Assembly (NCBI GenBank): GCA_019914945.1
Contig: CM034109.1
Span: 806,001 to 870,000 of the forward strand
Length of the DNA: 64,000 bases
Source of the DNA: Typha latifolia
Taxonomy: Eukaryota; Streptophyta; Magnoliopsida; Poales; Typhaceae
Direction: 5' to 3'
The notes beneath the pieces are model-generated. The model did not search any database. It saw only the letters and a list, made by a program, of their open reading frames with translations, and had not been told where the DNA came from. How positions within the stretch are numbered: position 1 is the stretch's first letter; every line of letters begins with the position of its first letter. The position numbers were made by a program, and so were the translations under genes. Positions 1 to 64,000 of the stretch are shown here, piece after piece.

Positions 1-500
1 TGAGTCATAGTATTGAACTTCCAGAAAGTAATACAAATGGTTGGTATGTCAACCAAATGTTCGAAAATCATTTGACATCATGTTAGGCAGATCATTTAAC
101 TGTAGCTGTCTACTTACTAAGAAGATAAATATAAAACTGTAGAATAAGAAAAAGCCTTCTGTAAGAACATTTTTAATGATTAACCAAGGAAAGACGTTAA
201 ATTTTAGAGAAAATTGAGTGCCTAGGAAACATACTGATGTAATCCAAGAAAGGAATGTCTATACAGACAGGCACAGAAGGGAATGTCAGAGGGAAACGTT
301 AAGGGGTATTGTCATAAGCATGGCAGGGTTTCTGTCATGAATTTGCAAAAGAGAGGAAGAGTTAGGGTAACCTTAAGTTTTCTCCTTCTCAGAGCATTCT
401 TCCAAGTTAATAAGACAAAGCTAGATGATGATGACACGAAGAAGCCGAAATTAAGCACCATGTTAGATACAACTATGACAGTGGAAGGTGTGTCATTTCA
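1..500. other. MORC intron 10, far part
   Basis: AT-rich sequence downstream of the last visible MORC exon. No exon of the expected next block (a sequence like YASILYLRLP) is seen on the minus strand. An 85-codon open frame on the plus strand has no recognisable domain. Confidence 0.5.
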
Positions 501-1576
501 TGGATCCCAAAATTGGCCAATCCTGAGTCGGATCGGCTGATCCGGATAGGGATCAGCCATAACCAATCCCGATTAGACCGGTTTCGACCAGTATAGGTCG
601 ATTTCGACCGTATCGACTGATCTGTCTCGGCCGTATCGGCTGAAAACAACAATATCAGCTAAAATTAACTTTTTTTTTTAAGATTTAGGTCGAATCTAAA
701 ATATATCTAACCAAGGAGATATTAATAATTAATGTTATCAATTGTTTTTTTTTTCAGTTTTTACTCTCTTGTCTCTCGTGCACGCTCTCCTTTTATTCTC
801 ACACTTCACCAAGTTTATTTGACGGTTGTTCCAATAAGCTCCTCTAGCTAGTCCACACTTTGGTGTACTTAGATGACTTTTTTTTCTCTTTTCTCACCCA
901 CTTTTTAACTCATCTTTTCTTACTGCTATAGAACAACAGTGAAGAAATATATCTCTTTATGTTGTTCTGCAATAATAATCTACGAGTATAAAAATTTGCC
1001 CAATTTAAGTCGAAATTTATTATAGTTTTGAGTGAATTTTTTTTTAGTTTTTAACAATGTATTGAAAAGTGGCCGCGGATTGCAAACGATCACTCCACTA
1101 CCTAGCGCCTAGGTGAAAGGTGGGTGTCAAGACGGTCTAGCAATTTAATATATAAAAAATAAAAAATAGTTGTATATCAGATAATATATATGTATATATA
1201 TTAATATAGTATTTATAAAATTTTAGTAGTGCAATTCACAACATAAAAATAATAGATTATAAATTTATAATTCACAAATATGCATACATTATTTTATTAA
1301 CATCTTAATAATAAATTATCATGATCTGAAATTAAATGCATTAGTTGGTGGTTTGAAATGGATTAATAGTTTGTATCTTTGGTGATTCCCAATGTTAACA
1401 TGAGCTAGACTTTCTTTTCCATATGACCTCTCTCTTTTCCACCACTCTCTTCCCCCACATGGCTGAGCCAGACTTTCTTTTCCACATGACCTCTCTCTTT
1501 TCCACCACTCTCTCTTCCCCCACATGGCTTTCCATTTCCCAACTCTTTCTCACCACTCTCTTTCCCACGTGGCCTC

Positions 1577-4500
1577 TGTCAAAACTAGAAAAAAAAAATT
1601 GGGGTTGAGAGAGGAGGGTGCACGTGCTCTGCACGTGCAGCCCCTCCCCTTTCCCTCTCCGGCACGCGACTAGGCGCGGAGAGAAATCGCGCCTAATCCA
1701 GATTGGATTAGGTCTGGATTTCCATTCTAATCTATAAATTAAACCCTAATCATCTCTCTCCTCAAAAACCCCCCTCCAGCCTCCTTCCCCTCCTTCGTTT
1801 TCTTATTTGCTCGCACCGTCGGAGTGGAAGGAAAATTGGAATGATCATCTTCCACTCATGGAGTTCTCATACAATAATAGCTATCATTCGAGTTTAGGGC
1901 TAGCACCTTACGAGGCGTTGTATGGTAGAAAATGCAGATCTCTACTTTGTTGGTTTGAGGTTGGTGAAAGACAATTATTGGGACCTGATATAGTACAAGT
2001 TGTCATGCAGAAAATTGTTAAAATCAAGGAAAAGCTTCTTGCAGCTCAAAACCGTCAAAAGAGCTATGCTGATAACCGAAGAAGAAACCTTGAGTTTCAA
2101 GTGGGTGACATGGTTTTCCTAAAGATGTCACCTTGGAAAGGATTAATCAGGTTTGGTAAGAAAGGCAAGTTGAGTCCTCGCTTTATTGGACTTTTTGAGG
2201 TATTAGAGCGCATTGGAGAGGTGGCATATCAGATAGCACTGCCACCTAAGTTATCTAAAGTGCATAATGTCTTCCATGTATCTATGTTGAGAAAGTATGT
2301 GCCTAGTGCAGACCATGTGATCGACTTCGAGCCTTTGGAAATTCGAGAAAATTTATCTTATGAAGAGCAATCGATGGAAATTCTAGAGACTCAGTAAAAA
2401 ACTCTTCGAAATAGGGTAATCTCCTTCGTGAAGATTTTATGGCAAAACCATAAGCCAGAAGAAGCAACTTGGGAGCGTGAAGATGAAATGAGGGAAAAGC
2501 ATCAAGAGCTATTTTCTCAATCTTCATAGCGTCTATTACAGTATTACTTTATCCTTTTATTACACTAATCTTAATTTCGAGGACGAAGTTTCTTTTTGTT
2601 GGGAATAGTTGTCAGAACTAGGAAAAAAAAATTTGGGGTTGAGAGAGGAGGGTGCACGTGCTCTGCACGTGCAGCCCCTCCCCTCTCCCTCTCCGGCACG
2701 CGACTAGGCGCGGAGAGAAATCGCGCCTAATCCGGATTGGATTAGGTCTGGATTTCCATTCTAATCTATAAATTAAACTATAATCCTCTCTCTCTCTCCT
2801 CAACCCCCCCCCCCCCCCCCCAGCCTCCTTCTTCCCCTCCTTCATTTTCTTATTTGCTCTCACCGTCGGAGTTGTTGCTGTGGAATCGGATCGCTGGAGC
2901 ATCACCGAAGGAAATTAGGACCACCACACTCCTCCCCGGTGAGCCCTCTCTCATCCCTCTAGTTTAATTTAAATTTAAAGAGATAGATTAGAAATACCTA
3001 ATTCGAGGAATTCGGCCTCGTCGACAAATCAGGCCGGTCGGCGGCTTCGAGTCGCAATCGCATCGTCACCGGAGGCTTCGTGCTCCAAGCCAGTGTCGGT
3101 GATGTTTTCTTGGGAGCCCTCGTGGCTCCAATCGACGCCGACCTCGGCGTCAGCCGTCGATAGAGAGTTTTCCTCCACCTCATGAGGACGATGAAGAGAG
3201 AGAGAGAGAGGGGGAAAGGAGAGGTTGAAAGTGGTCGAGAATGGGTCGCCGGTGAGGGGTTGTCGGCGGTCACCCTCTCCCTCGGTCCTCTTCTCGCGTC
3301 GATCATGAGAGGGAAGAAAGGGGGGGCCGGGCTCGGGTTAAACCCGAGCCAACCCCTTTTTCCTTTTAAGTCAGGTTCGGTTCGGGTTTGGATTTCGGAT
3401 CCACAAACCCAACCCGAACCGAACCACTTATTTGGTGGGCTGCGGGTTAACTCGAGCCCAATTCAATTAATTTGGCTGGGCCTCGGCCCAACCCGATTTA
3501 ATTGGTTTCTTTTTGGATTGGGCCGGGCCAACAGCAGCCCAGCCCAATCCAATGGATGGGTTAAACTCATTTTAGTTTTCTTTTAGTTTTTTTTAAATCT
3601 TAGAAATATTGTTATTATTCAAATTAAAATTTTGATTATTATTTATTATTTAAGGTGGTGATTTTTAGTACGTGAGCTATAGATTTGAGATTTCGGTTGT
3701 CTTACCTAGACTCAGGTGAGTGGGCTCACTCACATGTTTATTTTATTGTATTTTGTATCTTAGTCAGACCATGTAAATTTTCTGTATGCAATTTATTTAT
3801 TTCACCCTTACGTGTGAAAATTTAATTGTTATATTTTCCGTGTGCATTTAATTATTATATTCAGTGCATCACTATACTTCGTGCAAATATTAAAATTTGT
3901 GAAAAGAAAAATGAGACTAGTATTTGTACGACTTAGAGAACAGTTCCGGTATAAATCGCTTGCGATTTTCCGTGGTGACTCAAGTCTATCTGGAAGTCTA
4001 GGGGAAAGTCCTAAATTAGATCACTGCGATAACTTTCTTAGGTGACTCTGGCGGGTTAGGGAAACAGTCGTAGGACGAATGAGAAAATTTTCTAGGTGAC
4101 TCTAACTTCTCTCAACGGTTAGAGAAAAAAATAGAGTGTGTTGATCACAAGGTGATACCCTCTGATGACCCTAACCGGATCAGCTATGAAGAAAAGTCCC
4201 GAGCGTCATTTCGAGATGACTTCTAGTTGATGTTGATCCACAGGGTTTAGACCCATTGAGACATATGACAACATAAATATTGAAAGGATATTAATATATT
4301 AAAACCGTGCAAGGTTACAAGTTGTGACATCTCTCCATTGTTATTATTTAGAGAATATGCCTATTGCGTATCGTCATGGATATTGTTGCTTTTAGTTTAA
4401 TTTATTCAGCATTAATATGATTTAAAATTATTTGGTTAGTGAGTGGATTTCACTCACTGAGCTATAGTTGTTGGCTCATGGGTTCTTTTGTTTTTGTATT

Positions 4501-4827
4501 TGTTTATCTATTTCTAAGTAATAGTCAGCGGGGCGAGTGAGCGAGATGTACCCGTACTCCACCTCCACTTAGGATTCACCTATTTACATTTTCGCTCTTT
4601 TAGATTTTATGCTTTAGATTAGAAGTTTTATTTATTTAGTTTAGAGACTCAAAAACTTCAACATTGCTTTATCTTTATTGTAATTAGTTATACAATTTAA
4701 TAAAGCACATTCTCATTTTGTATATTTATTTTGCCATCGTACACGTAGAGAGTATTAATAAGGCTTCGTGCATCTCAAGCATATTGAGATGCATGGCCGG
4801 TCATGATTCATATTTTGGGCCGTGACA
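1577..4827 (+). mobile_element. Ty3/gypsy (chromovirus-like) retrotransposon remnant
   Basis: The layout is a truncated 5' LTR (1577 to about 1822), an internal remnant (about 1823-2609) and a full 3' LTR (2610-4827, about 2.2 kb). The LTR begins TGTCA and ends TGACA. Five-base flanks GCCTC (1572-1576) and ACCTC (4828-4832) look like a one-mismatch target duplication. Both LTR copies share GGTGCACGTGCTCTGCACGT and the following 200 bases. A large deletion joins the 5' LTR, just after CACCGTCGGAG, straight into the integrase region. The 3' LTR contains an 18-base C run near 2804-2821. Confidence 0.85.
1825..2529 (+). pseudogene. gypsy integrase C-terminus and chromodomain remnant
   Basis: The reading frame encodes the end of a Ty3/gypsy polyprotein: DHLPLMEFSYNNSYHSS, APYEALYGRKCRS and VGDMVFLKMSPWKG (integrase C-terminal region), then KVHNVFHVSMLRKYVP leading to a chromodomain-type tail. 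A stop codon at 2395-2397 interrupts the frame at the start of the chromodomain. In-frame sequence (LWQNHKPEEATWERE) continues to a second stop at 2527-2529. Gag, protease, reverse transcriptase, RNase H and the integrase core are missing. It is a dead fragment whose function could only be structural. Confidence 0.88.
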
Positions 4828-5350
4828 ACCTCTCTATCTTTCCCAACACTCTCTCTTCCATTGTTAAAGCACAGAGAAAAAAAGACAAAAAAAAAAAGGG
4901 TGGTTTCGATGCCAAAGAGAAAGAAAAGAAAAGGAGCAAGAGGAGAAGGAGGAGGAGATGAGGCAATCAGTAATCCTCAACCCGCTACGCGACTTGGCGG
5001 CCCGCCAAGTTCATCTAGGCGGTCTGCGCCAGTCACTATTCAATAGTGGTTTTTAAAATTCATTTGTGACTATTTTTTATTTCTTTTATTTTTGTTATTT
5101 TTTATAATTTTTTTAAAAAATTTCTGCATTTTAAATAATATTTAGAATTTTACAAAATTAAAAACAGTCCGATCCGATACAGGTGGCCAATACGACCGAT
5201 ATAGCTGATACGACCGATATAGGCAATACAACCGATATAGCCGATACAACCGATATAGCCGATACGACCGATATAGCCAATACAGTCGATACGTATCATT
5301 TTTTCTAACAGCCGATTTCAATTCTGATACTGAGTTTTGGAACCTTGGGC

Positions 5351-5969
5351 ATCACTATTCATGATGGAGCTTTTATTCTTCAAATAGAATAAGTCAGATA
5401 CAAAATTGAGAAGTTCAGGAGAGCTTTTTCTATTTCATTTATCATCTCAAGTCAAAACTTGCTCGTCAACAAGTGCATACACCATAGTAGACAATGTAAT
5501 TTGATGCACTACACTATCTTTTGAGCAATGTATCATATACTGCTGACTTAGCTAAGCAAGAAATTGTACATATTGACTGGCTTGATCGACACACCCTCAT
5601 GCTAACTGCTAAATGATATGTGCCTCTCTGACACTGGACTGCACATAATCAGTATCCAATACTGGGCATGCACACGTTCAGCACCCGTCGAGACAAAGTA
5701 GAATGATAGTCCAACATATTGGTGACAATACTTGCATTTTATGCATTGATCAGCATGGATGGCACGTTTAGCACCAAACCATGAGGTAAATTACAAGAAC
5801 TAGACAACTAGTATGATCAACCATGGCAAAACAATGTCTATCAATGAACAAAATCAACCTTGCTTTCTATCAAAATATAGTATAGCAACAGTTTTTCTGA
5901 AAGCAGCTAGCAGAAAGGAAGGAATGAAAAAGTAGCTGAGTCAGAATAACAACATGAGCAGAAAATTAC
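5351..5969. other. MORC intron 10, near part
   Basis: AT-rich intron between the transposon and the donor site of MORC exon 10 (GT at 5968-5969 on the minus strand). I see nothing else in it. Confidence 0.5.
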
Positions 5970-8900
5970 CCTTAAAGAATGTCGATAAGTCAAGAAATGC
6001 CTTGAGTTTGGAAATTGCTTAGACATTTGAATCTTTCTTTCATCCCGGTAAACTCCTCTAATTTGAATGTCCTGGCATCTCAAAGATCACTAAAAATCAT
6101 AGTCAGGAGGAAAATTTGATCATTTACAAAAGATAAATTGATTAAGTATACATTAGTACAAATCACTAAAATCAGACAGGATAAATACTTAGAAAATCAC
6201 AATAAGACAATGTTACTAAGTGACACATACATGTTTGTCAGCATCAAAATCAAGTTCCAGCTGTCCTTGGTCATCCTCCCATAAGTTGTATATAACTATT
6301 CGAGTCCCCTGATCCTTTATTAAACTACACTGGAGTAACCAATATAATTAGATAACCAAACCAAAGGAACTAGACTTATGATTCTTGCTATATTAGAGTT
6401 CATTTCAAAAATAGATGTACTCATGCTACTATAGCAAGGCAAAATCCATAAGAGGAATATATGATAAAGTCGTCTCAGAAGCCATCACTTAACATGTATC
6501 CAAACACAAGAATTATAAATTCCAAAAATTTAAACGAACCAATATGACAACCAACTTGGCACTGGAAACATGTGGACAAATGGCAAATTAGGTATTTTGT
6601 GAATGTGTTCTCTAATGGTCCATCACGACCACAAGTAACTTAGACAACAAAGAAATGCATCAAGCACTAGGGGTGTCAAATAAGCTCGCTAGCTTGCAAG
6701 CCACTTGAGCTAAAAATGTGAGCTCAATCGTTAACGAGCCAAGTTTGACCTGGCCTTGGCTAGCTCAAGCTTATATATATATATATAAGTTCAATAATTT
6801 GTTGTACCACCACTAGTGCAGGTGGTTAGAGACTTGGAGCTCTTCTTCCTATAGAGGAACCCAATGATTGGATCTCTGAATTAGCATCATTAAGTTGTGT
6901 ATTTTATATTTCTGCTTTGCATTAGTTCTACCAGTTCTTTAGTCCCACATCAAAAGGTAAGTAGTTAGAAAAGGTCACTATAATACTTCTCTGCCAAACC
7001 TCTAAATGATCAACTAATATAAAGTGGAAATTTGAAATTTCTGCAACTGAGCAATAATAGAGTTGAGCTAGCTGGTTCGGTGCTTGGACAAGTTGAGCTT
7101 GAGCTTGACTCCTATTTCTGTAACTGAACCATAACTGAGGCAAGTTAAGCTGAGGTAAGCTCAGCTTGCTTGAGCTCAGCTCATATACACCCATATCAAG
7201 CACCAAACAGCTGCAAACTACTTGAATTGCCTAGCAATAGCAACAAAAAGAGCATACTGAAACATGTCAAAAATATGTAGGAGATTTACCATATATGCAA
7301 CATTTAGAAACAATCGATTAATATTAAAGCTACCAAACATCATTTTATTTAATTCTGTATTCTCTTCACAATTTTGCATTTTCTTAGCCTTCATAAAATC
7401 TGAGACATTAAATCTTCATCACTAACTTTGAAGCTCAAATAACCAACATTATGCTATCAAGCAAGAAGCACTAAGCATTTTAAGTACTTCAAATAACCAA
7501 AAAGATCTTTTACTTCTTAAAACATTTTAAGTACTTTAAATTGTTGACTAACCAAAATGCTGTAACATGACAGTAACTAATGAGCATATCATTAATGTAG
7601 AACAACAGTATCAAAGAAGAACAAAGGAACAAAACCTGCAAAATCAACCAACAGAGTGTTGCAATCCCCCAACAAAAAAGAAAATAGGCAATCTCAAAAT
7701 ATTCATTAATATCAAATAAGATCATAAGCCTATATATAGGCGAAACCCTAAAAGAGAGTAAAGACTATAATTATCTAACATAGAAAGACTAAATAACCTT
7801 CAACATCAAAGTCTCTCTCTCATAACCTGCCACCCAGTTAGAGTGTCACCAAGTGGATTCTCTACTGCGCCTGTGCAAGTACACATGTCTAAAGGTGGTG
7901 TCCACACCAAACATCCTATAAATTATTGGGTTACTGTCTCATTGTAAAACTCTACATAATCATTTAAAGTTTAAACTTATTTATGTGCATATCATGATTG
8001 AGCAGGACTAAAGTACCAATATGTAGTATGAACAGATGAACACTCATAAGTAGCAAGAATTGTTACTAAATTTGGTGCATAAAATTTAAACCAATACTTG
8101 ATTAATATTGTTAAAAGCAAAGTTTCCAATTTCGGCCGATCCCGAGTGGGATCGGACGAAACGGATCGGGATCAGCTATAAATCCGGGCCGTACAGCAAA
8201 CAGCTGCAGCTGTTAGCTGATGCTGACAGCAGCAGCTAGAGAGAGAGAGGGAGAGAGAAAGAGAGGGAAAGAGTGAGAGAGTGAGGGAGAGAGAAAGGGA
8301 GAGAGAGAGAGAGAGAGAGGGAAAAAGGAAGAGAGTGAGGGAGAGAGGGACAGCTGCTGTTGACAGCAGCAGCTAGAGAGAGAGGGAGAGAGAGAGGGAA
8401 AGAGAGAGAGAGAGTGAGGGAGAGAGAAAGGGAGAGAGAGAGAGGGAAAAAGAAAGAGAGTGATGGAGAGAGAGAAAGATAAAAAAAAAAAGGTGAGAAA
8501 AAAAGAGAAAGATAGAAAGAAAGAGAAAGTGTAGGAAAGAATAAATGCTTCAGACTAATAGTTAGATGAATAGAAAAAAAGAAAGGAAGAGAGATTTTTA
8601 GTTTTTTAGTTTTTAGGTTTTATATGTGAGTAATTATTATTTCTTATTTTCTTATAATTTTTTTTCTAAATTTTTAAAAATTTCTCAACATTTTTAAATA
8701 ATATTTAGAATTTTATTTAATTAAAATAATTTGATCCAATACGGGCGGCTGATACGGACGGCCGATACAGCCGATACGTATCGTTTTTCCGGACAGCCGA
8801 TCTCGATCCCGATACCGATTTTTAGAACCTTGGTTAAAAGCATGACATATGTTATTCATCTATTACTTAACAAGTTAAGTTTTTAGGTCAACTATTTATC

Positions 8901-11900
8901 TCATGTGGTACAAGAGCTAGTTTTTCTGGATATCATACTTTCAAACCTACTTAGCCACTTCTATTTCCTAATTTATAGTATTACGGTTTGATGGGCATAT
9001 CCCGTTATCTATGATCTATTCACGTGTAGTATTAGAAACCGCACATGCGAGGGTGTGTTTTAGACATAATATATATTGTTGCTCTGTTACCTAACATCTT
9101 AAACTTTTGAATCAATTGATTATCTAACAAATGCTAATCAAGCAGAATACTCAATTTAATAAGGTAACAAGCTAACTAAAAAGAGGCATCAAAGAAGTAT
9201 AGACAAACTTAGCATCATTTGGTGTTAAGCAGAAAAGCATATTCCATCACAGGGTTTTATTTGGACTTTAGTACTTAGGAGTCACTATCTAACTGTGGAG
9301 TGTTTAGCAGCATGACATATAATTAATCAATAAATAAAGAAATGAAGACATTTGAGCTTTCAGTAGTCATATCTATAACCGAAATATCTCTGGATGACAG
9401 TAAGCATTAAAAACCATACACAATTAGAATATGATAGTAATCACACTATAATAATGGTTTTGAAATACATACCCACCAGCTCCAATAAAAATGCCTTACC
9501 TCATGAAGGAGATCTGCCTCACTTGAATAAGGAGACCACTTCACAATGGTCTCTAAATTTGTATTCCAATCAGCTATCTTTTGAGTCATTCTATTCCAAA
9601 CTTGTCCTTTTTCATAATCAAGCTGCAAAAATCAGTAATTGTGAAATGATTATCAACCCAAAATAGGCTCTAATACCATTAGAAGGGGATAAACAAGAAA
9701 TGAATATGAAAGCAGGACTGTGGACAAACCATTTGCATAGATATCGATGTTCTATACATCATCTCTATATTATTAGTATATTATATACATGTTCTGTATG
9801 GAACTTATTTACTAATATCCTCCATATGTTATGGTGGCTTACAGGTGATGAGAACTTATACATTAGAAGTTTAAAAGTACCATTCCACTTTCAATAATAG
9901 AATGTCTTCCTTATCTATGTAGGTCAAGAGGCATGGAGAAGCCCATTTAACTCTAGAAGAGATAGACTTACCATGACAGCAACTGAAGAAAGAGACCCAA
10001 AATTATTCGAAGGAAAAAAAATATGTAACTGGACAGTGAATATTTGATTAAAAAGTTCTATTCTCTCCTTTCAAACCACCACTCTTTATTTCAGAAAAGA
10101 GCATTTCTCCTTTTTAGGGGAAAAGGAATGTACTTCTCTTTCAAATCCATCATTCTTCTATTAATTTAGAAGTACATTTCTGATCCATAAATCGTCACCA
10201 TCCTGCCCATTTCCCAAACAATATCCTTTTGGCTGAAGTTCAACTAAAAGTGAAAATAGGCTTCAAACTAATTGACAAAATTTTATGACAGTCAATTTGA
10301 TATCAACTCTACAAAACTTTGCCAAGTTCCCAGCTAAAGAAAAAGCAAACAATATTAGATATTTGTCACTATACTACAAGCTCAATGGGCCAGTAAAGTA
10401 ATCTACCTTATTTGTTTTGCAATTTAGGCCGCATACATCCCAGAAGCAACCCCTTTCTATCCATCAAATATGCCACTTGTCTACATGAGTGAGAAAGGCC
10501 ACAGTACTCGACTTACGTATCTACCATCACCTCTAAGGTATAGATAAGCCAAGGAACCAAATGAAAATCAAGTCCACAATGTCGGATCCATATTGAAGCA
10601 TTTATTAGTTTCAGTGTCTCTGATTCAAACCGAAATAGGAAGAAAGAGTTTAGCACAAGAGTTCCTCAGAGAAACTGCATATTAATCATTCCTTATTACT
10701 TACTAATCGAGTAATCCACAAAGCCATTTAATTGAATACTCTGTGTAATTCCCAGAGACAGGTCCATCTAAGCAATTTCAAATTAATTGACCACTGTGTC
10801 AGCCCATGCTAATTAAAACTTCTTCCTTACATTAAAAGTCCACTAGTGTCCAAAAATTGCTTATGGCAACAGGGAAGGCGATGTCATGGTTGATCTCTTG
10901 AGGCCAAAACAAGACTCTAAAATGCTTTATCCGTATACGTTATAACTTCGTCAATTCTAACAAAATATGCAAGATCAAAAGAGGTGCAACTTGCAACCAA
11001 ACAGAGGAAAAATAGCTCTACAACTAGGAGAATGGAGATATAAAATGGCTATCAAGGTAAAACAATTAAAAAAAACTTACCATTGGAACTACAATATCTT
11101 CTTTTCCTGTGCTCCTTAAAAAGGTGTATGATAGCATACCAATACTTTGTGTGGGCCTATAACCAAAGCCAAACAAAAAAGAATGAATTAGTCTTTCTGT
11201 ACAAAACAAAGGAAGAAATCATGTGATACAAGGACAGGCCAAGATGCACTACTACAAAAATTAATTCCTATAAGATCTACTTCCTATAAGTATCAACAAT
11301 AGATTATTCACACTATACCAAGAAGTAGCTAAGCCTCTCTAATAGCATAACAACTTAATTAAATGATAGAAAGAAGAAAATGCTAATTCAGTTGATAATA
11401 TTGTCAGTCAAATTTATTTAATCTCAATGATGGACAAAGTTTAGTTTAACACACCCTACTGTCACATCAGTTAATCCTGTTAACCAAGGACAAACCTATA
11501 TTCATCTCATAAATCAAGTGAAGAAAAAGAATCGAAAGAACTAAGCAATTAGAATATAATATAATATAATATAATAATAGCAGGATGAAAAATCTAAGGT
11601 AGCACAGGTGACTTTCCTATTAGTAGAACCATAAACCTTAACCTAATAAAAGTTTCATCTATGCAAAGGAATATTGCATATATTCAACTGAAAGTAATAG
11701 CTATCAAGCCAGTAGATGTCACGATCACATGCACACCAATAACAAGTGACAACTTGTAATAACTAGAAAAAAAAGTCGTGCATTGTACGAGACCTACCAC
11801 CCTCTCCCCTCGCCCGTTCACGATAAGGAGAGGGTGATCGCATCACATCCAGCCGAGACATTACATTCCCAAATCCAATTCATCAAATCCTTACCTATAA

Positions 11901-14900
11901 AACAAAACCCTAGATTCCCCTCCCTTCACACATCCCAGCCCCCTCCTTCCTCTTCTTCTTTTTCTTCTTCTTCTTCTTCTTCTTCTTCCTTCTTTATCGT
12001 CAGAGCTTGTGTCGTGGGATCGAACCGCCGAAGCAATCGAAGACCATCATGCGACTCACCGGTCAATCCCCTCCCACACTTTGTATTTAATTTGGATTTA
12101 ATAGATTAGTTAGTGCATACCTATGTTTTTGGGTATTTTGGCTTCATTGGTGAAATATGCCGGCCGGCAGCTTCAGATTGCTCCCATTCCAGTATCAGAA
12201 GCTTCACACCATTGGCTTCATGCTATAGGTGCTTTTCTTTTGATCTCTTGTAGCTTGGATCATTGTAGAAGCTAGCTCCATCACCCCTAACCAGAAAGTA
12301 GGGTCATCAGTTGTCGTTGGCTTCTTCTCCACCACTTTGTGGGGCCGACGTGGTCACAAGGGTGGCGTGGAGTCTTTAGTGCAGCTGATAGACTACCGAC
12401 GACATTGATTACCGATAGCCTCCTCTTTTTTTCCCCTTCTAAATTTCCATTGAGGAAAGGTAAGCTCGGGCTCAACTGAGCTCACTCCCCTTTTAAATTG
12501 GATTCAGGTTAGGATAGATTTCAGATCCAGGATTCGGAACCAAATCAATGAGTTTAGTAGGACTAGCCCAATTCATTTAATAGTTTTGTGAGCTGCGGGC
12601 TAGTCGCAACCCAATCTGTGAGTTAAAGGGTTTTGGGCCATGGGCCTATCCCATTTAATTGGTCTGAGTGGGCTATAGGGCACCTAACTCTTTGGGCTTG
12701 ATTTAGCTTATTTTAGCAATTTCATTAGTTTCAAATTTAAAAAATTATGATCTTAACTAATTAAAATATGTAATTTAAGGTGGTGATATACCTTAGCTCA
12801 TGGATTAGACATTTCAGTCGTTGTACCTAGATTTGGGCGAGCGGGTTCACTCACATTTTATCCGTCTTATACTTCATGCTCTTTATATAATCACATATCT
12901 TTTTTGTGTGTAAATTAAATATCATAATTCTGTGTACAAATTAAATATCATAATTCTGTGTGCAAATTAAATATCATGTTCAAATGTGCAAAATATATGA
13001 CTTAGTGTGTTATTTAAATTCGTGCAGACAACAATTTTATTGACCAGGAATATTAGAGAAAAATATAATTGATGATTGGTATGACTTAGAAAATAGTCCC
13101 GATATAAGTTATTTGTGGCTTTCCGTGATGACTATAGTCTACCTGAAAGTCCAAAGAACAATCATATTCTAAATCACTCTAGTGATTTCTTAGGTAACTC
13201 TAGCAGGTTTAAGAAACAGTCAGAATTAGATCAAAAGACAACATGTGTTGATTCTAATCTCTCTTAATGATTAGTGAAGAAGACAGAATAAGTTTACCAC
13301 ATAGTAACAACTCTTGTTTAATCTTTACGAGAAAAGATAAGTACATTTATCAAATAGTAACACCTCCTGATGATCCTAACATGATCAACCATGAGGAGAA
13401 GCCCTAAGATTATCAAGCATATTGGATTGTTATATGCTTGAATTGAATATTGGATTGTCTACACTTAATATTAATTAAATCAAGCATATAACAAATTTTA
13501 AATTTATTTATTATTTATATTATATATATAGTAGTAAATATTATTATATGTAAATCGAGCCAAGCCTGATCGAGTTAGCCTGTGCTCAAGCTCGGATTGA
13601 AATTAATTTCGAGCTTGATTTTTTTTATCAAGCTTGACTCATTTCAAATACAAGGCAAGCTTGACCGACTTGATTATTTTGACAACCCTACTGAAAAGTT
13701 CAACTGAATTTCTATTGTAACATGTTTGTCCATTGAGCAGTTACATGTATATTGATACATAATAATATTCTACAATGTTGGGAATTAACCAGGTGGTTTC
13801 TATTACCCAATGGGTAAGCTCAGCATGCAAGAAAATGAGGAATATGTGTTATGTAGTTACACCCATAGGATTCGTTTCTTTGACCAACTCATATAACAAT
13901 GCCATATATATTGGAGAAAAGGAAAATTACTTCTGGAGGAAATAATTTGCTGCTTCTTAATGTATAAGGTCAGCATGGATGAAATGAGGAATATGTCACA
14001 TGCATATAGTAGTCAACTATTCATTTCTTCAACCGACTTATATGATATAATACTATCATCTTTATAATAAAAACCGATCACTTTTTAAGGAGAAAATGAA
14101 TTATTGATTCTTTAAAAGACATCCTAGTGCACAAGGCTCTTGCCTATGCAATGTCTCTTGGGCAAAATGTATGCAACATTAACCCTCATTGCTAAGGAGA
14201 TTGTTTTCAAAACTTAAACCAATGACATCTTGAGTGCAAGGAGAAAGCCTCACCATTACACCAAGCGATGCCCTCTAGTTGCCTGATTCTAAGTACTTTC
14301 AACTGTAGATATTTAATAAACTTTTAGGAAATTTTGACGAATTCGGTTGTGAAATTCTTTTTTCTTTTTTATTACAAACTAATAGGATAGGACAGTACAA
14401 ATGAACAAATCTAGCAAAACAAAAGATTACAAATTCTTTAGACTAATTAACTTTCAATACAGTTAAAGGGAAGTGACACTACTCAAAACTATCAGTAGGT
14501 AACTCTACTGGAAGACTACTCTATTTGGCTTGTGTTCGGACCAACATTTAGAGAGGTGATATCAAGTCATAGCCAGTTGTAAAATTTCATCATTAATTTC
14601 GTAGGCATTTCACCAATTAAACTGTTGTTCCCTTGTTGTCACAAGGACTGGATGGTGGTGATGATGATTCATGCACATGTATAAATTTGCAGCATCAGTA
14701 TAAGAACAAACCTTCTTCCCTCTTTTCTGTGACTACGAGAGAACACGATAACATCAGCCCCAAGTCTCATTGTGCTTGTCTTGAAGCCATTTCCATCTAA
14801 TTAAACACACAACAAGGTAGAGAACATTATAACCTGACTTGAAATATTCACCAGAAACTTCAGAAAGGATGCATTCTGCATTGCAAAGTTAATCTGAATA

Positions 14901-17900
14901 TGGTAGAAAGGTCACATTGTCCAATAGTGGTTGCCATTTTGGACTTCACTGAATAGCCAAATGACAGGCATTGCCGCATTTTATCTGGGTCCATTCCACC
15001 GCCATTATCTGCAAGAAGTCACTGTAAGAAACCAATTGGATATGAATTTAAATGTATACCATCTTGTAGTTTGCCTCATTTATACAATAGAGATACTAAG
15101 AGTCTAATATTGCGACTCTATGATCATATCTACATTACATGAAACAATTATCAAAATTGTTTTTCAATTTGAAGCTTAGATTCTGAAATTTACATATTAG
15201 TCTATAACAAAGGTCAATCAAGTCAGCAGTTGTTCAGATTCCCTCAACTAATTTAAGTTAAGATAGGCACTCAATAATTTCCATAAGAACCTGATAAGGA
15301 CAACAAGATAAAATTTCATGGAACTTACGTAAAAGAGTTCCCATTATTCTATCAATAATAAAAAGAATCAATATGCATACCTTCAACCAACAACATTCTG
15401 GTTCCATCTTTCTTATTCTCTAACATATCGATGTTCACATATGTAGCTCCATAGCAAACCTTTTTAAAACCAAATAACTGAATGTAACATAAAAAAGGAA
15501 GAAAGCTCAAAATGTGTTGCATGGTCTGAATTAAGTGAGCACCTCATCGAGAGAATTATCCAGAAGCTCAGCCAAAGCTGTTAAACAAAGAAATAGAAGC
15601 ATATTAAGCCAAATAAGGCAATAATTATATTCACATATCAAAGTTGGTATTAAATACAAAGGTATGTGCTGTAGTTAATAGAATTGACAGCAAGAAACAA
15701 TAGATAATGTAATAACAAGAAGCAATGTCTACCTCCAAGAGCCCACTTGTGACTGGTAGCATTTGAATGTAGAAATTTTGGGTGAACTCTGACATGATCC
15801 ATTGGTAATCCTGAAATGTCTTCAACTTTAGGCCGTAAATATTGGAAAAAAGAAGCAAAAACAGAAAGAATCGCTACATAAAAAGTCAATCCAACTGCAA
15901 AGAATCAACAAACTGTAAAAGAAAAAATTGTTAATCCAACTGTAAAATAAATCAATTACAGGACTTACTACTTGTGCATGTGAGTAATGATGCCCATTTA
16001 AGATTTAGATTGCTGGACATCCTGTTTACCTTGTGTTCGTGTACATAATCTTTTTCTTACTCTGTGTTTGTGCAACTCTCTATGAACTGGAGAACTCCTT
16101 CCAACACCTATGATCTCCATATTTTGACATCTTTTTCTGGGTGTACATGTGTGTGTTTGTATAAATCTTAGCACAAACTGTAAGATCTTTCACTAAAAAT
16201 ACATCAATTAGCAGTGATCTAATTTAATGAAAAGCCACACTGTATGTACGACCTCTACCTTCGAAAGTCTAATAAAATGATAATATTAGCAAAATCATAA
16301 ATGGCATTACTCAGCCTAAGAGAAAATGTGTCTTGATGCTACTTCACAGAGAATTCCTTACTCTCTCGCCAACAAAAGAACAAAACGTAAGCATCAGACA
16401 GAAAACACATCTGTGACCTACTTACGTAAACATTGAACCATATTGTGTTACACAAATAATTGATAATCTAGAAGTAGCAAATACACCTTATCATTAGCCT
16501 GGTGATTCTCTAAGCCATGATAGATGTAAGCTTACAAAAGTGAAGAAGATTAAAAGCAAAGCAAAAGGAGGAAAAAAGAATCTGATTTATTGAATACTCA
16601 AAGACGTAAGTGGATAGTGAATAGGCAACCAACTTCCATGGACAAATGGAACAAAATAGATTCACAGGTGACTAGCTGAAATGATTGGGTACTGAATATA
16701 ATGAAAGAATATATTTTCAGATAAAAGCCTGACTATCCACGCCCTACTGAAACTGATATGATGAGTGGAATTGCACCACTGCAGGGATAACCTACTAAGA
16801 AGATCTAATGCAATGCTGAAAGCATCGAAATTCCTTCAAGGTCAGAGAGTAATTGCACTTGTTAAGATCTTATTTGCTAAATTGTTCTTAAGAATACATG
16901 ACAAAATGACTGCAGATCTAGTACCACCCAGTGCACAAAAAGGAAAGTCTAATGTGAACTGCAGTTCCGTTGTCACTGTACCAGCTAAGCCCCTAGGGAA
17001 GTCTAAGAGAAGAATATTCTTTTTTCAGCTTTTAAAAGCAAGCATTGGACTCTCCTAAGCAAAATTCCAAGATAACAAAGAGCTAAAGAAGCAGGGCAAT
17101 ATCAGATCTTAAAGGCAACCGGCACTTCACCGATGATACCAGAACTTCAAAATAAAGATCTCAAATATCATTACATGGACAACAAAAATCTACACAGTAC
17201 ATACTCATAAATTGTCCCAGGTAAACCTTAGATGTCACTCTGAAAAGAATATGAAACCTAGGTGAGTAGAATGCAGAGTATCCCAAATAATCATTGAGCA
17301 GGAATCCTTCTGGTACCTTAAAGCAAGACTACAATTGCAATAAATAAATTATCTGACAATAACTTAACAGAATCAAGGCAAACAAGTAGAACAACTGATT
17401 AAGGTTTTGTCGCTTCTTTATTCAGCTTTTCCTCTACAGCAAGAAGGAAGCAAATTTAATTGAGTACATTATATATCATGGTTTAAAAGTTTCGTCCGAA
17501 ACCAAGACATTTCAGTCCTATCCGATACAAAAATGCCCACGAAACTAACATCCAACCAAAATAACCCTAATAACATTTTGTATGTTTTAAATTCTAAGCT
17601 GCATTTGACTTGAATTTAACTTGTACCTAACTCAACATCAATCTCATTGCTTAAATGCTATTAGATTTTGTGTGTGCATTGAAAAATAAAGATTAAGAAA
17701 AATATTTCTCAAAAGAAGACCAAAACCAATACAACCAAAACTTTGAACTATGTTATATACACCAAGTTTTCTTATGATATGACATTATATCCTAGAACCT
17801 GCAACAACTAGAACTTCTCCATCTCTATCAGATGCACAATGCGCAGAGACCAAGTTCAAGGTGGGCCAAAAAACTTTAAATCGTTAAGATCTTGAGACTG

Positions 17901-18819
17901 TATTTTTCTGCCAGAAAACAACTATAACTTCTCAAGGAAGTGAGGCCCATGTAGTGAAGAAAGTGACGTCCATGTAGTGAAGAATTGGGTGAAAGCTCTT
18001 TCCTTGTCCAATTTATAAGTGATACAGTGTAAATCCTTACGTGGTCAGCCAAGCTAAAACTTACTAAGAAAGACCAATTAAAACAATTCCATTACTTCTA
18101 TGTCATTTACTCCACCTGTGTTGGCAAGGGATAAAATATTAGCCCATTATGAGGGGTTCAAGGAATTTAAAAATTGACAAAAAAAAGAAAGGATATTGAA
18201 TGAAAGACCAAAAGAATCAACACTCACAGGAATCGAGCTTCTAATACTATACTCATAGGATACGACCTGGCGAAGAAATAAAACTGCTGCATGACCAGTG
18301 ATATTACTGAAGAGTCAAACAACCTAAATGCAACTCTCCAGGAGATCCCAATCACCCTCAAAAAGATATTAGTAACAGCAAACACATGATCCTATTAAGA
18401 AACATTCTAAACTACATTCTTGTCAAAAAAAAAAAAAAAGAAACCTAATTAAGAAGTCAGAACTCAAGAATACCGGATAATGGCGTGGAATCAACACCGC
18501 GACCCTCATCGTAATCCCCGGCCTTCCAGAACTGCTTGAAACCCTTAGTAGGCGCAACCGACGGCGGCGCGAGAATCAGCAGCGGAGGCTCCGCCGCCGG
18601 CAAGGGGTCGAGGAACCCAAGAGGAAGAGCCTCCGCCCTCCGCTTCTTGGACGAACCTCCTCCCACCTCGGTTTCCGCCCTCCGCTTCTTGGACGAACCT
18701 CCTCCCTCCTCCGCCTCGGAGTCGCTGTCGCTGCTGCTGAGCTCGATCACGGCGGCGTCCGACGGCGGAGGCGGCAGCGCTCGGGCCTCCGTAATCTCCT
18801 GCTTAACGATGGAATCCAT
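5970..18819 (-). CDS. MORC: MORC family GHKL ATPase, 5' half (10 exons; continues beyond left edge)
   Basis: Plant MORC ATPases act in the nucleus in heterochromatin compaction, transposon silencing and immunity. Minus-strand exons: 18474-18819, 15733-15810, 15543-15577, 15381-15459, 14916-15008, 14712-14796, 11081-11156, 9500-9622, 6231-6329 and 5970-6071. All have AG/GT borders and join in frame to 372 codons. The first exon is GC-rich and encodes an acidic serine stretch (ELSSSDSDSE) plus two KKRRAE basic motifs. The ATPase fold follows: ELLDNSLDE (about 145-153, N-box), DNGGGMDP (180-187) and YGNGFKTS (211-218), then QSIGMLSY and NLWEDDQGQLELDFD. The start is the ATG at 18819, with KQEI just after it as I recall for MORC4/7-type proteins. 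The rest of the S5 domain, the linker and the coiled coil are not found in 1-5969, so they must lie outside the window. The family call is firm; the subgroup is not. Confidence 0.93.
6668..7195. mobile_element. hAT-type MITE
   Basis: A 528-bp element in MORC intron 8. It begins TAGGGGTGTCAAATAAGCTC and its other end, read on the minus strand, begins TATGGGTGTATATGAGCT, giving imperfect terminal inverted repeats. It is flanked on both sides by the identical 8-bp sequence TCAAGCAC (6660-6667 and 7196-7203). The TAGGGGTG-like terminus and 8-bp duplication are typical of hAT elements. It has no coding capacity. Subterminal AGCTCAAGC/GCTTGAGCT words recur. Confidence 0.85.
8120..8832. mobile_element. 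Mutator-like MITE (CCGATAC family)
   Basis: A 713-bp non-coding element in MORC intron 8, flanked by a perfect 10-bp direct repeat GTTAAAAGCA (8110-8119 and 8833-8842). Its ends are imperfect inverted repeats: AAGTTTCCAATTTCGGCCGA on the left and CAAGGTTCTAAAAATCGGTA read from the right. The interior is a long GA-rich tract (about 8237-8500) containing a repeated AGCTGCTGTTGACAGC-like segment. The 9-10 bp duplication favours the Mutator superfamily. Confidence 0.75.
11755..13410 (+). mobile_element. Diverged LTR fragment related to the 2610-4827 LTR
   Basis: This lies in MORC intron 6. It shares the same order of landmarks with the LTR at 2610-4827: ACTAGAAAAAAAA near the start, a CT-rich leader with CCTTCTTC, CTCACCGGTCAATCCC, GGTTCGGGTT-like and GGGCC-rich blocks, TTTAAGGTGGTGAT, GGGTTCACTCACAT, and GATGATCCTAACATGATCAA near the end. 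The last 400 bases of that LTR are absent. It is older than the remnant at 1577 and lacks internal coding sequence. Confidence 0.65.
13555..13692. mobile_element. hAT-like element end (remnant)
   Basis: AAGCTTGA-rich sequence ending in GACAACCCTA. Read on the minus strand it begins TAGGGTTGTC, like the terminus of the hAT MITE at 6668. The opposite end was not found, so this is probably a truncated copy. Confidence 0.4.
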
Positions 18820-19200
18820 GGAAGAGCGAGAATACGAGGATTACGGGGGACCTTCTTGCAAAATAAAAACAGTATTTTTTTTGTTGAAAGAAAAGACTAA
18901 TAAAAGAGGGAGATAATAAATATAGGGAGAGAAGCGGTTTGTCTAGTTATTCCTTGGAGGAATTATGGTAATTTTATGGTGCAACTGTAGAAGGGATTAT
19001 TTTCATTTAAGCCCCTAGAAAATTTTAATTAGGTGAGGCGGAGAAGACCACTTCGTGCACGAGTACTATTTAGGGGGACCTTTCTGACAACCTTCTTTGC
19101 GCGGATTCCAACACGTGTGAAGGCACGGCACAGAGGAAGGGTAAAGGGGATCGTCTGATGGAAAGATTGTACCAACTTCTGGATAAACCAATGAAATGCT
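18820..19200. promoter_or_regulatory. Upstream region of the MORC gene
   Basis: The 5' flank of the minus-strand MORC gene. It presumably contains its promoter and leader, but I see no clear TATA box. Confidence 0.35.
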
Positions 19201-19209
19201 GCAACGCGT

Positions 19210-19390
19210 TCACGCAGTAAGAGATAATTATCTTATAAGTAACATATATTTATCTTATCTTTAAAAGATACTTATCTCTGGGATGTATTTATCTTATCTC
19301 TAGAATATATTATCTTATTTATAGGAGCTATTTATCTTATCTTTAGGAGATACTTATCTTATCTCTAGAAGGTACATAAAGAGTTTAATC
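19210..19390. repeat. Minisatellite of about 22-bp TTATCTTATCT units
   Basis: About six imperfect copies of a unit like TTATCTTATCTCTAGAAGATA lie head to tail. Read on the minus strand each contains GATAA words. It lies just before a copia-type primer-binding motif, so it may be the repeat-rich part of an old LTR. Confidence 0.6.
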
Positions 19391-19570
19391 TAACTCTAGA
19401 GATCAATATTTTGATATCATATTTTGAAAGTCATTAGATATTTTGAAAGTCATAAAGGTACATAAAGAGTTTGGATCCATAGTTTCGCATATTCTTATTA
19501 ATAGCGTATAATAGATTTTATTTTCTAAGTCGTTTCTTATGTTTTTTTAAATGGTATCAGCGCATACCTA
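19390..19570 (+). mobile_element. Probable copia-type LTR end and primer-binding site
   Basis: TGGTATCAGCGC at 19552-19563 differs by one base from TGGTATCAGAGC, the common plant Ty1/copia primer site complementary to initiator tRNA-Met. No clear CA end of the LTR precedes it and no gag sequence follows, so this is a short remnant. Confidence 0.45.
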
Positions 19571-20239
19571 AAGATTCACGTAAGTAGGTTTTTTAATAAA
19601 ATATAATATAAGTTCAAGTCAACTAAGTATTTGAACCCAACGATATCTCAACAACCAATAAATCTCGATTCTCGCGAAGAGCAATATAATGTAGACCTAA
19701 GTTAATTAGATTTTAATAATGTGAGCCCGATGATTCACATTTGGTTAGAGGTTCATTCGCTTGCAATTCACCAAAAAGTTTAAAATAAAGGCCAAGAAAA
19801 CCAAGATGATTACATGACTTTCTAAGGTTGGAAGAAGAATTTCCTGCATGTATGAAATAATAAATTGGAGAAGCCATTGGCTCTTGGGTAGTTGACATTT
19901 ATAAGTCATTACTTCATTATGGGGGCATATATTATTATTAGGTTTTCATATATCCCCATCAATGACCAAAGGGCTTACCTTGTGCTGCTATTTTCCTCCT
20001 TTTTAGAATCAACTAGTCTTAAGATCTTCTTTAATTTTCTCCTTTTGAATCCTTCCTCCAATTTTTGCTAGCTTTGAAATGGCTTGGCCTCTCCAATCCA
20101 CCAAAAGCTATGTAAAACCTCATTGTGGCAAGAGCCATGCTCATGTCCTAGATACCAATCCATCAACATAAAGTTCATATTTATTCACTATGTTATCATC
20201 AAAATATTTCAACTAGCTAGTACTTCTTATACTAAATTC

Positions 20240-20620
20240 ATGGAGAAGAACAAGAAAGGATTAGTTCTCACGATAATAGAGAGATGTTGCTCACTTGGTC
20301 ATCGAATAAGCCCGAGCATGCCATCTCCGCCAAAAAACAAGTTATGGAGGCGCTCAAAGTCCACCGGTAGGCACCAGGTTGCACTGGACGGATGCTTTAC
20401 GATATGTGTTGGGTCCGATAAGGTGCGATTTTTGATAAAGACAGAGTGCGTGAATCACATACTGTTCAAGATACTCTTTGACGAGGCTGAGATGGAGTAT
20501 GGGTTTGCAAGCAATGGCCCGTTAGAGCTGCCCTGCGACGTCGAGTTATTCCAGAGAGTGATGTGGGAGATGGAGCAGGAGATGTGGTCTTCACCAAATG
20601 GTGTAGATATCAGCTTATGA
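20240..20620 (+). CDS. SAUR family protein (small auxin up RNA)
   Basis: Intronless 126-codon gene. SAUR proteins of this type generally inhibit PP2C.D phosphatases at the plasma membrane, which promotes H+-ATPase activity and cell expansion. The conserved SAUR core spans about residues 50-112: GCFTICVG, RFLIKTECVNHILFKILFDE, EYGFASNGPLELPCD and an amphipathic tail helix. The N-terminus (about 1-45) is basic and variable. The frame is open back to an ATG at 20084, but that extension lacks family similarity, so the ATG at 20240 (MEKNKKGLVL) is preferred. It gives a normal SAUR length and is followed by a short non-conserved tail ending in GVDISL. The family call is strong; no auxin-response element was recognised upstream. 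Confidence 0.88.
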   Translation: MEKNKKGLVLTIIERCCSLGHRISPSMPSPPKNKLWRRSKSTGRHQVALDGCFTICVGSDKVRFLIKTECVNHILFKILFDEAEMEYGFASNGPLELPCDVELFQRVMWEMEQEMWSSPNGVDISL

Positions 20621-21485
20621 GCCCTGGTAGGCTCATTGTAGCCGGCAACTTCTGAGCTTGTTTTGCCGACTTGTTAAGATATTTGATCTCATGTCTACTT
20701 TACACTACAAATTTCTTCTCAAGTAGATATGAACATGTATATGCTAACACATTTAATTCTTGTCTTCATTAATCTTGGTTAATTTAACCCAACTATTTGA
20801 AGAATAAAAAGTTCACAATTCAAGGCAAATGACAATTATAATTAAAAGAACACTCCATTAGTGCGGTTTCCAGTATGGGTAGAAACATAAAGAGGATGCT
20901 TAGAGAAATCAAATCCTTGAAATTAGATTGCATAATATCAAGTTTTACGATCGTGTTAAGTGACACTTTTTTTATTATAAAAACGCAAACTATATTACTT
21001 AAGAAAAGGACTCAAAAGTTATCTGAAGTATCCCAGTACATACAGGTCAAGTAAAATGGAAACTTTTTTAGCATAGTTTTGTAATGCAATTTTAATCACA
21101 ATCCATAGCAGTGCAAACTTTCCCTGCTTTTACCAACACTTGCACATTACTGCATAAAGAAATTACAAGGAGTTAATATCGCAAATCACATTCGCATGGA
21201 CTCAGAATAAATTCACAGATCACAACAAAGAACAACAAACTCATAGCTATGGATGGGTACACTCAAACATATGCCAAAGCTATTCATTTACCTGAACCAT
21301 TTGTATAGAAAGTAATCCCTAGAGTACATATGTAATGATCTGGTATTCCAATATGAATGATCAACTGTAGATATCATCGTTTGATTAGAAACAGTGATTT
21401 GCACCATCTTGATACTCATAATACCACGTGTATAGGATTCTTTTGCACTTATGTTGCAATGTAAGTGTATGATTTTCTGTATCAA
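20621..21485. other. Convergent intergenic region between SAUR and ARP2
   Basis: AT-rich, about 860 bp, holding the 3' ends of two convergent genes. I see no other gene or repeat in it. Confidence 0.6.
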
Positions 21486-24400
21486 TTATGCTTGGCCGCA
21501 TTTTCTCAAACAACCAACTCCCTCTTCCTGGTACTCTTGTCTTGTAATCCAGAACTCTGGTGCATCCTGCTCACATAAAGAAACTGATTAACAGCTAACT
21601 TAAGCAATATACATCATCATTCAAAGACTTAACAGATGATACAATTTGCAAGGATTAGCAGCAATGCTGAAGAGCAGCAATGCTGAAGAGCAGCAATCTG
21701 GATTTTGTGTAAAATTTTTGTTCCATCAGTATTGCCTACTGTAGGATTACTATGTTTGGGTGTGCAATCTTGACACAGTAATTCATTTTGAGAAACCACA
21801 AGAAAACCATTTATTTCTTAGAGTTATGTGAAACTGTGATAATTTGACTTTTGGCAACCTTCGGACTTTCCATGATCTTGCTTGTTCACAATGAAGGTTA
21901 AATGGAAGCAAGAGGTTGTACTGGGGTAGTACCTTCATGATTCCAGCAAGGACTGCCCCTCCCAAGTAAACCATATGCTTTCGCCGTGGAGGATCCTCAA
22001 TTCGCAGCCTTAGTTTCTGTTGATACAAGATTGTATGAGTACATGAAAAATGTAAGTTATATCTATTCTGTCTTTCTGTAATCACTTAAACTTCCAAGTC
22101 ATTTTCTCATATAGTGGTATTTTAATGTTACGTAAATCATAAGGTATTCCAGACAGAATGGACTGGAAGTCCAGCCAATGAGTAGATTTATCTCAATCTG
22201 AGTGCAGTATGATGGAACATAGAGTACAATATAAGGCATACTTGGAATGAGAGCCCTTGTTTGTACACAAAGCAAAATATATTTTAAGAGGAAATTAAAA
22301 ACATATCTAACTAAACCAGAAGTATCTCAAGAAATTGCCAGAGCATAAACTGAAAGAATTTAACCATACTTCAATTACATAGAAATGAAATAGCACACGG
22401 TGAGGTGCATTTCATGATCTAAGTAATTGATAGAAGAGTAAGAATAGTACCTTTAATCCATCCTTATTTCCTTTCAGCACTACATCAAGATAACGATCAA
22501 GAAGCTCCTTCTCCAAGCTGTTGAAAAGAAGTGCATTACAGCTATGATCTAGTAAGGTTTATCCATAAATTTAAGATCAATTGCCTCTTACAGAACATAT
22601 CAGAACACAGGACAGCTGACAAGCATCGATCCTCATGCTCTTAATTGGGGTCTTAATTTAAGTTTCTTAAAGGTACTATCAGGACAGATTTGTTAGTTAG
22701 GAATTGTATAGGTTAAGCGATCTGATAAGAATGCATCTTACTGCAATTACAAATTAAGGTTTGAATACTAATATCCTAGTTAAGCATACGTCTGTGATGT
22801 CTATCATCATGCTCGATTGTATGTTGACTTAAGTTACATCTAGTCCAAGTTGAACCAGTCTGATGTGCCCCTTACTCATACGATCTGATAAGAATGCATC
22901 TTACTGCAATTACAAATTAAGGTTTGAATACTAATATCCTAGTTAAGCATACGTCTGTGATGTCTATCATCATGCTCGATTGTATGTTGACTTAAGTTAC
23001 ATCTAGTCCAAGTTGAACCAGTCTGATGTGCCCCTTACTCATACCAGTTTACTAATTTTAGACAATAAATAATTGCAATACTTGTATTCAATCAGACAAT
23101 CAGACGTGTTGGTTGACTGATACATTTAGTTAGGATCTTTTTTTACTGCATTAGTTGTTTATTTTCATTAAAATAAAATTCATGTAGGTCGCGTCCGAAC
23201 GCCTTGCTAACGCCTACATCAGGTTCGCAAATACAGAGAACGCGTACCTAAAACGCGTTCTCTGTATTTGCGAACCTGATGCAGGCGTTAGCAAGACGTT
23301 CGAACGCCTGCATCGTGTTCGCATATACAGAGAACATTTTTTGTGCGTTCAAACGCGATCGAGCGCGTTCAAACACGATCGGCGGGAATCCTCTAGAATT
23401 AGGATTACTTATTGTTTTATGATTTGTTGGCTAGCTTTTATATATATGTGGATGGCAACCAAATTTATTATGCTATTAGAATATTGATTTCTTACCTCTC
23501 TATCATCTATCTACCATAATCCCCCTCATCCCTCTTCACCATCATTCCACCTCTACCGTTGGCAAGGTTTCTCCTAACTTCTAATCTCCCTCGGCTGTCA
23601 AGTCACCCCTCTTCTTTGGGATCTCGACCACTTCATTCCCTTCGTCTATATCCCTTAATCACATTCACCATCTACCTCTATCTCCATACCCATCCATAAC
23701 CCTAACATTCACTCCACTTGTCACCACCACCATCACCCACGTTATTCCGTGTTTTCGTCCCAGTTGCAGTTCAAATCTGTGAAGGGCGTAAATACGAAAG
23801 TTGTAGATCAGGAAGTTACTAATCTAATTCACTTGGTTTCATAATTTGTTGACTACAGGAGAATCTTTGACGAATATTTTCCCATAGTTGCGCGGACTGC
23901 TTTCTGCAATAAATACAGAACTTAAAGGAATTGTTCCGTAGATGACCTTTTGGTTCAAGAACCCATCAAAGTATGACATTAATAGTTCAATTTGTTGAAC
24001 CCACAAATTCCTCCACTTGCTAATCACAACTTTCCTTTGTTAGTCAAGGACCATTAAATCCAGAGTTGCTTCAATTGCACTAGGTTACAGGTCTAAATAA
24101 TTCTCCATCAGATTATCTATTTATATCCTAACATCTTAAGTTATCTAATGAAAAGTGATCAGTACTACAATTAACCAAACAATTCCTAAACATCAAAGAT
24201 GAGCTAAGTCAGTGGTTACAGATTGATGCCATAAAAGACATGAAGGACAGGATCCCTGTTAGAGAATGAGGCAATTCAATCATGCACTACTTGTAAGTTT
24301 CATTCCTATGTAGCATTAAATGGCAGCTGGTCTCCTGAAAATGAATTATTTACTAATAGAAGGCATCAAGATTTCACATTGTAGAAACTTCGACAGCTGA

Positions 24401-27400
24401 CCTGTCTGTGGCATTTTGATACTGAATTATTGAAATGCAATGTCAGCTTCAGAAGAAAACTATCAAGGCAGCATGAGATACATCGCTTTTCTCAGAGATA
24501 TATTTAGGCCATATGAGATAAAAATCACCAATCTGTCTAGCTTATAAATTAGAAAGTACATCCATGAAAGTTGAAAGGGCTGAGATATCTCGGATTGCAC
24601 ATCATGTTCCTGGGCTCAGAAACTTAGAATATAGTTCATTTGTTAGAAAGGCCTTTGTCACTTCCTTGATGGACATCTCAGTGAAGAACTTTCAACGACT
24701 GCTCATGCTTGGGTAGGCCGACAGTGCTCATATACTCATCATTCATCTTTTACTCAACTGAATAAAAATGTTTAATTGAATACAAGGTTTTAGCTACTCT
24801 ATACTGCAAGTGACAATAAAGCTGCTCTATTGCTAAACCTGTAAGTTTTTTTTTTCATTTCTTTCAATAATATTAACATGTATCTAAAACATTACATGTC
24901 ACTTCTCTAAGCTCATATTTCCAATTTCGTGTGATTGAAGTTCAGATTTCCAATTTAATATTCAAAATCTACAGCTTAAATGAACTCTATATTCGTATTT
25001 TAATTTAAGAATTTCCACTTTCTGCCCTACAAATTCCACCTCTAGCTGCCAATGACAGAAAGCAAAAGGAAATATTTTATCTACAGTTGTGTATAGAAAT
25101 GCACAAGGTAAAAAAAGCAAACTTTAAAAGATGTTCAATCATACCGACTGGGCAATCCAGGATACATGGTACTCCCACCACTGAGAACAATATGTTGGTA
25201 CAGCTGGCAAAAGTAAATTAAACTGATATAAGAAGGAACTAATCAACTACCATGTTTTAGAGAAACAACATCTACCTACTACTTAACAATTAAATCACCA
25301 TTACACAATGAGCAAGTAATTTTGACCTTACAAACATGCTGCATGCATATACAACATAAAGTGTATGCATTACCTATGCATACAAGAAAATTAAGACTAT
25401 AAGCTCATTCACCTTTGTACATTCGATCACCTCACATGGGAAATGAAATCAACCTTATTCTAGCTTAACTGAACTCATCCTTAGTGCCTTGCAGATAAAT
25501 ATCTAGCTTCTTCGTAAATGATCTGTTCTGTCAAGCTGATGATTTCTAGTTCCTAAAGTATATTCTGATGGCCAAACTAAATGGAACATTTCAAAAGTTC
25601 ATTGAGAAGGCCTATTCAAGAAAAAGATCTGGATTGTAAAAGCAGCATTGCTTTTGACATTAAAACAATTTAAGTACCATAAGCTATTTATCTAAAATAA
25701 GTAACAAGCTCAGGATGTTTAAGACCATGAAGGATTTGATGTGTGATTCCATGAAGTATGACAAGCTAACACTAATATCTGAAAGCTTCAAACTTTTCCC
25801 ACACATGGAAGATAAAAAAGCAGGTCAAATACCATCATCCGGTTGTCGATATCCATCTCTTGAATGCATCGGAATGCCATGTCTGCCATTCCGTCTCCTT
25901 CAACATCTATGAGTTCCTGTACCAATTTACACTATATTAGTATATTCTATTTTACATTAACAGAAAAAAAAATATATATATAAGAATGATAGCAAGAATT
26001 CTAGTAGAACTAGTAAAGGAAAATAGCAGGACATAATAGGATGTAGGATAACTGCTCTTCAACAAATAATATGAAAATTACATGACTAAGATAACTGCTT
26101 GTACTGGTGCTGCAAGAGGCATTGATGTTGTTTTACTATCCCAAGGTTTTCTATTCCAAAAAGCGACCCTGTGCCAGTCCTGTACTTTAATTTTATCTGC
26201 TTCTTTCTTTCTTTCTGTTACCAGGAGCTAGTGAAATTGGGAGTGAGGAAAGTCTATCAAATCCTCTCCGCTTTGATATTGATGGCAAGAATGAGGATGA
26301 GAAAAATTGGCCCACCGCCTCTTTTCTTATTTAGATAGCATTACTGATAAAAAAAACATACATTGATGTAACACCAATATGAAAAGAACATACTTACTGG
26401 TGTAAAAAGAGCCTCAGGGGCCTGGAACCTTTCAGTGCCGACTTTAATAACTCTTCCATCTGGCAGCTGATCAGATAAAGTCAGAATGGTAGGAGAAAAA
26501 AGGGAATACAAGATACATTGTTATTTAAATATGGATACATTGTTATTCAAATATATCATGAATGTATGGAAAAAAAATTCAGAAATAGCTAAAGTAATCA
26601 TGAATAAAAACTTATATGTCATATGAAATGGCCTCAAAATTTGAAATAAAAAACATACCCCAGGGAAAAGAAGGGAAATATTTCTCAAGAAAAAGAAGAA
26701 AAAAGGAAAATAGTTTTAATGAAAAATGACCTCCCTCTCCTGCAGAAAATCACAAGGAAAAGGAATAACACTAATTTGAGGATCATGTTGCATGTTTATC
26801 AATTGCTTTCTGATATTAAGCACTAGATTGACTTTTAATTTGACTAAGGATTACAGGACATGCTACAAGTAAAAGTTTCTTTTTATGGTCTACGTATGGA
26901 TTGAAGTATCAATCAATCACAATCCGTATTGCCGAAATGGATCGGTTGATATGGCCGATCCTTGATCTGAATCATCTAAAATGGAAGATTGATATAGCTG
27001 ATACGGCCGATACGCATTATTTTTTTAAGCACCCATTCTTAATCCCAAAATTGATATTTAGATACATGGTTCTGGATCAAGCCAAAAATCAATCTCTACT
27101 TAGAAGTTAGAACCTTGCTTAATGAGGATTTTAGTTGCCTATTTCTTCCAATATATGACCAAGGTCAATCCAGCATATACATATATTGTCATTGATTGGA
27201 TTCAACCCCTAATTATGGTCTTCTACAATTCCTTTCTACTATTAGCCCTTATGACGGCATTTCAGGTGCTATATTGATAGTAAAAAGGCAAAAGCCAACA
27301 AAGGAAAAGTTCAAACAAAGACAATAGCAAATAGACTGTTATTTAATAAAAAAGTAGCATGCCTATCGACATGTCAACAGCTCCCTTATTTCCCATTATA

Positions 27401-30400
27401 AATACTTATTATTATTAGTTCATTAAGGCTCATAACCTAGGAAGAAACAACATCAGGATTTATTTTTCAACGCTTGAAGACAATGGCACCCTTTCTATAA
27501 CCTGTCTGATTTCTTCTACAGGAATGAAGCATGAAAAGTAACACCAAGAAAACTATAGCATTTAAAAGCATACCAAGTTGCAAATAGCAACTGGAGGCTG
27601 CTGAAGCTATTAAATTTAAGATTCAGGCCCTGAAGGAAAAACCAAAAAAGTTATTCAGAGGGAGCAAGAGACAAGCACGTCGATGGAAATAATCTATTAT
27701 TATTAGATATCTATCAAGTTAGGTTTAGAGAAAATGGTGAATCCACTCAATAAAGAATGAGATCCTGAGTTCACATCCTATCAAGCCTATCAGTATAAGT
27801 ATAAATTGTCCACCTATTTAAGTCCATGATGCAAACTGGATTAGGTCGGATTACATCATGAGGATATTGAACTCAATGGATCGAGTCTATTTATCTTTTA
27901 GTTGATTCATGATTATCTCTTATATAAGCCCTTAAGATAAGTCTAATTATGTTAAATAAACCTTTAATGCAAGTCTAGTTAAGTCAAGTAAACCTCTAAG
28001 ATAAGTCTAATTAAATTATGTAAGTTTATAAGGCAAGTCCAATTAAATTATGTAAGCCTTTAAGGCAAATCTTAATTTGAGTAATGTAAGTTTTAAGGCT
28101 AGTCATAGTAGGACTCATTATACCTGACCTCTATACATAAAATAGTTGGGCTCCTTTACTTAATCATCATCCTAGCATTGAGAAATTATTATGTTTAGCT
28201 AACTTATTATCGCATTTATTATTTTATCGCAGCTGTTAGATCATCTTTATTTTCATATGAGCATATCGTAACCCTAAATCTACTCAAAGCATCTAAACCT
28301 TAGCCACCATCTTCCTCCACGAGCCACCCTACCTTATAGTCGTCCACCACCACCCTTGGTCGTCCGCCACCCTCCAATGATCGCCACAACGTCGGATAAT
28401 TATCAATCTATCCAGTTCGGACATTTCTCCACTGTTTTATTTTTAATTTTTTACCTGAACTCAGATTCACGTGAAACTAAAGTCATAAGAGCCCTAATTG
28501 ACGAAACTACCACCCATAAAAATATCATAATCTTCTTATGTCCAAATCGGTCTAGATTTAGTTCGTAACAATCCAATTCTTAGCTTATTAGAATGTCTTA
28601 AGCTCAAATGCTAAGGGTAGATTAAGAAAATTATATTTGTTATTCCTTATCAGCTTAATCGCTTAAGATCTTATAGAAAAAGCGAAGTTTACATCAACCA
28701 ATATATAGTGTGTCGCTCATAGCAGTACAATAAAAATATCTTTGACAACGAGATGAGTACATAAAAGGAAGTCTCTCCAACAGATGTGGTACATATGAAT
28801 TACAGAAATTCATAAATCGGAAAAGAAATGAAAAGAAAACCACTTACAGTATAACTTTTGACTAGAATTGTGGTTTCTAATCCCAATTGGTACTCACGTT
28901 TGTAATCATAACTGCAAATATTGTCGTGCAAATGGCAAGGAAATTGTAAAGCCACTGATGATAGGTGATTACAGAACTTGATTTAATTTCAATAGGAGAG
29001 CAACTTACCTTATATAGCATAGCTTCTCTTTTATTTCTCTGACAGTTTCAAAATCCGCAGACCTGTTCATGGCATACCTGCAATAGAGAAAATTTAATCA
29101 TGTGAATAAGGAAAATATGTCAAACTATTGCAGAATTTTTTTACATCAATAAATCTCACCCTCTACGAGAGAGAAGATCAACAAGATAGGATGTTATGTG
29201 CCTGCCAGCTACATTCATTCTCTTGGTAAGATGTGGGTATGAGTATCCATCAACCACCGGAACCTAAGTGCAAATCATTTTGAGGTAAAGCATAAAAGAT
29301 CTACAAAGAGAAATGAATCAGTGATACACAACTAACAAGAATTCTGATTCATACTCTTCATAGATCATTGAAATTAAATGAAGGAATACATAGACAGGAG
29401 AAGAAGAAGTATATTGCCATACTAAAGAAATTAAAAGGCAAATTCTCCTTTTGTGCTAGAAAAAAGAAAAACCAGGCAAAGAACTAAACTAAATCTCAAG
29501 TACCCACAAGCAGTATTGATGCAGCTTGTTCAAAGAAATGAGAGACATTTTCTGTTTACTTAGCGAATTGCAGATATTTGATCAATTAAAAATAATAATA
29601 ACTAACTGAAAATTCGATTTTAAGCAAAACAGCCAACTTGGAAACACAATAAGATATCCTATTTCTTCACTTTGATGGCTTTGCATAAACAGGGTTGATG
29701 AACTTACAAGAAAAGTACTCAAACAGTAGATTTGAAGATAGTAATAGAAGTCTATGTAGTTACTAGTCACCATGAGATGAAAAGGAAGCACATCATACTG
29801 GTAAGAATGTATTTAAGAAACATGCAATTTTCATTGTCTTCGAAAACATGTTTTTCGAAAAAGCCATAAAGAAATGTAAACTTCCTTGAAGTTGTGCTTG
29901 AACTTCTTAAGTTCCCATAATAAGGAATGAGGAATTAAATAGAAAACATCATACCACATGAGTGACACCATCTCCGGAGTCAATAACAAGACCAGTTAGC
30001 AAGCCTGTCAAACATTGTTGTGTCAAGAAAGAAGTATATGCAAGATTAGTTGAAGACAAAAGCCAATATATCAAAATAGCATTGGCATTTAAATTCAGTT
30101 TATTAAATAGAAAATATTTGGTAATTTCTTCATATTAAGAAACAGAAATATTATATCCAGTGCATCAAAATTATCTTGAAATAATTTACCTCAAAAAGTT
30201 TAAAAATCACCTTGGGCATATAATGTAAGAACAGCTTGAATTTGAATAAAAACACCAGCAAAGTTATACTTTTCAAACATAGTCTCGACCTGTTAAACAA
30301 GAGCTATATTAATAAGACTAAGTAGATTTTGCATAATGTAATCACTTAATTAACTGAATAATTCTGTAAAAGAATGAAAGGAAGCACAGAAAATTTGAGC

Positions 30401-31787
30401 CACTAACAGAAAGAACCTACCATTTTTTCGCGGTTTTTCAGAGGATTGAGGGGTGGATCTGTGAGTAATATTTTACACTCTTTTGGGTCCACCTGAACAA
30501 AGAATAAGAATGAGAGGATATAATATCATTCGTTCACCAGGATCAAACATTTGATGGGATAGAGTCTTCTGATTCGAAACTCAATTTCAGTCATCAATCT
30601 CATTTTAAATGCCTTCGCTTTGAAAATGTAAAAACAGCATAATGCCACACTAAAATGGTAGGACTCATTAGTCAAGGTACTGGATCCACACCTTTAGTTC
30701 ACTATAAAATGCATGATCCCATACATGGCACATATCATCCCAATTCTGCACAATCCCATTGTTGACAGGATAAGATATATCTAGTTGGTGCCGCATTTCC
30801 GCACAAGCTGCTCCAACAACAATATCCTAAATAGGAAGAAAAAGGCACAGCCAAGAAAAAGCACTGAGATTTTGTAAGGACCAACGAATACTAAAGTGCA
30901 TACAACAATAGAAAGAGTACATGTAAGTAGCTGCTAACGGATTGTTTCCCATACAACTCTTTTAACTTGTAAATGAAAAGAAAAACATAAACCAGGTGGC
31001 TAAAGGTGCTTTCTCTTTCAGACTATGTTAGTTTCTACTTTTTCCTTTTCTGTGCCAAATTGACAGAAAAAAAATAAAGACGAATAATACCAAACAGGCC
31101 CTTAAGCATCAAATTTTAAGTTTTAACAACAGATGCTAGATACATATAATCTAACTTCTTTTCTTGATTTGATTTTAAGAACAAGGAAAACTACCGTTAT
31201 TTCCTGCTCCTGGAGTGACTCTTCGTAACGAAGCAATGGCCTTCCAACCACGCAAGGGAACACCGAAGTAGGAAAGTTCTCTCCAGCAAACCCACATTTC
31301 ACATACTGCAATAAGAAATACATAATTTAGAATTGCCCGAGTATTTTGGATTTCTCCAGCAAACCCACATTTCCCTGATGGATTTCTTAAAAAAAAAAAA
31401 AGAGAGAGTAAATTTGAGATCTAGAGTAGAATAGAAGAAGCCACAGCAAGAACGTTAATCAACATCTTATGCCCTAAAAATGACAAAGCAAAATTAGGGT
31501 CCCAAAAACATCTCCTAAAATTAAACAATGAGCTTACTTGGTACAAGTTTCCAATCAGACTAATTCGTGACAACTCCAACCCTAAATGCATAAACCAGAT
31601 TCCAGGGAAACAAATCCATTTTCGATTACTGATTCAATTGTTTGAATTAGAATAGACAACAACACAAGAAAATCGAATCTGGCCTACAGATCCGATCGAG
31701 ATCCGCCGAGAGATTATAAATTGAAGAATAATTTACAAGCTTTACCCCTGTCCCGTTGTCGCACACCACAACGTTTCTGCTATCCAT
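21486..31787 (-). CDS. ARP2: Actin-related protein 2, Arp2/3 complex subunit
   Basis: ARP2 and ARP3 form the actin-like pair that nucleates branched actin filaments; in plants the complex shapes trichomes and pavement cells downstream of SCAR/WAVE. Fifteen minus-strand exons join in frame to 389 residues, the length I recall for plant ARP2: 31746-31787, 31195-31305, 30692-30826, 30421-30492, 30211-30289, 29955-30004, 29160-29263, 29009-29077, 28848-28911, 26398-26466, 25833-25916, 25145-25203, 22451-22517, 21933-22016 and 21486-21566. Every junction has GT-AG borders. Nucleotide-binding motifs are DNGTG (10-14), DSGDG (155-159) and [10 protein letters not shown] (300-309). ARP2-specific blocks include [18 protein letters not shown] and [16 protein letters not shown], and the C-terminus is LRKCGQA. 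No frameshift or stop was found. Introns range from about 80 bp to 2.6 kb and hold several repeats. Confidence 0.97.
22718..23043. repeat. 163-bp perfect tandem duplication
   Basis: Two back-to-back copies (22718-22880 and 22881-23043) begin CGATCTGATAAGAATGCATC and end GCCCCTTACTCATA, with no difference seen by eye. They lie in ARP2 intron 12, between the exons at 25145 and 22517. Confidence 0.93.
23191..23307. repeat. Long inverted repeat (hairpin), 55-bp arms
   Basis: The left arm 23191-23245 and right arm 23253-23307 are complementary at about 52 of 55 positions around a 7-base spacer ACCTAAA. The arms contain GGTTCGCAAATACAGAGAAC. A third, direct partial copy (TGTTCGCATATACAGAGAAC) follows at about 23317-23336. 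The hairpin lies in ARP2 intron 12 and may be the end of an unclassified element that also includes pyrimidine-rich sequence to about 23,830. Confidence 0.88.
26915..27080. mobile_element. CCGATAC-family Mutator-like remnant
   Basis: A short copy in ARP2 intron 9 with CCGTATTGCCGAAATGGATC, TGATATGGCCGATCC and GATACGGCCGATACGC words, as in the elements at 500 and 8120. The target duplication is not clear. Confidence 0.55.
28110..28570 (+). mobile_element. LTR fragment related to the solo LTR at 32414-32966
   Basis: It shares, in the opposite orientation, the block ACCCTTGGTCGTCCGCCACC and a terminal region ending TTCGTAACA at 28570, the same TCGTAACA terminus expected of that family. The 5' end could not be placed. 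It lies in ARP2 intron 9. Confidence 0.55.
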
Positions 31788-31791
31788 CTTT

Positions 31792-31794
<3 letters not shown>

Positions 31795-31828
<34 letters not shown>
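31795..31828. repeat. (CT)17 microsatellite beside the ARP2 start codon
   Basis: Seventeen CT units, read as (GA)17 on the coding strand, end 7 bases before the ARP2 ATG and continue upstream into TAC and CT-rich repeats. The tract is therefore in the 5' leader or core promoter. Confidence 0.95.
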
Positions 31829-31837
<9 letters not shown>

Positions 31838-32408
31838 ACTCTCTTCTCTCTTTCGCTCTCGCTCTCGCTCGCTCGCTTGAAGTCGGAATTGGAGGTGAGT
31901 GCAAACGTAAAGGGAAGCCGGCAACGATTCCGCCTACTTTGACGAGTAGCGGGTTGTATTCCAATAAAATGGCATATTTTCATATATACCCTCTGAACTA
32001 ATTTTTATTTCGTATTATAAATTTTACAGTTAATTTACTTATTTTCTAATTTATACTGAGCAAAACATTATTAGTTCAATTACAGCATATTATATAATTA
32101 AATTACATATTTTGTATATTAAGTACATAATATATTCCAATTAGATACACGAACATTAGTTCAACTATAATATATTACATAATTAAATTTAGTATTTATG
32201 CGTAATAATATTCGAATTTTTATTATATTTATTTTACTTAGTACAAAGTAGGACGAATTTCACAAGTATATAAATATTCAATAACTAGGTAATATAATTA
32301 GTCTTTAACGTTCCCATCTGTTATAAAATTAAAGTATGTAGTAATTATAAATTATCTAAATAAAACTCGGAAAGCTAAGTAACTTTTTTATTCAAAATTA
32401 CTGAACAC
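31829..32408. promoter_or_regulatory. ARP2 upstream region
   Basis: Contains CT/CTCG repeats next to the gene, then AT-rich sequence. No definite TATA box can be assigned on the minus strand. Confidence 0.4.
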
Positions 32409-32413
32409 CTAAC

Positions 32414-32966
32414 TATTACCAACCAGATCTAGACTGATATAAGAAAATTATAAAAATTTAGGTAGAGGTAGCTTCGTGAGTTAGAGTTCTAATGGATCTG
32501 GTTTCACCTAAATTGGAGGGTAAAGTTAAAAATAAAACGTGGAGATAGGTTAGAGAGAGCAGAACGGTAAATATTCGACGTTACGACGGTCGTCGGAGGG
32601 TGGCGGACGACCAAGGGTGGTGGTGGATGGCCGTATTGTAGGCTGGCTGGTGGAGGTAGGAGGTAGCAAGGGTTTGAAAGGTTGGGATATTTTTACAACT
32701 ATAATCTCCTCCTAGAAAGATAAATCGATCTAACGGCTAGATAAAAGATAATGATGAAAATAATAACGGGCTAAACTCAGATTTATTCTGATGATAATTA
32801 TCAACACATATCTACTCCTATTTATAAGAGTAAAATTCTTACCGAATCGGATCCACACGTGAATTATTCGATTTATTTAAAATTCAAAACAATAAGATAA
32901 ATGTAAGTAACTGACTTGACTCAATTCGACTTGACTTGACTTAACCGATGTGCCCGGATCGTAACA
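32414..32966 (-). mobile_element. Solo LTR with 5-bp target duplication
   Basis: A 553-bp LTR flanked on both sides by CTAAC (32409-32413 and 32967-32971). Read on the minus strand it begins TGTTACGATCC and ends GGTTGGTAATA, so the termini are roughly inverted. A TATAAATAGG box lies inside (about 32,820-32,832). No coding sequence is attached, as expected after LTR-LTR recombination. Confidence 0.85.
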
Positions 32967-32971
32967 CTAAC

Positions 32972-34268
32972 TTTAAAAAAAATATATATATATATATACT
33001 CTTTTTTTTGTGCAAAAGTCATCTAAATTTCTATATTTTTAATTAATTAAGCTTCAAATTAAGTGATTTGACCCAATACCGATATTTTTCATGTTAGAAG
33101 AACGAAAAAAAAGTAAATAAAAAATTTAGAAAATGTATTAAGAAGTCTTCCTTTTATTAATTTTGTAAAATATATTTTTCACTATAAATCCCTGAACCTA
33201 AGAAACGACAAAGTTTTTAAATGAAATTGTAATTTATTTAGGGGGTAAATTAGAAGAGGATATTGGAAAAATTACAAATAAAGCCCTCTCTTTTTTTCTT
33301 ACTTACAGATAGAGCCCTACCTTCAGACAGATAGACAGATATAATCTAAGGTTATCATAAATTATATAACTAAATCAAACTCTAGAACATAGATTATTTT
33401 TCAACAGAATACGATTAAATCAAAGCTTTAAAATACTAAAATTGCAACCAAATATTGAATCAAATAAATTAATTAAAGAATCCAAAACTATTGTCGTTTA
33501 ATATCACAATAAAAAAAAGGTTAATTTTTTAGAAAAAAAATAGAAATATTATTATATAAAACATCAGACCTTGTACTATAACAAAATCTAACAGCTCTAT
33601 TAGTTGTAATTATTTCATCAACAAATCTAACAGCAGTATCAGTTGACCATTTCATCATCTCATTGGCAATAATAATAATTTGTCAACGTAGTACTAAGCT
33701 TACTTTCTTTCATTTTCTATTACCATGATTGAATTCATCGTTAATAATATGTAGATCGCACTTAAATTTGAGCTAAAAATTTATATAAAATTTCTATTCA
33801 AATTATAAAGATCTTCAAGAAATTAAACGTTGACTTTCATTAAATTTTAGCTCTCCCCTTCAATGAATGAGCTGGTTGTTTTGGGATCCTGTTTAAATAA
33901 TTTGTTGCATTTCGTATCGTTGTTATTGATCCTAATCACTGCTTAATTGTTTCGGGCTACGTACTCTGAGAAATGGGTAGAGTTTTCTTTCTTCTTCCTC
34001 TCCTCTTTATTATGTTTCTTTTAACTTTTGATTCTATTAATTTCTTCTGCATGCTTTTTGTTGAAAACTAATTTGATTATTTGAGAAAAATAAAATAAAA
34101 ATTAAAGCAAATCTATCTAATCTTCAAAATAGGAATTCATTTTGTTATATTCTTCTTCTTTTTTTTGAAAGAAAAATCTACTTATCGGGATATTAGTAAG
34201 CTTAAGTCGATAGAAAATTGATAATCTTTTAGTCTTCTGTATAAATAACATCTTCGATTTCGAGCACA
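32972..34268. other. AT-rich intergenic region before the membrane-protein genes
   Basis: No gene is recognised. The part from about 33,850 to 34,010 aligns by eye with the region containing the first exon of the downstream paralogue (38,860-38,990), so it is the duplicated 5' region of gene A. Confidence 0.5.
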
Positions 34269-37200
34269 ATGATGCTTGTATACTTGGATGAATCAACCCT
34301 CACGGAGTATCTGGCCCCGGGGTTTCGAGATAATTCATTTTGTTGCATTTCTCTAACAGAAGAATCTTGGCATCCAACTAGTGACACCACCAATGTGGAT
34401 TACTGGTTGAATTGGAGAGCAGTGGTATCTGCCATTTGGGTGCTGTCAAGCATTGTGATAGCATCCATTTTGATATGGAAATATGAAGGTTCTCATCATC
34501 ACCAAGAGGAAGAAGAGATTGGATCACAAGGAAGAAGGGTGGGAACTTTGTATGATGATGAATCTTGGAGGCCATGTCTCAATGGTATCCATCCTGCTTG
34601 GTTGCTGGCTTTTAGGGTTGCATCCTTCTCCATCCTCCTGGCATTGCTCATAGTTGACATCAGGATGGAAGGAACAGCAAATCTTTACTATTATACAGAG
34701 TAAGTCTGCTTCTTAATTTAGAAAAATTTGCATATAATACGCCGCCTTTTAAAACCTATTTGCGGTTTAATATTTACTAATGGAGCCCTATGTTTTTATC
34801 AACTATGTGCATAAAATAATATGCTGCTAGATCTGTTAACTAAACTATACTAATAAGATTATAAAAATACCCTAATCTTATTCAAGAAATAATCTCGTGC
34901 CTTAAAATTAAAAAAAGAAGAAGAATAATAACAATAAAAATATAAAATTTCCAAAGATTTTCCCCAGTCAGGATATAAACTGAAATAAACATATAATTTA
35001 CTTGTTCTCAAAGTTTGATATATTTTTATTTTTATTTTTTTGGGATACATATGTTAATATGTTCCATTGACCTACAAATTAAAATTCTTTAATGCATATT
35101 TTTTTTTATACTAATAATTCTTAGTTGGTTCCTAAAAATAATGTTGTTGGTTGGGCAGTTGGACACTTATGCTGGTAACCATATACTTTGCGGTATGTAA
35201 TTTTTCATCAATCTTTGGCTAATATTATAAACTTGGTGCATTTTATTTTTATTATCATTAAGACCCTATTATGTACGTACTTAATATTCAATCAAAAACA
35301 CTCTGAGTTATATTTAACCTAATAGCGAATATTATTACTTATTTAGAAAATTAAAATTTTAAAAAATCTAAAAATTATCTATTCTCATGCTATCTAAGGG
35401 TTGAGTAGTTCATATTAACTTTTGTAAAGGTATTATAATCATTATATATATATAATCAATTTAACTTATATATATATATATAGACTAGTTTGTTTTTGAG
35501 GTAATAAAAGCAAAATTTATGGGTGGAATGATAAATACTAGTTTAGTAGAGTGATAATGAAATTAAAAATAGGAATAAATATATTTTATTTATTGTATTT
35601 TGGATCAAAATCATTTGCCTCATTAAACTTTGCTTGAAAATAATCTATATTAAAGAAATATATACTGAAAGAGAAAATTCAGGATAGCTCAGTGATACGA
35701 AATAAAAGTTAAATCGATAATAAATTTTAAATAAAATAGCACATATATCATGAAATTTTAGCAATCAAAGGTATATTTTGATCCAAAGTATACGAGGATA
35801 AAATGATAACCCATATTCTGTAAAAAAAATAAAATAAAATAAATGATAACTCCTAAAAATAAAATATTGGGTGTGTTTTATAAATTTAATTCCTGTCTTT
35901 CTTTAGCTTGGATCATTGTTGTCCATTTATGGGTGCCGTCAAATATCTTCCAAGAAAGTCAGCTCAGATGAGATTGAATTCAGAAGTACAGATGTTCATC
36001 CTTCCAATGACTCAGAATCCCATCAAAATATTGCTCAAAAAATTGCTGGATTTTGGGGTTATTTATTCCAGATTATTTATCAGGTAAAATCTCCTCTGAA
36101 TTTTATTTATATTGTCTCCAAAATACTCAGTTAATTTTATCCACACAACTACTTAGAAAACATCCTATTTAGAATGTTATTTTTTTTAAAAAAAAATCCA
36201 ATAACAAGTATTAAAATGATTTTACTATTTTATTAAAAAATATGTTAGAAATTTAATTTCTATCCTGTTATTTTAAAATAATTTTTAACTTCCCTAAGTA
36301 GTTTATATTATTATTTTGAGATATACCAAAATTTATAGTGATTGGTGTTACTATAAACTCTCGTTTAGATTAAAAGTTACACATTGATTTATGACGGTTT
36401 TATTATTTTTAATCGTAACTAGTAGACGACAAATTTATTCAAGAGATAGATTCATTTTTACTATATTCTACTCAGATTCCAACAAAATAAAAACCACATA
36501 CATACATACATACATACATACATTTAATTGTTATGTCATGAACTAAGTCATTATTCACTGTTGGCAGATAAATGCTGGTGCTGTGGTGCTCACAGATTGT
36601 GTATTTTGGTTCATTATTTTGCCTTTCCTTGCCATCAAAGATTATGATCTCAGTTTTGTGAGTATCAAAGTTCATTATTTTTCCTACACTATATAAGTTT
36701 TTGCAGCAAATGGTGAAAAAAAAATATAAGAGCTCATATTTCTTTGTCAGCAAATATAGAGAAATTGTGTTTTGACATCTAATTTAAACTTAGTGGATAT
36801 CAGGATGTTGCATAACTTAGGTATCTAAAATAGTTACATTATGATATCTATGAAGCAAACATTAATATTCATTTATAAACCTAAGATGCATAGATGCAAT
36901 TTCTTGAAATGCATAAAATCAAACACCCTTGTAATGTTTCCATAAATTAAAATGCTGTAAAAATAAAGTGGCCGGCAAGTAATATATTTTAATCTATGCC
37001 GCTTACGAGCTTGGCTCAAACCCTAAATGAGCCGAGCTAGATTTAGCTCATTCTACTCAAAATTAGTTCAATATGTTTTTAATATAATATAATAGATTTT
37101 TTTTATATATAATACTATGTTATAGCATAGTTGGTTTGCACTAATATATTCTACATATAAAATGATTAATTTTTTTAGTCTAATATTGAAAAATCCACCT

Positions 37201-38037
37201 CTCAAAGTGTGAGTGCCGATATTATCATAAAATGGAATTATGTTGCAAATTATTCATGTGTTAATCTACTAAGCAACAAGTATAGTTTTCCATTGTTTTT
37301 TAGGTACTCTTTGCAGTTCATTCAGCTAATGCAATTCTCTTCCTTGGTGACACTGCATTGAATAGCTTGGTAGGTTCTTCTATCCTTAAAACTAAAGTGA
37401 TGATTTCTTCACTAAACTCTTCTTCTTATATACGCATGGCTATTCTTTAATCAGAGGTTCCCTTGGTTTCGAATTGCATACTTCCTAATTTGGACAGCCA
37501 TTTATGTCATCTTTCAGTGGCTCATCCATGCTATCGTTGCACTCCGGTAATCTTCATGATAAATTACTTTAATTCTCATCTTTTTAAATTTTAAATTTAA
37601 ATTTAGTTCTTTCCTTGTTCTTAATTTTTCTTCTTTTTATTTTTTTTTCTCCTTACAGGTGGCCTTACCCATTTCTTGATTTGTCATCTCCTCGAGCTCC
37701 TTTCTGGTACTTTTCAATAAGAAAAAAAAAATTGTTATTATTCTCTCTGGTATATAGATTGGATAATTAAATGAGTTAAATCTACACCAGATATCCACAC
37801 GACCAAATTCCACTATAAATCAACATCTATGCTCTTACTCGAATTTGTCTCCTCTATCACGAGCTATTTTCTAATTCCCTTTTTCTTTTTCTTTTTTCTC
37901 TCTGGTGTTCACAACTTCTCAGGTATCTTGGGGTGACATTATTACACTTTCCCTGCTATGCAATGTTCCCTTTGATTATGAGATTGAAAGGCTTCCTCTT
38001 TACAAGGTGGTTTCAGTCCTACCATTCCATGGAGTAG
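34269..38037 (+). CDS. Rolling-stone-like multi-pass membrane protein, copy A
   Basis: Function in plants is unknown; from memory the family resembles animal rolling stone proteins. Certain exons: 34360-34699, 35159-35192, 35907-36083, 36568-36657, 37304-37369, 37455-37546, 37659-37706 and 37923-38037, all GT-AG and in frame. About seven hydrophobic segments are visible, including VVSAIWVLSSIVIASILIW, FRVASFSILLALLIVDI, AGAVVLTDCVFWFIILPFLA and WTAIYVIFQWLIHA. Conserved cores are WLNWR, WRPCL, HPAWLL and the tail W(Y)LGV-PCYA. The start is uncertain. The paralogue suggests an intron ends at 34359, but the matching first exon here seems broken. The open frame also extends upstream to an ATG at 34269, used here, which would give 350 residues. 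A TATAAATA at 34240 lies too close to that ATG for a normal leader. Confidence 0.82.
36495..36523. repeat. (CATA)n microsatellite
   Basis: About seven CATA units lie in an intron of copy A, 45 bases before the next exon. Confidence 0.9.
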
Positions 38038-38873
38038 TACAAGATTAAACACTTCTTTGTAGTGTTCTCTCGGAGCTTTTACAGTTTAATTATAGTTTTT
38101 TTTTATTAACAAGATTGGGCTCTTGAAAACTGAGCGCATATATCTTCTACGGTTGATGCAACTTTTGTTACGATGGAAGACATATAATTGAAATTATGAT
38201 GCGCGCTACAACATATTATTATTAAATAAAAAAAAATGTAATTAAGTTACACAAGTCCCTTTGCAAGATTGTTCAATTTTATTTTACTTTGTTACTATTT
38301 ATACATTATCGAATTACTATTTACAAGGGTTTGGATAATTCTACAAAGTGAAAAAAAAACGGTGATGATGCAAATTAAAAGTCATTTTAGCCTAACAAGC
38401 ATAGACTTTGGCAAAATTTCGTATATATGTAAGAAAAGGGGCTCAAAATGCAAGAAAAAACATACCATGTGAACAATAAAATCATAAAAATATAGGACCT
38501 CGGTTTTAATATTTTTATTAACTCACTAACCAATCTAAAAGCTAACATGTTATAGAATGATAATTTTATAGTTTATATACTAACAACTTGGTGCCTAATT
38601 TACTGTAATATTATTGTCATTAAATTAAGCATTGATTTCTATTAGATAACTAGCTGCCCCACCCTTAATTATCACCGCATAAGAATATATACTAAAAATT
38701 AGAGATTAAATTTCGAATGCGGTCGTTCAAAACGGAGTACTTAACCTTAGACTAAGATGAGGATTAGTATCATATTAGATAACTAGTTAATCCAAAAACT
38801 TATATATATATATATCATATCTCTACAATTCCATTCACAGTTTTTGGCATCTTTCCACTCTCCTTTTCGTTGA
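38038..38873. promoter_or_regulatory. Spacer between membrane-protein copies A and B
   Basis: Holds the 3' end of A and the promoter of B. TATATATATATATC near 38,800 is a possible TATA element about 70 bases before the proposed ATG of B. No other gene is seen. Confidence 0.4.
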
Positions 38874-41800
38874 ATGGCTGCTACTCACTTTGGGTTCAGC
38901 AGGATTGGTAGTTGGATCCCATTTAACTGTTGCATTTAGTGGCCTTATTGATTCTAATCACCATTTTCTAGCTACTCTTGGGAAATGGGTATTTATTTCT
39001 TCTTCTCATCTTCTCTTTTTCTCTTTCTCTTTGTGTTGATATTAACAAGCTTAATTAAACAGATAGAGATAGAGAAGGATATCTGCCAGTTTTAATCTTC
39101 TATATTATTTACTTGTGTATTTCTCAACAGGAGCATCTTGGCACCCAGTGACAACTACTGATACCACCAGTTTAGATTACTGGTTGAATTGGAGAGTAGT
39201 GGTATCTGCCATTTGGGTGCTGTCAAGCATTGTGATAGCATCCATTTTGATATGGAAATATGAAGGTTCTCATCATCACCAAGAGGAAGAAGAGATTAGA
39301 TCACAAGGAAGAAGGGTGGGAACTTTGTATGATGATGAATCTTGGAGGCCATGTCTCAAAGGAATCCATCCTGCTTGGTTGCTGTCTTTTAGGGTTGCAT
39401 CATTCTCCATTCTCTTGGCATTGCTCATAGTTGATATCATTGTGGAAGGGAGAAGAAACCTTTACTACTATACCCAGTAAGTCTATTTTTTTTCTCCTCT
39501 TTTCTACACCATGAATTGAAATAAACACATATTAATGTAGGATGTGAAATGAAAAATCTTTAATATTTACTATGATATAAGGCTTCTTGTTCCATTGACT
39601 TAATTATAAGAAGTATTAATTCAAACATTTTTTGTATACCAATAAAATAAGTTAGTTGATTCCTGATTTGTCTATATAATGTTGTTGGTTGGGCAGTTGG
39701 ACACTTGTTCTTGTAACCATATACTTTGGGGTATGTTCATCTTTATTTACTAATATTACTTATTCACTTTTATCCCCATATTCTTATTCTTATTCTTCTT
39801 ATTCCTTCTACTTATTCAAAGAGATATAATCTCTCTCATTGTTTAGCTTGGATCATTGCTATCCTTCTATGGATGCCTTCAAATATTTCTCAATAAAGTT
39901 AGTCCGGATGGAGTTGAGATTAAGAGTAATTCAGATATGGAGGATGGATCACATATTGGCTCAATTGCTCCAAAAACTGCTGGATTTTGGAGTTATTTGT
40001 TTCAGATTATTTATCAGGTAAATTAATCAAGTGAAATGCCATTTTAACCAGTTAAATAGTAGGGAATCCAGAGTTAATTTTTTAGCTAAGCAATTCAACT
40101 TATTTATACTAAGTTAATTTCAGCTTGTTTAATTATATTTCAAGCTCAAATGATTATTTATACTCAGTTTATTGTTTAAATAAGTGGGTCAATCTTGAAC
40201 AAAAGTTTAAACCAAACACAAACTGTTTGTGAATAACTCCAGGAAAATAAAAATAGACATCTTTTCAGATTTGCACATTCAGTCTGCTTTAACTTTGGTT
40301 ATTACTGTTGTCAGATAAATGCTGGTGCTGTGATGCTCACAGACTGTGTATTTTGGTTCATTATTTTCCCTTTTCTTGCCACCAAAAATTATCATCTGAA
40401 TCTGGTGAGTATCAAGGTTTTAATTTCTCATGATACTTTATTCTCCTTTTTGCAGCAACTGTTAAGAGAAGATCAAGTCTTGATATTAATTAATAATTAT
40501 GTGTTGCTTGCAAGCAAAGTCTATTTTATTATTTTCATATAACTGTATAAGCAAAAAATACTCCCCAATTATAATAACAGATGCAATTTAATTATATTTT
40601 ATTTTTTTTTAATTTAGCATAATAAAATGCACATAATTTATATATGAAATTAACCCTAAAATCTATTATTGTAAATAAAAAAAATTAAATATAATTAAAT
40701 TACAAAAGCTCCTAAATGAGTTCACACACAAAATGTGCATTCTGTAAAGCTAAAGTAGCTCATGTTTGCAAATAACATGTGTTTTAGTCCTATCTTGCAA
40801 ATCATTTGCATCTATAATTGCCTTTGTTTATTATTTTTTTTTTGTAGACACTTATTGGGGTTCATTCAGCTAATGCAGTTTTCTTGCTTGGTGATACTGC
40901 ATTAAATAGTTTGGTGGGTTTTCTTTTACTCTAGCTCAATTGATCAATAAATTTTATAAGTAATTATATTTAACTCTTTTAAACTATCATAGTTTTTCGT
41001 ATACACTTCTTGAACTTTTTTACTTTATTATCTATATAAAACTCCTGAACTAGGAAAAAATAACTATAAACTCTTTAAAATAAGAAATTTCTTAGGTCAG
41101 AATATTTATATGAAGAACGATAATAGTTAAGGAGGGACTAAATATAATTAATCTTAAATTTTATCCATTTTATTGATGATTCTTCTTGTTCTCATGCATG
41201 GTTCCTTAGTGGTTTCCATGGTTTCGAATTGCATACTTCCTACTATGGACAACCATTTATGTGATCTTCCAATGGATCATCCATGCTATCATTCCACTCT
41301 GGTAACTTGTGATGATAGATTACTTTCTTAGATTTATATATTTAGTTCTATTCTTATTGACTTCCTTATTCTTCTTCTTCTCCTCCTCCTCCTCCTCCTC
41401 TCACTACAGGTGGCCTTATACGTTTCTTGATTTGTCATCTCCTCGAGCTCCTATGTGGTGAGTTCCTTTTCCATTTAAAAATTACTCAATTTTTCTTTGT
41501 TTTAAACAATCTTCAACCCATAATTTTACATCAAAAGTGATTAGTCCATGATATACATTACTGATCTATAATCTAATTAATAGCTTAAGTTTTTGTATCG
41601 ATTAGTTATTATAATATTTAGTTCACTTGTGGAATAACTTCTACTACTTATTTAACTATTCTCATTTTTTAAACTTGTACGAGAATACTTATACCCATTT
41701 AGGTTACTATGATATTTAGTTGTAAATTGGTATAATGATATAATTAATACACTTTATGTGGTTAAAATATAGAGTTAATTTTTGCAAATAATCAAAGTAC

Positions 41801-42181
41801 CCTTTTATAATAATTGAGGAAGAGAGGAAAGGAGAGGAGAGAGAAAAGATATAGAGAGAATGATTGAAAAGGATAAAATAATAATTGATAAATATAAAAA
41901 AAAAATTAGATAAAATAAGAGAAGAGAGAGAAGTATGTATTAGTAAACTAATATCAAAATAAGTTATATTATTTAGTCATATAATATAAGAGAAAATTTA
42001 TATTCTCAGGTGAGGAAACAAACTATAATTATCTTTTTCTCTCTGGTGTTCATGGCTTCTCAGGTACCTTGGTGTTGCCTTGCTGCAGATACCCTGCTAT
42101 GCAGTGTTCTCCTTAACCATGAGATTGAAATGTTTCCTATTAGTGAGGTGGTTTCCTCAGTCCTACCATTATGTGAAATAA
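38874..42181 (+). CDS. Rolling-stone-like multi-pass membrane protein, copy B
   Basis: Tandem paralogue of copy A, 836 bp downstream. Nine exons join to 332 residues: 38874-38907, 39131-39476, 39697-39730, 39847-40017, 40315-40404, 40848-40913, 41210-41301, 41410-41457 and 42064-42181. All introns are GT-AG with the same positions and phases as in copy A. The 11-codon first exon (MAATHFGFSRI) is inferred: it is the nearest upstream ATG that splices in the right phase to the certain second exon. Hydrophobic segments include VVSAIWVLSSIVIASILIW, LVLVTIYFGLGSLLSFYG, AGAVMLTDCVFWFIIFPFLA and LWTTIYVIFQWIIHAIIP. The loop between the third and fourth exon blocks is variable relative to A. Function is unknown; the location is probably a membrane of the endomembrane system. 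Confidence 0.85.
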
Positions 42182-43378
42182 TACTAAGCAAAAGTATTTG
42201 AGATGTGAGAAAGAAAGCTTTGCTATATATCTTATTGGTTTTAGATGTAGGTCCAATATGTAACTTAAAACAAAGTTGTCTTATCTTGCATCTTTGGCCT
42301 CCCCTTTGCTGACAAAAATAGTTGAGTTGCTGTTGTTTAGATAATTTTCACATAAGAGTAAAATATGCTTAAGCAGTAAGATATCAAATTAAAAAATAAG
42401 AGAAGTGTGTGTGTCTCTCTCTCATAGGAGGATACTTAGTCTCTAAGATATCAAATTAAAGTAGTTCAAAATTTTGTTCCACTTGGAAGTACAAAGCAAG
42501 CATGAGAGAGAAAAGCTGAGTAAGATGGAATGTGTTACTTGGAGTGATTTCATGATAGTTTGATGATAAACAATTAGAAAAGAACAAAAAGAGTAGCTTT
42601 CACTTCTTTTATGGTATGCATATATATATATATATATATATATAGATTCAAACTTTTTCTCAAGTTGCTATCCAATATGGGAGCCAACTAACTCTATACC
42701 TTAGAGCTGTTTATAAAATAGGGAAAAGTGAGTTTTAGTTTGGTTGAAGTTTAAAGTATCCTTAATTTTCATTTGTGAGCTATTTAATGCTTTTATAATT
42801 TTAACCCGTGTGAAACTGTTAATTTTTCTGTTCAATTTCGGAGAAATTTTTTTACTAGGATTGTTTAACTTTTGATAGTTTTGCTATTTTTCTTCTCTCT
42901 ATTGGAGTGTTTGTAATCCCTAAGCTTTAGAATTAAGATACCTCAAATTATAGCTTAATCATAGAGTGTAAAATATAATTTCCCCCCTAAATTAACACCA
43001 AAAGCCTAATCTCTCCACTTCTCTGCTGGCCACCACAACCAGAGGAGCTAGGTCCTTATTTTATGCAACTTTGTCTCAAGGTTTTAAGCCCAAAAGCAAT
43101 TGTTCTTTTGTTCTTAATTAGGTAGAACAAGCAAGTTGCTATTCTCCTTAATATGAGCATGAAGCTCTTTACTTAAGAATCTTAGAAATCATGTGAATAT
43201 TGGAACTTTCATTTATTTTGCTCAAACAAGAAGTACATCAAGGAAAGTTCAAAGAAGACTCCAAGGAGATACAACAAAGATGAATCTCAAAATGACCTAA
43301 GAATTTGCTAAGAACTTACTCCATGGAAATAAAACAAATTGTTAAGCCTTGACCTACTGGACTTAGCCTATGAGTCCA
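42182..43378. other. Convergent intergenic region
   Basis: AT-rich, with a (TA)n microsatellite at about 42,620-42,645. It lies between the 3' ends of copy B and the first TPD1-like gene. No gene is recognised. Confidence 0.6.
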
Positions 43379-43842
43379 TCAGCAGTGAACCTGCATGCTT
43401 GCAGCAGACATCTTGAAGGCTCTATCCCATGCATACCTAAACTTGACTGAGGCCATACTAGAGATTCTCTGGCCATTGTTCACAAGGTAGGAGATCCCCT
43501 CGAGGCGAAACGCCCTGCGGTCGACCGGCATGGAGCTGGAGAAGCCCTCCGACCGCAGGAATACCTTCGACAGCGCGCAGCGGCACGAGTTCTTCACCTC
43601 TACTTCAAACACTGGATCATAGCCAACCTTCAGTCCTGTGTTTGTCTGCTGCACCTTCACACTTGACAGACCACAAGGCTGGCTCTTGCCTGCAGTTTGT
43701 AACAAATAAGTGCAACAAGTAAGTAATTAAGCTACAGAAACAATACAATATTTTTGAGTGCTGAAGCTTGTGAACTTACAGTACCTTTTGCAAAGATGCA
43801 GAAGAGGAGGAATGAAACTAGTAGCTTGAGAGCAGGTGCCAT
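43379..43842 (-). CDS. TPD1-like small secreted protein, copy 1 (reduced cysteines)
   Basis: Two exons, 43785-43842 and 43379-43689, give 122 residues. TPD1-type proteins are secreted ligands; TPD1 itself signals through the EMS1 receptor kinase in anthers, but the role of this shorter subgroup is not settled. Residues 1-18 form a signal peptide (MAPALKLLVSFLLFCIF). The mature part has PCGLSSVKVQQ, EVEVKNSCRCALSKVFL, LVNNGQRIS, VKFRYAWD and a terminal HC. Relative to the other three copies it keeps the first cysteine, the CxC pair and the last one. It has S where LRC(Y)G or LDC(T)G has cysteine, and Y where RC(V/I/A) has it, so four of six remain. The intron position and phase are identical in all four copies. 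Confidence 0.85.
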
Positions 43843-43882
43843 TGTGTGTTTACTTTTCCTCTAAGGCCTCTGTCTTTTGTGA

Positions 43883-43892
43883 CTATTTATAG
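43883..43892 (-). promoter_or_regulatory. TATA box of TPD1-like copy 1
   Basis: CTATAAATAG on the minus strand, 41 bases before the ATG, suitably placed for a short leader. Confidence 0.6.
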
Positions 43893-45378
43893 AGAGTGGT
43901 GGTATTCTATGGGCTGTGTCCTATTCATTTAAGAACCAAACTGGTTGGATTTGTCCACTGATTAGAGATAAGATATGTTAAATTTACCAGTGGAGATTTC
44001 CTTTCCATGGATTGAAATCTTTCCTCCTATGTAAGGACACAAGGAAGTTGATTTGATGTTGTCATCACCCTTCAACAAAGGACACATGATAGGGAGTGCT
44101 TTACATGTTGTTCTCTAGATGTAGATAGATTTTTTCTATCTAACCTAACTTCGCCGCTCTATGATAATTTAAGTTTTTAGATCAACTGGTTATCGGACAT
44201 ATTATTATAGTCTAACATTTTAGTGTCCTAGAATTTAAACCTCATTTAATCCATTTCAATTCTGGATTGCACATAATTTTTTTTTTTTAAAAGTACAACA
44301 TATATTATTAGTCAGTTAAGTGTAAAAGGTGACTTTTAATGCTCAAGAAGCTAACATGAGGAGATAAGCCATTGGAACTTAAATGGTAGGGTATAAAGTT
44401 GGAATGAGACATCCCAGATTAATTGGCAGACCCAGTATATCCAACTCCAAGTAGTCAATGGATAAGTCAATAACAATTCATTCCTTCTTCAATCAGGCCT
44501 TCAGTGCTAAGAAACTTGAAAGTCTTCAAAGTCTATGTAATTTTTAAGAAGGCCAACTTCTATAATTCTTACAAAATTTCTATGATCTATAGGAAAATTA
44601 ACAAAAAGATAATGACCTTGACCTAAGTCTTAGCCTATAAACTCCGCGCCCTAATGACGCAGGTTTGGATTGCATTTGAAGAGCTTCTCTATTTATGAGA
44701 ATAATGCTGTATACATCTTTGCTATCGTAAAAACCTGATATACGAGAAGATATACTAAATTATATTATATTTGGAATGATATATTTTAAAAGAACAAGCA
44801 ATTAAGGCTGTTGAAGAGCTTAAAAGGAAGGCAAACACTATAAACTTTACAAGCAGTTACTGAAAAATAAATCACTCACTATGGAATTTTTATGAGTTCA
44901 TAACAAAACCAGCAACACTAAATTATATATTGCTTCTGTTTCAGTAGACATTGCAGCTAATCTATTAGCAGGATGCCAAATTTCACAACTCTGCAAATAA
45001 TCTTTCCAAATGATGGATATAAACTTGTGAAAATTATGTGCCAAAACATCAATTCTATAAAAAAAATTGAACCTAACACATCAAGGTTTATATTTTGGGG
45101 AGATTATTTTAGTCCTTTTGTGATTTGTTAAGATTAATTAACAAATATTAATTCTGCTACAACTTCATAATTGATCCACACAAAGCTCTAAACTTCACAA
45201 ATTTTCTTATTGACAATTAATTATGTGGCAAAACACCAAATTATACAACAATCAGAACCTAACAAAACTAGCAAAATTCCAATCATATGAACAGACATAG
45301 GTAGAAGTGAAATTTTATACTAATAACATTAAAAAACTTATTAAATAATTTAAAATATAATATATGAAGTCCAAGGGG
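43893..45378. other. Intergenic region
   Basis: AT-rich sequence upstream of TPD1-like copy 1. I see no gene and no clear element in it. Confidence 0.5.
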
Positions 45379-45689
45379 TTCATGCCTAGACGTGATCATC
45401 GGGTGGGCCGGGCCGGGTTCGGGCCAGGCTAACCGGGCTTAAACATTTGTCCACGGCCCAACCCACCAATCACTCGGGCCGGGTCGGGTTCGGGCCGGGC
45501 TAGAATAGTCTAGCCCGTTACCGCTCGTCGGCTTGTGAGATATCGGGTTGGCCGGGCCGGGCTCTGCCAATTAAGATTTTTAGTGAACCCAACCTGTGAG
45601 ATATTGGACAAGATCACAAGAGCCAGGATGCTGGCTTTGGCGGCGGCGCCGCGGCGGAAGGGGCGAGATCTCGCGGCTGAAAGGCGGGG

Positions 45690-46024
45690 TCAACGGTAGA
45701 GCTCTAAATCTCCTACCTCCGGAGCCGTAATGTCCTGATGAAGCTGCGGACGCCGATGATCTCGGGCGGATCTCACGCTGCTCGAGTAATGCCTCCTGTG
45801 AGGTGCCGCCGAAATAGCCTCCATTATGGTATATCAACCAGAAGAGACGACGCCGACGAGTGCTCTAAGGTACAAATAGGCCGATCTGAAATCGACGCCG
45901 GGATGGCGCCGCCTGAGGCCGAGATCGAGGAGTTCTTCGCTGCGGCTGAGCGCGCCGAGCGGCGACGGTTCGCTGACGACAAGAATGGATCCAAGTGTGA
46001 CAAACACAAGGGTCCAAGGTATTG
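45690..46024 (+). pseudogene. KRP/ICK (CDK inhibitor) gene fragment inside the hAT element
   Basis: The segment is much more GC-rich than its surroundings. The frame from 45738 encodes AEIEEFFAAAERAERRRFAD at residues 61-80 (about 45918-45977), the start of the conserved C-terminal CDK/cyclin-binding motif of plant Kip-related proteins, where EIEEFFAAAE...RF is normally followed by a KYNFD-type core. Here it runs into DKNGSKCDKH and a stop, so the binding core is missing. In the same frame just upstream, YLRSR resembles the YLxLRSRR motif of KRPs, and another frame has GRALNL, like the TRARALAL motif. The fragment is frameshifted and truncated. The identification rests on remembered family motifs. 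Confidence 0.6.
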
Positions 46025-46623
46025 AGGTAGGTAAGGTACCGCTTTCGGCCGCGAGATCTAGCTGGACTCGCCCCCTCCGTAGCTTGGACGGTTGGACCTT
46101 GGGCAAATGGGCAAAATGGCAAATGAAGATTGTCAAATTGGAGAGACAGAGAAAGTGAGAGAGTTTGGTTTTGTGGAGTCTTGTCATTATGTCATAGTTG
46201 ATAGTTGTGCCATTGTGGGTGGTGGCCAGCTGTTGCCAGTTGGCCACTACCCATTTGGCCAATTTTCTTTTTTACTCGGGCTATCACTTGGCGGCATTTT
46301 TAGAGTTTTATATAAAATACTCCATATTATTATTCACACCGCGTTCGAACACGAAAAATAGGCGTTCGCACATACAAAGAACGCATTGTAAATAAAGTAA
46401 ATAAAAAATTAGAATTAAAATAAATAAAAATAAATGAGCAGATATAAAAAATAAATAGTTAAACAAATGAGTAAATAGAAATATTTTTATAATTAAATAA
46501 ATAGTTACACCAAAATTAGGAGGATTTTTTTTGCACCACTATAGAATGAGCACATCCCAACTAGGTTGGCACCTACCCACCTATCTATCATTTGCATAAT
46601 GAGAAATTCTTTTAAAAACATCT

Positions 46624-47070
46624 CTTCTAATTGTATGACGAGCCCATAGCAAAATGTTTATTTCTACGAATAATATATTCAACTATTTCTTTACGAGCAT
46701 TTTCATAATTCAATTGAAAATTAGAAATATTTTCAGAAGCACCTTGATTAAGCAACATTTGACTAATATCAAGTTGACCTTTTTTATTCTTATCTTTAAT
46801 ATGCCTCATTGGGTGAGTAGTGTAATTCTTAGTTAATGCAGAAAAATTATGATTACATTGAAGTCATTTAGCTCTACAATCTATAATATTACCTTAGCCA
46901 TATTTAGTTTCAATCATTTTGAAATACTTCCAAACTTCGAACTTTAATCTCTTAGAACTGCCCGATGATGAAGCCGAAGCCAGAATTTCCAGATCATGTT
47001 GAGGTTGAGATGCGGGTGTATGATTAATTGAATCTCCGCTCTCCAATTGAGATTCTATATGATCCCATAT
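46624..47070 (-). pseudogene. hAT transposase N-terminal (BED zinc finger) remnant
   Basis: Read on the minus strand, one frame gives SGSSKRLKFEVWKYFKMIET and then a stop. It resembles the opening of plant hAT transposases (S-x-VWxxF, BED finger). Downstream, HPMRHIKDKNKKG fits the second half of the finger (H-x-x-R-H) and is followed by NYENARKEIVEYIIRRNKHF. Stops and frame breaks separate the pieces and the large catalytic and dimerisation parts are absent. Confidence 0.7.
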
Positions 47071-47733
47071 TGAAGAGAATTTGCTAATTTGAATGCTAAA
47101 AATTTTGAAATCTTTAATTTGGAAAGAACTTGAGAGATTAGAGGATTTGAGAATGTGTGATGAATTTCGAAAATTTATTATCTCTTTATAAGCACGAGAA
47201 AATTTAAAATTACCAAAATATCCCTATAAACTAGTTGTTTATTTCTGTTAAAAGGGTAAAATGGTAAAAAAAAAGTAGAGGTCCTATTTTTCTAATTTTC
47301 TGAAATATTTAGCTATTTTTAGAATATTTTTTACCGTTACATATTTTTTTTAAATATATTTTTGTTCTTCTCTGTTTAAAAAAAAAGTATATTAAAAAAA
47401 TTAAATAGTACACAGGCTGATATGTGATGGGAGATGGGCTAAAAAATTTAAACAATACTTGTACTTGGGCTGAATTGTGATGGGAGATATGGGCTAAAAA
47501 AATTATAAAACGGTACAGTGTACAAAATTTCCCGTTATTTTTTACTGTAGTAGAGGGCCGAACAATGATCACTAAGCCTAACGGGTGGGCGGGCCTAACG
47601 GGCAGGCCAAACGGGCGGGCTTTCGGGCCGAGCCGGGCAGGCAAAGGGTTGGCCCGTGCCACCCATTGGTAGACCGGGCTAAGCCCGGCCCGGCACGGGC
47701 GGGCTGGGCCCAATGATGAGGTCTACTCATGCC

Positions 47734-48228
47734 TCTATATTTGGAGCCTCCAAGGTGCAATCTGAAAATTAGATTAAGTTCAGGTCATATATGCAAATTT
47801 CCCATGAAGTCAACAAAGTCAACCCATCAATGATCACTAATCATGGAATGAATGATCGACTCCCTGCGCTAATCTCGCCGCATTTCACGCCGTGTCGGAC
47901 TTTTTTTCACCTTAAACCTTGTTAAAAAAATATTATTAATATTTAAAAGTAACAACGTAGCATCTAATAAAAAGTCTTAAATCTTGTTATTATTTTACAT
48001 TATAAGTTTTATCTATTCTTTCAAGAAAACCCCTATCTTTTTGTAATTTAACATACTAAGTTAATTTTTTCATTATCCATATAAAACTCTCGAACAATAA
48101 AGTTTTAATTGAAAATTACATGATATATATAATATGAAAGAAGCTATTATTATTCTGCTGAGTTGAATACATAAAGAAAGTGAAACGAGTTGACTCGTTT
48201 TACGTTTCTTTCCTCATCCATATAATAA
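47734..48228. other. Intergenic region
   Basis: AT-rich spacer between the hAT element and TPD1-like copy 2. Nothing recognised. Confidence 0.5.
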
Positions 48229-48691
48229 TCAGCAATGTGTGAGAGAGCTAACGAGAGGGAAATCCTGCGGCGTCGTCCACGCGTACTTGAACCTCACCGG
48301 CATGCCCTTCGATATCGGCCGGCCGTTCCCGAGGACGCAGCGCTCCTCGTCCACCGGCCGGATCGCCCGGGGGTCGACCGCCTCCACGCTGCTGAGGCCG
48401 TAGCACCGCAGGACGACCTTCGACTGCGCGCACCGGCATTTGTTCCTCACCGACACCACGTACTCCGGCTTCCCTTCCACCACCCGCCCCGTCCGCGACT
48501 GCGTCACGGTGATGTCCGACGCCATGCATGCGCCTCCTTCGCCTGCATAACATATATACATATATAGCACGTAAAATATTACCATCAACAAGAAGAAGAA
48601 GAGCTAATTCTGTGTGATAATATTTACCTTCAGGTATACAGCAGGCGAGAATAGCAGCAAAGAATAAGGTGAGAAAGGCTCTTCTTGCCAT
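48229..48691 (-). CDS. TPD1-like small secreted protein, copy 2 (GC-rich)
   Basis: Two exons, 48628-48691 and 48229-48542, give 125 residues. A signal peptide (RAFLTLFFAAILACC) precedes the mature domain: ACMASDITVTQSRTGRVVEG, VVSVRNKCRCAQSKVVLRC, RCVLGNGRPISKG, VRFKYAWTT and a terminal THC. All six family cysteines are present. The second exon is strikingly GC-rich, unlike the other three copies and the AT-rich surroundings, as is common for one class of monocot genes. This GC bias opens long false frames on the other strand. Role as a putative extracellular ligand is inferred from the family. Confidence 0.88.
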
Positions 48692-50924
48692 TCTTTTTTA
48701 TCTTCGATCTCCAGAGTATAAGACAGAGAGAGACAGAGAGAGACAGAGAGAGGTGTAGTGTAGTATATATACATATATATATATATAGTCATGGAGCAAA
48801 TGAATGAATATTTTTTTAAGTAGATTACTATAAGACGGCGGAATTCCGGGGTAGAGAAGAGATTGGCAAACATTTTTGGTGTTTGGCAACTTGGCCACAT
48901 GGAGAGTTCTCAGAGGCATTTTGTCAAACAGGCAGGTAGGTGTGAAGCGAAAGGGACGAGTTGAGGGGGGGCGGAGGATTGTGTGGCGCTCCTCGTGGAG
49001 TCACATGGCATGTGGCGTTTGGAGTCCATGGTCTCATGAGTCATGATGCATGTGAGGATGTATGGGTAATAACTACTGATGCCTATCTTTAAGGGGTGGG
49101 GTGGGGGTGGGCCCAGCCGATTCTTTTAGGATTTTTTTAAATAATTTGCACTTTATCTTTATTATTAATGAATTTTTACTAATTACACTCTATATTTTAC
49201 TTATTTTATAATTCAGGCTCCGTAACCTAACCTCTTCTTTTTCCATATAATTCTCATTTAGATTAACGTACTAGAAAAGTAATATTCTATTATAATATAT
49301 AATATAATTTATAAATATATAAATTATCTCTATCTTCTTCATTCTATTTTTCTCTTCTTAAAAAAGAAGAAGAAAAAGAAAACGAGGATGAGGAGATAGA
49401 CGGAAAAGACGGTGGAGAAATATAGAAAATGAGAAGGAATAGTGAGAGTATTTTAGTAGTTTGGTCGACATTAGTTAATTAAAATAACGTTGGATGTTAA
49501 ACAAGAATTATAAGAAAAAAAATGAGGGGTCAAATTATAAAATTCTCAAAGACGGAGTACGAATTACAAAATAGGTGAAATATAGGGTGTGATTTATAAA
49601 AATCTCTATTATTAAATGATAATTATACCTTGTACTTATTTGTAAGTTATATAGAACACATTGACCCTTTGATTATATAATAATCTCTTAAATGTCTCTT
49701 GTGTCGGTTAAACTGTAGATTAACATCATATGATTATTTAAAGAAAAAATAAGGAAAAAAATTTGACGTCAAAGCATTAGAAAAAGTAAAAAGGTGGATC
49801 TATATGAATGTGAGCTATAATTCAAGCATCTAGATATAATTAATTCTATTATTAATTCTATAACATAGATATTTATTATTCGTATCCTATAGTTGCACCA
49901 AATAATTTTTTTTTTGAAAGAAAATTTATAGACTAATAGTTTATTAATGACAAGCCCGACACTTGACTAAACACAAATCAAAGTATACTTAAGAAAATTG
50001 TCAAGTAAGAAAGAGTTAATCGCTCATGCAAAGAATCAAGCGAAGGAGATAGAGCGGTGAGCCTGAAAGCAAGCCTCCTTCTTGGCTAACGTTAGCACCA
50101 CCATATGACACAAATGGACTCATATCCTACGGCTCTAATATGACTATAGTAAACTTAAATTTAAAATCTACACAAAAAAAGGAAACAAAATGAGAAAATC
50201 CTTGAAAATTGACGTAGAGCTAAGATATGGAGTAGGGTGGTGGCAGCGGTAACGAAATTGATAGCAGCAGTAGTGAGGCAAGACGATGACAAAGGTTTGG
50301 AGGGTAGCGGCAATAGCACAAACAATAGCGGAGGTAATCAGAGGGTAGCACCGACGAAGTCGTATAAGATAGAAATAAGGGTAATAAGAGTGCTACGCTT
50401 GGTGGCACAAGACGATGAATAATAGGGGTGCTCAAAAAGCCCATGAGCCTAGCTAATAAAATTAGGTCAAAGTCTAACCTATCCTCGCTTTGGGCCTGAC
50501 TTGACCTAACCCGTAAGTCTACTATACTTGATTGAGTCAAGCCATGTACAAGTTTGATCCCACCCGAGTATTTGGGTAGGAGATAAGAAAAAGTAACTTT
50601 GATTCAAAACCTATTAGTTGAGATTGGAAGTGGCAATTAAGCCGGCTAGAGCTCCATTCATATCGAAAATGAGAGCTAGACGTATTGCCTTGTGCTTGGA
50701 TCTAATGGTTCGTACTTGTTATTTAATTAGGTTCGCTTTGAAATAGTCTTAAAATCTAATCCAGGACTAACAAAATCTCAAGATAAAAATAAAAGGAAAT
50801 AAATCTTCCAAGCGTTGATCTTGGCAACAAATTCAGCACTATTTATTTATGTTTCTCCATTCACTACATATTGATCGAAACATGGCAGCGATCGTTAGAA
50901 CCCTAAACTTTTACTCTTTTCAAA
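48692..50924. other. Intergenic region between TPD1-like copies 2 and 3
   Basis: Near copy 2 there is an AGAGAGAC repeat and a TATATATA tract (about 48,725-48,790) likely to contain its TATA box. At 50,423 TAGGGGTGCTCAAAAAGCCC resembles a hAT terminus, followed by GGCCTGACTTGACC-type sequence; the other end is not found. Otherwise no gene is seen. Confidence 0.45.
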
Positions 50925-51954
50925 TCAGCATTTGATCTGCGAGTTGACCGGAGCAAATCCAAACTTTGTATCGGATGCGTATCGGAATATGATCAAGGAG
51001 CCACGAATAATTGGTCGTCGATTATTAACGATGCACCGATCTCGGCTAATCAATTTGAGGTTCATTGGATTCACTGGCTCAGCAGTGTTGAAGCCAGTGC
51101 AGTCCAATTGCACATTTGATTGAGTACAAGTGCAGTCATTGCTAACCACTACCTCATACTCAGTCTTTCCAGACACTTTCAAGCCTGTCTCCCTTTGATC
51201 CACTGTGATGTCTGCAAGGCTGCAATCTGCACTACCTGCAAATCATATTGGTAGTTGTTTGAGAATAGATTAGCATTTTGATGAAAGATAGTGATATTGG
51301 TAGAATAATATATTTAAAAATATATATAATGTATCATACTCTATATTTTGTGATTATTATCATTAAAACCTTCTCTCTTCTACTTTTATTCCCTAAAAAA
51401 AGTTCTACAAATATAAGTATGTTTAGTAATAACAACACATATTAGTTATATCTAAAAACATAATTATTCTAACTTTCTTAATAATGCACATATGAAAACC
51501 GTCAACCGACTATCTTATCCTTAATTCTCTAACTTTTTCTTTTAAAATAAGGGTGAAACCGTCTCTAAATGCCTAAATTTATTACCCGACGGTCGTAAAA
51601 ATTCAAACAAACAACTAATGGAAGAGGCATTTAAAAAGTTTTATAATTAACCTTAAAAAACATGAAGCAATAGTTTAGACGGTTTAGATATAATTATCCC
51701 TAAAACAGAAGACAAATGATAATATTTTGTTTATAAATTTCTCTGAAATAAATGACAACTTCTTTAAGTTATATTCATATATTCACTTACTTGATATTCA
51801 TTACAATATCTTACCGAAAAATACAATCACATACATATAAAAATATAGACATAATATATATATAGAGAGAGAGAGAGAGAAGAGGGGTATAACCTGCTTT
51901 AAAGATGCAAAACAGAGTAAGATAAACTAAGAGGAGCTTGAGAAAGGATGCCAT
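50925..51954 (-). CDS. TPD1-like small secreted protein, copy 3
   Basis: Two exons, 51894-51954 and 50925-51235, give 123 residues; the 658-bp intron carries a TATATA/GAGAGA microsatellite near its donor. Signal peptide MASFLKLLLVYLTLFCIFKA, then ADCSLADITVDQRETGLKVS, EYEVVVSNDCTCTQSN, LDCTGFNT, RCIVNNRRPIIRG, FRYASD and a terminal KC. All six cysteines are kept. It is roughly 80-85% identical by eye to copy 4 in protein, and the surrounding DNA is also similar, so the pair arose by recent tandem duplication. CTATATATAC on the minus strand at 52003-52012 is a likely TATA box. It is a putative secreted ligand of unknown receptor. Confidence 0.88.
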
Positions 51955-52012
51955 GCTTCACTATTCTTCTTCTTTAATCGTATTGTTACAAAGAAGATAT
52001 ATGTATATATAG

Positions 52013-55000
52013 CAGTGGGATTTATCTCCTTGAAGGAAAGTAATTAAAAATAGATGGAGAAAAACAATGGAAATATTTCCAGCTAATTAAATTGGGGAAT
52101 TTGAACAAATCTCCATCTTTAAAGATCTTTGCTTGCATTCATATGGAAATCTAATGATATTTCGAATTATTTCTTTTTTCTTTTGCTGGATTAAATTTAT
52201 TAACTTTGACGATGGTACATAACATCCATTCAGATTTGGGAACATTTTTAAGTATGGTCATTAAAATAAACCATAATTATAGTGGAGTTTGGAAAGAGTG
52301 GAATGACTTCATTAGTGACCATAATCATAATTGCCACTAAATCTTTTAAATTACTATAGCAATCTTTTGACCTTTTTAGAATTGTCAATATAGTTAGATT
52401 TAATAAAATATATATAGAATAAGGCTAATATAGATAATAGCTAAAGGTAATAAATATATTTAATGACAATTATAATATTTTAGCGAAATTGTGGTCTACG
52501 CCCTATATTTTACTATTTGTAAATTGAGTTTTATAATTTAATAAATATGTACAAAAAAATGCTGTTAGATTTGTTAGTTAAACTTAACCAATCCTCTAGT
52601 TTAAGTTAACTATACTAACATAATTACATAAGTATCCTTAACCAAGTCATACTAAGGGTATTTTAGCCATTTTATATATGAGTATTTTTGTCGTTTTAGA
52701 AATAATTTTTTTCTACTTGATGGAATATTCTCGCGATGTAAATTCAAATTTAATCTAGAATGGTTTATGTACATATTCGCTAAATTATAGGGCTCGATTT
52801 ATAAATAGTAAAAATATAGTGTAAACCGTAATTAAAAAAAAAACAATGAGTTCTATGCAAATTTAAAAAAATATATATATGGCAGGTTTTTTCTCCCTCG
52901 AAAACCTATTCCAACAAAGCCAATTTTATTATAATTAAAGGGAAGGATTTTTTTATAAGAGCATATGTACAATTATGCTATATAAAACTTATACATATAT
53001 TTTGGTGCGTGTATATATATATATATATAATATAATCTCACATCTTGTATATTGAGTCTATTTGAGCCAAGCTCGAGTGGCCTGACTCTACCTTGGCTCG
53101 ATTAAACTTTCGATTTCATAAACTAACTCGGCTCATTTAGAGCTCGACCTGAACTCTTAATGACCAGTGGCCATGAGTCTCACAAGTTGACGAGCTTTTT
53201 TGAGAGCCCTAGGCAATTATGCCCAAGTCCAAGCCAATCATATGTTATTGTGGTATTTTATTTATCTATAAAATGTTATGAGTTTGATGGCAACTTATTA
53301 TTTTTGCTGCAGATCTCACTAGGACTAGTGCAAACCACCAACCTAATTGGTTTTGGAGTGGAGCCTACTCGTCACAAGAGAAATTAGCCAATTAAAAGCA
53401 ACTGGACCATACTCTTGCTAATAAATAATGATAATTGTTGATGAATTGATGATAAACTTACATAATAAAGAACCTTATATATGGTATGATAGAATTTATT
53501 AGATAATTGCGTATAGTTGACATAGCATGACATTTGTCATATAATATGTTACTAGCACACTTGCACTATCATAAGAAATGTGACATCTATATCTCAACAG
53601 TACTAAGCATTTCCTAAACTAAAGTAATAAAAAAATTAGGCAAACTATACATCAGGCTTGGACATTAGGCAAGCTATACAACCGACAGATGAGAGTCAAA
53701 CACTGTGAGGATATTAAAGTTAAGGTGTGAAGGTAGAATGATATACTTAACAGTACCAAATAGATGCAGGGTGATGGCATCTTTTTTGTTGAGCCCAATA
53801 GCTCCATGGTGCAGATGCTCATGTTGACATGTGATATGTGTGATAGCTATGATGATTGGCATATGACTGAGATTCTTAGTCTCTAATGCTAAGCAATTAC
53901 TCAGTTGTTTATTGGTTGATGAGCAATTGATTTTACTTCTAAGATCTACCCTCCTTCTTAGGGGTATTTATTTGGGATGAATACTGATGATAGTCGAAAG
54001 GTCTAATGTCAAGTGTGATAGGTAGATATGTAAATATGGAAAGAGTTAACATTGGCGATAGTCGAACAATGTTATCTTATGTAGTTAGGTGCATGTCTTA
54101 TATCGTATATAGTGATATAATATTTATGTATTCATATAAATATCATGTTAGGTACAAATACATAAATCTTATTATACTATGTAATTTTTTAAAATATTAT
54201 TATGCTAAAGAAAGATAGTGTCACTCATTTAGAACTAGGCTTATCAATATTTAACATATAATGCGTAGTTGTGGTAAAAAATTTTAAAGCAATTTACCTA
54301 GTGGGGCATTGTGCTTTTTTTAACTATTTATTTTGTAGTAGCGTCGTAAAGGGGCATATTTTTATTTTCGATATGTAATTTTGTATTCGAAAACTCTATC
54401 TATTTTTGTACTATTGATTAATTTATTGTAGCTTGCAGGTTTTATTATTTTCGCTATTTTAATTTTATTTAGCGATAATGTGTATGTTACTAATTTTTTC
54501 GGCCTCCACTTAGATTTTATATGAAATGTCCTTAATAATAATTATGATAGGAAGCCCAACAAAAGAAAAAATTTGATGCCCCACTTGATTAGTATTATAT
54601 AAAACTTTATTTATTCCTAAACATTTCAATTTAATTTTGTTATCTTATTCTAACTATGGGTAAAAGTATTTTTGGATTGGCTTAGGCTCGAAATTAATTT
54701 TAAGCTAAATTTGAATAGCTCTATTCTATTACAATACTCTTATCTTTATTTTATTTTTAATAAAGAGATATAACCCCCAACAACTTATACTAGTAGATGA
54801 TATTTAAAATTACACATGCTTGAATGGGATAGAGTTTACACCAAAATGGCCTAAAATTCTATTTATTGTTACTGATTAGAGAAAATAGATTAAGTAAACT
54901 AGACACCATCAAGTAAGTAGTTCAAAAATACCTTGGAAGGAGGAATCCATTCCAGGACTAATAAAATCTCAGGAGAGAAAATAAAAAGGAAAATAAATTT

Positions 55001-55103
55001 ACTTCAACACAATTTATTTATATTCCATTCACTACATATTGATCGAAAACATTCGGCGATAATATATAAATCATAAACCCTAAATTATTTCTATTTTTTC
55101 ATA
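52013..55103. other. Intergenic region between TPD1-like copies 3 and 4
   Basis: AT-rich. A GAGCCAAGCTCGAGTGG-type block at about 53,065-53,150 resembles the interior of the hAT MITEs. Sequence from about 54,950 duplicates the 3' flank of copy 3. No further gene is seen. Confidence 0.5.
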
Positions 55104-55712
55104 TTAGCATTCGATCCGTGAGCTGACCGGAGAAAAACTAAACTTCATATCTGATGCATATCGGAACTTCACCCAGGAGCCACGGGTCATCGGTCGTCGG
55201 TTATTGACGGCGCAGCGATCTCGACTGATCAATTTGAGGTTCATTGGATTTACTGGCTCAGCAGTGTTGAAGCCGGTGCAGTCCAATTGCACATTTGATT
55301 GAGTACAATTGCAGCCATTACGAACCACAACCTCATACTCAGTCTTTCCAGACACTATCAATCCTGTTTCCCTTTGAACCACTATGATGTCTGAGAGACT
55401 ACAATCTGCATTACCTGCAAATCAAATGGGGGTAGTTTTTGAGAATAGATTCATAATGAAGACAATTCTGATGAAAGATAGTGATATTAGTGGAATAATG
55501 TATAAAACAAGGGTGAAACGGTATCTAAATGCCTAAAATTTGATAGACATTTGAGAGATTTTATAATTATCCCTAAAATCTCTTTATAAATTCTCTGAAT
55601 TATGGTTGTATTCAATGCTTCTAAGTTACATTCATATATGAGAATTTATTTGACATTCATTAACATATTTTACCAAAAAATTAATATCATTTTCGCTATA
55701 AAACAGTAAATA

Positions 55713-55770
<58 letters not shown>

Positions 55771-55854
55771 TAGAGATAGAGGTAGAATAGAACCTGCTTT
55801 AAAGATGCAAAACAGAGTAAGATAACCTAAGAGGAGCTTAAGAAAGGATGCCAT
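55104..55854 (-). CDS. TPD1-like small secreted protein, copy 4
   Basis: Two exons, 55794-55854 and 55104-55414, give 123 residues with the same intron position and phase as copies 1-3. Signal peptide MASFLKLLLGYLTLFCIFKA, then ADCSLSDIIVVQRETGLIVS, EYEVVVRNGCNCTQSN, LDCTGFNT, RCAVNNRRPMTRG, VKFRYASD and a terminal EC; six cysteines are kept. Differences from copy 3 cluster in the C-terminal third (RPMTRGSWVKF against RPIIRGSLIIF). A long GA microsatellite (about 55,732-55,762) lies in the 379-bp intron near the donor. The frame is intact. Confidence 0.88.
55732..55780. repeat. (TA)n(GA)n microsatellite in the copy 4 intron
   Basis: A TATATATA tract followed by about 16 GA units. A shorter version sits at the same place in copy 3 (about 51,858-51,883), so the tract predates the duplication and has changed length. 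Confidence 0.9.
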
Positions 55855-56220
55855 GCTTCACTATTCCTCTTCTTTATTCTTATTCTTATGGGGAAGATAG
55901 CAAACTAGGGTTTATATATTGGAAACTTTTAGCGGTGGGATTTATCTCTTGAAGGAAAGTAATTAAAATTGGATTGAGAAAATAAATGTGGAAATGTTTC
56001 CAGCTAATTGCATTGGGAATTTGAAAAAAAAAAATTCAAAGTTCAAAGATCTTTGCCTGTGCTCTTATTGGAAACTTATAATGAAATTTCGAATTAATTT
56101 TTTTTTTCCTTTTGCTGGATTATAAGTAAAAAAAATTACAAAGTTTATTTATCCCTAAAATGTTTCTGTTTAAAAGTTTATTTTTAAGGAATGAGTGCTA
56201 GTGAGTTGAAAATTTCTCAA
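55855..56220. promoter_or_regulatory. Upstream region of TPD1-like copy 4
   Basis: Similar by eye to the upstream region of copy 3, including TTTCCAGCTAATT and TTTTGCTGGATTA words. AATATATAA on the minus strand at 55912-55920 may be the TATA box. Confidence 0.5.
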
Positions 56221-56360
56221 GGCTTTACTGAGGATCGAACCAATACTGGTCTAATATCTTCTATAGAATTCAACATGATACCCATCGGGGCCAGGAGACT
56301 TACCCAGAGGCATACTCCACGAAGTATTTTTAATTTCATCATTCGAAAATGGAGCAATTG
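56221..56360 (-). pseudogene. LINE (non-LTR) reverse transcriptase fragment
   Basis: Minus-strand translation gives PIAPFSNDEIKNTSWSMPLG and then KSPGPDGYHVEFYRRY, the KxPGPDG motif that opens the reverse transcriptase domain of plant L1-like elements. A stop follows at once and no further domain is found. Confidence 0.8.
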
Positions 56361-58033
56361 GTAAAAATACTTTGCCTCACTCTTTTGCCTTTTAGATAAG
56401 ATAATACTAGTTCATATGGTTTAATGCTGGAATCCATTAGTTCATATGATCTAATGCTGGAGTCCATCTATGGATCAATTGAAAAAGGAATAAAATACTA
56501 TACTTTTTGTTGCAGAACATTTGACTTGTTGACCAGTTGACCATTGATATGCTTTTACTGATGCCAACTTTATGCTCTTATTTTTAGGTCAATGTGCTCT
56601 TGGTATTGAACTTACTGTGGGTTGAATCAAAATAAATCTATGGGAAGTTTGAAGGATTTGAATCAGTTTGGCTCTTCATGTAGTAGTAGATAAGTAGATA
56701 CAATAAGGCCTCTTTTTTGGGGGAAAGACAGAGATTCATATGCATTATTATTATTATTTTTTTGTCATAGAATATCGAGTTTATATAGTTCGAAGTTTTA
56801 ATTTCAGTTATAGCGTAAAAAATACTTGAGTGTATTTATAGACATTTTTGTACATCTAATTCAGTTTTCATTCCTAGATAAAATGAAAATTTTGGGTTGG
56901 AACAAATTTATTTCAATATATAGTGGTTTGAAATCAAGGTAAATATATATATATATTTCCATTGTCTCAAATAAGATGCTAGTTTATAAAGTTCTATTGG
57001 CTGGAATCCATCATGGAGTTAGTTCAGAAGTATCATCTAGACTCCTTTGACCTGTTGACTTGAATTCGTCATCAGTCAACTTTATTCACCTTTTGTTGAA
57101 TCAATGGTGGGCTGTTTTGGTAAGCATTGGCGACTCCATTAGTCTAAACTGATGGACAGAGTCAAAGATTCTGGGGACTTTGGTTTATGGATTTCTTTGG
57201 AACTTTAGTTTGTAGGTTTCTTTAGTTTAAATGTACTACGTTGGCTAACAAGTAATTGAATCCAAACTATGTTTGCAGTATGTGAATCTGAAATCAAGAA
57301 CCTTGCTCCAGATTCTTCCATTCAGAAGAAAAAGGAACCTGAGCTGACTATTCTTAAGGTGTTAAAGCCTTAAAGGGCCAAGAATTTGAATGAAAAAACT
57401 AGTGGACATGAATGCTTGCTAATTTCATCTTGCAAGGAAGTCAACAACGACAAGCGAATACAGTTCTCATTTTGAATAAAGACCAGGAAACTACTAAAGT
57501 TTCAGATGGCCCCAAGTTCCAGAAGAAAATATCTTACCTTTGACTTCTTAATAGAAAGGAAAGAAGGGAAATAGAGAAATATTTTGATAATTCTAGACTA
57601 AACTATGTATGCAAACTTATATCATGATCTACTAAAAGAGCTTTAGGTTTCAGATTACTGCAAAAGGAATTTCATATCAGAACCTGAAAGCTGCATATAA
57701 ACTTTTCAGCCGAAAGAAAATACTTCGAGACGATCAGCGTCATCAAGAGATTAGAAACTTATCAGAGGAATAAAAGTGCAGCAGTGAATATACAAGTCAT
57801 GAAATTCTATATCTATCACTAAATATGTAGATGACTGTACAAATAAATAGTATGTAATTACATGTTCTTTGTTCTTTTTTGTACAGTATATATGTACAAC
57901 AGTGTAGTTACATTGGCCATGGACATCCTTTAATCACCTTCAGTATATATGTACAATAGTGTAGTTCACAGAGATGGAGTTGTGTGTCTATGTTTGCTTT
58001 CATTTACATGTTCCTTTTTCAAACCTTAGATCA
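56361..58033. other. Intergenic region
   Basis: AT-rich sequence between the LINE fragment and the 3' end of the ACR gene. No gene is recognised. Confidence 0.5.
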
Positions 58034-60449
58034 TCATGAGTAGGATCCAATCGATCGCAGTCTCTCAAATGGATAACCCTTGAAGAAATTTCCGAAAAGG
58101 AAAGCAATAGTGCTGAGTGCTTCAGGAGGTTTATTGGGCAAGAAAGGGTTATGCTTAACCTTCAGAACTGTCTGCCCAATCTGTGCTCGGATCGACTCGA
58201 TCGTCTCGTCTTTGACAGGGTTCCCTGATGTCTCAGTTAGGTAGAAATAATCCACAACTTTCCCACCCTCAGTTGAAATTTCAGCTCTTCTGATGTTCAA
58301 GCCATTTTCGCGAAATATCCTTGTAATGTCTGAAAGAAGCCCGAATCGATCTTCAGTCCTCAACTCCAATTCCAATCCCTACAGCCATAAAGCATAATAC
58401 TTAGTAACTAAAATTTAAGCATTACATAATTGATGCTTTTGGAGTAAATTGTACCTCTGCAGTTCTTCTCTCTATAGCTGCCTCAAGGCATTGAATAACT
58501 CTCTGCCTTTCAGCCTCCGAGCTTATAGGGTGTCCATCAACATGTCTTATGTAGTATTCCTGATACGCTTTGCCCCTTCCTGTGTCGACCGTTCCATGAT
58601 ACACGACATATTGCATGTCTGTTAGAGTGCAGAGAGTATCAAAAAGGAGTTTCACTCGATCTTTGGACTGCAAAAACACTACTGTGTAATCCTTCTCAGG
58701 ACAGTCCAGTACTGCTACTTGAGGCCTAGAGCTTTCGCTTTCCATGCAAATCCTCTCATAGTCTCTGTCATCAAACATCATCTGATGCAGCCTCCGCTCT
58801 TTATGGGTTTGAGACATCGAGACTGAGGTCTTTGCAGACCTTGAACCATCGCTTCCCTTCAGAACGTCAGATAACAGCTTCTTGATATTTGATAGAGTAT
58901 TTCGATCTTGTAAAGCTCCTCCCTTTGACTCATCAGTGACATGAACTACTGCTGCAGCTCTCGTGTTGTGTGTCCAGATTTCGGCATTCACCACATTACA
59001 TTTAAGATCAGTGAGAACTGCACATATTTCAGAGAGCAGGCCAGGTCTATCGGTACCCGTTAGCTCAATGGATGTGTAGTCATTTGCAGGCGTTATGCCT
59101 GCCAACTTCTTCAAATCAGGGAAATAGCAAGCATCTGATTCAAGGGTCTGCAAGGTTGATGCAAAAATAATTAGGTTACTTCGAGAATCTTAAGAAATGA
59201 TATATATTCTACTATGATAAGATATCAATGTCAAGATGCTATAAATAGAGTATCCTAGCACATGAGGCTCCTATAGCAACAATGCTATGAGAAGTTACCT
59301 TTTGTATGTAGGAGATGGTCTCTTTGTCGTAAACTTTATTCCCCTTGAGATCGGTTACGTTGAACACTGAAATCATAAAAACAGAAGGTCAGATCCGATA
59401 GAATTCTCGATGAACTTGAATTTATCTTTTTGCAACTTTGGAGGTCTTACCATCCATAAACCAACTACCATCTGAAGACATGTATGCCTTGGTGATGATA
59501 AGATTCAGATCAGCAATCACTTGGACAACCTCAAGGAGAGTCCCATGCTTGTTGACACTATCAACCTAATAGAAGAAAACAATAACTAAGAAAGCTAGAT
59601 ATATTCTTACAACAAGGAAAGTATCAATCATAGAAGCATCAGATACTCCACGAGGGAGCTTCAAGTTACCCGAATAATTGTCGCACTGTCGCAAGTATCA
59701 TTGTCTATCACAACCCTGCAGCCAAAAGTACTCTAATTATTATTCAGGAACATACAATGAAACAAGTTAGAGCTAGAAGCTTTCATTAGTACCATAAATA
59801 AGAATCTAGAATAGAAGAACATTGGAAAATTATTGAAGATAAAAGAAAAAGGAAAGAAGGGAATTAAGGATCCAGAGATGGATTGCTTCTCCTCACATGA
59901 AAACCAGGATAAAAAGAAGGAGAGATTGTAACTACATACTAAAATAGAACCTAATTTCTGACATGGAGAAGGATAAATCTAAAGAAAACATACTAAAGTT
60001 AATTAAAAATTACGGCAAAAAATAAGGACTCTTCAGGAAAGCACGACAAACATTTCAGACACCAAGAAAAAGAAGATGAAAAAACCCAGAAGTCTTAAAA
60101 AAATCTGAAACCAAAATTGAAAAGGGAAAAAATATATAGATAACCAAGCAAGGGAATTATACTTGAACCAATCTACACACTACCTCCACACAACCACCTC
60201 CAACCAACTCCAAAACTAAAACCAAAACCAAAAGAAATCAAAGAAAAAACACCAAATAAAACTCAAAACCAACAAGGAGAAGACTGAATTAAACATACCC
60301 AAGTCCAGAAACAACCTCAAGATCTGAATCAAAAGAGGAGAAGTAAAACACCTTGGTGGGTTCATCCTCCTTATGAGCTTAGCATACTCATCGTCATCCA
60401 TCTCTGGCTCAGCAAAACTACCCATCAGCCCAAAATGGCACCGTCGCAT
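58034..60449 (-). CDS. ACR: ACT domain repeat (ACR) protein, four ACT domains
   Basis: Plant ACR proteins carry four ACT domains like those of bacterial GlnD uridylyltransferase, without its catalytic part, and are thought to sense amino acids. Exons: 60352-60449, 59670-59715, 59451-59565, 59299-59366, 58455-59147 and 58034-58378, all GT-AG, giving 454 residues, a normal family length. The N-terminus has YAKLIRRMNPP-RVVIDND. ACT1 starts near residue 49 (VDSVNKHGTLLEVVQVIADL), ACT2 near 134 (ELTGTDRPGLLSEICAVLTD), ACT3 near 262 (VVFLQSKDRVKLLFDTL) and ACT4 near 341 (LRTEDRFGLLSDITRIF). The first ATG of the frame (60449) is used; a second in-frame ATG at 60425 (MGSFAEPEMD) would shorten it by eight residues and cannot be excluded. 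No defects were seen. Confidence 0.95.
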
Positions 60450-60470
60450 GCACGCCGCGAGAGAAAGAGA

Positions 60471-60509
60471 AGAAGAGAGAAGAAGAGAGAAGAAGAGAGA
60501 AGAGATTTG
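60471..60509. repeat. Tandem AGAAGAGAGA repeat upstream of ACR
   Basis: Three perfect 10-bp units plus a partial one begin 21 bases before the ACR ATG at 60449. On the coding strand this is a CT-rich leader, as is common in plants. Confidence 0.9.
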
Positions 60510-61740
60510 AAAGGTAACAGAGAGCTTCTCCGAAACTTATATGTCCTTTCTAGAGTAAAATTGTGGCCTTTTTCCTAGCCGTTAAAAAGCCGAAGCCCGA
60601 CCTGTTCTTAGAGACGTGTCCTTTTCCGATTGGTGGTAGGTGGACTTATTGGTACCCAAACTGATATTTGTACTCCTTATTTTCCTGATGACCAGTCTGT
60701 AGAAGAGGATAAGGTGCGTGTTCGTTTGGGGATTAGTTAGTGACAGGGTAGGTGTGAGAATATCTATGGAATTCGCTTTTACCGATATTTTAAGAATTTT
60801 AAATAAAAGAAGACTTAGAAATGAGAAATTTTTTAGGGAGGTGTTTCCCACGTGAGGATACGGGTGGGGGAAGTGTTAGATGGTCGGACACGTGCCTGTT
60901 TTCTTGGGGACACACATACACACACCGTCCTAAAGCAACCGGTTCTTCCGGTCATGTGAGATTAGTGAACCCTAAACTATGATCCCCTAAACTATGATCC
61001 ATAGCCATTTATACTCTCTATATGAAAAATCATAATTAGCACTAAAAACTTTGTTCTCTAAAAAAAATATTATTCAGTTAGTTAAATTTAACTATCACGA
61101 TTAAAACTAAATTTAGATTAAAAAATTATTATTTAAAATAGTTTAAACGCTATCTAATACTTTACCCAACATCATCGTATAAGAAAAAAATATCTACTTT
61201 ACGCTATAAACTTCAAGAAAATAAGGGTATTTTAGTTATTTTATGAGATTGTTTACTTTTAACAATAATCTATTAAGAATATTTCGTAACAAACTAAACA
61301 TAATTAAAAGAGCCAAAAAAAAAAAAAAGTTGTAATAATGATACTTTAAATAGTTGCAATTATATGTAAGAATTCTTTTTTTTTTCTTAGAGGGTATAAG
61401 TAATACTAAATACTAATCATCGTTCAAGGGGTTTAGATGTAATTTAGCTATCTTATAAAAATGATCTAATGGAGTTTTGCAAGTTGTAACACTATAATTA
61501 GGAGCGAAAAGTGGATACTTCATTAACCCAATAAGTTAATAATTTGGATCCAATTCGATCATGTCCCAGATTCAAGTCAGATGTCGGTATTAGGCTGCAC
61601 TAGATAGAATTAGATTCAAGTAAATGCCGGTATCGCTTTTTAACATTTTGTCTTAAATTTACAAATCATAAGATTAACTACATTCCTTCTAATTAGTCTG
61701 ATTTGAATTATGCTACTAGGATCTAATTCTTTTAGAATTT
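60510..61740. other. Upstream region of ACR and intergenic DNA
   Basis: Presumed ACR promoter followed by AT-rich sequence. A direct repeat of CCTAAACTATGATCC lies near 60,970-61,003. No gene is recognised. Confidence 0.45.
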
Positions 61741-62270
61741 TAATATTTTTTTATTGTTGGAATCCTTAATCGTCGAAAGTAGCCGAGGAGCTTTGCTAAG
61801 GTTTGGGAAAATATATTTCCTCTGGCATTCTCTCCACCGGAGCCATTACCGGTGGTACTCCCCCTTGGAAAAGATTTCTCTATTTTTCTTCATCTTTTTT
61901 TTTCTTTTTCCTATTCTTCTCTTCTTTCTCACTTTCTATCTTCTCTTCCTCCCTTTCTCTACATTCTTATTCTCCATCGCCTCCCATAGCTGAGATTATC
62001 TCTGCTCCCTTTGTCATCAAGGCCCATGCCCATGCTGCTCCTCTCCTTCCCCCGTCATAGTTGCTAAGGTTTATGTCTTCGTCATCATCACTCCCCTCCT
62101 CCCCTGTCGAGGTCTCCAAGGCCTACACCATCATTGCCTCACCTCCCTCCCTCATCGGGGTTGCCTAGGCCCTCATAATTGCTACTCCCCTTTCCCCCAT
62201 CGAGTCCCTCACAATCGTCACTTCAGCCACTATTTTTGCTTCAATGAGAATTATTATCGGATGTGGATTC
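61741..62270. other. CT-rich region with degenerate repeats
   Basis: Pyrimidine-rich on the plus strand. From about 62,040 it contains loosely repeated words such as CTCCCCTCCTCCCC, CATCGGGG and CATCGAG. Short open frames here are low-complexity (Phe/Leu/Ser) and do not look like protein genes. It may be an old transposon leader. Confidence 0.4.
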
Positions 62271-64000
62271 TAATGATTGTCAATCACCTAGTTTGGTCAT
62301 GTTATGTTCTTTTTTTTTTATTTTGGTAGTTACACTACTTTAAAATCTTTGTCGATCATGATGAAACTATAGTTAGCCACCTATTTATATGTGCTATGAA
62401 TGTTGCCTTATTTTGATCTTAGTCGCCTATTGAGCTTTATGCTTGTTTCTTACCCTTCTTTATGTATCAAGCTTATAACACCTACTCGGAGTTAATGGAA
62501 TTACATGCCTATAGTTTCATCGAATTCATAAGCTTTTATTATTTTTTTCTATAAACTTACATCGTTAAAATTTGAATTTGGAAATACTTATACAATAATT
62601 TTTTTTTAATTTTAACAATCTAAGCATGATCCTATTTGCAACAAAGTAATTGTGTTAGAAGATGCATAAAGAATACAACCCAAGAACTAAGATTCATTTC
62701 TTTTTCTTTTTGGATAAAAAACTAAGATCATCTTCTCCTTATCTATATAATATGATACTCCAAAATATCAGGAGAAAGACAAATATGTCAAGTATTAGCT
62801 AGTTTTAAATTAAATTGCTGGTCAAAGCATAATTAATAATAAAAGAAAGAAATTCCTTCTTGATTGACTGCTTGATTGAATGAATGATTGAATGAATGAT
62901 ATAGGCATGCAAGATACTATGATCAGTTCATATAGATCGAAATTAAAAGGTTGGATAAATTGGCTATATATCCAATAAATATCCATCAATGGGGCCCAAA
63001 AAGAATCTATCTTCTTTACCCATATATGTTAGCCCACTAGAATGTTCACATCCAATAAAATCTATGGTGGGTCCCACAAATCTATGAATAATTCCACTTT
63101 ATTATTTTCTACTTTATTTAATTTAGATGGTAGAATATTCTCACATTTCTATTCTCATGGAATGATAAAAGAGGCATTAATTTGAACTATTTAATGTTTT
63201 TTTTTAATTTTTACATATATACCTTTTAAAATATCTTATTTATATGTATATTTAAAAAATAATAATTAATATTTCTATATAAGATCAATTTTACTTGGAC
63301 ATTTGTCATTACTCTTGATTGTATATAGTACTCTAAATTGATCACATAAAAGAAAAAAAATGCATCTATATTTTTGCATATATTACTCTAAATTGACAAC
63401 ATCTTTATCTTTTCATTTATTAAACAGTTCAAATGTTAATATACAATTATAAAAAGTAATTGAAAGAAAAATAATTGGTTTTGAAAGGTATACATGCAAG
63501 TATGGAATTTAGAAAGGTATATATAAAAGAAAAGGAAACCTTAGAAAGGTTTTGGATTGGGAATGGCCAAGAATTGGATAAGGATTAGGTTAGCACAAGT
63601 TGGGGTTTACTACTATTTTGTTGGTTGGTCAAGGATGGAACCAAACAAAAAGAGATTAGATTAAGACAAAAGAAGAAGAAGAAGAAGAAGAATTGAAAGC
63701 TAGCAAGATAAGATAAAGCTAAAACTTGGGTGGGTAGGGTTAGCTCAGATTCTCGCTGTTGTGTAAAACTTTGTGCCACTCTTTGTGATGAAATATAAAT
63801 GATATTGCGAAAATTTTACATACCACGCTCTGCCTTTTAAATGAAATTGTAATTTACGTTTTATGTCTTTACTATTTATAAATCAAGTCCTATGATTTAT
63901 CGTATATGTGTAGAAAATATTATAGGTTAGACTTAAACTAACACCGTTTGGACAAATAAGAATATTCTATTAAAATTATTTGTTTAAATGACTAAAATAC
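62271..64000. other. AT-rich intergenic region to the right edge
   Basis: No gene, terminal repeat or RNA gene recognised. A GAA microsatellite lies at about 63,671-63,691. Confidence 0.5.

What the first reader, a model, noticed from the sequence alone, without database searches (positions are those of the whole stretch)
45387..47725. hAT-type element that appears to have captured a cell-cycle inhibitor (KRP) gene fragment
The ends, an inverted repeat starting TAGAC.T.ATCAT.GGG with an 8-bp target duplication, and a BED-finger remnant mark this as a hAT element. Its interior also holds an unusually GC-rich segment encoding AEIEEFFAAAERAERRRFAD, the opening of the plant KRP CDK-binding motif, preceded by YLRSR and GRALNL patches in the KRP order. 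Gene capture is well known for Mutator and Helitron elements but much less often reported for hAT. A transcript across it could yield small RNAs against the parent gene.
Basis: partly seen in the sequence, partly recalled or inferred. Interest (0 to 1): 0.8.

Follow-up and report, generated by a model that had tools for sequence, protein, structure and literature searches.

The report
Jumping gene carrying a cell-cycle-gene piece
A cattail "jumping gene" of a common plant type (hAT) really does carry a copied piece of one of the plant's own cell-division brake genes; sister copies carry pieces of other genes in the same spot, and the cell-cycle piece now looks like decaying cargo, not a working gene.

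Summary
Window 45387-47725 is a hAT element with terminal inverted repeats and a 7-of-8 target duplication. It is an internal-deletion derivative keeping only a broken transposase N-terminus. Its GC-rich interior is a fragment of a KRP (CDK-inhibitor) gene whose intact parent lies in the same genome (G000:C4:13924732-13923890), 94% identical over 136 bp of exon 3. The genome is most likely Typha latifolia. I count 28 loci with the fragment, window included; where the ends survive, the outer breakpoints agree. Several are 3.9-4.1 kb elements with (broken) transposase genes. Two copies keep the parent's introns, so genomic DNA was captured, most simply once; a later deletion removed intron 1-exon 2-intron 2. 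Sibling elements hold CDPK-type kinase or PATROL1 pieces in the same slot, and two short KRP elements also took up an F-box piece. The left joint looks like microhomology-guided template switching. The KRP frame changes about as expected without selection, and copies show CG/CHG decay. Gene-capturing hATs are known (grapevine Hatvine-6, maize Ds, Pack-hAT), so this is a new, well-resolved member of a known kind. Small-RNA action on the parent is possible but untested.

The parts
45387..47725 (.). hAT element, internal-deletion derivative (2339 bp)
   Evidence: TIRs and target duplication; 83 alignments in the own genome, itself included, with 40 of 577 candidates scored
45379..45386 (.). target site duplication, left (TTCATGCC)
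   Evidence: 7 of 8 with the right flank
47726..47733 (.). target site duplication, right (CTCATGCC)
45387..45403 (+). left terminal inverted repeat TAGACGTGATCATCGGG
   Evidence: same sequence ends many other copies
47709..47725 (-). right terminal inverted repeat TAGACCTCATCATTGGG (read on minus)
   Evidence: 14 of 17 to the left TIR
45595..45607 (+). filler: second copy of the element's own stretch at 45534-45546, at the left border of the KRP piece
   Evidence: direct repeat D6, 92%; left joints printed for 14 elements, one of them (C3:6875691) a wrong match
45616..45844 (+). captured KRP exon 1 fragment (gene positions 79-345 counted from the ATG), with indels and frame breaks
   Evidence: BLAST to parent, 72% gapped
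45843..45977 (+). captured KRP exon 3 fragment (gene 535-670), N-terminal half of the CDI motif
   Evidence: 128 of 136 identical to parent
45708..46025 (+). relict/chance ORF (105 codons) across the exon 1-exon 3 joint; its exon 3 part is in the KRP frame from MAPPEAEIEE on
   Evidence: no scored protein hit
46039..46078 (-). inverted duplicate of KRP exon 1 (gene about 97-138), with a 9-base insertion; can pair with about 45655-45695 in a long hairpin stem
   Evidence: inverted repeat I2, inverted hits to the parent in sister copies, duplex -59.2 kcal/mol; limits set by eye
46600..46643 (.). internal deletion joint: about 1.5 kb of transposase gene missing, with a 39-bp retained island
46627..46788 (-). 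transposase remnant after the BED finger
   Evidence: ORF 46627-46863, matched by eye to the piece of copy C6:6450690 that holds a zf-BED
46789..46940 (-). BED zinc-finger remnant broken by two in-frame stops
   Evidence: read by eye; homologous stretch of a sister copy has PF02892 at 35.1 bits

Best explanation
The feature is a non-autonomous copy of a hAT family of cattail (most likely Typha latifolia) that picks up host gene pieces in one internal slot, between the left ~200 bp and the 3' side of the transposase gene. SHOWN: the KRP piece comes from gene C4:13924732-13923890. Two copies still hold it with introns 1 and 2, while most others lack intron 1-exon 2-intron 2. It sits at 28 loci, in complete elements with TIRs and target duplications at 12 of them. 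Sibling elements carry kinase (CDPK-type) and PATROL1 pieces in the same slot, and two short KRP elements also hold an F-box piece. INFERRED: the intron-bearing form is ancestral. The pieces entered when a break or gap inside an element was repaired, with the new strand switching at 2-4 bp matches to the element itself and then to KRP genomic DNA. The piece has since ridden along as silenced passenger DNA that decays without selection. Any effect on the parent KRP gene would more likely come from RNA than from a protein.
For: Parent and breakpoints. 28 loci with the fragment: my count (30 of 30 candidates scored, 42 alignments). In the 27 of these that one search aligned to the parent, the left end lies at gene 76-79 in 23 and the right end at 669-678 in 24. 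Target duplications: of the 12 complete KRP elements extracted, 8 perfect and 4 with 7 of 8. Intron-bearing copies: C2:10084532-10088620, continuous over gene 78-675 at 87%, and C3:8641785-8643300, aligned to that copy over its bases 1-1398 at 83%. Joint at gene 341-345|535-537 in 19 of 27 copies, GAG on both sides (by eye). Left joint: element, TTTCAGCGGC, CGGCCCGTGAGATATCGG (copied from the element itself about 60 bp upstream), then KRP ACAAGAGCC (by eye). Other slot contents: kinase, PATROL1, F-box. Selection not seen: counting each distinct change once in 21 of 26 copies, 68 nonsynonymous or stop changes against 66.9 expected in exon 3 and 118 against 114.6 in exon 1. Decay: C-to-T in CG 14.9%, CHG 13.2%, CHH 4.0%.
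Against: On the backbone tree the KRP carriers need 4 label changes, although well-supported branches force only 1, so a single capture rests on shared breakpoints, not on the tree. The raw exon 3 pN/pS over 26 copies is 0.67, which alone could suggest constraint. With the mutation spectrum modelled on 21 copies and every copy counted, exon 3 still has slightly more synonymous changes than expected (37.7% against 32.7%); with distinct changes counted once the excess is gone. The expectation uses the spectrum of the same copies and no tree. Template switching is read by eye from old, decayed joints and was not tested against random joints. No unfilled (pre-capture) element was found among those read. 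One KRP carrier (C3:8639188 end) has flanks agreeing at only 5 of 8.
Confidence: 0.9

Rival explanations
1. Capture by fusion of neighbours: two elements of the family inserted on either side of part of the KRP gene, and an aberrant excision made one hybrid element holding the DNA between them.
For: This is the mechanism described for Pack-CACTA elements (passages of PMC13317346; PMC8903248 has a section on it). The slot lies between a left end and a left-truncated body, as such a hybrid would have.
Against: No element sequence was found in the held 0.9-3.8 kb stretches at the four parents (BLAST with pieces of one copy); this is weak, since elements can leave. The self-copied filler and the possible remnant of the kinase piece at the left border of the KRP piece fit repair inside an already filled slot better.
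Confidence: 0.25
2. The KRP piece is a working part of the element: it makes a truncated CDK-inhibitor peptide (MAPPEAEIEEFFAAAERAERRRFAD...) that shifts the cell cycle in favour of transposition.
For: The 25 codons from the internal ATG are open in the window copy and only 1 distinct stop-making change is seen in exon 3 among 21 copies. Three young copies have a 129-146-codon frame here. Counted over every copy, exon 3 has a slight synonymous excess.
Against: Distinct substitutions match a no-selection expectation and one stop is what is expected (1.2). Exon 1 carries indels in 16 of the 21 copies, leaving aside a 2-base alignment ambiguity at the joint. The piece ends about where exon 3 ends, so the second half of the CDI motif is absent. 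No scored protein hit, although that search is insensitive: it did not return the plant KRPs either.
Confidence: 0.04
3. The fragment copies give small RNAs (from antisense reading from the transposase promoter, or from the exon 1 hairpin) that lower the parent KRP.
For: KRP lies antisense to and downstream of the transposase gene. 395 of 625 bases of the parent transcript stretch are covered by perfect 21-mers found in some copy, with at least one in 25 of 26 copies. The window piece folds with a long stem (duplex -59.2 kcal/mol). CG/CHG decay suggests past methylation of the copies.
Against: No small-RNA data here. CHH decay, which RNA-directed methylation would be expected to raise (recalled), is low (4.0%). 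The hairpin stem of the window copy holds no 21-mer identical to the parent.
Confidence: 0.2
4. The GC-rich part is a chance resemblance or a host KRP pseudogene into which a hAT inserted nearby.
For: Pfam CDI hit of the window ORF is below the cut-off.
Against: 171 bits against 32.6 at most in 200 shuffles; the piece lies inside TIRs and target duplications in 12 complete elements at different places.
Confidence: 0.01

Closest known systems
Hatvine-6 of grapevine (Benjak et al. 2008, PMC2528002; passages seen)
   Same: hAT family whose members share transposase and TIRs while a variable region often matches genic (introns and exons) and other host sequence
   Different: There the variable region is said to be often unique or shared by few elements; here one KRP piece is found at 28 loci, and an order of captures in one slot can be proposed
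Gene-fragment-carrying Ds elements of maize (Du et al. 2011, PMC3260210; abstract part and passages seen)
   Same: hAT elements (2 Ds2, 9 Ds-l4) with filler DNA from genes, introns kept in cases, hence genomic capture
   Different: Those are Ds-type elements; here about 4-kb elements with (broken) transposase genes carry the pieces too
Pack-hAT / Pack-TYPE elements (Gisby and Catoni 2022, PMC8903248; passages seen)
   Same: TIRs, 8-bp duplication, internal gene pieces, amplified; the window copy and the 849- and 1119-bp elements fit the definition
   Different: Pack-TYPE are defined as non-autonomous; about 4-kb KRP carriers still hold a (broken) transposase gene
Animal Pack-TIRs (Tan et al. 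2021, PMC8277862; passages seen)
   Same: hAT is the commonest source (208 of 370); gap filling with microhomology of 1-36 bp (median 2), found at one or both breakpoints of 190 (67.6%) Pack-TIRs
   Different: Those are nearly all single copy; this one is multicopy

Membership tests
hAT superfamily | 8-bp target site duplication | tested here: met
   window 7 of 8; of 12 complete KRP elements 8 perfect, 4 with 7 of 8; a further KRP carrier 5 of 8
hAT superfamily | short terminal inverted repeats shared by the family | tested here: met
hAT superfamily | transposase with BED finger, RNase-H-like core and hAT dimerisation region | tested here: met
   in separate pieces of copy C6:6450690-6454629: zf-BED 35.1, hAT-like_RNase-H 29.3, Dimer_Tnp_hAT 91.8 bits; in the window copy only a broken N-terminal part remains
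Pack-hAT (Pack-TYPE) | internal gene-derived DNA with an identifiable parent elsewhere | tested here: met
   KRP parent on C4
Pack-hAT (Pack-TYPE) | non-autonomous (no functional transposase) | tested here: met
   window copy lacks about 1.5 kb of the transposase gene. The 8 long KRP copies show no continuous transposase frame (introns not excluded); other family members not examined for this
Plant KRP/ICK CDK inhibitors | complete C-terminal CDI motif | tested here: not met
   window fragment covers only profile positions 5-28 of 49, 14.3 bits; parent protein 61.6 bits
Plant KRP/ICK CDK inhibitors | reading frame kept by selection | tested here: not met
   change pattern close to the no-selection expectation, frameshifts and stops
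small-RNA-producing locus | 21-24-nt RNAs mapping here | not testable with these tools
   no RNA data; only sequence potential

The most novel reading that the evidence does not exclude
One internal slot of this hAT family is a recurrent capture site: it has been filled and refilled in series (kinase piece first, then PATROL1 in one branch and KRP in another, then an F-box piece inside KRP). Refills can leave a small remnant of the previous piece, so the elements record successive repair events, and the antisense KRP pieces at 28 loci supply RNA against a host cell-cycle inhibitor.
Probability: 0.25. Interest if true: 0.6.

Novelty: new member of a known kind. Interest (0 to 1): 0.42.

Why it matters
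How cut-and-paste elements pick up host genes is not settled. This family gives parent genes, an intron-keeping form, derived forms and pieces of four host genes in one slot within one assembled genome, so the order of events and the joints can be studied. If small RNAs from the KRP copies reach the parent gene, it would also link a transposon to a host cell-division inhibitor.

Tried and rejected
Spliced-RNA (cDNA) capture was considered because introns 1 and 2 are missing. It was dropped: two copies keep them, the joint enters exon 3 several bases inside the splice site, and the capture runs a few bases into intron 3 in 6 of the 8 right joints printed (the window and C4:11170100 are rearranged there). 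A kinase-piece element likewise lacks about 125 bp of coding DNA that is no intron.

Selection on the KRP frame was tested and not clearly found. The first count used 26 copies, some with F-box or other foreign DNA aligned in the stretch compared; 5 of 26 were dropped for the second (held stretches C15:1375742, C7:2516134, C1:8070699, C13:2867615, C14:7027281). A 27th carrier (C12:4580048) was left out of the multiple alignment, and the 28th (C3:8641960) was fetched later and not included.

Search for annotated proteins like the window ORF (4 candidates, none scored) and like the 283-codon ORF of the short C15 element (only the Typha angustifolia KRP, over 6% of the query; no Pfam hit): no annotated chimeric gene seen, but the tool needs shared 5-residue words and a similar length.

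Solved-structure search with the window ORF gave nothing. Literature searches. None of the listed titles and abstract starts is about a transposon-captured KRP; most listed papers were not opened.

Full report
What is there. The window lies at G000:C11:806001-870000 of a 214-Mb, 62-contig assembly. The species is inferred, not given: a protein search with the parent KRP listed a Typha latifolia CDK inhibitor on a contig of 9,974,500 bases, exactly the length of contig C13 here. Typha angustifolia has 15 chromosomes (PMC10230045, passages), and the contigs that appear here, C1-C15, are 9-24 Mb long.

Element 45387-47725. Terminal inverted repeats TAGACGTGATCATCGGG / TAGACCTCATCATTGGG (14 of 17) and flanks TTCATGCC / CTCATGCC (7 of 8) mark a hAT insertion. 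Compared with the 3993-bp copy C12:4411945-4415937, the window copy lacks about 1.5 kb of the transposase gene (at element positions 1214-1257, with a 39-bp retained island). On the minus strand it keeps only an N-terminal part. The BED finger is broken by two stops (by eye) and scores no Pfam hit. Separate open pieces of sister copy C6:6450690-6454629 score zf-BED 35.1, hAT-like RNase-H 29.3 and Dimer_Tnp_hAT 91.8 bits. None of the 8 long copies (3.3-4.1 kb) shows one continuous transposase frame in that listing (longest 408 codons, C6), so no autonomous copy was shown; introns were not modelled.

The KRP piece. The parent gene reads as a 194-aa protein with a full CDI domain (61.6 bits); its best hits are 97% to T. 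angustifolia and 62% to oil palm. Its exons, counted from the ATG, are 1-345, 427-455, 532-672 and 774 onward (with the exon 3 end fixed by eye). The window matches exon 1 from position 79 to 345 (72%, gapped) and exon 3 from 535 to 670 (128 of 136). A dinucleotide-shuffle control gave at most 32.6 bits in 200 trials against 171 bits.

Copies. A DNA search with window 45600-46110 scored all 30 candidate places and gave 42 alignments. From these I count 28 loci with KRP-derived DNA, window included, plus the parent; one further 44-bp hit lies outside the KRP part. One search aligned 27 of the 28 to the parent (the C3:8641960 copy was fetched later). The left end lies at gene 76-79 in 23 of 27 and the right end at 669-678 in 24 of 27; the others are cut or run on. 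Of the 12 complete elements extracted, 8 have perfect and 4 have 7-of-8 duplications; the C3 copy's flanks agree at 5 of 8.

How it was captured. Copy C2:10084532-10088620 aligns to gene 78-675 without a break, introns included, at 87%, and C3 (L081) aligns to it along its first 1398 bases at 83%. In 6 of 8 right joints printed, the copy runs a few bases into intron 3. So genomic DNA was taken up. In 19 of 27 copies gene 341-345 is joined to 535-537, leaving out intron 1, exon 2 and intron 2; GAG occurs on both sides of the joint, so a microhomology deletion is the simplest reading. Three young copies have a longer deletion, two hold F-box DNA there, and three are otherwise cut or continuous. 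Part of the family also gained an inverted duplicate of exon 1 positions about 97-138, which in the window can pair with the sense copy (duplex -59.2 kcal/mol).

Other genes in the same slot. The sibling at C11:6003308 to about 6006890 (its left TIR was not found) carries an antisense kinase piece (PF00069, 49 bits). Its parent-like gene, a CDPK by eye, is at C6:962974-963434 (88-89%). Related pieces lie at C1:9556111, C3:10956808, C8:7428694, C14:4032742, C5:15477979 and C5:8083163, each with element left-end sequence next to it. Elements at C15:698655, C15:707688 and C12:1242057 carry a PATROL1 piece beside a kinase-piece remnant. Its parent is at C14:405322-405710 (93%), where an open frame scores PF25761 at 356 bits. 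Two short KRP elements, C7:2517433-2518281 (849 bp) and C15:1376985-1378103 (1119 bp), hold about 270 bp of an F-box gene between the KRP exon pieces. Its parents are a tandem trio at C10:992207-997607; the alignment is 98% for C7 and 97% for C15.

Order and mechanism. Elements of all three slot types share GATTAAGATTTTCAGCGGC, or a close variant, at the left of the slot (14 elements printed, of which C3:6875691 matched a wrong place and C3:8643300 is shorter). In kinase-piece elements this runs on into the kinase gene, whose own sequence reads TTTCAGCGGCGAGTTC. In the best-kept KRP elements it is followed by CGGCCCGTGAGATATCGG, a copy of the element's own sequence about 60 bp upstream, and then by KRP. 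This reads as kinase piece first, KRP later, with switches at CGGC and CGG. It could instead mean that the stretch is native and gave the kinase piece its match. The tree of 27 backbones (16 KRP, 3 PATROL1, 2 kinase, 6 unknown slots) groups labels better than shuffled ones (6 changes against 10.4 on average). But KRP needs 4 changes where well-supported branches force 1, one PATROL1 element falls among KRP carriers in an unresolved fork, and the bootstrap had not settled. I therefore hold the serial order as likely, not shown. No element sequence was found in the 0.9-3.8 kb held at the four parents, which speaks weakly against fusion of neighbouring elements.

Fate. With the mutation spectrum taken from the copies themselves, and each distinct change counted once, 21 of 26 aligned copies show 68 nonsynonymous-or-stop changes in exon 3 (66.9 expected) and 118 in exon 1 (114.6 expected), with 1 and 7 stops (1.2 and 4.8 expected). 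Counted over every copy, exon 3 has a slight synonymous excess (37.7% against 32.7% expected). The raw pN/pS with 26 copies were 0.67 (exon 3) and 0.87 (exon 1). C-to-T change is 14.9% in CG (336 of 2249), 13.2% in CHG (178 of 1348) and 4.0% in CHH (65 of 1635; 21 copies), as expected of DNA kept methylated in CG and CHG (inference). The piece looks like silenced cargo. It could still make RNA: 395 of 625 bases of the parent transcript stretch have a perfect 21-mer in some copy, and 25 of 26 copies share at least one. The hairpin stem of the window copy has none of these.

Known background. Grapevine Hatvine-6 shows the same behaviour; maize Ds elements with gene pieces were called a rare feature of hATs in 2011; Pack-hATs were later annotated, above all in maize; microhomology-guided gap filling was proposed for animal Pack-TIRs, most often hAT. 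I saw passages of these papers, not the whole texts. The finding is a new, unusually well-resolved member of this kind. In the searches made no listed title or abstract start described a KRP capture or this Typha family.

Noticed in passing
window 43379-43726, 48229-48603, 50925-51242 (minus strand): Three TPD1-type genes (PF24068, 91.5-105.1 bits) in a row; the hAT element sits between the first two.
   Followed up: partly
G000:C15:698655-707688 (L048, L049, L078, L079): Two PATROL1-bearing elements in opposite orientation about 0.9 kb apart; AGCATGCT flanks the right end of one and the outer end of the other, and the remaining flanks do not match, as after an inversion between copies.
   Followed up: no
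G000:C11:263843-267915 (L054, L075): A sibling element with a changed left end (ATGAGGTGATCATCAGG), perfect duplication GCTGCCAT, and a GC-rich stretch of unknown origin in the slot region.
   Followed up: no
L027:1246-2094 (minus): In the 1119-bp element an open frame of 283 codons runs through KRP, antisense F-box and KRP pieces to the right end; the 849-bp element has one of 237 codons. Probably an effect of high GC.
   Followed up: partly
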